DNA of 40,678 bases from Pseudomonadota bacterium (GTDB lineage Bacteria; Pseudomonadota; Gammaproteobacteria; Burkholderiales; Thiobacillaceae), in NCBI GenBank assembly GCA_021826065.1, contig JAKADY010000027.1:1-40678 (forward strand), in the 5' to 3' direction. The notes below the pieces were generated by a model, which was not told the origin of the DNA, did no database searches, and saw nothing but the letters and a program-made list of their open reading frames with translations. A program made the translations under genes and the position numbers. Shown here piece after piece: positions 1-40,678 of the stretch (positions within the stretch are counted from its first letter, which is position 1; the number at the start of each line of letters is the position of its first letter).

Positions 1-1494
1 CACGAAAGCCATGGTGGTGGAGATCTGCCGCTCGCCAGTGGTCTCCAGCATGTTCTGGAAGGCGGCCAGCGGCGGCACGGTCAGCGGCTCGGCGCGCCGA
101 CGGCGGGCCGGCAGGTAGCCGCCCAGCGCCTGGCGCCGCGCGCGCAGATATTTGATCTCGGGGCTGTCCTCGGATGGCCGGTAGAACGGCAGGCGGGGCA
201 GGTCCTCGTCGGAGATGGGGATCTGGAAGCGGTCGCGGAAGGCCTTGAGCGATTCCAGATCCATCTTCTTTTGCTGGTGGGTCGGGTTCTGCGCCTCACC
301 CGCCGCCCCCATGCCATAGCCCTTGACGGTCTTGGCCAGGATCACGCTGGGCTGGCCCTCGTGGTTGACGGCGGCGTGGTAGGCGGCATAGACCTTGTGC
401 GGGTCGTGGCCGCCGCGGTTAAGGCGCCAGATGTCCTCGTCGGACATGGCCGCCACCATCTCCTTGAGTTCTGGATACTTGCCGAAGAAGTGCTCGCGCG
501 TGTAGGCGCCGCCCTTGGCCTTGAAGTTCTGGTATTCGCCGTCGACGCACTCCTCCATGCGCTGGCGCAACAGGCCCTTGGTGTCCATGGCCAGCAGCGG
601 ATCCCAGTAGGAGCCCCAGATCACCTTGATCACGTTCCAGCCGGCGCCGCGGAATTGGGCCTCCAGTTCCTGGATGATCTTGCCATTGCCGCGCACCGGC
701 CCATCCAGCCGCTGCAGGTTGCAGTTGACGACGAAGATCAGGTTGTCGAGCTTCTCGCGCGCGGCCAGGCCGATGGCGCCCAGGGTCTCCGGCTCGTCGG
801 TCTCGCCGTCGCCGAGGAAGCACCACACCTTGCGCCCCGAGGTGTCGAGGATGCCGCGGTCATGCAGGTATTTGAGGAAGCGCGCCTGATAGATCGCCTG
901 GATGGGGCCCAGTCCCATGGAAACGGTCGGGAACTGCCAGAAGTCGGGCATGAGCCAGGGGTGGGGATAGGACGACAGCCCGTTGCCGCCAGTCTCCTGG
1001 CGGAAGTTGGCGAACTGTTCCTCGCTGATGCGCCCCTCCAGGAAGGCGCGTGCGTAGATGCCGGGCGAGGAGTGGCCCTGGAAGAAGACCAGATCACCGC
1101 CGCCGGGCGCGTCGGGGCCGCGGAAGAAGTGGTTGAAGCCCACCTCGTAGAGGGTGGCGGCGGACTGGTAGCTGGCGATGTGGCCGCCCACGCCGGGCGC
1201 CTTCTCGTTGGCGCGCATGACACAGGCCACCGCGTTCCAGCGGATCAGCCCCTTGATGCGCCCCTCCAGCGGCACATCGCCCGGGTGCTTGGCCTGCAGG
1301 TGCAGGGGGATGGTGTTCACATAGGCCGTGGTGGCGTTGTAGGGCAGGTAGGCGCCCGACCGGCGCGCCTGGTCCACCAGCTTCTCCAGCAGGAAGTGGG
1401 CGCGCTCCGGTCCTTCCTCCTCGATGACCGCGGCCAGGGCGTCCAGCCACTCCTGGGTCTCCTGCGGGTCGATATCAGGGGTCAGCATGGCCAT
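1..1494 (-). CDS. aceE: Pyruvate dehydrogenase E1 component, homodimeric type (partial, N-terminal 498 residues)
   Basis: E1 decarboxylates pyruvate with thiamine diphosphate and hands the acetyl group to the lipoyl E2 of the cytosolic pyruvate dehydrogenase complex. The reverse strand reads open from ATG at 1494 to the window edge, so the C-terminal part lies outside. The thiamine-diphosphate fold is visible: GHSSPGIYARAF, then a GDGETDEPE motif followed about 25 residues later by NCNLQRLDGPVRGNGK, as in the single-chain E1 of gamma- and betaproteobacteria. The start MAMLTPDID is chosen because GGAGA lies about 10 bases upstream; a second in-frame ATG sits two codons later. It is divergent from the aminopeptidase gene. 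aceF and lpd would be expected downstream, off the window. Identity is secure. Confidence 0.96.
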   Translation of the reverse strand, partial: MAMLTPDIDPQETQEWLDALAAVIEEEGPERAHFLLEKLVDQARRSGAYLPYNATTAYVNTIPLHLQAKHPGDVPLEGRIKGLIRWNAVACVMRANEKAPGVGGHIASYQSAATLYEVGFNHFFRGPDAPGGGDLVFFQGHSSPGIYARAFLEGRISEEQFANFRQETGGNGLSSYPHPWLMPDFWQFPTVSMGLGPIQAIYQARFLKYLHDRGILDTSGRKVWCFLGDGETDEPETLGAIGLAAREKLDNLIFVVNCNLQRLDGPVRGNGKIIQELEAQFRGAGWNVIKVIWGSYWDPLLAMDTKGLLRQRMEECVDGEYQNFKAKGGAYTREHFFGKYPELKEMVAAMSDEDIWRLNRGGHDPHKVYAAYHAAVNHEGQPSVILAKTVKGYGMGAAGEAQNPTHQQKKMDLESLKAFRDRFQIPISDEDLPRLPFYRPSEDSPEIKYLRARRQALGGYLPARRRRAEPLTVPPLAAFQNMLETTGERQISTTMAFV

Positions 1495-1734
1495 TGCGTG
1501 GGTTCTCCGAAATAAGGTCACTGACTTCGACCGGACGTGAGGCGCCGGTCGGAACGGGGAGGGGGGTTGGGTGCTGCGGGCGCTGAACTGTTTATCATCA
1601 ATTGCGGAAATTATCGCGGGGGGGCTTAATGCGGTCAAATCAAGGGCCTGCCGGTGGACAACGTCAGGAACCCCGCCTCGCCGTGGCCACAGGCCCGCAA
1701 CCGGGGGAAAATAGGCCACCCGACCGGCTCACCC

Positions 1735-3237
1735 ATGACCATGAAGACGCCCGAATTGCTGCCCGAACTCGCTGCCACGACGCTGCACAAGGCCCCGCTG
1801 CGCGAGCGCCCCGTCAAGGTCCGTCACCTGCTGGTGGTGCTGCCTGCGGGCGAGGCATGGCTCGACGCCCCCGATCAGCCCCATCTGCTGGCCGCGCTCG
1901 AACGCAAGGGGATGAAAGCGGCCGAGCTGGCCAAGAAGCCGCTCGTCGTGGAGTTGCCGGGTGGCTGTCTCTCGGCCTGGGTGCGGCTGGATGCCGGGCA
2001 GGGCGTCTTCCAGTGGGCGAGCCTGCTGCGTCAGGCCCTGAAGCCCCTGCTCGACGAACACCCCGAGGCGGTCCACGTCGCGCTGCATGGCGAGCCGGCC
2101 TTCCGGCAACAGGCCGCGCGCTGGGCCGCCTATGTGGCATGGCTGAACGGCACCCCGCTGCCCAGCTTGAAATCGGCGGACAAGCCGCCTCGGCCCCTGG
2201 CGCGTATCCACCTGCATGGCGTGGCGGACCTCGATCTCGAGCGCGAACGGGCCATGGCCGAGGGCAATACCCTGGCACGGCGGCTCACCTGGCTGCCACC
2301 CAACCTGCTCACCCCGGCCAGCTACCGCGCGCACGTCCGCGATCTGGCCAAGGCCTTGGGCTGGGGCCTCGAGGAGTACGACGTCAAGCGCCTGCGCCGC
2401 CTGAAGGCCGGCGCCTTTCTGGCGGTGGCGCGCGGCAGCCAGCACGAGGAGGCGGCCATCGTCCGCTTGAGGTATCCCGGTGTGCGTGGCAAGGGCAAGG
2501 GTGGACACATCGCCTTGGTGGGCAAGGGCATCTGCTTCGACACCGGCGGCCACAACCTCAAGCCCGCCCGCTACATGCACAACATGCACGACGACATGAA
2601 CGGCTCGGCCGTGGTGCTCGGCATCCTGCTCGCGGCGACGCGACTCAGGCTGCCGGTGTCGATCGAGGCGTGGCTGGCCATTGCGCAGAACCACCTCTCG
2701 CCTGAGGCCTACACCCAGAACGAGGTGGTCACGGCGCTCAACGGCAAGACCATCGAGATCGTCCACACCGACGCCGAGGGGCGCATGGTCCTGGCCGACA
2801 CCCTGACCCTGGCAGCGCGTGCCAAGCCCGATCTGATCCTCGATTTCGCCACCCTCACCGGCAGCATGGGGGTGGCCCTGGGTGAGCGCATGAGCGGCAT
2901 CCTCGCCAACCGGACCGAACTCGCGAGCCATGCCGTGGCCGTTGGCGAGGCCGTTGGCGAGCGGGTCGTGGCCTTTCCGGTGCCCGAGGACTACGACGAG
3001 GCCTTGGAGTCCCAGGTGGCGGATGTCAAACAGTGCATCCTGGAGGGCGAGGCGGACCACATCCTGGCCGCCCGCTTCCTTTCCCGCTTCGTCGACGACC
3101 GACCCTGGCTGCACATGGACCTGTCGGCCAGCCGCTGCAAGGGGGGGCTCGGGGCGGTGGCCACGGACATCACCGGTTTCGGCGTGGCCTGGGGGGTCGA
3201 GTGGCTGCTGCGCCAGGGCCGGCCCGACATGCGATAA
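1735..3237 (+). CDS. Leucyl aminopeptidase family protein (M17)
   Basis: A cytosolic two-metal aminopeptidase of family M17, expected to remove N-terminal residues from peptides. The C-terminal catalytic domain keeps every key residue. Numbered from ATG 1735, K264 and D269 lie in VGKGICFDTGG, K276 in LKPA, D287 in HDDM, and D346, E348 and R350 in HTDAEGR. The loop around K276 (GGHNLKPARYMHNMHDDM) differs from the usual GG(I/L)S(L/I)KP...M..MK.DM pattern, suggesting a divergent subgroup rather than classical PepA. Length is 500 residues, normal for the family. The frame is open back to GTG 1654, adding 27 residues of non-conserved look; ATG 1735 is preferred although no clear ribosome binding site precedes either. 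It lies 27 bases upstream of aroC. Confidence 0.9.
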   Translation: MTMKTPELLPELAATTLHKAPLRERPVKVRHLLVVLPAGEAWLDAPDQPHLLAALERKGMKAAELAKKPLVVELPGGCLSAWVRLDAGQGVFQWASLLRQALKPLLDEHPEAVHVALHGEPAFRQQAARWAAYVAWLNGTPLPSLKSADKPPRPLARIHLHGVADLDLERERAMAEGNTLARRLTWLPPNLLTPASYRAHVRDLAKALGWGLEEYDVKRLRRLKAGAFLAVARGSQHEEAAIVRLRYPGVRGKGKGGHIALVGKGICFDTGGHNLKPARYMHNMHDDMNGSAVVLGILLAATRLRLPVSIEAWLAIAQNHLSPEAYTQNEVVTALNGKTIEIVHTDAEGRMVLADTLTLAARAKPDLILDFATLTGSMGVALGERMSGILANRTELASHAVAVGEAVGERVVAFPVPEDYDEALESQVADVKQCILEGEADHILAARFLSRFVDDRPWLHMDLSASRCKGGLGAVATDITGFGVAWGVEWLLRQGRPDMR

Positions 3238-3264
3238 TTCCAGCTATACCCCCATACGATCGTC

Positions 3265-4371
3265 ATGTCCGGCAACAGCCTCGGCCTCGTCTTCAGCGTC
3301 ACCTCCTTCGGCGAATCGCACGGCCCGGCGATCGGCTGTGTGGTGGATGGCTGCCCGCCGGGTTTGAGCTTGAGCGAGGCGGACATCCAGCGCGACCTGG
3401 ACCGACGCAAGCCCGGCACCTCGCGCCATGTCACCCAGCGCCGGGAGTCCGACACGGTGGAGATTCTGTCCGGCGTGTTCGAGGGGCGCACCACCGGCAC
3501 CCCCATCGCGCTGCTGATCCGCAACGAGGACCAGCGCAGCAAGGACTACTCCGAGATCGCCCGCACCTTCCGGCCGGGGCATGCCGATTACACCTACTGG
3601 CAGAAATACGGCATCCGCGACTACCGGGGTGGAGGGCGTTCGAGCGCCCGCGAGACGGCGGCCCGTGTGGCGGCCGGAGCCATCGCCAAGAAGTGGCTCA
3701 AGGAAAAGTACGGCACCGTGATCCGCGGCTATCTCGCCCAGCTCGGTCCCCTGGCGATCGACTTCAAGACCTGGGACAGCGTCGAGACCAACCCGTTTTT
3801 CTCGCCCGACCCCGAGCGCGTGCCCGAGCTCGAGCGCTACATGGATGCCCTGCGCAAGTCGGGCGACTCGGTCGGGGCGCGTATCAACGTGGTGGCGGAG
3901 AACGTGCCCGTCGGCCTGGGCGAGCCGGTCTATGACCGCCTGGACGCCGACATCGCCCATGCCCTGATGAGCATCAATGCGGTCAAGGGGGTCGAGATCG
4001 GCGATGGCTTCCGCGTGGTCGAGCAGCGCGGCAGCGAACACCGCGACGAGCTCACCCCGGCCGGATTCCTCTCCAACCATGCCGGGGGCATCTTGGGCGG
4101 CATCTCCACGGGCCAGGACATCCTCGCCTCCATCGCCATCAAACCGACCTCGTCCATCCGCATCCCGGGCCGCTCCATCGACCTCGACGGCCGGCCGGTG
4201 GAGGTGGTCACGCACGGCCGCCATGACCCCTGCGTGGGCATCCGCGCCACCCCCATCGCCGAGGCCATGCTGGCCATCGTGCTGATGGACCACGCCCTGC
4301 GTCACCGCGCCCAGAACGCCGACGTCGTCTGCCCCACCCCGGCCATCCCCGGCCGGGCGCCCGAGGTTTAA
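3265..4371 (+). CDS. aroC: Chorismate synthase
   Basis: It catalyses the last step of the shikimate pathway, EPSP to chorismate, using reduced FMN. The 368-residue length is typical. Recognisable family signatures are the N-terminal [20 protein letters not shown], the central [20 protein letters not shown] and the C-terminal block around [17 protein letters not shown]. The ATG at 3265 gives the usual MSGNSLG start; no strong ribosome binding site is visible. It follows the aminopeptidase gene by 27 bases and precedes the DUF465 gene by 24, so it is probably cotranscribed with both and ended by the terminator near 4670. No unusual residues were noted. Confidence 0.97.
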
Positions 4372-4395
4372 TTTGTTGAAGGGAAGGAGAACCCC

Positions 4396-4638
4396 ATGAT
4401 CGAGAGCCACGACCTGTTCCACGAGTTTCCCGAGTATCAGGAGACCATCCGCCGGCTGATGCTGAGCAATGACGAGTTCACCAAGATGATGCGCGACTAC
4501 GACGACGTCGATCACAAGATCGTCCGCATCGAACAGCGGGTCGAGGCGGCCTCCGACCTCTATTTCGAGGAGCTCAAAAAGCTGCGCGTGAGCCTCAAGG
4601 ACAAGCTCTACAAGATGATCGTGGCGGCCAACCACTGA
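4396..4638 (+). CDS. YdcH/DUF465 family small protein
   Basis: An 80-residue, strongly charged, helix-rich protein. The N-terminal pattern [17 protein letters not shown], the following [21 protein letters not shown] and the tail LKDKLYKMI are characteristic of the DUF465 (YdcH) family, whose molecular role is not established. The sequence predicts a helical hairpin without membrane segments or cysteines. A strong AAGGAGA lies 6 to 7 bases upstream of the ATG. It is the last gene before a perfect rho-independent terminator. Family assignment is confident; function is unknown. Confidence 0.88.
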
Positions 4639-4657
4639 TCCGCCGGTCCAGACCCAG

Positions 4658-4686
4658 CGGCCCGAAGCTACCCTTCGGGCCGTTTT
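4658..4686 (+). terminator. Rho-independent terminator after the DUF465 gene
   Basis: A perfect 10-base-pair stem, CGGCCCGAAG (4658-4667) with CTTCGGGCCG (4673-4682), closes a 5-base loop and is followed directly by TTTT at 4683-4686. It begins 20 bases past the DUF465 stop and should end the aminopeptidase-aroC-DUF465 unit. The MFS gene starts only 25 bases further on, so it needs its own promoter or readthrough. Confidence 0.9.
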
Positions 4687-4710
4687 CATTGTGCGCGACA
4701 GGTGCCCGTG

Positions 4711-5856
4711 ATGTCCCACGTCCCCTATTGGCGCCTGTCGGCCTTTTATTTCTTCTATTTCTCCTTCGTCGGGGCCATGGCCCCCTACTGGGGCCTATAC
4801 CTCAAGTCCCTGGGCTTCGCCGCCTTCGAGATCGGCGTGCTCATGTCGCTGCTGCAGGTCATGCGCATGTTCGCGCCCAACGTCTGGGGCCATCTCGCCG
4901 ACCGCACCGGACGGCGCGTGGCCATCGTCCAGACCGCCGCCCTGGTCTGCCTGATCGCCTATCTGGGGGTCTTCGTCGACCAGTCCTTCTGGTGGATGTT
5001 CGCGGTGATGAGCCTGATCAGTTTCTTCTGGAGCGCGCCGCTGCCGCTCGTCGAGGCCACCACGCTCACCCACCTCGGCGAGCGCACCGAGCGCTACGGG
5101 CGCATCCGCCTATGGGGCTCGATCGGCTTCATCCTGGTCGTCCTCGGGCTGGGCAGCGCCCTGGATCACTATGCCGTCGGACTGGTGCCCTGGGTGGTGC
5201 TGGGGCTACTCATCGGCATCTGGCTCACCAGCCGTTTGATCCCCGAAGCGGTCGTGACCCATGCCGGCCAGGCGCACACACCGCTGACCGAGGTCCTGCG
5301 CCGCCCCCAGGTCTGGGCCCTGCTCGCCGCCGCAATCCTCATGGCCGCGGCGCATGGGCCCTATTACACCTTCTTCACCATCCACCTGGTCGAGGCCGGC
5401 TACTCCAAGACCTTTGCCGGTTGGATGTGGGCCCTGGGGGTGATCTGCGAGATCGGGGTGTTTTTACTCATGCCGCGCGTGCTGCGCCAGATGCGGGTCG
5501 AGACCGTGTTCCTCCTCACCCTGCTTACCGCCGCCCTGCGCTTCCTGGCCATCGGCTGGTGGGTCGACCGGCTGCCGGTGCTGATCGTCGCCCAGGCCCT
5601 GCATGCCTTGTCCTTCGGTGCCTACCACGCCGCCGCCATGGCCCTGGTGCACCGCCATTTCCGCGGCCGCATCCAGGCGCGCGGCCAGGCCCTCTACAAC
5701 AGCCTCGCCTTCGGCGTCGGCGGCACCGCCGGCAGCCTCTACGCCGGGGCGGCCTGGGACGGCTTGGGTGCGGCCTGGTCTTTCAGCCTGGGCGCCGGCC
5801 TCGCGGCGTTGGCCGCGGTCGTCTTTGCCTGGCGTGGATGGAAGACAGGCGGGTAG
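4711..5856 (+). CDS. MFS transporter (HcaT/LacY-like MFS_1 family)
   Basis: An inner-membrane major facilitator of about 381 residues with roughly 12 hydrophobic segments. The N-terminus [21 protein letters not shown], the inter-helix loop [13 protein letters not shown] between helices 2 and 3, and the second-half motif [22 protein letters not shown] are typical of the HcaT/nucleoside-H+ symporter-like branch, often annotated as 3-phenylpropionate transporter-like. The substrate cannot be told from sequence. ATG 4711 is chosen because CAGG lies at suitable spacing; GTG 4702 would add three residues. The gene follows a strong terminator and ends 35 bases before leuC. The frame of leuC is open across this region on the other register, but that is not a fusion. 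Confidence 0.87.
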
Positions 5857-5891
5857 CTTTATGTGACAATGCAAATTTATTTCGCCTGACG

Positions 5892-7304
5892 ATGCGCATG
5901 TCCGCACGTACCCTCTACGACAAGCTCTGGGACGCCCACGTGGTCCACGAGTCGCCGGACGGCACCACCCTGCTCTACATCGACCGGCACCTGGTGCACG
6001 AGGTCACCAGCCCGCAGGCCTTCGAGGGGCTCAAACTGGCCGGACGCAAACCCTGGCGCCCGGACAGCATCCTGGCGGTGCCGGATCACAACGTACCGAC
6101 CCGTGATCGGGAGAAGGGGATTGCCGATCCGGTCTCGCGCCTGCAGGTGGAGACCCTGGACGCCAACTGTAAAGAATTCCGACTGACCGAGTTTCGCATG
6201 GACGACCGTCGCCAGGGCATCGTCCACGTCATCGGCCCCGAGCAGGGCTTCACCCAGCCGGGCATGACCATCGTCTGCGGCGACTCGCACACCAGCACGC
6301 ACGGGGCCTTCGCTGCGCTGGCCTTCGGCATCGGCACCTCCGAAGTCGAGCACGTGCTGGCCACCCAGTGCCTGTGGCAGAAAAAGTCCAAGACCATGCT
6401 GGTCAGGGTGGAGGGCCAGTTGGGCCAGGGCGTGACCGCCAAGGACGTCGCCCTGGCGGTGATCGGCCGCATCGGCACTGCCGGCGGCACCGGCTACGCC
6501 ATCGAGTTCGGCGGCAGCGCGATCCGCGCCCTGTCCATGGAGGGGCGCATGACCCTGTGCAACATGGCGATCGAGGCGGGCGCGCGCGCCGGCATGGTGG
6601 CCGTGGACGACAAGACCATCGAATACCTGCGCGGCCGCCCCTATGCGCCACAAGGGGCGATGTGGGATCGCGCGGTGGAGTACTGGCGCACACTGGTGTC
6701 CGACCCTGATGCGGTATTCGACGCGGTCGTCGAGATCGACGCCGCCGACATCGTGCCGCAGGTCACCTGGGGCACCTCGCCCGAGATGGTGGTGCCGGTC
6801 ACCGGCCGTGTGCCTGACCCGGCGGAGGCCCCCAACCCGGTCAAGCGCGCCGACTGGGAACGGGCCTTGAACTACATGGGGCTCGCCCCGCACACCCCGA
6901 TAGCCGAGATCCGCGTGGACAAGGTCTTCATCGGCTCCTGCACCAACTCGCGCATCGAGGATCTGCGCGCCGCGGCCGAGGTTGCCCGCGGCCGCAGGGT
7001 CGCCCCCAACGTGAAGCTCGCCATGGTGGTGCCGGGCTCCGGCCTGGTCAAGGCACAGGCCGAGGCGGAGGGGCTGGACCGGGTGTTCAAGGAGGCCGGC
7101 TTCGAGTGGCGCGACCCGGGCTGCTCCATGTGTCTGGCGATGAACGCCGACCGCCTGGAGCCGGGCGAGCGCTGCGCCTCCACCTCCAACCGCAACTTCG
7201 AGGGGCGTCAGGGGGCGGGTGGCCGCACGCATCTGGTCAGCCCGGCCATGGCCGCGGCGGCGGCCGTGTTCGGGCATTTCGTCGATGTACGCAACGTGCA
7301 ATGA
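5892..7304 (+). CDS. leuC: 3-isopropylmalate dehydratase, large subunit
   Basis: With LeuD it isomerises 2-isopropylmalate to 3-isopropylmalate through a [4Fe-4S] cluster. The three cluster cysteines are visible: C350 in GSCTNSR, and C411 and C414 in [11 protein letters not shown]. The substrate region contains [20 protein letters not shown]. Length (470 residues) is typical. ATG 5892 gives [17 protein letters not shown] 5898 is equally possible and closer to the usual family start. No good Shine-Dalgarno is present; the 35 bases before it are unusually AT-rich and may hold a promoter. Downstream lie the mini-lipoprotein and leuD. Confidence 0.97.
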
Positions 7305-7313
7305 GGCTGGGTT

Positions 7314-7472
7314 ATGGCGCCGAAACAACTGATCATCTTGGGGATCGTCAAGGTCGTTCTCATCACCGTCGCCGTGGGCGTGGTCTTCAGCATCTATGGC
7401 TGCAACACGGTGCGTGGCATCGGCCAGGACATCGAACGCGCGGGCGAGGCCATCCAGAGGTCCACGCGATGA
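7314..7472 (+). CDS. Entericidin A/B family mini-lipoprotein
   Basis: A 52-residue protein. It has a short basic start (MAPKQ), a hydrophobic helix ([20 protein letters not shown]), then SIYGC with Cys30 as probable lipidation site, followed by [18 protein letters not shown], the hallmark tail of entericidins. Entericidins are small membrane lipoproteins, in E. coli described as a toxin/antidote pair tied to stationary-phase lysis. The lipobox is imperfect because Tyr occupies the -2 position. It begins 9 bases after leuC, and its TGA overlaps the leuD ATG (ATGA), so it is translationally coupled into the leu operon. Such a gene between leuC and leuD recurs in betaproteobacteria (from memory). 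Family call is good; a role in leucine synthesis is not implied. Confidence 0.85.
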
Positions 7473-8107
7473 CGCCTTTCACCCGTCATGTGGGGCTGGT
7501 GGCACCGCTGGACCGCGCCAACGTCGATACCGACGCCATCATCCCCAAGCAGTTTCTGAAGTCGATCAAGCGCACCGGCTTCGGCCCCAACCTGTTCGAC
7601 GAATGGCGCTACCTGGACCGCGGCGAGCCGGGACAGGACTGCTCGAAACGGCCGCTCAACCCGGACTTCGTGCTCAACCAGCCGCGCTACCAGGGGGCGA
7701 GCATCCTGCTCGCGCGCGAGAACTTCGGCTGCGGCTCCTCGCGCGAGCACGCGCCCTGGGCCCTGGCCGATTACGGCTTCCGGGCCCTGATCGCGCCGTC
7801 TTTTGCCGACATCTTCTACAACAACTGCTTCAAGAACGGCATTCTGCCCATCGTCCTGCCGGCCGAGGTGGTGGATCGTCTGTTCCAGGAGACCTATGCG
7901 ACTGAGGGCTATCGGCTGACGGTAGACCTGACCGAGCAGACCGTGACCACGCCGGCCGGCGAGGTCTTCCGCTTCGAGGTGGATGCCGAACGCAAGCACC
8001 GGCTGCTCAACGGGCTGGACGACATCGGCATCACCCTGCAGCACGTCGACGCGATCCGCGCCTACGAACAGCGCCGGCGCCAGGAGGCGCCTTGGCTGTT
8101 TGTCTAA
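7469..8107 (+). CDS. leuD: 3-isopropylmalate dehydratase, small subunit
   Basis: The swivelling-domain partner of LeuC. The start [20 protein letters not shown] and the substrate-loop region [11 protein letters not shown] are followed by the signature [15 protein letters not shown] and the downstream [17 protein letters not shown], all standard for LeuD. Length is 212 residues, normal. ATG 7469 overlaps the stop of the entericidin gene by four bases. Downstream, instead of leuB, come a GC-rich hairpin and a toxin-antitoxin pair, so leuD and leuB are separated by about 0.9 kb. Confidence 0.97.
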
Positions 8108-8167
8108 CCGTTCATGGCCGATGGTGATCCTTACATGTGAAATCGCCTGCGCCGGCCATGCACGGTT

Positions 8168-8209
8168 CCCTCTCCCCCAGCCCCTTCCCCGCCTACGGGG
8201 GAGGGGGGG
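8168..8209. repeat. GC-rich intergenic palindrome downstream of leuD
   Basis: A C-tract/G-tract element: bases 8181-8191 can pair with 8196-8206 (11 pairs, one G-U) around a CCTA loop, preceded by CCCTCTCCCCC. There is no T-run, so it is not a standard terminator. It resembles the dispersed C-rich/G-rich palindromes common between genes in proteobacteria. It sits exactly where the toxin-antitoxin pair begins and could reduce readthrough or mark an insertion edge. Confidence 0.55.
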
Positions 8210-8246
8210 TTGTGAGTCGCTGGCGCGACTTTCATGGTAAAGGCCG

Positions 8247-8540
8247 ATGCGGCTCACTGCCGAGCAGGTGCAGTTCATCAAGGCGACCATCGCCCGGCAT
8301 TTCGGGCAGGAGGCCCGGGTGTGGTTGTTCGGCTCGCGCGTGGACGATGCACGGCGGGGCGGGGACGTGGATTTGTACGTCGAGGTGCCGACCGCGCCCG
8401 CCGACCTGTTCATGCAGCGTATACGCTGTCTGGGCGAGCTGAAGGAGGGGTTGCCCTTCCCGGTGGATTTGGTGATGGCCGATGCCAGTCGACCCAGGGC
8501 AATTGACCGCATTGCAAAGGCGCAAGGGGTGCTGCTGTGA
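8247..8540 (+). CDS. MntA-like nucleotidyltransferase (putative antitoxin)
   Basis: A 97-residue minimal nucleotidyltransferase. The polymerase-beta-type motif is intact: G29-S30-R31, then D40-x-D42 in GGDVDLYVE, with a later Asp in FPVDLVMAD. Proteins of this kind (MntA/HI0073 type) pair with HEPN proteins, and in characterised cases the enzyme AMPylates and silences the HEPN toxin. A ribosome-binding-like TAAAGG lies just upstream of ATG 8247. Its TGA overlaps the GTG of the HEPN partner. It interrupts the leucine operon. Family is confident; antitoxin activity is inferred from the pairing. Confidence 0.82.
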   Translation: MRLTAEQVQFIKATIARHFGQEARVWLFGSRVDDARRGGDVDLYVEVPTAPADLFMQRIRCLGELKEGLPFPVDLVMADASRPRAIDRIAKAQGVLL

Positions 8541-9025
8541 ATCCAGACCTCGTTGACGCTTTGCGCGAGAAACTCGATCATCTGGAACTGATGCGCCAGC
8601 ATCTGGAATATTCCCTGGCGAAGGTTCGCACATGGTGGAACGCCGAGCGTGCGTTTCGCGAATGGAATGCAGATCAGCTCGAGAGTCTGGCGGCACTCAA
8701 GGCGAGATTCGCTGAATTGCAAGACCATCTGGCTGCCGCCATGCGACTGGTAGCCACCATCGAGGAAGAACCGACCGAGATCTTCTCCTACGTCCTCAAC
8801 TACATGGTCCAGGTCGGGGTGTTACCCAATGAACAGGTCTGGCGTGATCCGCGAAATCTGCGCAATGCCGCTGTACATGATCATTCCTCGTCGGACCACG
8901 AAAAGAGCCTCCACTATCAGGGGTTGCTCGACCAGGCACAGATCCTCTTACAGGTTCACACCAACCTGAAAGCATTCGCAGCCCGTGTTTACGGAATTTC
9001 GACGCCTCCGTTATCTCCAACATGA
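8537..9025 (+). CDS. HepT-like HEPN domain protein (putative toxin)
   Basis: A 162-residue all-helical protein, partner of the nucleotidyltransferase just upstream. Near the C-terminus RNAAVHDH (R109-x4-H114-x-H116) matches the HEPN ribonuclease motif R-x4-H. The tyrosine that HepT toxins carry two residues after the histidine, the reported AMPylation target, is His116 here. Start is GTG 8537, overlapping the upstream stop (GTGA). Its own TGA overlaps the leuB ATG (ATGA), so leuB translation is coupled to it. Base composition is visibly less GC-rich than the flanking leu genes, consistent with acquisition. Alternative: a nucleotidyltransferase substrate-binding protein of HI0074 type without toxicity. 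Confidence 0.68.
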
Positions 9026-10083
9026 AAATCGCCATCCTCCCCGGCGACGGCATCGGGCCCGAGATCGTCGCCCAGGCCCTGAAGGTGCTCGACGTGCTCA
9101 GGCGCGACGGGCTACCCATCGAGACCGAGCAGGCCCCTATCGGCGGGGCCGGTTATGACGCGGCGGGCGACCCGTTGCCCGAGGCCACCTTGAGCCTCGC
9201 CCGCGCGGCCGACGCCGTGCTGCTCGGCGCCGTGGGCGGGCCGCAGTACGACAGCCTGGACCGGCCCCTGCGCCCGGAGCGGGGGCTGCTGCGCATCCGC
9301 AAGGAACTCAATCTCTTCGCCAACCTGCGGCCGGCCCTGCTCTACCCGGAGCTGGCCAGCGCCTCCACCTTGAAGCCCGACGTGGTGGCGGGGCTCGATC
9401 TCATGATCGTGCGCGAGTTGACCGGCGACGTCTATTTCGGCCAGCCGCGCGGCATCGAGGTGCGCGATGGCGAGCGGGTCGGCTTCAACACCATGATCTA
9501 CTCGGAGAGCGAGATCCGGCGCGTGGCGCGGGTCGCCTTCGACATCGCCATGAAGCGCGGCAAAAGGCTTTGTTCGGTGGAGAAGGCCAACGTGCTGGAG
9601 TGCTCCGAGCTGTGGCGGGAGGTGGTCATCGAGGTCGCGCGCGACTACCCCGAGGTGGAGCTCTCCCACATGTACGTGGACAACGCCGCCATGCAGCTCG
9701 TGCGCAATCCCAAGCAGTTCGACGTGATCGTCACCGGCAACCTCTTCGGCGACATCCTCTCCGATGAGGCCTCTATGCTCTCCGGCTCCATCGGCATGCT
9801 CCCCTCCGCCTCCCTCGACGCGAACAACAAGGGCCTGTACGAGCCCATCCACGGCAGCGCCCCCGACATCGCCGGGCGCGACCTGGCCAACCCGCTCGCC
9901 ACCATCCTGTCGCTGGCGATGATGTTCAAATACACCTTCAACGACCCGGCCACGGCCGACCGCATCGAAAACGCGGTGAAGACGGTCATTGCGCAGGGTT
10001 ATCGCACCGGCGACATCTGGACCGAGGGCTGCCGGCGAGTGTCCTGCAGCCAGATGGGCGACGCCGTGGTGGCGGCGATGTAG
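9022..10083 (+). CDS. leuB: 3-isopropylmalate dehydrogenase
   Basis: It oxidatively decarboxylates 3-isopropylmalate with NAD+ in leucine synthesis. The N-terminus [16 protein letters not shown], the substrate loop [21 protein letters not shown] and the metal/coenzyme signature [19 protein letters not shown] are all present. Length is 353 residues, typical. ATG 9022 overlaps the stop of the HepT-like gene; no independent Shine-Dalgarno is evident, so expression may depend on translation of the toxin-antitoxin pair. asd follows after 27 bases. Confidence 0.97.
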
Positions 10084-10110
10084 GGCTTTTGATCCAAGCG
10101 GGAAACGACC

Positions 10111-11223
10111 ATGAAGAGAGTAGGACTGATCGGCTGGCGCGGCATGGTGGGCTCGGTGCTCATGGGCCGCATGCGCGAGGAGCGGGACTTCGACCTGATC
10201 GACCCGGTCTTTTTCACCACCTCCAACCCCGGCGGCAAGGGGCCGGACATCGGCCGCGAGGTGCCGCCGCTCAAGGACGCCATGTCCATTGAAGAGCTCA
10301 AGGCAATGGAGGTGATCATCACCTGCCAGGGCGGCGACTACACCAAGGATGTCTACCCACGTCTGCGCCAGGCGGGCTGGAAGGGCTACTGGATCGATGC
10401 CGCCTCGACCCTGCGCATGCAGGACGAGGCCATCATCATCCTCGACCCGGTCAACCTGAACGTGATCAAGGATGGGCTGGCGCGCGGGGTGAAGACCTAT
10501 GTCGGCGGCAACTGCACGGTGTCGCTGATGCTGATGGCCATCGGCGGGCTGTTCGAGGCGGGGCTCATCGAGTGGGTGAGCCCCATGACCTACCAGGCCG
10601 CCTCGGGGGCAGGGGCCCGCAACATGCGCGAGCTTCTGCAGCAAATGGGGGCCATCCACGCCGAGGTGCGCGAGCTCCTCGACGACCCGGCCAGCGCGAT
10701 CCTCGAGATCGACCGCAAGGTCACCGAGTTCCTGCGCTCCGACCGCTTCCCGCTCGATGCCTGGCCGGTACCGCTGGCGGCGAGTCTCATCCCCTGGATC
10801 GACGTACAGCTGGAGTCGGGGCAGTCCAAGGAGGAATGGAAGGCACAGGTCGAGGCGAACAAGATCCTGGGACGCTCCAGCAATCCCATCCCCATCGACG
10901 GCCTGTGTGTGCGGGTGGGCGCGATGCGCTGCCACAGCCAGGCGCTGACCATCAAGCTCACCCGTGATGTGCCGCTCGCTGACATCCACGGCCTCATCGC
11001 CAGCCACAATGCCTGGGTCAAGGTGGTGCCCAACGATCGCGAGATCACCATGCGCGAACTGACCCCGGCGGCGGTCACCGGCACGCTCACGGTGCCGGTC
11101 GGCCGCATGCGCAAGCTCAACATGGGGCCGCAGTATCTGTCCGCCTTCACCGTCGGCGACCAGCTCCTGTGGGGGGCGGCCGAGCCGCTGCGGCGCATGC
11201 TGCGCATCCTGCTGGAGGCCTGA
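10111..11223 (+). CDS. asd: Aspartate-semialdehyde dehydrogenase
   Basis: It reduces aspartyl phosphate to aspartate semialdehyde for lysine, threonine, methionine and diaminopimelate synthesis. The coenzyme motif [10 protein letters not shown] opens the protein. The catalytic Cys135 is in [12 protein letters not shown], the same number as in the E. coli-type enzyme, and [11 protein letters not shown] carries the conserved histidine. Length is 370 residues, of the gammaproteobacterial-type subgroup. It lies 27 bases after leuB. A GGAGG at its extreme 3' end (11214-11218) probably serves the next gene. Confidence 0.97.
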
Positions 11224-11237
11224 GTCTGGGCATCGCC

Positions 11238-12194
11238 TTGCGCCGACGTGTCGCCATCGTCGGGGCGGATAGCCCCGTCGGGGAGGCCCTCCTGCAGGCG
11301 CTCCAGGACATGGCCCGGCCGCCCGAGGCCATCGTGCCGGTCAGCCTGGGCGAGGCGGAGGGCTACGTGACCTGGCTGGGCGAGGACCTCCCTTGCCAGA
11401 CACCTGATCGGGTGGACTGGTCCGCGGTCGACGCGGTGGTGGTCGCCACCCAGGCGGCCGCCGCGGCCCGCTTGCTGGAGGGGCTGCCGACGCCGCATGG
11501 GCCCGTCGTGGCGGTTGCTGGTCTGCTGCCGCAAACGCCTGGTGTGCCGCTGATTGCCGTCGACGACGCCGCCACCGCCGCCCTGCTCAGGGTCCTGCAG
11601 CCCCTGCTCGCGGGTCAGCCGCCGATGTGGCTTGCCGGTTTCATCGGGCTGCCGGTCGCCGCCCACGGTCAGGAAGGCATCGAGGAGCTGTCGCGGCAGT
11701 CCCGTGCCCTGTTCGCGCTGGAGGCGGCCGAGGCGGAGAGCTTTCCAGTACAGATCGCCTACAACCTGCTGCCGCAGGTGGGTGACATCGGTCCGGGCGG
11801 CAGTTCCGCCTTCGAATCTCGCCTGATCGCAAGGCTGCGGCAGGCCTTCGGCAGCGCGACCCCATTGCAGTTCACCGCCGCCTGGCTGCCCACCTTCCAT
11901 GGCGCCGTCGTCGATCTGCATGGCTGTTGCGCATCGGTGCTGGACCTTGCGGAGGCCAAGGCCCGCATCCAGCGCGTACCGGGCATCCTGCTCATGGATG
12001 CCGAATACCCGGGCGGCGCGCCCACGCCGGCCACCGACGCGGTCGACAGCACCGATGTGGCCCTGGGCCGCCTGCGTCTGATCCCGCAGGACGGCCGCTG
12101 CTTCTCGCTGTGGCTGACCTTCGACTACAGCCGCCTGCAGGCACACCAGCTGTGCGAAGGCCTGGAAAAAACGATTGAATCCGGCCTGAATTAA
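11238..12194 (+). CDS. usg: USG-1-type aspartate-semialdehyde dehydrogenase homologue
   Basis: A paralogue of Asd with the Rossmann start RRRVAIVGADSPVGEALLQAL and the late-domain pattern AWLPTFHGAVVDLHG. Where the true enzyme has its catalytic cysteine, this protein reads VAVAGLLPQTPGVP, with no Cys, so it is unlikely to be an active dehydrogenase. The position directly behind asd and before fimV fits Usg of Pseudomonas-type loci. The start is uncertain: TTG 11238 is the nearest standard codon, while the GGAGG at 11214-11218 is ideally spaced for CTG 11226. An ATG in frame at 11169 lies deep inside asd. Confidence 0.75.
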   Translation: MRRRVAIVGADSPVGEALLQALQDMARPPEAIVPVSLGEAEGYVTWLGEDLPCQTPDRVDWSAVDAVVVATQAAAAARLLEGLPTPHGPVVAVAGLLPQTPGVPLIAVDDAATAALLRVLQPLLAGQPPMWLAGFIGLPVAAHGQEGIEELSRQSRALFALEAAEAESFPVQIAYNLLPQVGDIGPGGSSAFESRLIARLRQAFGSATPLQFTAAWLPTFHGAVVDLHGCCASVLDLAEAKARIQRVPGILLMDAEYPGGAPTPATDAVDSTDVALGRLRLIPQDGRCFSLWLTFDYSRLQAHQLCEGLEKTIESGLN

Positions 12195-12314
12195 AGATAC
12201 TTTTGCGAACGTCGTTAAATACGGTGCCTAAACCCGTGCAGGCACATGAAAAAAGCCTGGTTCGACCGGGGCATCCGGCAATCACTCGCGATAACTTGAG
12301 CGTAGGGCGGAGCG

Positions 12315-14930
12315 ATGCATAAACACCTGCAAATCAGTGGCTTGGTCAGTGCTCTCATGCTGGCCTGGGGGGTCGAGGCGGCCGGTCTGGGGCGGCTGAC
12401 CGTGCAATCCGCGCTGGGGCAGCCGCTGCGAGCGGAGATCGAACTGGTGGCCGTCCAGCGCGACGAGATCGGCAGCCTCAGCGCACGTCTGGCCAGCGCC
12501 GAGGCCTTCCGCCAGGCGCGCATGGAACGGGCCGAGGCCCTGTCCGCTCTGCGCTTTGAGGTCGATCAGCGCCCCAACGGCCAGCCCGTCATCAAGATCA
12601 CCTCCGCCGCGCCGATCAACGACCCCTTTCTCGACCTCCTGGTCGAGCTGAACTGGAACACCGGTCGCCTGATCCGGGAATACACCCTGTTGCTCGATCC
12701 GCCTGCGGATGCGCGCCCCAAGGCCGAGGCGAGCCCGACCCCCGCGGTCGTCGCCCCCCGTGCGGAGCGTCCGACCCAGACCCAGGCCACCGCGCCGGCC
12801 GCCACCGAGGCGGCACCCGCCAAGCCGGCGGCACCGGCACGCTACGGCCCGGTCAAGGCCGGCGAGACCCTGCACGCGATCGCCGCCAAGACCCGGCCGA
12901 CCGACGTGACCCTCGAGCAGATGATGGTCGGCATCTACCACCAAAACCGCGCCGCCTTCCAGGGCAACAACATGAACCGCCTGAAGAAGGGCGCCGTGCT
13001 CAACCTGCAGGACCGGGATACCGCCATGCGCGTCGATCCGGCGCGGGCCAGCCGGGAGGTGCGTGCGCACGCCAGCGACTGGATCGCCTACCGGCGGCGT
13101 CTGGCCGAGGCCGTGGCCACGGCGCCTGCTGGCGTAGTGCCTGAGGCCGGTGCCGGCCGTGTGACCCCGGCACCGGAGCGGCGCGAACCCGCACCTGCCG
13201 CACCGGCCGAGGACGTCCTGAGGCTGTCCAAGGGCGAGCCCGGCACGGCCAAGGCCCTGGAGCGTATCCAATCGCTCGAGGAGGAGCTGGCCGCCAAGGG
13301 ACGTGCATTGCAGGAGGCCCAGGAACGGGTGGCCGAGCTCGAACGCACGGTCAAGGACATGCAGCGCCTGCTGGAGCTCAAGGCGACTGAGGCCGCCAAA
13401 CCGGCGCCGACCGAGGAGGCGCCTGCACCCGCAGCGGCGAAACCGGAGGCGGCCACCCCGGCCCCGGCGCCCGCGCCCAAGGCGACACCGCCATCCGCCG
13501 TCAGTGCGCCGTTACCGACGCCTGAACCCGAGAGCAGCTGGCTGTCCACCTTCATCAGCAACCCGCTCTACATCGGCGGGCTCGTGGCCGCCGTGCTGTT
13601 GTCCTTCCTGCTATGGATGATGATGGTCGGCACCCGCCGCCGCAAGGGTCTGACCAACTTCGAAGACAGCATCATGACCGGCGGCGAGTTCAAGAAAGAG
13701 GCCGTCTTCACCGCGGGCACGGGCGCGGCCGGGGCCCCCACCGGCGGCAGCGCCCTGATGACCGACTTCAGCCGTCTGGGCCTGGGGGCCATCGACGCCC
13801 ATGAGGTCGACCCCATCGCCGAGGCGGAGGTCTATATGGCCTACGGCCGCGACAGCCAGGCCGAGGAGATCCTCAAGGAGGCCCTGTCCAAGGATCCGAA
13901 CCGCCATGAGATCACGCTCAAGCTGCTGGAGATCTATGCCGCACGCAAGGACACCGTCGCCTTCGAAGCCCAGGCGAGCGAGCTCTATGCCAGCCTGGGT
14001 GGGCAGCCGACCGAGGTATGGATCAAGGCGGCCGAGATGGGCCGCAGCATCGATCCGGACAACCCCTTGTACCGCGTCACCCCGGCGACTGTCACACCGG
14101 GCGTTGCAGCCGTCGCCGCCGCAGCCACGGCTGCCACCGCAGCCGCGGCCACCGCGGCAGTGGCGGAGCCGGCCCCGGAGCCCGAGCCGCTCGAGTTCGC
14201 CGCCCGCACCGAGCCTGCCGCATCGCCGCAGCAGGCTCCTGAACAACTGACCCCCGTCGCGGAGGCGAGCACCGCGCTGGATTTTGACCTCGGCCCGGCG
14301 GGCGATACGGGTGCGGCGGCGGAGCCGGAGCTCGCCGACCTGTTCATCCCCGAGCGCGAGCCGTCGGCGCAGGCGGCGGCCGCTGCAGCCACGACCCTGG
14401 CGTCCCTGGAGGCCAGCGAGACAACGTCGCTCGATTTCGATCTGGAGCCGCCGCCGGCCGAGCAGGCCAGTGCCCCCGACCTGTCGGACCTCACGGTCGC
14501 CGAGGTCGAGGAATTGGAGCTGCCCGCGGCCGCGCCGGCCGAATCCCCGATCAGCCAGGAAGCGCTGTCGCTCGAAAGGCCAGCCGGCCCCTCGCCGGTA
14601 GAGGCCGACCTGGGTGTGCCGGAGATGGACCTCTCCGGGATCGATCTCGAACTCAAGGAGGACCTCGCGCCTGAGGTCCCGCCCGCGGTAGAGACGGCCC
14701 TGGCCGGATCCGGGCTCGATAGCCCCGTCAGCGCCGAGGCGGTGGCCGAGGCGCCGACCGAGATCGACCCCGAGGTCTGGGAGGAGACCAACACCAAGCT
14801 CGACCTGGCGCGTGCCTACCTCGAGATGGGGGACCAGGAGGGGGCGCGCGAGATCCTGCAGGAGGTCCTGGCCGACGGTGACAGCCGTCAAAAGGACGAG
14901 GCCCGCAAGCTCCTGGGTGAGGCCGCCTGA
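12315..14930 (+). CDS. fimV: FimV-family polar hub protein with LysM domain
   Basis: An 871-residue inner-membrane protein linked in Pseudomonas to type IV pilus function and polar organisation. Order of parts: signal peptide (about 1-22); conserved FimV N-domain (GLGRLTVQSALGQPLRAEIEL); Ala/Pro linker; LysM-like peptidoglycan-binding domain (about 176-230, from VKAGETLHAIA); coiled coil (about 315-365); Pro/Ala-rich stretch; one membrane helix (about 419-437) followed by GTRRRK; a TPR-like segment near 500-590; a long acidic Ala-rich region; and the C-terminal TPR-like FimV motif NTKLDLARAYLEMGDQEGA. It is preceded by a 120-base AT-richer leader. Family is secure; the exact polar role here is inferred. 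Confidence 0.93.
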   Translation: MHKHLQISGLVSALMLAWGVEAAGLGRLTVQSALGQPLRAEIELVAVQRDEIGSLSARLASAEAFRQARMERAEALSALRFEVDQRPNGQPVIKITSAAPINDPFLDLLVELNWNTGRLIREYTLLLDPPADARPKAEASPTPAVVAPRAERPTQTQATAPAATEAAPAKPAAPARYGPVKAGETLHAIAAKTRPTDVTLEQMMVGIYHQNRAAFQGNNMNRLKKGAVLNLQDRDTAMRVDPARASREVRAHASDWIAYRRRLAEAVATAPAGVVPEAGAGRVTPAPERREPAPAAPAEDVLRLSKGEPGTAKALERIQSLEEELAAKGRALQEAQERVAELERTVKDMQRLLELKATEAAKPAPTEEAPAPAAAKPEAATPAPAPAPKATPPSAVSAPLPTPEPESSWLSTFISNPLYIGGLVAAVLLSFLLWMMMVGTRRRKGLTNFEDSIMTGGEFKKEAVFTAGTGAAGAPTGGSALMTDFSRLGLGAIDAHEVDPIAEAEVYMAYGRDSQAEEILKEALSKDPNRHEITLKLLEIYAARKDTVAFEAQASELYASLGGQPTEVWIKAAEMGRSIDPDNPLYRVTPATVTPGVAAVAAAATAATAAAATAAVAEPAPEPEPLEFAARTEPAASPQQAPEQLTPVAEASTALDFDLGPAGDTGAAAEPELADLFIPEREPSAQAAAAAATTLASLEASETTSLDFDLEPPPAEQASAPDLSDLTVAEVEELELPAAAPAESPISQEALSLERPAGPSPVEADLGVPEMDLSGIDLELKEDLAPEVPPAVETALAGSGLDSPVSAEAVAEAPTEIDPEVWEETNTKLDLARAYLEMGDQEGAREILQEVLADGDSRQKDEARKLLGEAA

Positions 14931-14991
14931 TCCAGTTTCGGACATGGGCCCCGCTGTGGACGGCGGGGCTTCATACCCGTCCTTGCCTTCG

Positions 14992-15032
14992 CCTTGCGGG
15001 GCCACTGACGCTGAGACGCCCACCCCGCAAGG
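14992..15032. other. Perfect inverted repeat in the fimV-CbiQ leader
   Basis: CCTTGCGGGG (14992-15001) and CCCCGCAAGG (15023-15032) form a perfect 10-bp stem around a 21-base loop. A second, smaller hairpin (GCCCCGC 14948-14954 with GCGGGGC 14963-14969) lies just upstream. Neither has a T-run. Together they fill most of the 166 bases between fimV and the chosen start of the CbiQ-like gene, so a structured leader is possible. I recognise no known riboswitch in it. Confidence 0.5.
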
Positions 15033-15096
15033 GCATGACACTGGGCCCGCGCCAAACCGACCTACTCCCCTGCGTCGAGGCCCAGCAGGCGGCCTC

Positions 15097-15696
15097 GTGC
15101 TGCACCCCGGCACACGCATCCTCATCTACGCCTTGGCGGCGGTGGCGCTGCCGGCGCTGAACGCGATGCAGCTCGCGCTGCTCGCCTGCGCCGCGGCGCT
15201 GACCATCATCGGACGGCATCGGGAGGTCTGGCGGCTGTTCCGGCGCACACGCTGGCTCCTCCTGCTGCTGGTCCTGACCTATGCCTACAGCCTGCCGGGT
15301 GAGGCCGTCTGGTCGCAGGCGGGCGCCCTATCGCCCTCGCAGGAGGGGCTCGCCGAGGGCCTGCTCCAGTCCGCTCGGCTGGGCGTGTTGCTCCTGCTGT
15401 TGGACGCCCTGGTCCTACGCATGCCGACTGCCGCCCTGCTGAGCGGCATCCATCTGGTTCTTGCCCCCTTTGCCGTGTGCGGGCTGGATCGGGCACGTGC
15501 CACGGTCCGCCTGGCCCTCACCCTCGAGGTCATGACCCGTCCGCCGGCCTGGAGTGGCGTGCATGAGATCATCGCCGGTCGCCTGCCAGAGGGCCCGCTG
15601 CCCGACCGCTACACCCTCACCCGACAGCCCTTTGGCCGGTGGGATTGGGTCGTCCTCACCCTGATGCTGCTGGGCATCCCGTGGCTGTACGCATAG
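15097..15696 (+). CDS. CbiQ/EcfT-like integral membrane protein
   Basis: About 199 residues, strongly hydrophobic, with some five membrane segments, such as ILIYALAAVALPALNAMQLA, WLLLLLVLTYAYSL and ARLGVLLLLLDALVLRM. The arrangement HPGTRILIYALAAVALPAL followed by a basic cytoplasmic stretch (GRHREVWRLFRRTRW) resembles T-components of energy-coupling-factor importers. No ATPase or substrate-binding subunit is encoded nearby, and the usual Ala-Arg-Gly coupling motifs are not obvious, so the transport role is unproven. GTG 15097 with an AGGCGG upstream is preferred; ATG 14944 in frame would add a Pro-rich segment with no membrane character. Its 3' end overlaps truA by 16 bases. Confidence 0.55.
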   Translation: MLHPGTRILIYALAAVALPALNAMQLALLACAAALTIIGRHREVWRLFRRTRWLLLLLVLTYAYSLPGEAVWSQAGALSPSQEGLAEGLLQSARLGVLLLLLDALVLRMPTAALLSGIHLVLAPFAVCGLDRARATVRLALTLEVMTRPPAWSGVHEIIAGRLPEGPLPDRYTLTRQPFGRWDWVVLTLMLLGIPWLYA

Positions 15697-16472
15697 CGCT
15701 GGGTCTCGAATACGACGGCAGCGCCTTCTGCGGCTGGCAGACCCAGCCCGGTGGCTGCGCGGTGCAGGACGCCCTGGAGGCGGCGCTCGCGCGCGTGCAC
15801 GCGGCCCCAGTCAGTACCATCGTGGCCGGACGCACCGATGCCGGGGTGCACGCACTGGCCCAGGTGGTGCATTTCGACGCGGTCCACGCACGCCCCCTGG
15901 AGGCCTGGGTGCGGGGTGTCAACGCTGCCCTGCCGGACAGCATGGCCGTGCTGTGGGCGCGTGAGGTGCCGCCGGATTTCCATGCACGAACCCGTGCCCT
16001 CGAACGCACCTACCACTACGTCCTGCTCAATCACCGGGTGCGGCCGGCGCTGATGGCCGGGCGGGTCGGCTGGATGCACCAGTCATTGGACGTCGCGCGT
16101 ATGCAGGAGGCCGCCGGGTATCTGGTCGGCAGGCACGATTTCTCGGCCTTTCGCGCCGCCGAGTGTCAGGCACACTCCCCCGTGCGCGACCTGCGGCGGG
16201 TGTCGGTGAGCCGGCGCGGCGACCTGATCGTGTTCGAGTTCAGCGCCAACGCCTTTCTGCACCATCAGGTCCGCAACATGGTCGGTGCCCTGGTCTGGGT
16301 GGGGCTGGGGCGCCGTCCCGCCGACTGGGTGGGGGAGGTGCTGGCGAGCCGCGACCGTCGTCTCGCGGCCGCTACCTTCGCCCCGGATGGCCTTTATCTC
16401 ACGGGGGTGCGCTACGATCCGGCCTGGGGCCTGCCGACGGAGCACAGGCGGTCGTCCTGGTTTATGGCATGA
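15681..16472 (+). CDS. truA: tRNA pseudouridine(38-40) synthase
   Basis: It isomerises uridines 38-40 in the anticodon arm of tRNAs. Family hallmarks are RIALGLEYDGSAFCGWQTQ at the start, the catalytic Asp53 in AGRTDAGVHALAQVVHF, and NAFLHHQVRNMVGAL late in the protein. Length is 263 residues, typical. GTG 15681 gives MAVRIALG; it lies inside the 3' end of the CbiQ-like gene, implying coupling. In many relatives trpF and trpB follow truA; here der follows after 100 bases. Confidence 0.95.
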   Translation: MAVRIALGLEYDGSAFCGWQTQPGGCAVQDALEAALARVHAAPVSTIVAGRTDAGVHALAQVVHFDAVHARPLEAWVRGVNAALPDSMAVLWAREVPPDFHARTRALERTYHYVLLNHRVRPALMAGRVGWMHQSLDVARMQEAAGYLVGRHDFSAFRAAECQAHSPVRDLRRVSVSRRGDLIVFEFSANAFLHHQVRNMVGALVWVGLGRRPADWVGEVLASRDRRLAAATFAPDGLYLTGVRYDPAWGLPTEHRRSSWFMA

Positions 16473-16572
16473 TAGGCAGCAAAGGCCAACGTGACTGATC
16501 CGGTTGCGCCCAGAGCAGATCTCGTCAGCCACCAGCGCGCCCTGGCCGGCACATTTCAGTTTCAACAGATCC

Positions 16573-17970
16573 ATGCTACCGACGATCGTCCTGGTCGGCC
16601 GGCCCAATGTGGGCAAGTCGACCCTCTTCAACCGTCTGACCAAGACGCGCGACGCCCTGGTGCACGACCAGCCGGGGCTCACGCGCGACCGTCATTACGG
16701 TCACGGACGCGTGGGTGACAAGCCCTATCTGGTGGTGGATACGGGCGGTTTCGAACCGGTGGCCGACAGCGGCATCCTGGCCGAGATGGCGAAGCAGACC
16801 CTGCAGGCGGTGGACGAGGCCGATGCCATCGTCTTTCTCGTCGACGCTCGCGCGGGGCTCACGCCGCAGGACAAGCTGATCGCCGAGCGCCTGCGCCGCT
16901 GCGGCCGGCCCGTGTATCTGGCGGTGAACAAGACCGAGGGCATGCCGGAGGACACGGCGGTGGCCGAGTTCCACGAGCTCGGCCTGGGCGCGCCCCATGC
17001 CATCTCCGGGGCCCACGGCGAGGGGGTGCGCGAGCTCATGGACCTGATCCTGCAGGGCTTCCCCGCGGTCGAAGCGCCCCCCGCCGAGGACGAGCACCCG
17101 CGCATCGCCATCGTCGGCCGGCCCAACGTGGGCAAATCCACCCTGGTCAACACCCTGGTCGGCGAGGAGCGGGTGATCGCCTTCGATCAACCCGGCACCA
17201 CGCGCGATGCCATCCACGTCGACTTCGAGCGGGCAGGGCGCAAGTACACCCTGATCGACACCGCCGGCGTGCGGCGCAAAGGGCGGGTGTTCGAGGCGGT
17301 GGAGAAGTTCTCCGTCATCAAGACCCTGCAGGCCATCGAGGAGGCCAACGTGGTGGTCCTGGTGCTGGATGCGCGTCAGGACATCGTCGATCAGGATGCG
17401 CACCTGGCCGGCTTCATCCTGGAGGCGGGCCGCGCCCTGGTCGTGGCGGTGAACAAATGGGACGACCTGGATGCCTACCGGCGCGAGCAGGTCAAGCGCG
17501 AGCTCGCCCGGCGTCTGACCTTCCTGTCCTTTGCCCGTTTCCACTTCATCTCGGCCCTGCATGGCAGCGGTGTGGGGGATCTGCTCAAATCGGTGGACGA
17601 GGCCTATGCCGCGGCCATGGTCAAGTTGCCCACGCCCAAGCTCACCAAGGTCCTGCACGAGGCGGTCGCGCACCACCCGCCGCACAAGTCGGGGCTGTTC
17701 CGCCCCAAGCCCAAATATGCCCATCAGGGCGGCCAGAACCCGCCGGTGATCGTCATCCACGGCAACCACCTGGAGGGGCTCACCAACGACTACCGGCGTT
17801 ATCTGGAAAACACCTTCCGCGCCGCCTTCAACCTGCAGGGCACGCCGCTGCGGGTGGAGTTGAAGGCGAATGTGAATCCCTATGAGGAACGCAAGCCCAA
17901 GCCGCTGACCCAGCGCCAGGCCAACAAGGCGCGCCGTGAGCGGCGCCGGCGCCGGCAGATCTTCGGCTGA
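16573..17970 (+). CDS. der: Ribosome biogenesis GTPase Der (EngA)
   Basis: A tandem two-domain GTPase acting in 50S subunit maturation. The first G1 motif GRPNVGKST is at residues 9-17, the second identical motif is near residue 181, and the C-terminal KH-like domain (from about 350) ends in a very basic tail, [14 protein letters not shown]. Length is 465 residues, as expected. ATG 16573 ([12 protein letters not shown]) matches the family start; upstream in-frame TTG 16504 is less likely. The frequent partner bamB is not upstream here, and hfq, its usual neighbour, is 2.9 kb downstream. The gene converges on the PhoD-type gene with only three bases between stops. Confidence 0.97.
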
Positions 17971-17973
17971 GGG

Positions 17974-19446
17974 CTATTCCCTGGCCGGCTCGGGACGGCG
18001 CAGTTCGGTGGCGCGCAACACCCGCTCCCACAGCAGCCGCCCGTCGCTGTCATGGCTGCGCAGGACCAGACGGCGGTCGTCGGCCGGACCGGTCACGTCG
18101 ATGCTGCAGTAGTTGCGTTGTGTCACCAGCGTGCCCTTGACCCGCAGTGGGTTGTCCAGCTCCTTGTCCTGCGGGCTGCGCGCTGCCGAGGTCAGCGGCG
18201 AGCAGGTGAGCTCATAGAGCGGATAGAGGTCCTTCACCTCGCGCCGGATGAGCTCGGTGAAGTGGCGGTCGCCGGAGAGGAAGACGACGCCGGGGATGTT
18301 CTGCCGCCTGAGCCAGGCGAGGAAGGCCTCACGCTCGGCCGGGAAGTTGTGCCAGCCCTCGAAGGGGTGCCCATCGTTCAGGAGCTGGCTGCCGGCGGCG
18401 ATGAACTTGAAGGTGGCGCGCGACTGGATCAAGGCCTGCTTGAGCCAGTCGAGCTGCTCGGCACCGAACATCACCTTGTTTTCGCTCAGCAGCATGGGCT
18501 GGCTGCCGAAGTAGCGCCGGCCGATGAGGCGGGTGATCGGGTTCTGGCCCAGGGCCCAGTCGCGTGCCTCCTTGATCAGGTCGATCTCCTCCTTGGGCAG
18601 CTCTGTCTTGTCTGCGGCGCGATAGAAACGGTTGTCGAGCAGGAAGAAGTCGGCATCCTGGTATGAGAAGGTGGTGAAGATGCCGGGCAGTTCGTCCAGG
18701 CCCAAGCTCGGGTTGGCCCAGTAGCGCCGGAACAGGCGCAGGCTCTCGTCCTTGAACACGAAGCTGCGGTTGGCGTCGTTGGGGCCGTAATCGTGGTCGT
18801 CCCAGATCGCATAATGGGGGAGGGCGGCGAGCAGGGGCTGCAACTCCGGCAGCGACCGGGCATGGCGGTAGCGGGCGTTCATGCCCCAGGGGCTGGCATA
18901 GTCGGCCTCGCGCAGGTAGACGTTGTCACCCAGCCACAGCATCAGGCGTGGGCGCGGATTGGTCTCGGCGGCGCGGGCGATGCTTTGGAAGATGCGATAG
19001 CCGCCCCCCAGCGGCGGGCCCGGACGATCGACCGCCGGGTCGTTGATGTAGGCGCAGGAACCGAGATAGAGGGTGAAATCGACGGGCGAGCGGCGCCCCT
19101 GCCACAGGGCCTGCGTCTCGAAGGCGAGGTTGCGCTCCACGCTCAACGGCTGGCCATCGAGCTGGATCCGGTAGGCGTATTGGGTGCCGGGCTTGAGGCC
19201 CACGAGGCTCAGTCGCCCGGCGAAGTCGCTCGCTGCCTCCAGACGCAGACGCGGCCCAACGACGCGCTCGGCTGCCTGGGCGCTGGGCCAGTATTCGATC
19301 GTGACCTCGGCCGGGCCATCCGTCTGCAGCCAGATATCGGCCGTGCGGCTGGTGACATGGCCGAGCATGGGGCCGGCCGTGAGCTGGGCGGACCAGGCCG
19401 GGGGCAGCAACAGGACAAAGCATATCCAGGGCAAGAGACTGCGCAT
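17974..19446 (-). CDS. PhoD-family alkaline phosphatase/phosphodiesterase, exported
   Basis: A secreted metallophosphatase-fold protein of about 490 residues. A signal peptide (MRSLLPWICFVLLLPPAWSA) is followed by the fibronectin-like PhoD N-domain (LTAGPMLGHVTSRTADIWLQ). The metal-site motifs follow in order: LGSCAY, LWLGDNVY, AIWDDHDYGPND and LSGDRHFTEL. The twin-arginine signal of classical PhoD is absent, so Sec export is likelier. Substrate may be phosphate esters or teichoic-like diesters; this cannot be told. Start is ambiguous: ATG 19446 gives a compact signal peptide, while ATG 19485 or 19482 adds 12-13 residues. It is inserted between der and the unknown gene, on the opposite strand. 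Confidence 0.87.
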   Translation of the reverse strand: MRSLLPWICFVLLLPPAWSAQLTAGPMLGHVTSRTADIWLQTDGPAEVTIEYWPSAQAAERVVGPRLRLEAASDFAGRLSLVGLKPGTQYAYRIQLDGQPLSVERNLAFETQALWQGRRSPVDFTLYLGSCAYINDPAVDRPGPPLGGGYRIFQSIARAAETNPRPRLMLWLGDNVYLREADYASPWGMNARYRHARSLPELQPLLAALPHYAIWDDHDYGPNDANRSFVFKDESLRLFRRYWANPSLGLDELPGIFTTFSYQDADFFLLDNRFYRAADKTELPKEEIDLIKEARDWALGQNPITRLIGRRYFGSQPMLLSENKVMFGAEQLDWLKQALIQSRATFKFIAAGSQLLNDGHPFEGWHNFPAEREAFLAWLRRQNIPGVVFLSGDRHFTELIRREVKDLYPLYELTCSPLTSAARSPQDKELDNPLRVKGTLVTQRNYCSIDVTGPADDRRLVLRSHDSDGRLLWERVLRATELRRPEPARE

Positions 19447-19627
19447 GGGCAGGTGCAGACAGGCTTGTGACGACCCTTTCATCATAGCGCCCCGCGATAG
19501 GGATTAACGACGCCAATAGACCGATAAAAAGGCCCTTTTTGCCGGCAGCGCGGTCGCATGGTGCAATCGTGGCTTCTTGGGCGGCAGTGCCCCCTCCACC
19601 GAGTGCTCGATTAAGGACATGACCCCG

Positions 19628-20791
19628 ATGCAATCCGGCCCGCGCGAGATCGTGACCCCCTACCGGCCCATCCCCCTGGAAGTCCCCGAGGGAATGAAGC
19701 CCAACGAGTTCTTCAACAGCACCGAGAACCTGAACGACCTGGTGCACAACAACGGCCTGCTACAAAACCCTGAGGGCCTGCTGCTCTACCGCAAGGCCCT
19801 GGGCCACAGTAACGAGTTCGACACCTCCATCATCTACAACACCTCGCGCACCATCCTCGACCCCCTTGGGCGGCCGGTGCGCCGCACCCAGGTGCCGGAG
19901 CCGGTGAAGAACGTCTGGAACCGCATGAACCAGATCATCTTCGCTTACATGCTGGAGCAATACCCCGACCCCGAGGCCCATCTGATCCTCGCCGGCGAGG
20001 CCAGCCTGGACGCGACCTGGCCGCTGACCTCGCCTGGGGTCCCCTCCATCCGCATGCTGCACAACCACTTCATCGTCTTCGACAAGCGCGCCTTGGCCCA
20101 AGCGCCGCTTGCCGACCCGGACAACCCCAACCTCACCGACGGCGGACAGCACTCGCTGTTCCAGGCGCACATGCGCGAGGTCTACCGCGCCTTCTTCGAC
20201 GAGCTCGATCTCAAGATCCTGCGGCCCTGCCAGGCCGGATCCTGCCGCATCGCGCTCACCGGCTACCCGCAGGGCCTGCCGAGCTGGGAGGTGCAGGGCG
20301 GCGCCGAGGCGCTCAAAGAGGTGCGCTTCTGGCGCGAATACGACACCATCCTCATGGGCTTCCTCGATTTCTACCGCACCTTCTTTGGCCAGGTGTCCAC
20401 GCGCAACTCGCCCATGCCCAAGGATGTCTTCTTCCCGCAGCTGGTCGAGGAGCGGCTGCTGTTCAACAACGACTTTCTCAAGACGGCGAAGATGGTGCGC
20501 GACCGTTGCATCCGCGATGCGCGTTACGCCAACGCCATCCGCTGGCAGCCCGCCTTCAAGCAGTTGATCTATCGCAACGACCGCGGGCAGTTGATCGTCA
20601 CCATCAGCCAGAACTCGATCGGCAACGCCATCACCGAGCTGTTGGGTGTGGTGGTCCGGCGGGTGCCGGACGCCGAGGCCTACGCACGTGCGGAACCGGC
20701 GCTGCTCGCGCGGTTGCTGGAAGTGCGCCGGCGCCTGGTCGAGGCGGATCTCGGCGAAGGGATCGCCACACCGCACTGGGGCGCGGACTGA
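19628..20791 (+). CDS. Conserved-looking protein of unknown function
   Basis: I do not recognise this 387-residue protein. It lacks a signal peptide or membrane helices and is probably cytosolic. It is rich in aromatic residues and motif-like blocks: EFFNSTENLNDLVHNNGLLQ near the start, SLDATWPLTSPG followed by SIRMLHNHFIVFD, and a helical second half (REYDTILMGFLDFYRTFFGQ, NAIRWQPAFKQLIYRND). The LHNHF segment is faintly reminiscent of His-rich active sites in HIT/GalT-type nucleotidyl transferases, but that is weak. ATG 19628 is chosen because AAGGA ends 10 bases upstream; ATG 19619 has the same site only one base away. It lies between the PhoD-type gene and hfq. Codon use looks native. Confidence 0.8.
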   Translation: MQSGPREIVTPYRPIPLEVPEGMKPNEFFNSTENLNDLVHNNGLLQNPEGLLLYRKALGHSNEFDTSIIYNTSRTILDPLGRPVRRTQVPEPVKNVWNRMNQIIFAYMLEQYPDPEAHLILAGEASLDATWPLTSPGVPSIRMLHNHFIVFDKRALAQAPLADPDNPNLTDGGQHSLFQAHMREVYRAFFDELDLKILRPCQAGSCRIALTGYPQGLPSWEVQGGAEALKEVRFWREYDTILMGFLDFYRTFFGQVSTRNSPMPKDVFFPQLVEERLLFNNDFLKTAKMVRDRCIRDARYANAIRWQPAFKQLIYRNDRGQLIVTISQNSIGNAITELLGVVVRRVPDAEAYARAEPALLARLLEVRRRLVEADLGEGIATPHWGAD

Positions 20792-20852
20792 AGGGGAGGC
20801 GCACCGTTATCGCCCAACGGGAACATATCCCGGCCGGGTCACTCCAATCCAC

Positions 20853-20880
20853 CTGAAACATCGCTGAAATGCGTTAATAT
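20853..20880 (+). promoter_or_regulatory. Possible sigma-70 promoter for hfq
   Basis: CTGAAA (20853-20858) and TAATAT (20875-20880) are separated by 16 bases in a locally AT-rich patch just before hfq. Each box matches the consensus at four of six positions. A transcript would start near 20887, leaving a leader of about 25 bases with GGTGG before the ATG. Moderate support only. Confidence 0.4.
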
Positions 20881-20911
20881 TCGACTTCCAACAACAAGTT
20901 ACGGTGGCATC

Positions 20912-21154
20912 ATGAGCAAAGGGCAACAACTACAAGACCCGTTCCTGAACGCGCTCAGGCAGGAGCAGGTGCAGGTCTCCGTCTACCTGGTCAACGGGAT
21001 CAAACTCCAGGGCCACATCGACAACTTCGACCAATATGTAGTGCTGCTCAAAAACGCGGTCACCCAGATGATCTACAAGCACGCCATCTCCACCGTCGTT
21101 CCCGCACGGCCGGTCAACTACCGGACTGAGGAGGATGCCCCGCCCTCTGCGTGA
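20912..21154 (+). CDS. hfq: RNA chaperone Hfq
   Basis: An 80-residue Sm-fold hexameric RNA chaperone that mediates small RNA-mRNA pairing. The N-terminus [20 protein letters not shown], the Sm1 region [20 protein letters not shown] and the Sm2 motif YKHAIST are essentially canonical, with the proximal-face Q8 and the YKH motif intact. The C-terminal tail is short, as usual for betaproteobacteria. It begins the hfq-hflX-hflK-hflC block. Confidence 0.98.
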
Positions 21155-21286
21155 CGCGGACCCGTGGAGGAAGGTCTTGGCGTTCGTTTGGCGCGAGCGC
21201 CCATCGATGCCATCCCCCAGCCACTGCCGTCGGGGCCCTGCCCATGGGCAGGCCGGCGGTCTGAGACGCAACACCGACGCGTACGG

Positions 21287-22426
21287 ATGACGGACCAACC
21301 CCGGGTCGTCCTGGTCAGTCTCGACGTCGGGACGCCGGATCACGAAGAGTCCCTGGCCGAACTGGGCCTGCTCGCGCAAAGTGCCGGCCTCATGGTTGCC
21401 CAGGTTGTCACGGGTCGCAGGGGGCGACCGGATGCCGCCACTTTCGCCGGCTCGGGCAAGGTCGAGGAGATCGCCCGTGCGGTGCGCGAGTCCGGCGCCA
21501 GCCAGGTCATCTTCGACCACGACCTGTCGCCCATCCAGGAACGCAACCTGGAGCGCGCCCTACAGTGCCGGGTGCTGGACCGCACGGCGCTGATCCTGGA
21601 GATCTTCGCGCAGCGGGCACAGAGCGGTGCCGGCAAGCTCCAGGTCGAGTTGGCGCAGTTGCGCCACTATGCGACGCGCCTGGTGCGTGGCTGGACCCAC
21701 CTGGAACGTCAGCGCGGCGGCATCGGCGTGCGCGGCGGCCCGGGCGAGACCCAGCTGGAGATCGACCGCCGCCTGATCGCCGGCAAGATCAAGACCATTG
21801 AGGGCAGGCTCGCCAAGCTGGAGAAGAGCCGCGCCATCCAGCGCCGTGCCCGCCATCGCGGCGGCGTGCTGTCGGTCTCCTTGGTGGGCTATACCAACGC
21901 CGGCAAGTCCACCCTGTTCAACCGGCTCACCCACGCCGGGGTCTATGCCGCCGATCAGCTCTTCGCCACCCTGGACACCACCAGCCGCAAGCTGTGGCTA
22001 CCGGGGGCAGGGCAGGTGGTGTTGTCCGACACCGTGGGCTTCATCACCCGGCTGCCGCACAGTCTGGTGGCCGCCTTTCACGCCACGCTGGAGGAGACCG
22101 TGCATGCCGACCTCCTGCTCCATGTGGTCGACAGCGCCAACCCCAACCGCCAGCAGCAGATCGAGGCGGTCAACGGTGTCTTGGCGGAGATCGGCGCGGA
22201 ACCGGTACCGCAGATCCTGGTCATGAACAAGATCGACCTCTCCGGGGCGGCGCCGCATGTGGCGCGGGACGAGTGTGGTAACATCCACGCCGTTTATTTG
22301 AGCGCCCGGACAGGCGAGGGCATCGACCTACTCAAGCAGGCCCTGATCGAGGTCGCCCAGGCGCGACGCCCGTATCCGGTAGAACAAGCGACAGCAGCGG
22401 AAATCACGGCAGATGGCATGGAATGA
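21287..22426 (+). CDS. hflX: GTPase HflX
   Basis: A ribosome-associated GTPase involved in rescue and splitting of stalled ribosomes. The N-terminal domain includes the conserved FAGSGKVEEI and FDHDLSPIQERNLE. The linker carries RQRGGIGVRGGPGETQLE, and the G1 motif is GYTNAGKSTLFN with DTVGFI as G3. Length is 379 residues from ATG 21287, slightly short of the roughly 425 of E. coli through a reduced C-terminus. The frame is open upstream to 21164 but that part looks non-coding. Its end overlaps hflK by 14 bases. Confidence 0.95.
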   Translation: MTDQPRVVLVSLDVGTPDHEESLAELGLLAQSAGLMVAQVVTGRRGRPDAATFAGSGKVEEIARAVRESGASQVIFDHDLSPIQERNLERALQCRVLDRTALILEIFAQRAQSGAGKLQVELAQLRHYATRLVRGWTHLERQRGGIGVRGGPGETQLEIDRRLIAGKIKTIEGRLAKLEKSRAIQRRARHRGGVLSVSLVGYTNAGKSTLFNRLTHAGVYAADQLFATLDTTSRKLWLPGAGQVVLSDTVGFITRLPHSLVAAFHATLEETVHADLLLHVVDSANPNRQQQIEAVNGVLAEIGAEPVPQILVMNKIDLSGAAPHVARDECGNIHAVYLSARTGEGIDLLKQALIEVAQARRPYPVEQATAAEITADGME

Positions 22427-23621
22427 TCCCCAATGGGGCAACCGTAACGATGCGGGCCCGCCCGACCTGGACGAGTTGTGGCGGCGGTTCAATCAGCGCC
22501 TGAAAGGCATGTTCGGGCGCCGTGGCGGCGCCGGCGGCGGCGAGTCGCGCGGCGCCGGCGGTGGTGGTGGCGAGGGCTTCAAGCTGCCCGGCGGCGCCAG
22601 GGTGATCGTCGGCATCCTAGTGGCGATCTGGCTGGCCAGTGGTTTCTACATCGTCGATGCCGGCGAGCGCGGGGTGGTCCTGCGCTTTGGCAAGTATGTC
22701 GAGACCACGCAGCCGGGACCGCGCTGGCACCTGCCCTTTCCCTTCGAATCGGTCGAGGTGGTCAACGTCGAGCAGGTGCGCACCGTCGAGGTGGGTTACC
22801 GCAAGGACGTCAAGTCCAAGGTGTTGTCGGAGTCGCTGATGCTCACCGATGACGAGAACATCATCGACCTGCAGCTCTCGGTGCAGTACCTGCTCAAGGA
22901 CCCCGAGGACTATCTGTTCATGAACCGAAACCCCGACGAGGCGGCCATGCAGATCGCCGAGACCGCGATCCGCGAGGTGGTCGGCAAGAGCAAGATGGAC
23001 TTCGTCCTCTATGAGGGGCGCGCCGAGATCGCCGACCGGGTGACCAAGCTCATGCAGGAGATCCACGACCGCTATCGCACCGGCATCCTGATCAGCAAGG
23101 TGAACCTGCAGAACGCCCAGCCGCCCGAACAGGTGCAGGCCGCCTTCGACGACGCCGTCAAGGCCAGCCAGGACCGCGAGCGGCTCAAGAACGAGGGTCA
23201 GGCCTACGCCAACGACGTCATTCCCAGGGCCCGCGGCGTGGCGGCGCGACTCATGGAAGAGGCCGAGGGATATCGGCAGCGGGTGGTGGCCAATGCCGAG
23301 GGTGAGGCCGACCGCTTCAAGAAGATCCTGGTCGAGTACAGCAAGGCGCCGCAGGTCACCCGCGAACGCCTGTACCAGGAGGCCATGCAACAGGTGCTTT
23401 CCAGCACCACCAAGGTCCTGGTCGACGACAAGGGCGGGGCCAATCTGCTCATGCTGCCGTTGGACAAGCTGCTGCAGGCCGCTGGCGCCAGTGTGCCCAG
23501 TGGTGCGATGGAGCAAGCAGCGTCGATGCCCGCCGAGAGTAGCGCGCCCGCAGCGCGGAACGACAGCCTGTTCCGTTCGCGCGAGGCCTTCCGCACCCGC
23601 GAACGCGAGGAGCGCCCATGA
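22413..23621 (+). CDS. hflK: Membrane protease modulator HflK
   Basis: A stomatin/prohibitin-family (SPFH) protein that with HflC forms the cage regulating FtsH at the inner membrane. The N-terminus MAWNDPQWGNRNDAGPPDLD and a Gly-rich stretch (about 35-55) precede a membrane helix (VIVGILVAIWLASGFYIV, about 64-81) and the SPFH domain (GERGVVLRFGKY onward). A helical coiled-coil region follows from about residue 230. The 402-residue length fits. ATG 22413 lies inside the 3' end of hflX and its stop overlaps hflC, so three genes are coupled. Confidence 0.96.
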   Translation: MAWNDPQWGNRNDAGPPDLDELWRRFNQRLKGMFGRRGGAGGGESRGAGGGGGEGFKLPGGARVIVGILVAIWLASGFYIVDAGERGVVLRFGKYVETTQPGPRWHLPFPFESVEVVNVEQVRTVEVGYRKDVKSKVLSESLMLTDDENIIDLQLSVQYLLKDPEDYLFMNRNPDEAAMQIAETAIREVVGKSKMDFVLYEGRAEIADRVTKLMQEIHDRYRTGILISKVNLQNAQPPEQVQAAFDDAVKASQDRERLKNEGQAYANDVIPRARGVAARLMEEAEGYRQRVVANAEGEADRFKKILVEYSKAPQVTRERLYQEAMQQVLSSTTKVLVDDKGGANLLMLPLDKLLQAAGASVPSGAMEQAASMPAESSAPAARNDSLFRSREAFRTREREERP

Positions 23622-24493
23622 AGAACATCGGCAACATCGTCATCGTCGTCCTCGTCGCGGTCATCCTGGCCTCCCTGTCCCTGTTCACGGTGGATCAGCG
23701 TCAGGCCGCCCTGGTCTTCCAGCTCGGGGAGATCGTCAGCGTCAAGAAGGAGCCGGGGCTCTACTTCAAGATCCCGCTGCTGCAGAACGTGCGTTATTTC
23801 GACACCCGCATCCTTACCCTGGATGCCTCCACGCCGGAGCGTTTCATCACCTCCGAGAAGAAGAACGTGCTGGTCGACTACTTCGTCAAGTGGCGCATCG
23901 TCGACGTGCAGCGCTTCTACGTGAGTTTCAACGGTGACGAGGCCAGGGCCATGAACCGCCTGGCGCAGACGGTAAACGACGGCATGCGCGCCGAGTTCGG
24001 CAAACGCACGGTGCACGACGTGGTCTCCGGCGAACGCGACACCATCATGGAGGTCCTGCGCAAGAACGCCGACGTCGACGCCCGCCGTTTCGGCGTGCAG
24101 GTGACCGATGTGCGCATCAAACGGGTGGACCTGCCCACCGAGGTGAGCGAGGCCGTCTACCGCCGCATGGAGGCCGAACGCAAGCGGGTGGCCAATGAGC
24201 TGCGCTCCACGGGTGCCGCCGAGGCGGAGAAGATCCGTGCCGACGCCGACCGCCAGCGCGAGGTCATCATCGCCGAGGCCTACCGCGAGGCCCAGCGCAT
24301 CAAGGGTGAGGGCGACGCCCGGGCGGCGGCCATCTACGCCGAGGCCTTCGGCCGCAACCCCGAGTTCTACGCCTTCTACCGCAGCATGGAGTCCTATCGT
24401 TCGAGCTTCCGCAGCAAGAACGACGTGCTGGTGTTGCAGCCCAACTCGGAATTCTTCCGCTACATGCGCTCGCCGCGCCCGGCCGGCAAGTAA
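23618..24493 (+). CDS. hflC: Membrane protease modulator HflC
   Basis: The SPFH partner of HflK. A membrane helix at residues 5-24 (GNIVIVVLVAVILASLSLFT) is followed by the SPFH domain (VDQRQAALVFQLGEI) and a charged helical tail with the HflC-specific EAFGRNPEFYAFYRSMESYR. Length is 291 residues, typical. The ATG overlaps the hflK stop by four bases. It is followed after 15 bases by the DUF2065 gene. Confidence 0.96.
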   Translation: MKNIGNIVIVVLVAVILASLSLFTVDQRQAALVFQLGEIVSVKKEPGLYFKIPLLQNVRYFDTRILTLDASTPERFITSEKKNVLVDYFVKWRIVDVQRFYVSFNGDEARAMNRLAQTVNDGMRAEFGKRTVHDVVSGERDTIMEVLRKNADVDARRFGVQVTDVRIKRVDLPTEVSEAVYRRMEAERKRVANELRSTGAAEAEKIRADADRQREVIIAEAYREAQRIKGEGDARAAAIYAEAFGRNPEFYAFYRSMESYRSSFRSKNDVLVLQPNSEFFRYMRSPRPAGK

Positions 24494-24508
24494 TCCCCGC
24501 CGAGCGAC

Positions 24509-24700
24509 GTGGGTCTGGGTGAACTCCTCTTGCCGGCCTTTGCCCTGATGCTAATCCTGGAGGGGCTGCTCCCCTTCGTGTCGCCGGCGACCTGGCGGGA
24601 GGCCTTTGCCCGTATGATCCGGCTCAAGGACGGTCAGATCCGTTTCATCGGCCTCGTCTCGATGCTGATCGGTCTCTTGCTGCTCGTGCTGACGCAATGA
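24509..24700 (+). CDS. DUF2065 family small membrane protein
   Basis: A 63-residue protein with two hydrophobic helices (ELLLPAFALMLILEGLLPFV and RFIGLVSMLIGLLLLVL) joined by a basic/polar loop, SPATWREAFARMIRLKDGQI. This pattern and the location between hflC and hisZ match the DUF2065 (YjeT-like) family, whose function is not known; linkage to HflKC suggests a role at the membrane. Start is GTG 24509. Its TGA overlaps the hisZ ATG (ATGA). Confidence 0.88.
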   Translation: MGLGELLLPAFALMLILEGLLPFVSPATWREAFARMIRLKDGQIRFIGLVSMLIGLLLLVLTQ

Positions 24701-25851
24701 ACCACGCCTGGTTGCTGCCCGAATACATCGAGGACATCCTGCCGCCATACGCGCAGCAGGTCGAGGCGCTGCGTCGACGCCTGTTGGATCTTTTCGCCGG
24801 CTGGGGCTATGAGCTGGTCTGCCCACCCCTGATTGAGTATCTCGATTCCTTGCTGACCGGCAAGGCCCAGGATCTGGACCTCAAGACCTTCAAGGTCGTG
24901 GATGTCTTGTCCGGGCGACTGCTGGGCGTGCGGGCGGACATCACGCCGCAGGTGGCGCGTATCGATGCCCACCTGCTGAACCGTAAGGGCCCGAGCCGGC
25001 TATGCTATGCCGGCGCCGTGCTGCACACCCGACCGGCGGCGCTCACCCACTCCCGGGAGCTGCTCCAGGTCGGCGCCGAGCTGTTCGGTCACCCCGGTGT
25101 CGAGGCCGACCGCGAGGTGCTCGAACTCCTGCTCGCCGCCCTGCGCGAGACCGGCCTGGGCGACATCCGGGTGAGCCTGGGCCATGTCGGCATCTTCGAC
25201 GCGCTGGCTACCGTGGCCGGGGTTGCAGAGGCGGACCGGCAGGCGTTGTTCCAGGCCCTGCAGGCCAAGGACATGCCGGCGCTGCAGGGGCTTGGCCGCT
25301 GCCTGACGCCCGATGTCGCCAATGCGCTGATGCGCCTGCCGGAGCTTTACGGTGACGCTGGGGTTTTGGCGACCGCCCGTCGCGTGCTGCCTGACCTGCC
25401 CGACATCGCCCGCGCCCTGGACGAGCTGACCGAGCTGGCCACGCTCGAGGCCGGCATAGAGCTCTTGGTGGATCTGGCCGATCTGCGCGGCTATGGATAT
25501 CACAATGGCGCGATGTTCGCCGCCTACGCCGGCGGGCAGGCGCAGGCGATCGCGCTCGGGGGGCGCTACGACGGTGCCGGCGCGCTGTTCGGGCGTGCGC
25601 GACCGGCAACGGGCTTCAGCCTCGACCTGCGGCGGGTGGTGGGCAGCCTGCCGGTGCCGACACAGCCGCGCGGCATCCTCGCCCCCCACTCGGCCGACGC
25701 CGGTCTCAGGCGTCGGATCGACACACTGCGCGCGGCGGGCGAATGCGTGGTGGTGGAGCTACCCGGGCAGGAGACCCATCGCGCCGAATCGGGCTGTGAT
25801 CGTATGCTGGTCCTCGAGTCGGGCGAATGGCAGATCCGGCCGCTCGTCTGA
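24697..25851 (+). CDS. hisZ: ATP phosphoribosyltransferase regulatory subunit
   Basis: A histidyl-tRNA synthetase paralogue that activates the short form of HisG in histidine synthesis. Class II synthetase-like motifs are seen (LLPEYIEDILPPYAQQVEAL, VRADITPQVARIDAH, RELLQVGAELFG) and the late GGRYDGAGALFG. The anticodon-binding domain of true HisRS is missing, as expected for HisZ at 384 residues. The presence of hisZ predicts a short-form HisG elsewhere in the genome. It is coupled to the DUF2065 gene upstream; purA follows 39 bases later. Confidence 0.94.
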   Translation: MNHAWLLPEYIEDILPPYAQQVEALRRRLLDLFAGWGYELVCPPLIEYLDSLLTGKAQDLDLKTFKVVDVLSGRLLGVRADITPQVARIDAHLLNRKGPSRLCYAGAVLHTRPAALTHSRELLQVGAELFGHPGVEADREVLELLLAALRETGLGDIRVSLGHVGIFDALATVAGVAEADRQALFQALQAKDMPALQGLGRCLTPDVANALMRLPELYGDAGVLATARRVLPDLPDIARALDELTELATLEAGIELLVDLADLRGYGYHNGAMFAAYAGGQAQAIALGGRYDGAGALFGRARPATGFSLDLRRVVGSLPVPTQPRGILAPHSADAGLRRRIDTLRAAGECVVVELPGQETHRAESGCDRMLVLESGEWQIRPLV

Positions 25852-27180
<1,329 letters not shown>

Positions 27181-27194
27181 CCGGTGGACGCAGG

Positions 27195-27218
27195 GTAGGA
27201 GCGGCGACAGCCGCGACC
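27195..27218 (+). repeat. REP-like palindrome, copy 1
   Basis: A GTAGGAGC head followed by a short hairpin, GCGGC (27201-27205) with GCCGC (27210-27214), and a CGACC tail. This is the layout of REP sequences widespread in Pseudomonas, Xanthomonas and other proteobacteria, normally mobilised by a REP-associated tyrosine transposase (RAYT) encoded elsewhere. It starts 15 bases after the purA stop. Confidence 0.75.
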
Positions 27219-27237
27219 AAGACACCAGGGAAATAAT

Positions 27238-27474
27238 CCTAAAAACCGCAGTTGACCGCTCTCATGGTTTCGTAACAGATTGCTGATGTAAGAGATTTTT
27301 GCCTCCGGTCATCCTCTCCCAGAGGGTGAACACGCTACCCGCCTGCCTTCGGTCTTGTACGCTCGTCTGGCTGCGTTGCTCCTCCTTGCAGGCAGCCCAC
27401 CCTGCGGCGTCGTCGCGCCTTGCCAGCCGGGCGTACAAGCCCGCTTTCGGACGCGTTCAACTGCGGTTTTTAGG
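27238..27474. mobile_element. MITE-like element with 18-bp perfect terminal inverted repeats
   Basis: The ends, 27238-27255 (starting CCTAAAAACCGC) and 27457-27474 (ending GCGGTTTTTAGG), are perfect 18-bp inverted repeats. Inside, a second inverted pair, 27354-27370 with 27423-27439, matches at 15 of 17 positions and begins CTTGTACGC. The 237-bp interior has no credible reading frame. Nested dyads without a gene are typical of small non-autonomous elements; no clear target-site duplication is seen at the immediate edges. It lies between two REP-like copies. Confidence 0.65.
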
Positions 27475-27506
27475 TTGAAGCGATGAATGTGATGTAGGCG
27501 CAACGG

Positions 27507-27530
27507 GTAGGAGCGACGAAAGTCGCGACC
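27507..27530 (+). repeat. REP-like palindrome, copy 2
   Basis: Same orientation and layout as copy 1: GTAGGAGC head, hairpin GCGAC (27513-27517) with GTCGC (27522-27526) around GAAA, then a GACC tail. The stem bases differ from copy 1 but co-vary so pairing is kept, which supports selection or mobility acting on the fold. Confidence 0.75.
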
Positions 27531-27550
27531 CAACAACGCCCACAACCAAA

Positions 27551-27574
27551 GGTCGCGGCTTTCGCCGCTCCTAC
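27551..27574 (-). repeat. REP-like palindrome, copy 3 (inverted), reaching into the glgA stop
   Basis: Inverted relative to copy 2 and 20 bases away, making a head-out pair of the kind called BIME. On the minus strand it reads GTAGGAGC, hairpin GCGGC/GCCGC with GAAA loop, then GACC. Its first bases GTAG contain the TAG stop of glgA (27573-27571). Confidence 0.75.
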
Positions 27575-29013
27575 ACGATGTCGTTGCCAGAACGGGTCAG
27601 GACCAGCAGCCGGTAGAGCCAGGCATACTGGTTGGCGCTCGCCTCCCAGCTGAAGTCCTTCTGCATGCCGGCCAGCATCATGCGCCGCCAGGCCGGCTTG
27701 TCCTGGAACACCGTCAGGGCCCGCTGGATCGCCCCCCAGAGGCCCTCGGGCGAGGCCTCGGTAAAGACGAAGCCGGTCACGCCGTCCTCGACGGTGTCCT
27801 TGAGCCCCCCGGTGGCGAAGACCACGGGGATGGTGCCGTAGCGCTGGCTGTACATCTGGTTGAGGCCACACGGCTCGAAGCGTGAGGGCATCAGGAAGAC
27901 GTCGGCCCCCGCCTCGATGCGGTGCGACAGCCCCTCGTCGTAGCCGATGATGCTCGCCACCCGGCCGGGGTGGCGTGCGGCGATGTCGTGACAGGCCTGT
28001 TCCAGATGGGCCTCGCCCTTGCCCAGGATCACCAGCTGCGCCCCTGCGGCCACCAGGCGGTCGGCGATGGCGGCCACCCAGTCGATGCCCTTTTGATAGG
28101 TCAGCCGGGAGATCACCCCGAACAGGGGGGTCTCGGGCTGGATCTCTAGGTTGAGGTCCTGCTGCAGGGCCAGCTTGCAGCGCCGCTTGCCGGCCAGGGC
28201 ACGGCTGGAGTACTCGCAGGGCAGGTGGAGGTCGCTGGAGGGGTTCCAGTCCGCCATGTCGATACCATTGAGAATGCCGGTGAGCCGATCCCGGCGGCTC
28301 GCCAGCAGGCCCTCCATGCCCATGCCCAGGGGGCTTTGCTGGATCTCGCGGGCGTAGCTGGGGCTCACCGTGCTGATCCAGTCGGCGTAATAGAGCCCCG
28401 CCTTGAGGAAAGAGAAGTTGCCGTAGTACTCCACCCCCTCCACCTGGAAGCTCGCGGCCGGCAGGCCCAGCGGGACCACCAGGTCGGGGGGGAAGATGCC
28501 CTGATAGGCCAGATTGTGGATGGTCATCAGGCTGGGGGCGCCACCGCCGGCGAAATGCAGATAGGCCGGTGCCAGGCCGGTCTGCCAGTCGTTGCAGTGC
28601 AGGACATCCGGCCGCCAGGCCAAGGGGGTGTCTGGGGCGGAGATCAGGGCGGCGATGCGGGAGAGCAGGGCGAAGCGCCAGGCGTTGTCGGGGTAGTCGC
28701 GGCCGCTCGCGTCCTGGTAGGGGCCGCCGTCGCGCTGGTAATGCCAGGGATAGTCGATGACATAAACCGGCACGCCGGTGTCGGGCATCTGCCCCTCCAG
28801 CAGGCGCACCGCCCCGTAGCCCGGCAGGTCGTTGAGCCGCAGCCGTTCCCGGGCGTTGACCACCCCGGCGATCACCGGATGGTAGCCCGGCAGCAGCAGG
28901 CGGCAGTCCAGGCCGATCTCGCGCAGGGCGGCGGGCAGGGCGCCCGAGACGTCCGCCAGGCCGCCGGTCTTCACCAGCGGGCGGGCCTCCGGGGTGGCGA
29001 ATAGGACCTTCAT
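27571..29013 (-). CDS. glgA: Glycogen synthase (ADP-glucose type)
   Basis: A GT5 glycosyltransferase that adds glucose from ADP-glucose to growing alpha-1,4-glucan. The N-terminal sugar-nucleotide motif KTGGLADVSGALP, the HCNDWQTGLAPAYL segment and the C-terminal domain motifs RLTYQKGIDW and SRFEPCGLNQMYSQRYGTIP are intact. The protein is 480 residues from ATG 29013 (MKVLFATPEARPL); a longer in-frame ATG at 29091 adds a Pro/Arg-rich leader that does not look real. It is a single gene here; other glg genes are not in the window. The stop codon lies in a REP-like element. Confidence 0.95.
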   Translation of the reverse strand: MKVLFATPEARPLVKTGGLADVSGALPAALREIGLDCRLLLPGYHPVIAGVVNARERLRLNDLPGYGAVRLLEGQMPDTGVPVYVIDYPWHYQRDGGPYQDASGRDYPDNAWRFALLSRIAALISAPDTPLAWRPDVLHCNDWQTGLAPAYLHFAGGGAPSLMTIHNLAYQGIFPPDLVVPLGLPAASFQVEGVEYYGNFSFLKAGLYYADWISTVSPSYAREIQQSPLGMGMEGLLASRRDRLTGILNGIDMADWNPSSDLHLPCEYSSRALAGKRRCKLALQQDLNLEIQPETPLFGVISRLTYQKGIDWVAAIADRLVAAGAQLVILGKGEAHLEQACHDIAARHPGRVASIIGYDEGLSHRIEAGADVFLMPSRFEPCGLNQMYSQRYGTIPVVFATGGLKDTVEDGVTGFVFTEASPEGLWGAIQRALTVFQDKPAWRRMMLAGMQKDFSWEASANQYAWLYRLLVLTRSGNDIV

Positions 29014-29152
29014 GGTGGCGGTAGTCTTGCGGCGGTCAGGCGGGGTCGGCAGGACGGTCGGGTTCTGACGTCTTCGCCAGGGTTTTTGCACAGTATGCCT
29101 TATACCACCGAATCACGACAGCACGCCGCTCGCCGGCAGCCCTGGTCTCAGG

Positions 29153-29180
29153 ACAAAAAAGAGACGCCGCAGCGTCTCTT
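29153..29180 (-). terminator. Rho-independent terminator of the DsrE-like lipoprotein gene
   Basis: AAGAGACGC (29159-29167) and GCGTCTCTT (29172-29180) form a perfect 9-bp stem with a 4-base loop. On the minus strand the stem runs straight into a T-run (plus-strand AAAAAA at 29155-29160). It begins 43 bases past the stop of the lipoprotein gene, making that gene a probable single-gene transcript. Confidence 0.88.
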
Positions 29181-29222
29181 GGGTTCGGTGCGAGGTGCCG
29201 GGGGCGTTCCCCGGCAGGCCGC

Positions 29223-29657
29223 TCAGGGTTTCAGATAGACGTAACCCTCTTTGGACTGCAGCCGGCCGATCTCCGCCACGCCGGAGGGCACCACGGTGGC
29301 GTCCATGATCACTGCATTGTCATCCAGCTTGCGGCCGGTCAGGGTGTTGCGGCAGACGCGGAATTCGACCCCCTTGTCCTTGAGACCGGCGACCTGGGGC
29401 TGGTAGGGTTCGCCTTTCTCGTCCTTGGCGTCGTTGAGCAGGAAGTCGATGCCCTTGCCGTGGGTGACCACCACGATCTTGGCATCGGGGTTGGCGGTGA
29501 TGTGGTTTTGCACGTTGCGCATCGCTGTGCGGGCGACGGCCGAGTCGTTGATGTGATAGACCACCTTCTCCTGCTTGCTGTCGGCGGCCGGGCCGGCGGT
29601 GGCGCAGCCGGTGAGACCGAGAACCAGGGCGGTGGCGATGAGTGCATTGCGGATCAT
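29223..29657 (-). CDS. DsrE-like lipoprotein
   Basis: A 144-residue predicted lipoprotein with signal MIRNALIATALVLG and lipobox LTGC, lipidated Cys18. The mature part is a DsrE/DsrF-like fold: KVVYHINDS first strand, KIVVVTHGKGIDFLL, then EFRVCRNTL with Cys102 at the position where sulfur-carrier DsrE proteins often hold their reactive cysteine, ending EGYVYLKP. It aligns along its length with the C-terminal domain of the anti-sigma factor encoded at 30407-31129, including Cys-x-Asn-Thr and the Y/W-V-Y-L/I-K end. A GGAGGG precedes ATG 29657. Upstream is an ECF-type promoter element matching that of the divergent sigma gene. A periplasmic role in sulfur or thiol chemistry is inference. Confidence 0.85.
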   Translation of the reverse strand: MIRNALIATALVLGLTGCATAGPAADSKQEKVVYHINDSAVARTAMRNVQNHITANPDAKIVVVTHGKGIDFLLNDAKDEKGEPYQPQVAGLKDKGVEFRVCRNTLTGRKLDDNAVIMDATVVPSGVAEIGRLQSKEGYVYLKP

Positions 29658-29728
29658 GTTGTCCCTCCAGTGAAGATCAGTGGTCAAAAAAGCATTGCAA
29701 GCGTCGCCGGTTAGTCTGCGACTGTCGT

Positions 29729-29757
29729 AGAGACGCAACAGCAGCGCAATTTATTCC
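29729..29757 (-). promoter_or_regulatory. ECF-type promoter element for the DsrE-like lipoprotein gene
   Basis: Read on the minus strand: GGAATAA (29757-29751), 16 bases, then GTCTCT (29734-29729). The first box has the GGAA core of ECF -35 elements, and the second resembles the (C)GTC -10 core. The same boxes with the same 16-base spacing occur in the opposite orientation in front of the sigma gene. The leader to ATG 29657 would be about 65 bases. Confidence 0.68.
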
Positions 29758-29792
29758 ATGGGTGATTGGGCCCATTGACCCCGGCGGCGAAT

Positions 29793-29821
29793 GGAATAAT
29801 CCTGAGGCCTGCACCGTCTCT
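29793..29821 (+). promoter_or_regulatory. ECF-type promoter element for the sigma/anti-sigma operon
   Basis: GGAATAA (29793-29799), 16 bases, then GTCTCT (29816-29821), identical in both boxes and in spacing to the element facing the lipoprotein gene. Transcription would begin near 29828, leaving about 28 bases with a strong GGAGGAG before GTG 29856. This implies autoregulation by the sigma factor. The two -35 boxes extend to a 9-bp dyad, TTATTCCAT/ATGGAATAA (29751-29759, 29791-29799), which could alternatively be a repressor or activator site. Confidence 0.68.
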
Positions 29822-29855
29822 GAGACGTGGCACATACCGATGGAGGAGAACACGC

Positions 29856-30410
29856 GTGCCCCCTGCCTTGTCCGCACTCTGGCCCAGCCGGCTCTGCCGT
29901 GAGGTCGAGACGCTGCGCCCGCGGCTGTACCGCATGGCCTATGCCTGGTGTCACGATGCCCATCTTGCCGAGGACCTCACGCAGGAGGCCATCACCAAGG
30001 CCCTGGCCCGCTGTGGCCAGCTGCGCGAGGTCGAGTCTGCACCGGCCTGGTTGTTTGCCATCCTCAACAACTGCTGGCGCGACCATCTGCGGGCCCGGCG
30101 TGAGCTGAGCGACATCGACGAGCTCGATGACGTGGTCCTCGATGCTCAGCCGGGTCCGGAGGGGCTTTACGAGTCGCGCCAGACCACCGACCGCGTGCGC
30201 GCGGCCATCGCCAGCCTGCCCATCGCCCAGCGTCAGGTCATCACCCTGGTGGATCTGGAGGAATACAGCTACGCCGAGGTGGCGCGCATCCTGGAGGTGC
30301 CCGTGGGTACGGTCATGAGCCGCCTGTCACGCGCGCGCCAGGCGCTCAAGGAACGCCTTGTGGCGCAGGAGTCCAGTAGCCGGCGCACGCAACTGCGGAG
30401 GGTCAAATGA
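29856..30410 (+). CDS. ECF-subfamily RNA polymerase sigma factor
   Basis: A 184-residue two-domain sigma-70 family protein. Region 2 is seen in YRMAYAWCHDAHLAEDLTQEAITKAL and NCWRDHLR, and region 4 in LPIAQRQVITLVDLEEYSYAEVA with the recognition helix VPVGTVMSRLSRARQAL. Start is GTG 29856, eight bases after GGAGGAG; the upstream frame is open to 29766 but lies across the promoter element. The stop overlaps the anti-sigma ATG (ATGA), the standard arrangement for a sigma held by its partner. It probably recognises the GGAATAA-N16-GTCTCT element upstream of itself and of the divergent lipoprotein gene. The ECF subgroup cannot be fixed by eye. Confidence 0.93.
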   Translation: MPPALSALWPSRLCREVETLRPRLYRMAYAWCHDAHLAEDLTQEAITKALARCGQLREVESAPAWLFAILNNCWRDHLRARRELSDIDELDDVVLDAQPGPEGLYESRQTTDRVRAAIASLPIAQRQVITLVDLEEYSYAEVARILEVPVGTVMSRLSRARQALKERLVAQESSSRRTQLRRVK

Positions 30411-31129
30411 GCGAACGCCTGTCGCACGAGCTCCTCTGCGCCTACCTCGATGGGGAGCTGACCCCGGCCGAGCGTGAGCGTGTGCTGCGGCTGAGGGAGC
30501 AGGATCCCGCGGTCAAGGCGGCGGTCTGTGAGCTGCGCACGCTCAAGGAGATGGTTCGCGCCAGCTACCCGCTCGGGCAGCCCCGGGCACACGTCGGTCT
30601 GCCGTTGCGCAACTGGGGCGGGCTGCGCCAGGCCCTGGCCGCCGTCCTGATCCTCGCCTGTGGCCTGGGGCTGGGCTGGATCGCCAACGAGCAATTCCAC
30701 CGGCTGCCCGGATCGCAGCGGATCGAGGGCCTGCCGGCCGGTGTGCAGCCCGTGTCGCTCAACCGGCGGGCAGACCCCGACAAACTGGTGCTGCACGTCG
30801 ACAGCGGTGAGCGCGCCGTCATCGATCGCGCCCTGACCCTGGCCGAGGCCCTGGCAGCGCAGAACCGCGGCCGCCGCCAAGTGGAGATCGTGGTGCACAG
30901 CGCCGGTTTGGACATGCTGCGGGCGGACGTCACCCCCTTCCGCGAGCGCATCCACCGTCTGGCCAGCCGGCATGCGAATCTCAGCTTCATCGCCTGCGGC
31001 AACACCATCGCCCGGCTGCAGCGCGAGGGCAAGACCGTGGTCCTGCTGCCGGTGGCAAAACGGGTGGATTCGGCCGTCGGCGAGATCGTCCAGCGTCTGC
31101 AACAAGGCTGGGTCTACATCAAGGTCTGA
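30407..31129 (+). CDS. Membrane anti-sigma factor with C-terminal DsrE-like domain
   Basis: A 240-residue single-pass protein. Residues 1-50 form an anti-sigma N-domain (SHELLCAYLDGELTPAERER) in which His7 remains but the zinc motif H-x3-C-x2-C is not present. One membrane helix spans about 73-92 (LRQALAAVLILACGLGLGWI). After a short linker, residues 126-240 make a DsrE-like domain: KLVLHVDSGE, VEIVVHSAGLDMLR, SFIACGNTI with Cys197, end GWVYIKV. It aligns with the divergent DsrE-like lipoprotein. The expected topology puts the anti-sigma part in the cytosol and the DsrE part in the periplasm. It is coupled to the sigma gene by a 4-base overlap. A sensing role for the DsrE domain is inferred. 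Confidence 0.87.
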   Translation: MSERLSHELLCAYLDGELTPAERERVLRLREQDPAVKAAVCELRTLKEMVRASYPLGQPRAHVGLPLRNWGGLRQALAAVLILACGLGLGWIANEQFHRLPGSQRIEGLPAGVQPVSLNRRADPDKLVLHVDSGERAVIDRALTLAEALAAQNRGRRQVEIVVHSAGLDMLRADVTPFRERIHRLASRHANLSFIACGNTIARLQREGKTVVLLPVAKRVDSAVGEIVQRLQQGWVYIKV

Positions 31130-31265
31130 ACGACGGTCGGCCGGCCCGACTATACCGCCTGCCGACTTGAAGCCGGCCGGTGTGACGCGCATCCGCCGGC
31201 GCTGCAGCTTTTTCCCGCGCCAGCCGATATAGTAGAGCGCCTCAGGAACGTCAGCGGGAGGGCTT

Positions 31266-32207
31266 ATGCTGGAGATCGGTCTTTATGGCCTGGGTCGCAT
31301 GGGCGGCAACATGGCCCGACGTCTGTCACGCGGCGGTGTGCGGGTGTGCGCCTACAACCGCAGCTTCGAGGTCACCGAACGCATCGCCGCGGAAGAGGCG
31401 AACGTCCTGGCCTGCGCCAGTCTGCAAGAGATGGTGCAGGGGCTCGCCGCGCCGCGCGTGGTCTGGTTGATGCTGCCGGCCGGGGCGCCCACGGAACAGG
31501 CCATCGATGCCGTCGCCGACCTGCTCTCGGCTGGCGATCTCTTGGTCGACGGGGCGAACGGCTACTACAAGGACGCCCAGCGTCGCGCGAAGGCACTCGA
31601 TGCGCGCGGGATCGACTTCGTCGATGTCGGTGTCTCGGGGGGTGTCTGGGGGCTTGCCAACGGCTACTGTCTGATGGCGGGTGGGCGTGCCGAGGCGGTG
31701 GAACGGCTCGCCCCCTACCTGCGCATCCTCGCCCCGGCGCCCGACCAGGGATGGCTGCACGCCGGCCCTTCCGGTGCCGGGCAGTTCGTCAAGATGATCC
31801 ACAACGGCATCGAGTACGGCATGATGCAGGCCTTCGCCGAGGGTTTTGCCCTGATGCGCGCCAAGCAGGAATTCGGCCTCGACCTGGCCGCCATCGCCGA
31901 GCTGTGGCGACACGGCTCTGTCGTGCGCTCCTGGCTCCTGGACCTCACCGCCGATTTCCTGCGCGAGGATCAGGGGCTGGAGTCGATCGCGCCCTTCGTC
32001 GCCGACTCCGGGGAGGGGCGCTGGACCGCCCTGGAGGCGGTGGAGCAGGGTGTGCCGGCCCCGGTGATGTCGCTCGCGCTGATGATGCGCTTCGCCAGTC
32101 AGGGCCGCAGCGACTACGCCAACCGGCTGCTCGCCATGATGCGCAAGGGCTTTGGCGGCCATGCGGTCCAGTCGGGGCCGGCGGCTGGCGGCGAGGGGCA
32201 GGGGTGA
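31266..32207 (+). CDS. gnd: 6-phosphogluconate dehydrogenase, decarboxylating, short form
   Basis: It oxidises and decarboxylates 6-phosphogluconate to ribulose 5-phosphate. The coenzyme motif [16 protein letters not shown], the substrate motif [21 protein letters not shown] and the catalytic [19 protein letters not shown] are clear. At 313 residues it belongs to the short (GntZ/YqeC-like) class, which often prefers NAD+, rather than the 470-residue class. GGGAGGG lies 4 to 5 bases before ATG 31266. zwf starts 41 bases after it, so the two oxidative pentose-phosphate steps are adjacent; a lactonase gene is not between them. Confidence 0.94.
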
Positions 32208-32247
32208 CCGGTCTGTCGCAGGCCTCAATCACCGTTCAGGGAAGACC

Positions 32248-33729
32248 ATGATCGATCTGGAAATGCCGCTGCCGCCGTGCAACTTCGTCATCTTCGGCGC
32301 CACCGGGAACCTCTCCACGACCAAGCTGCTGCCCGCTTTGTTCCGCCTGGAGCAGGCCGGCAAGCTGCCCGAGGCGCTCAACTTCATCGCCTTTGCCCGG
32401 CGCGAATGGGACGACGCCGCCTGGCGCGCCCATGTCAGGGAGGTGCTGGCCAACCGCGTCAAGGCCGACGGCGGCGCGCTGGAACGCTTCGTCCAGCGTT
32501 TCGATTACCTGCGCGGCGAGCTGCACGACCCGGAGTCCTATGCCCGCCTCAAGACCCTGCTGGGCAGACCGAAGCTGGGTGCCTGCTCCAACATCGTCTT
32601 CTATCTCGCCATCAAGCCGAACGACTTCCCGCCGGTGATCAAGAATCTGGACGCCGTGGGTCTGTCGAAGCCGCGTGGGCTACACCGCATCGTCGTGGAG
32701 AAGCCCTTCGGCGAGGACCTCGAATCGGCGAAGGTGCTCAACGAGCTGCTGCACCGCTACTTCGAGGAAGACCAGGTCTTCCGCATCGATCACTACATGG
32801 GCAAGGAGACGGTGCAGAACCTGCTCGTCTTCCGCTTCGCCAACACCCTGATCGAACCGCTGTGGAACCGCAATTTCATCGATCACGTGCAGATCACCGT
32901 GGCCGAGGAGGTTGGCATCGAGAAGCGCGCCGATTACTACGACAAGGCAGGTGCCATGCGCGACATGCTGCAGAACCATCTCATGCAGCTGCTCACCCTG
33001 GTGGCGATGGAGCCGCCACCGGCCCTGGAGGCCGACGCCCTGCGCGACGAGAAGGTCAAGGTTTTGCGCTCCATACGCCCCATCTCCAAGCGCGCCGTGC
33101 ATGCCCATGCCTTCCGCGCCCAGTACAAGGCCGGCCAGGTGCGCGGCGAGCAGGTGCCCGGCTACCAGGACGAGGCGGGGGTGGAGCCCAACTCCATCAC
33201 CGAGACCTATGTGGCCGCCAAGTTCTACATCGACAACTGGCGCTGGCGCGGCGTGCCGTTCTACCTGCGCACGGGCAAGCGGCTGAAGGAACAGCTCTCC
33301 ATGATCGCCATCCGGCTGCGACACCCGCCGCAACAGCTCTTCCGCGAGACCCCCCTGGAGACCCTCGAGCCGAACTGGATCGTGCTCTCCATCCAGCCCA
33401 GCGAGTGCATGCACATGGAGATCCATGCCAAACAGCCGGGCTTGGGGATGGACACGCGGGTGGTCAAGCTCAACGCCAGCTATCGCAACCCCGAGGAACA
33501 GCCCCTCGATGCCTACGAGGCCTTGTTGCTCGACGTGATCGAAGGGGACCGCACGCTGTTCATCCGTTTCGACGAAGTGGAATGGGCCTGGCGCGTGGTC
33601 GATCCCATCCTGAAATACTGGGCCACCGAGCGGGAGTTCATCCACACCTATCCGGCGGGCACCTGGGGGCCGCACGAGTCGAACCGGCTGTTCGACTCCG
33701 AGGACACCGAGTGGCGCAACCACGTATGA
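32248..33729 (+). CDS. zwf: Glucose-6-phosphate 1-dehydrogenase
   Basis: It oxidises glucose 6-phosphate to 6-phosphogluconolactone with NAD(P)+. The Rossmann motif reads [17 protein letters not shown] (the commoner form is GA(S/T)GDL), the active-site signature [13 protein letters not shown] is intact, and FYLRTGKRL occurs late. Length is 493 residues, normal. An AGGGA lies 5 bases upstream of ATG 32248. It is cotranscribed with gnd. The next 240 bases hold no gene and one short dispersed palindrome. Confidence 0.96.
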
Positions 33730-33923
33730 GTTTCGGATAAAGGCCGAATGAATCCCTGCACAGCTGCAGAATAGTCACCTGCTCACACAGGGGCTCGAGC
33801 CAGCGTTTCCGCAAGGACCGAGAAAACCTTGCCCGGTGCTCGGAACCCTATCTCGGTCAGGACGATCTCCTGGTGCGAACTCGCCAATTACGGATTGATC
33901 CGCAACGAATGAACTTCGCCCTT

Positions 33924-33941
33924 TCCTCTCCCTGAGGGTGA
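33924..33941. repeat. Short dispersed palindromic repeat
   Basis: TCCTCTCCCTGAGGGTGA here differs by one base from 27312-27329 inside the MITE-like element. Such CCTCTCCC/GAGGG repeats are common between genes in proteobacteria. The remainder of 33730-33971 shows no gene or terminator that I can support. Confidence 0.45.
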
Positions 33942-33971
33942 GGGGGTCAACTGGACAGGTTTTGCATCAAT

Positions 33972-35780
<1,809 letters not shown>

Positions 35781-35835
35781 ACAGCGGGCTTGCCGCGTTC
35801 GTGTCGTCGCCGCGGCGGCGCGCCACCGGGGCGGC

Positions 35836-36996
<1,161 letters not shown>

Positions 36997-37189
36997 GGAG
37001 GGAAACGGGGCCGGCATCTGTGGAACTCGGTATTGTACTGTGTGGGGCGCGTCGGCGACCTTTCCGCGGGGCCTGCGCGAGCTGGCATGCGGTAGCAGGA
37101 AGCTGAGGCATCGCGTTCTTGCCGCCGATCTCCCTTCGATGTGCAGTCCCCGCCCTCAGTGCGGCCCATAGCCAAGTGGGCGCGAGAGT

Positions 37190-37218
37190 TTAAGTCCCTC
37201 ATGTCTTTTGTGTACAAT
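37190..37218 (+). promoter_or_regulatory. Possible petABC promoter
   Basis: TACAAT (37213-37218) is a good -10 box, 17 bases after a weak TTAAGT (37190-37195). The 330-base stretch between the HtrA-like gene and petA holds no credible gene. A transcript starting near 37225 would have a leader of about 100 bases before petA. The HtrA-like gene promoter should lie in the same region, but I see no clear boxes for it. Confidence 0.42.
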
Positions 37219-37326
37219 GCGCGGATTTGTTGGCCCCGCTACCCGCGCTGCCGATCCGGATATCCGAGCAGGGCGCGTCGGCTGGCTGCCACACCTCAGC
37301 TTTCACAGCGTCAGTCAGGAATCGAT

Positions 37327-37923
37327 ATGAGCGATATGGCCGTGGACAACTCGAAACGCCGCTTTCTCGTGGCCGTGAGTTCGACCGTGGGTGGGGTGGC
37401 TGCCGTGGGCGCCGCGCTGCCCTTCGTCTTCAGCATGAGCCCCAGCGCCCGCGCCTTGGCCGCCGGCGCGCCGGTCGAGGTCGATCTGTCCAAGATCGAA
37501 CCGGGTATGAAGGTGGATGTCGAGTGGCGTGGCAAGCCGGTCTGGGTGGTGCACCGCACGCCGGAGATGCTGGCCCTGCTGCCCAAGCACGACGACAAGC
37601 TCAGCGATCCGAAATCGGAAAATACCGCACAGCAGCCGAAGTACTGCCAGAACCCCACGCGCTCGATCAAACCGGAGTATTTCGTGGTCATCGGCATCTG
37701 CACCCACCTGGGCTGCTCGCCCACCTACCGGGCCGACATCGGCGCCGCCGACCTCGGTGCCGACTGGCCCGGCGGCTGGTTCTGTCCCTGCCACGGCTCC
37801 CGCTTCGACATGGCCGCGCGTGTGTTCAAAGGCTCGCCCGCGCCCACCAATCTGGTGGTGCCGCCGCACAAGTATCTGAGCGAGACCAAGGTGTTGATCG
37901 GCGAGGATCAGGCCAGCGCCTGA
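37327..37923 (+). CDS. petA: Ubiquinol-cytochrome c reductase, Rieske iron-sulfur subunit
   Basis: The [2Fe-2S] subunit of the cytochrome bc1 complex. A twin-arginine-type N-terminus (SKRRFLVAVSSTVGGVAAVG) doubles as the membrane anchor. Cluster ligands are C125 and H127 in CTHLGC, and C153 and H156 in CPCHGS; C130 and C155 form the expected disulfide. Length is 198 residues. ATG 37327 is chosen by its AGGA and family start; the open frame back to 37141 runs through the promoter region. It is the first gene of petABC. Confidence 0.97.
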   Translation: MSDMAVDNSKRRFLVAVSSTVGGVAAVGAALPFVFSMSPSARALAAGAPVEVDLSKIEPGMKVDVEWRGKPVWVVHRTPEMLALLPKHDDKLSDPKSENTAQQPKYCQNPTRSIKPEYFVVIGICTHLGCSPTYRADIGAADLGADWPGGWFCPCHGSRFDMAARVFKGSPAPTNLVVPPHKYLSETKVLIGEDQASA

Positions 37924-37947
37924 TCCGACTGGACAAGGACCTAGACC

Positions 37948-39174
37948 ATGCAGAGACTCCTAGCCTGGGTGGACGCGCGCTTTCCCCTGACCGCGACCTG
38001 GAAGGCCCATCTCTCCGAATACTACGCGCCGAAGAACTTCAATTTCTGGTACTACTTCGGCTCGCTCGCCCTGCTGGTGCTGGTGATCCAGATCGTCACC
38101 GGTATCTTTCTGACCATGCATTACAAGCCGGACGCGAACCTGGCCTTCGCCTCCGTCGAGTACATCATGCGCGACGTGCCCTACGGCTGGCTGATCCGCT
38201 ATGCCCACTCCACCGGTGCGTCGGCCTTCTTCATCGTTGTCTATCTGCACATGTTCCGCGCGCTGCTGTATGGCTCGCACCGCAAGCCGCGCGAACTGAT
38301 CTGGATCCTCGGTGTGTTGATCTATCTCGCCCTCATGGCCGAGGCCTTCTTCGGCTACCTGCTCCCATGGGGCCAGATGTCCTACTGGGGCGCGCAGGTG
38401 ATCGTCAACCTCTTCGCCACCATCCCCATCATCGGCGAGGACCTGTCGATCTGGATCCGCGGCGACTACGTCGTGTCGGATGCGACCTTGAACCGCTTCT
38501 TCGCCTTCCACGTCATCGCCCTGCCGCTGGTGCTGCTGGGGCTGATCGCCGCCCACATCGTCGCCCTGCACGAGGTTGGCTCGAACAACCCCGATGGCGT
38601 CGAGATCAAGAAGCATAAGGACGAGCAGGGCCGGCCCCTGGACGGCATTCCGTTCCATCCCTATTACACCGTGAAGGACATCCTCGGCGTGGTGGTCTTC
38701 CTGATCGTCTTCACCGCCATCCTGTTCTTCGCGCCGGAGATGGGCGGCTACTTCCTGGAGGCCAACAACTTCATCCCGGCCGATCCGCTCAAGACCCCCG
38801 AGCACATCGCCCCGGTGTGGTATTTCACCCCCTACTACGCCATCCTGCGCGCGGTCCCGCCGATGTTCGGTTCGCAATTCCCGGGGGTACTGGCGATGGG
38901 CATCGCGGTGCTGATCTTCTTCCTGCTGCCCTGGCTCGACCGCTCGCCGGTCAAGTCCATCCGCTACCGCGGGCCGAAGTACAAGATCGCCCTGACCCTG
39001 TTCGTCATCGCCTTCATCGGCCTGGGCATCCTCGGCATCCTGCCGGCCACCGAGCTCTACACCTGGATCGCGCGCGTACTGACCGTGGTGTACTTCGCCT
39101 TCTTCCTGCTGATGCCCTGGTACACGAAGAACGACAGCCACAAACCCGAACCGGAGAGGGTGACCGCAAAATGA
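37948..39174 (+). CDS. petB: Ubiquinol-cytochrome c reductase, cytochrome b subunit
   Basis: A di-heme membrane subunit of 408 residues with about eight helices. Heme-ligand histidine pairs lie in RYAHSTGASAFFIVVYLHMF and FFAFHVIALPLVLLGLIAAH. The quinol-oxidation (Qo) motif reads P289-V-W-Y instead of the common PEWY. AAGGA precedes ATG 37948. The stop overlaps the petC ATG by four bases, so cytochromes b and c1 are translationally coupled. Confidence 0.97.
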   Translation: MQRLLAWVDARFPLTATWKAHLSEYYAPKNFNFWYYFGSLALLVLVIQIVTGIFLTMHYKPDANLAFASVEYIMRDVPYGWLIRYAHSTGASAFFIVVYLHMFRALLYGSHRKPRELIWILGVLIYLALMAEAFFGYLLPWGQMSYWGAQVIVNLFATIPIIGEDLSIWIRGDYVVSDATLNRFFAFHVIALPLVLLGLIAAHIVALHEVGSNNPDGVEIKKHKDEQGRPLDGIPFHPYYTVKDILGVVVFLIVFTAILFFAPEMGGYFLEANNFIPADPLKTPEHIAPVWYFTPYYAILRAVPPMFGSQFPGVLAMGIAVLIFFLLPWLDRSPVKSIRYRGPKYKIALTLFVIAFIGLGILGILPATELYTWIARVLTVVYFAFFLLMPWYTKNDSHKPEPERVTAK

Positions 39175-39926
39175 GCCGACCGCTATACCATCTCGCCCGC
39201 CTGCTGTGTCTGTCCCTGCTGTGTCTGCCGTTGACGGCGACCGCCGCCGGTCCGGCCGTCAAGCTCGATCGCGCGCCGATCAACATCAACGACAAGGAAT
39301 CCCTGCAGCGCGGGGCGCGTGTCTTCGTTAACTACTGCTTGAGCTGCCATTCCGCCAGCTACATGCGTTACACGCGGCTGACCGACCTCGGGCTCACGGA
39401 GGCGCAGATCAAGGACAACCTGCTGTTCGCCGCGGAAAAGCCGGGCGAGACCATGACGATCGCCATGCGCGCGCGCGATGCCAAAGAGTGGTTTGGCGCC
39501 ACACCGCCGGATCTCACCGTGATCACCCGCTCGCGCGGTCCGGACTGGGTCTACACCTATCTGCGCACCTTCTACCGAGACGACAGCCGCCCCACCGGCT
39601 GGAACAACCTGGTCTTCGACAAGGTGGGCATGCCCCACGTGCTCCACGAATTGCAGGGCCATCTGGTGCCCGTGATGCGTGAGGTGATCGGCGAGGACGG
39701 CAAGCCGCACACGGTCGTCGAGCGTCTGCAGCTCGCCAAGGCCGGCAAGATGACCCTGACCGAGTACGACGCCCTGATCGGAGATCTGGTCAACTACATG
39801 ACCTGGATGGGTGAGCCGGCCAAGGCCCAGCGCATGCGCACGGGCGTGGCGGTGGTCCTCTTCCTGTCTTTGTTTTTCGTCGTCGCCTTCTATCTTAAGA
39901 AGGAATTCTGGCGCGACGTCCACTAA
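39171..39926 (+). CDS. petC: Ubiquinol-cytochrome c reductase, cytochrome c1 subunit
   Basis: A 251-residue periplasmic c-type cytochrome with a C-terminal membrane anchor. The signal peptide (LLCLSLLCLPLTATAA) is followed by the heme-binding C56-L-S-C59-H60 in NYCLSCHSASYMRY. A probable axial Met lies in VFDKVGMPHVLHELQGH. The tail helix (about 224-244, VAVVLFLSLFFVVAFYL) ends in KKEFWRDVH. Its ATG overlaps the petB stop. It completes the bc1 complex, which passes electrons from ubiquinol to cytochrome c, or in reverse in some autotrophic sulfur and iron oxidisers. Confidence 0.97.
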   Translation: MSRPLYHLARLLCLSLLCLPLTATAAGPAVKLDRAPININDKESLQRGARVFVNYCLSCHSASYMRYTRLTDLGLTEAQIKDNLLFAAEKPGETMTIAMRARDAKEWFGATPPDLTVITRSRGPDWVYTYLRTFYRDDSRPTGWNNLVFDKVGMPHVLHELQGHLVPVMREVIGEDGKPHTVVERLQLAKAGKMTLTEYDALIGDLVNYMTWMGEPAKAQRMRTGVAVVLFLSLFFVVAFYLKKEFWRDVH

Positions 39927-39944
39927 AGACCGGAGGCTGCGGCC

Positions 39945-40544
39945 ATGATGATCCTCTATTCGGGCACCACCTGCCCATTCAGCCATCGCTGTCGTATCGT
40001 CCTTTACGAAAAGGGCATGGACTTCGAGATCCGCGACGTCGACATTCACGACATGCCGCCGGAGATCGCCGCCATGAACCCCTACAACCAGGTACCCGTC
40101 CTGGTGGAACGCGACCTGGTGCTGTACGAGGCGAACATCATCAACGAATACATCGACGAGCGCTTCCCGCATCCGCAGCTGATGCCGGCCGATCCGGTCA
40201 TGCGGGCGCGGGCGCGGCTGTTCCTGTTCAACTTCGAGCGCGACCTGTTCAATCACGTGCGCGAGATCCAGGAGGGCGCGCAAAAGGTGGCCGACAAGGC
40301 GCGCATCATCATCCGCGACAATTTGACCGCCATCGCCCCCATCTTCGCCAAGCAGAAATACATGCTGGGCGAGGACTACTCCATGCTCGACGTGGCCATC
40401 GCCCCCTTGCTCTGGCGCCTGGACCACTACGGCATCGTCCTGCCCAAGCAGGCGGCGCCCCTGCTCAAATACGCCGAGCGCATCTTCAGCCGGCCGGCCT
40501 TCATCGACGCTTTGACGCCGGTCGAGAAGGCGATGCGCAAGTGA
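39945..40544 (+). CDS. sspA: Stringent starvation protein A, glutathione S-transferase-like
   Basis: A 199-residue GST-fold protein that in E. coli binds RNA polymerase during stationary phase. The N-terminal thioredoxin-like domain starts MMILYSGTTCPFSHRCRIVL with the SspA-typical PFSHR, followed by NPYNQVPVLVERDLVLYEANIINEYIDERFPHP. A helical C-domain carries DYSMLDVAIAPLLWRLDHYGI. GGAGG lies about 8 bases upstream of ATG 39945. It directly follows petABC and precedes sspB, as is usual in betaproteobacteria. Confidence 0.95.
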   Translation: MMILYSGTTCPFSHRCRIVLYEKGMDFEIRDVDIHDMPPEIAAMNPYNQVPVLVERDLVLYEANIINEYIDERFPHPQLMPADPVMRARARLFLFNFERDLFNHVREIQEGAQKVADKARIIIRDNLTAIAPIFAKQKYMLGEDYSMLDVAIAPLLWRLDHYGIVLPKQAAPLLKYAERIFSRPAFIDALTPVEKAMRK

Positions 40545-40554
40545 TAAAGCATCC

Positions 40555-40678
40555 GTGAGCGGACTGCCCCAGCAACCCTATCTGCTGCGCGCCCTTTACG
40601 AGTGGTGCGTCGACAGCGGCTACACCCCCTACGTGAACGTGCGGGTGGATGCCCGCACGCGTGTGCCCACGGCCTTCG
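40555..40678 (+). CDS. sspB: ClpXP protease specificity-enhancing factor SspB (partial, N-terminal 41 residues)
   Basis: The window ends inside this gene. From GTG 40555 it reads MSGLPQQPYLLRALYEWCVD, then SGYTPYVNVRVDARTRVPTA, matching the N-terminal dimer/tag-binding domain of SspB, the adaptor that delivers ssrA-tagged proteins to ClpXP. It lies 10 bases after sspA. Identity rests on the N-terminal motif and the sspA linkage. Confidence 0.88.
   Translation, partial: MSGLPQQPYLLRALYEWCVDSGYTPYVNVRVDARTRVPTAF

Follow-up and report, generated by a model that had tools for sequence, protein, structure and literature searches.

The closest described systems are those of the S. meliloti ECF26 sigma factors RpoE1 and RpoE4, both of which answer sulfite-generating compounds (PMC3511301, in the parts of the paper available). 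Within ECF26, a response to sulfite or tetrathionate is on record for only part of the group. Added sulfite failed to induce the RpoE1 and RpoE4 reporters, and the authors assume that intracellular sulfite generation is needed (PMC3511301). The S. meliloti ECF26 consensus is given as a −35 box GGAATA and a −10 box GT, and the listed promoter of rpoE4 holds GGAATAA-N16-GTCTCT (PMC6180224); the start site of that promoter has been mapped in earlier work. DsrE-type proteins have been studied in sulfur oxidation. DsrE-Cys78 of Allochromatium is a sulfur-binding residue without which sulfur oxidation fails, and neither thiosulfate nor glutathione persulfide is a direct sulfur donor to DsrEFH (PMC3397948). 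Metallosphaera DsrE3A, as a purified protein, forms a Cys-S-thiosulfonate with tetrathionate and is unreactive with sulfide, polysulfide, thiosulfate and sulfite (PMC4175335; as with the preceding paper, from the portions available).

The sensing of sulfur intermediates outside the inner membrane of bacteria is an open question. The sulfur-responsive regulators OxyR, those of the MarR family, SoxR and sHdrR of the ArsR type, and AdpA are transcription factors, and soluble. The locus described here is a tractable candidate for study, as it offers one promoter sequence, one sigma factor and an anti-sigma factor with a single predicted periplasmic cysteine, and the flanking genes on both sides are usable as reporters. 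It lies within a window of 40,678 nucleotides, the whole stretch of DNA that was analysed, and is made up of the following features.

29159–29180, minus strand: terminator-like hairpin 3' of the lipoprotein gene (two such sites in the stretch against 1.3 expected)
29223–29657, minus strand: DsrE-family lipoprotein, 144 aa; PF02635; Cys102 codon at 29354–29352; GGAGGG at 29668–29663
29729–29757, minus strand: predicted divergent promoter of the DsrE lipoprotein gene; −35 GGAATAA at 29757–29751, C at 29735, −10 GTCTCT at 29734–29729
29751–29799, no strand: 9-bp dyad TTATTCCAT ... ATGGAATAA, with arms at 29751–29759 and 29791–29799, from two extended −35 boxes
29793–29821, plus strand: predicted promoter of the sigma/anti-sigma operon; −35 GGAATAA at 29793–29799, C at 29815, −10 GTCTCT at 29816–29821
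29856–30410, plus strand: ECF sigma factor, 184 aa; GTG start; GGAGGAG at 29842–29848
30407–31129, plus strand: anti-sigma factor, 240 aa; N-terminal anti-sigma domain, membrane segment, DsrE-like C-terminus
30629–30688, plus strand: predicted membrane segment of the anti-sigma, residues 75–94; hydropathy peak, helix 73–98 in the model
30782–31126, plus strand: DsrE-like domain of the anti-sigma, residues 126–240; Cys197 codon at 30995–30997

The original prediction, made by eye, was that GGAATAA-N16-GTCTCT occurs once on each strand at this locus, and both copies, at 29793–29821 on the plus strand and 29757–29729 on the minus strand, are exact. Chance had been thought hard to credit as an explanation of the pair, and this judgement holds: with up to two mismatches allowed, 0.12 matches are expected in the window and three were found, two of them exact and the third (29151–29179) overlapping the hairpin of the terminator-like site. 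A genome-wide search, which had been proposed at the outset, found GGAATAA-N16-GTCT only at these two places in 2,744,182 bases (74 contigs), with no copies of the reversed-pattern control, and the frequent or randomly placed motif that had been named as a warning sign was looked for across the genome and not found. The looser pattern GGAATAW-N15-17-CGTC gave three places against two in the control, the third lying inside an open frame of 616 codons. With so low an expectation in the window, only two sites in the genome and the conservation in relatives described below, a chance repeat is hardly credible. Both sites end their spacer in C, a base also kept in relatives, so that GGAATAA-N15-CGTCTCT is the better description of the site. 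No sigma-70 consensus promoter was found at 28900–31400, and an Rfam search of 29000–31300 gave no match. The observation made by eye has become a defined class of promoter whose regulon is small.

The sequence had further been put forward as a candidate recognition sequence for the sigma factor encoded alongside it. The promoter reading is strongly backed by related loci and by S. meliloti rpoE4, but the sequence is not new, as it follows the ECF26-type consensus. Because S. meliloti rpoE4 has a mapped promoter with the identical motif, the promoter type (−35 GGAAT, −10 CGTC) is a known one, and the two predicted promoters of the window are additional members of this class. In S. meliloti Ak57, the exact motif lies around 70 bases upstream of a sigma gene that stands beside genes for sulfite oxidase, cytochrome c and pseudoazurin. 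The window sigma scores 94 bits against this sigma at the rpoE4 position, 80 and 72 bits against presumed ECF26 sigmas of the same record, 59 against RpoE2 (ECF15) and 21 against FecI. In a sigma tree, it falls with the ECF26 sigmas and the ECF15 RpoE2 on long branches that do not separate ECF26 from ECF15, and it stands apart from E. coli RpoE and from the RpoE-like sigma of its own genome. A 3.7-Mb S. meliloti record titled plasmid pSymB (CP090106.1) looks like a mislabelled chromosome, since it carries rsiA1/rsiB1, leuA and the rpoE4 locus.

RpoE4 with its anti-sigma EcfR4 (ECF26, sorT regulon; PMC3511301, PMC6180224 and PMC6527743) resembles the window system in its promoter boxes, their spacing and its autoregulation, and in the order of the genes, with the sigma followed by a membrane anti-sigma that is homologous in its N-terminal and membrane parts. 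The two systems differ in their targets, which in the accessible text on RpoE4 is the sulfite dehydrogenase operon and here would be the divergent DsrE lipoprotein gene. Anti-sigma residues 4–93 align with the S. meliloti RpoE4 anti-sigma and the alignment stops at residue 93; the periplasmic part, DsrE-like in the window, is unlike that of the S. meliloti protein, in which a DsrE match in Pfam was not found. RpoE1 (ECF26) is like the window system in that a promoter of the same type serves a secreted lipoprotein; its lipoprotein, as described in the source text available, is co-transcribed upstream, opens the operon and carries repeats of a ‘lipoprotein 15’ motif rather than DsrE. An anti-sigma bearing DsrE was found neither in the titles and abstracts of the literature searched nor in the available text of PMC3511301 and PMC10512742, and neither DsrE nor ECF26 occurs in the text of PMC8103513 and PMC7406223. 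The Paracoccus stretch examined gave no functional lead, and a Caballeronia stretch was without annotation.

The conservation of the promoters was scored out of 11 positions at 36 oriented loci, the window's own counted. The sigma-side site matches at 10 or more positions in 34 of them, the exceptions being L009 and L025. Among the 27 loci that have a divergent lipoprotein relative, 25 reach this score at the divergent site (L009 and L025 again fall short), as do three of the nine loci without one. In a class-wide set of 19 loci, 15 have the sigma-side site and 13 the divergent site, and some of the distant −10 boxes read CATC. When an exact match was required, the sigma-side site was present in 39 of 53 loci, the divergent site in 28, both in 26 and neither in 12. 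A spacer of 15 bases precedes CGTC in 37 of the 39 sigma-side sites and 24 of the 28 divergent sites; in the rest it has 14. L068 and L069, probable duplicates of L154 and L150, were dropped from the 53-locus set; the alignment of 31 anti-sigmas and the 19 class-wide loci, taken together, count their genomes twice. Two near relatives of the same genus, L066 and L067, are contigs labelled as uncultured Burkholderiales bacterium. In L009, the promoter region upstream of the sigma gene is replaced by sequence with matching inverted ends, insertion-like in appearance.

The frame that follows the divergent promoter was also read in 15 distant or unassigned loci. Ten frames were judged from their translations to encode secreted DsrE-like proteins (L139, L142, L143, L146, L149, L150, L152, L153, L155 and L157), and the remaining five loci gave no frame, or the wrong one. 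Matches to the anti-sigma (E up to 0.001) are found in 111 of 199 genomes, the own genome included and DsrE-only matches counted, and in the class sample in 98 of 369 genomes at the same threshold (own included), some through the DsrE part only. By this comparison of sequences, the predicted anti-sigma/DsrE module is one that recurs across the class.

In 117 family genomes, GGAATAW-N15/16-CGTCYT occurs at 148 sites against 16 for the reversed control; the window's own genome has no such site, because its boxes read CGTCTC. Where the anti-sigma match is strong (best E 1e-25 or lower), 79 of 88 genomes have the site; it is found in 6 of the 28 others, of which 8 have a weak listed match and 20 none (Fisher p 1.5e-11; the two-by-two table omits G116). 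As most sites are at the sigma locus itself, this co-occurrence overlaps in part with the evidence from conservation. The pattern bears on whether another sigma of the same genome might use the two promoters. Other ECF-like sigma genes are indeed present, including two on contig C16, but the sigma encoded at C16:24538 groups with E. coli RpoE, the motif sites of the genome are found only at the window sigma gene and, family-wide, the sites accompany the anti-sigma gene, so that use by another sigma is very improbable. The window sigma very probably recognises both promoters.

The −35 boxes were also said to form a 9-bp dyad. The inverted repeat is real, but its standing as a separate element was not borne out, as the gap between the two −35 boxes ranges from 11 to 92 bases across 26 loci. 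The extra pairs of the dyad come about largely because T precedes GGAATA in most sites (directly before it in 31 of 39 sigma-side and 20 of 28 divergent sites), and the dyad is, in this comparison, a mere side effect of the two −35 boxes in their extended form. Its arms, 9 bp each, pair perfectly across 31 intervening bases, which might suggest an operator for a DNA-binding regulator, to which the promoter likeness would be secondary. The conserved −10 box and its spacing, both outside the dyad, and the varying distance between the boxes speak against this, making it very improbable, and the dyad as an operator was set aside because arm spacing is not conserved in the 26 loci. Loci of genus g7 show added conservation at the beginning of the spacer that follows the divergent −35 box (GGAATAAGCGTNCCA in many of them), more than recognition of a promoter would appear to require.

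On the right of the promoters, the GGAGGAG of the sigma gene lies seven bases ahead of its GTG start, and the start of the anti-sigma gene overlaps the end of the sigma gene by four bases. The layout of the anti-sigma, with an N-terminal anti-sigma domain, a membrane segment and a predicted periplasmic part, encoded downstream of the sigma, fits an ECF26 system. As there is one clear hydropathy peak, at residues 75–94, the DsrE-like domain is predicted to be periplasmic. Pfam PF02635 (DsrE) gave no match to the single anti-sigma protein at E up to 1. The C-terminus matches PDB 1l1s at E 6.4e-7 as a single sequence and at E 1.5e-14 as a profile, and 1l1s was also returned by Foldseek (TMt 0.88) with the AlphaFold model, which has a mean pLDDT of 79.9, a pTM of 0.57 and block means of 88–94 from residue 121 on. 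The same C-terminus shares 29% identity with the lipoprotein over 89 columns (E 1e-6). The lipoprotein itself matches PF02635 at 51.8 bits against a cut-off of 22.7, and LTGC at its residues 15–18 was taken by eye for a lipobox.

The lone cysteine past the membrane segment (Cys197 of the window protein) is invariant in all 31 aligned anti-sigmas; the matching stretch holds a cysteine in all 19 class-wide loci (two being duplicates), and the lipoproteins carry the same cysteine (Cys102 in the window). The DsrE-type fold with a conserved cysteine is a likeness to Allochromatium DsrEFH and Metallosphaera DsrE3A (PMC3397948, PMC4175335), which, in the available text of these papers, are cytoplasmic carriers, whereas the copies in the window are a lipoprotein and an anti-sigma fusion. 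The genome also encodes soxB, identified by reading, and a Dsr-type DsrE-family protein with a cysteine at position 78, opposite which the invariant cysteine is set by an alignment that is not significant (E 0.11, probability 0.5%).

Further targets were sought in relatives among the 51 of the 148 sites that are away from the sigma locus. Of these, 38 were read and 13 left out, several of the latter being apparent coding matches or an assembly duplicate. Recurring gene families lie downstream of 25 of the read sites, with none recurring at the other 13, and the 38 are not independent, since near relatives contribute some of them (one pair of SoxB-like genes shares 94% identity). Most frequent are SoxB-like proteins of the 5'-nucleotidase family (10 sites at 9 loci), then secreted DsrE-like proteins (7), TPR proteins (4) and DUF255 proteins (3, by reading), and one site precedes a second ECF sigma. 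For the SoxB-like, DsrE and TPR groups a single representative apiece was checked in Pfam, and the SoxB-like targets would be relatives of SoxB, not SoxB itself, since the representative scored 127.7 bits with the SoxB model against a cut-off of 550.

No additional target stands out in the genome to which the window belongs. A larger regulon was considered and dropped, as the nine one-mismatch sites do not exceed the 11 of the control; the seven extra ones each lie within an open frame of at least 265 codons, which is weak coding evidence in G+C-rich DNA. The DUF255/DsbH-like gene at 33972–35780 of the window, three genes downstream, was weighed because similar genes bear the motif in three related genomes (L079, L081 and L099), and was rejected, as no comparable site lies upstream of it. 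A comparable site was likewise not found upstream of soxB (L121), nor a GGAATAA/CGTC-type promoter upstream of the third DsrE-family gene (L119, G000:C19). The L119 gene, outside the sigma locus, encodes a DsrE-family protein with a signal-peptide-like start.

An ECF26-type circuit, with divergent promoters, a sigma factor, autoregulation and an anti-sigma, is the likely arrangement, supported in that the genome's only two motif sites stand back to back at the sigma gene. The sigma (29856–30410) would read −35 GGAATA(A/T) and −10 CGTC and transcribe, from putative start sites, its own sigma/anti-sigma operon rightward and the DsrE-family lipoprotein gene leftward. The cytoplasmic N-terminal domain of the anti-sigma would keep the sigma at the inner membrane; its release would follow a signal at the DsrE-like domain in the periplasm, for which modification of Cys197 by sulfur or redox chemistry is the most likely form. 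As the lipoprotein shares fold and cysteine with the anti-sigma, it probably handles the signal compound, perhaps in detoxification, or feeds back on the anti-sigma. Counting against the circuit are the two of 36 loci without a sigma-side site, the 12 of 53 without both exact sites, the CATC −10 boxes of some distant loci, the mixing of ECF15 RpoE2 with ECF26 in the sigma tree, the search for more targets in this genome that brought none to light, and the missing PF02635 match of the anti-sigma.

Since the anti-sigma and the divergent secreted protein share a kind of domain, what the circuit senses may be sulfur chemistry on the outer side of the inner membrane. That the anti-sigma senses periplasmic sulfur or thiol chemistry is a tentative reading, held with slightly less than even confidence, and direct sulfur sensing is disfavoured by the S. 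meliloti sulfite, Metallosphaera DsrE3A and Allochromatium DsrEFH results, as far as the available text of those sources goes. With the same promoters and circuit the signal could instead be a non-sulfur one, the DsrE-like domain serving for docking or the cysteine answering oxidative or envelope stress. This is a real possibility, though a distinctly less than even one; it gains from a periplasmic domain unlike that of the sulfite-responsive S. meliloti anti-sigma and from results, in the portions available, that speak against a direct reaction of some DsrE proteins with sulfur compounds (PMC4175335, PMC3397948), and it loses from motif sites of relatives that precede SoxB-like and DsrE genes, from the soxB and Dsr-type DsrE of the own genome, and from the nearest characterised sigmas, which in the sources available respond to sulfite-generating compounds or tetrathionate. 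The broader form of the sulfur-sensing proposal is rather unlikely. It holds that periplasmic DsrE anti-sigmas are widespread sulfur sensors, in which a cysteine persulfide or thiosulfonate, perhaps received from the DsrE lipoprotein, would be relayed into a transmembrane signal. If true, a periplasmic DsrE relay would report sulfur-oxidation intermediates to transcription.

Two or three full-length anti-sigma-DsrE genes are found in each of G278, G402, G329, G307 and G424, and in G307 and G424 two of them adjoin on one contig. At L083 (G036:C156:6000-12800), in a related genome, a second ECF sigma gene is likewise served by a divergent pair of GGAATAA/CGTC promoters; the gene on the divergent side resembles an FAD-type oxidoreductase, and a motif-bearing SoxB-like gene lies around 2.8 kb away.
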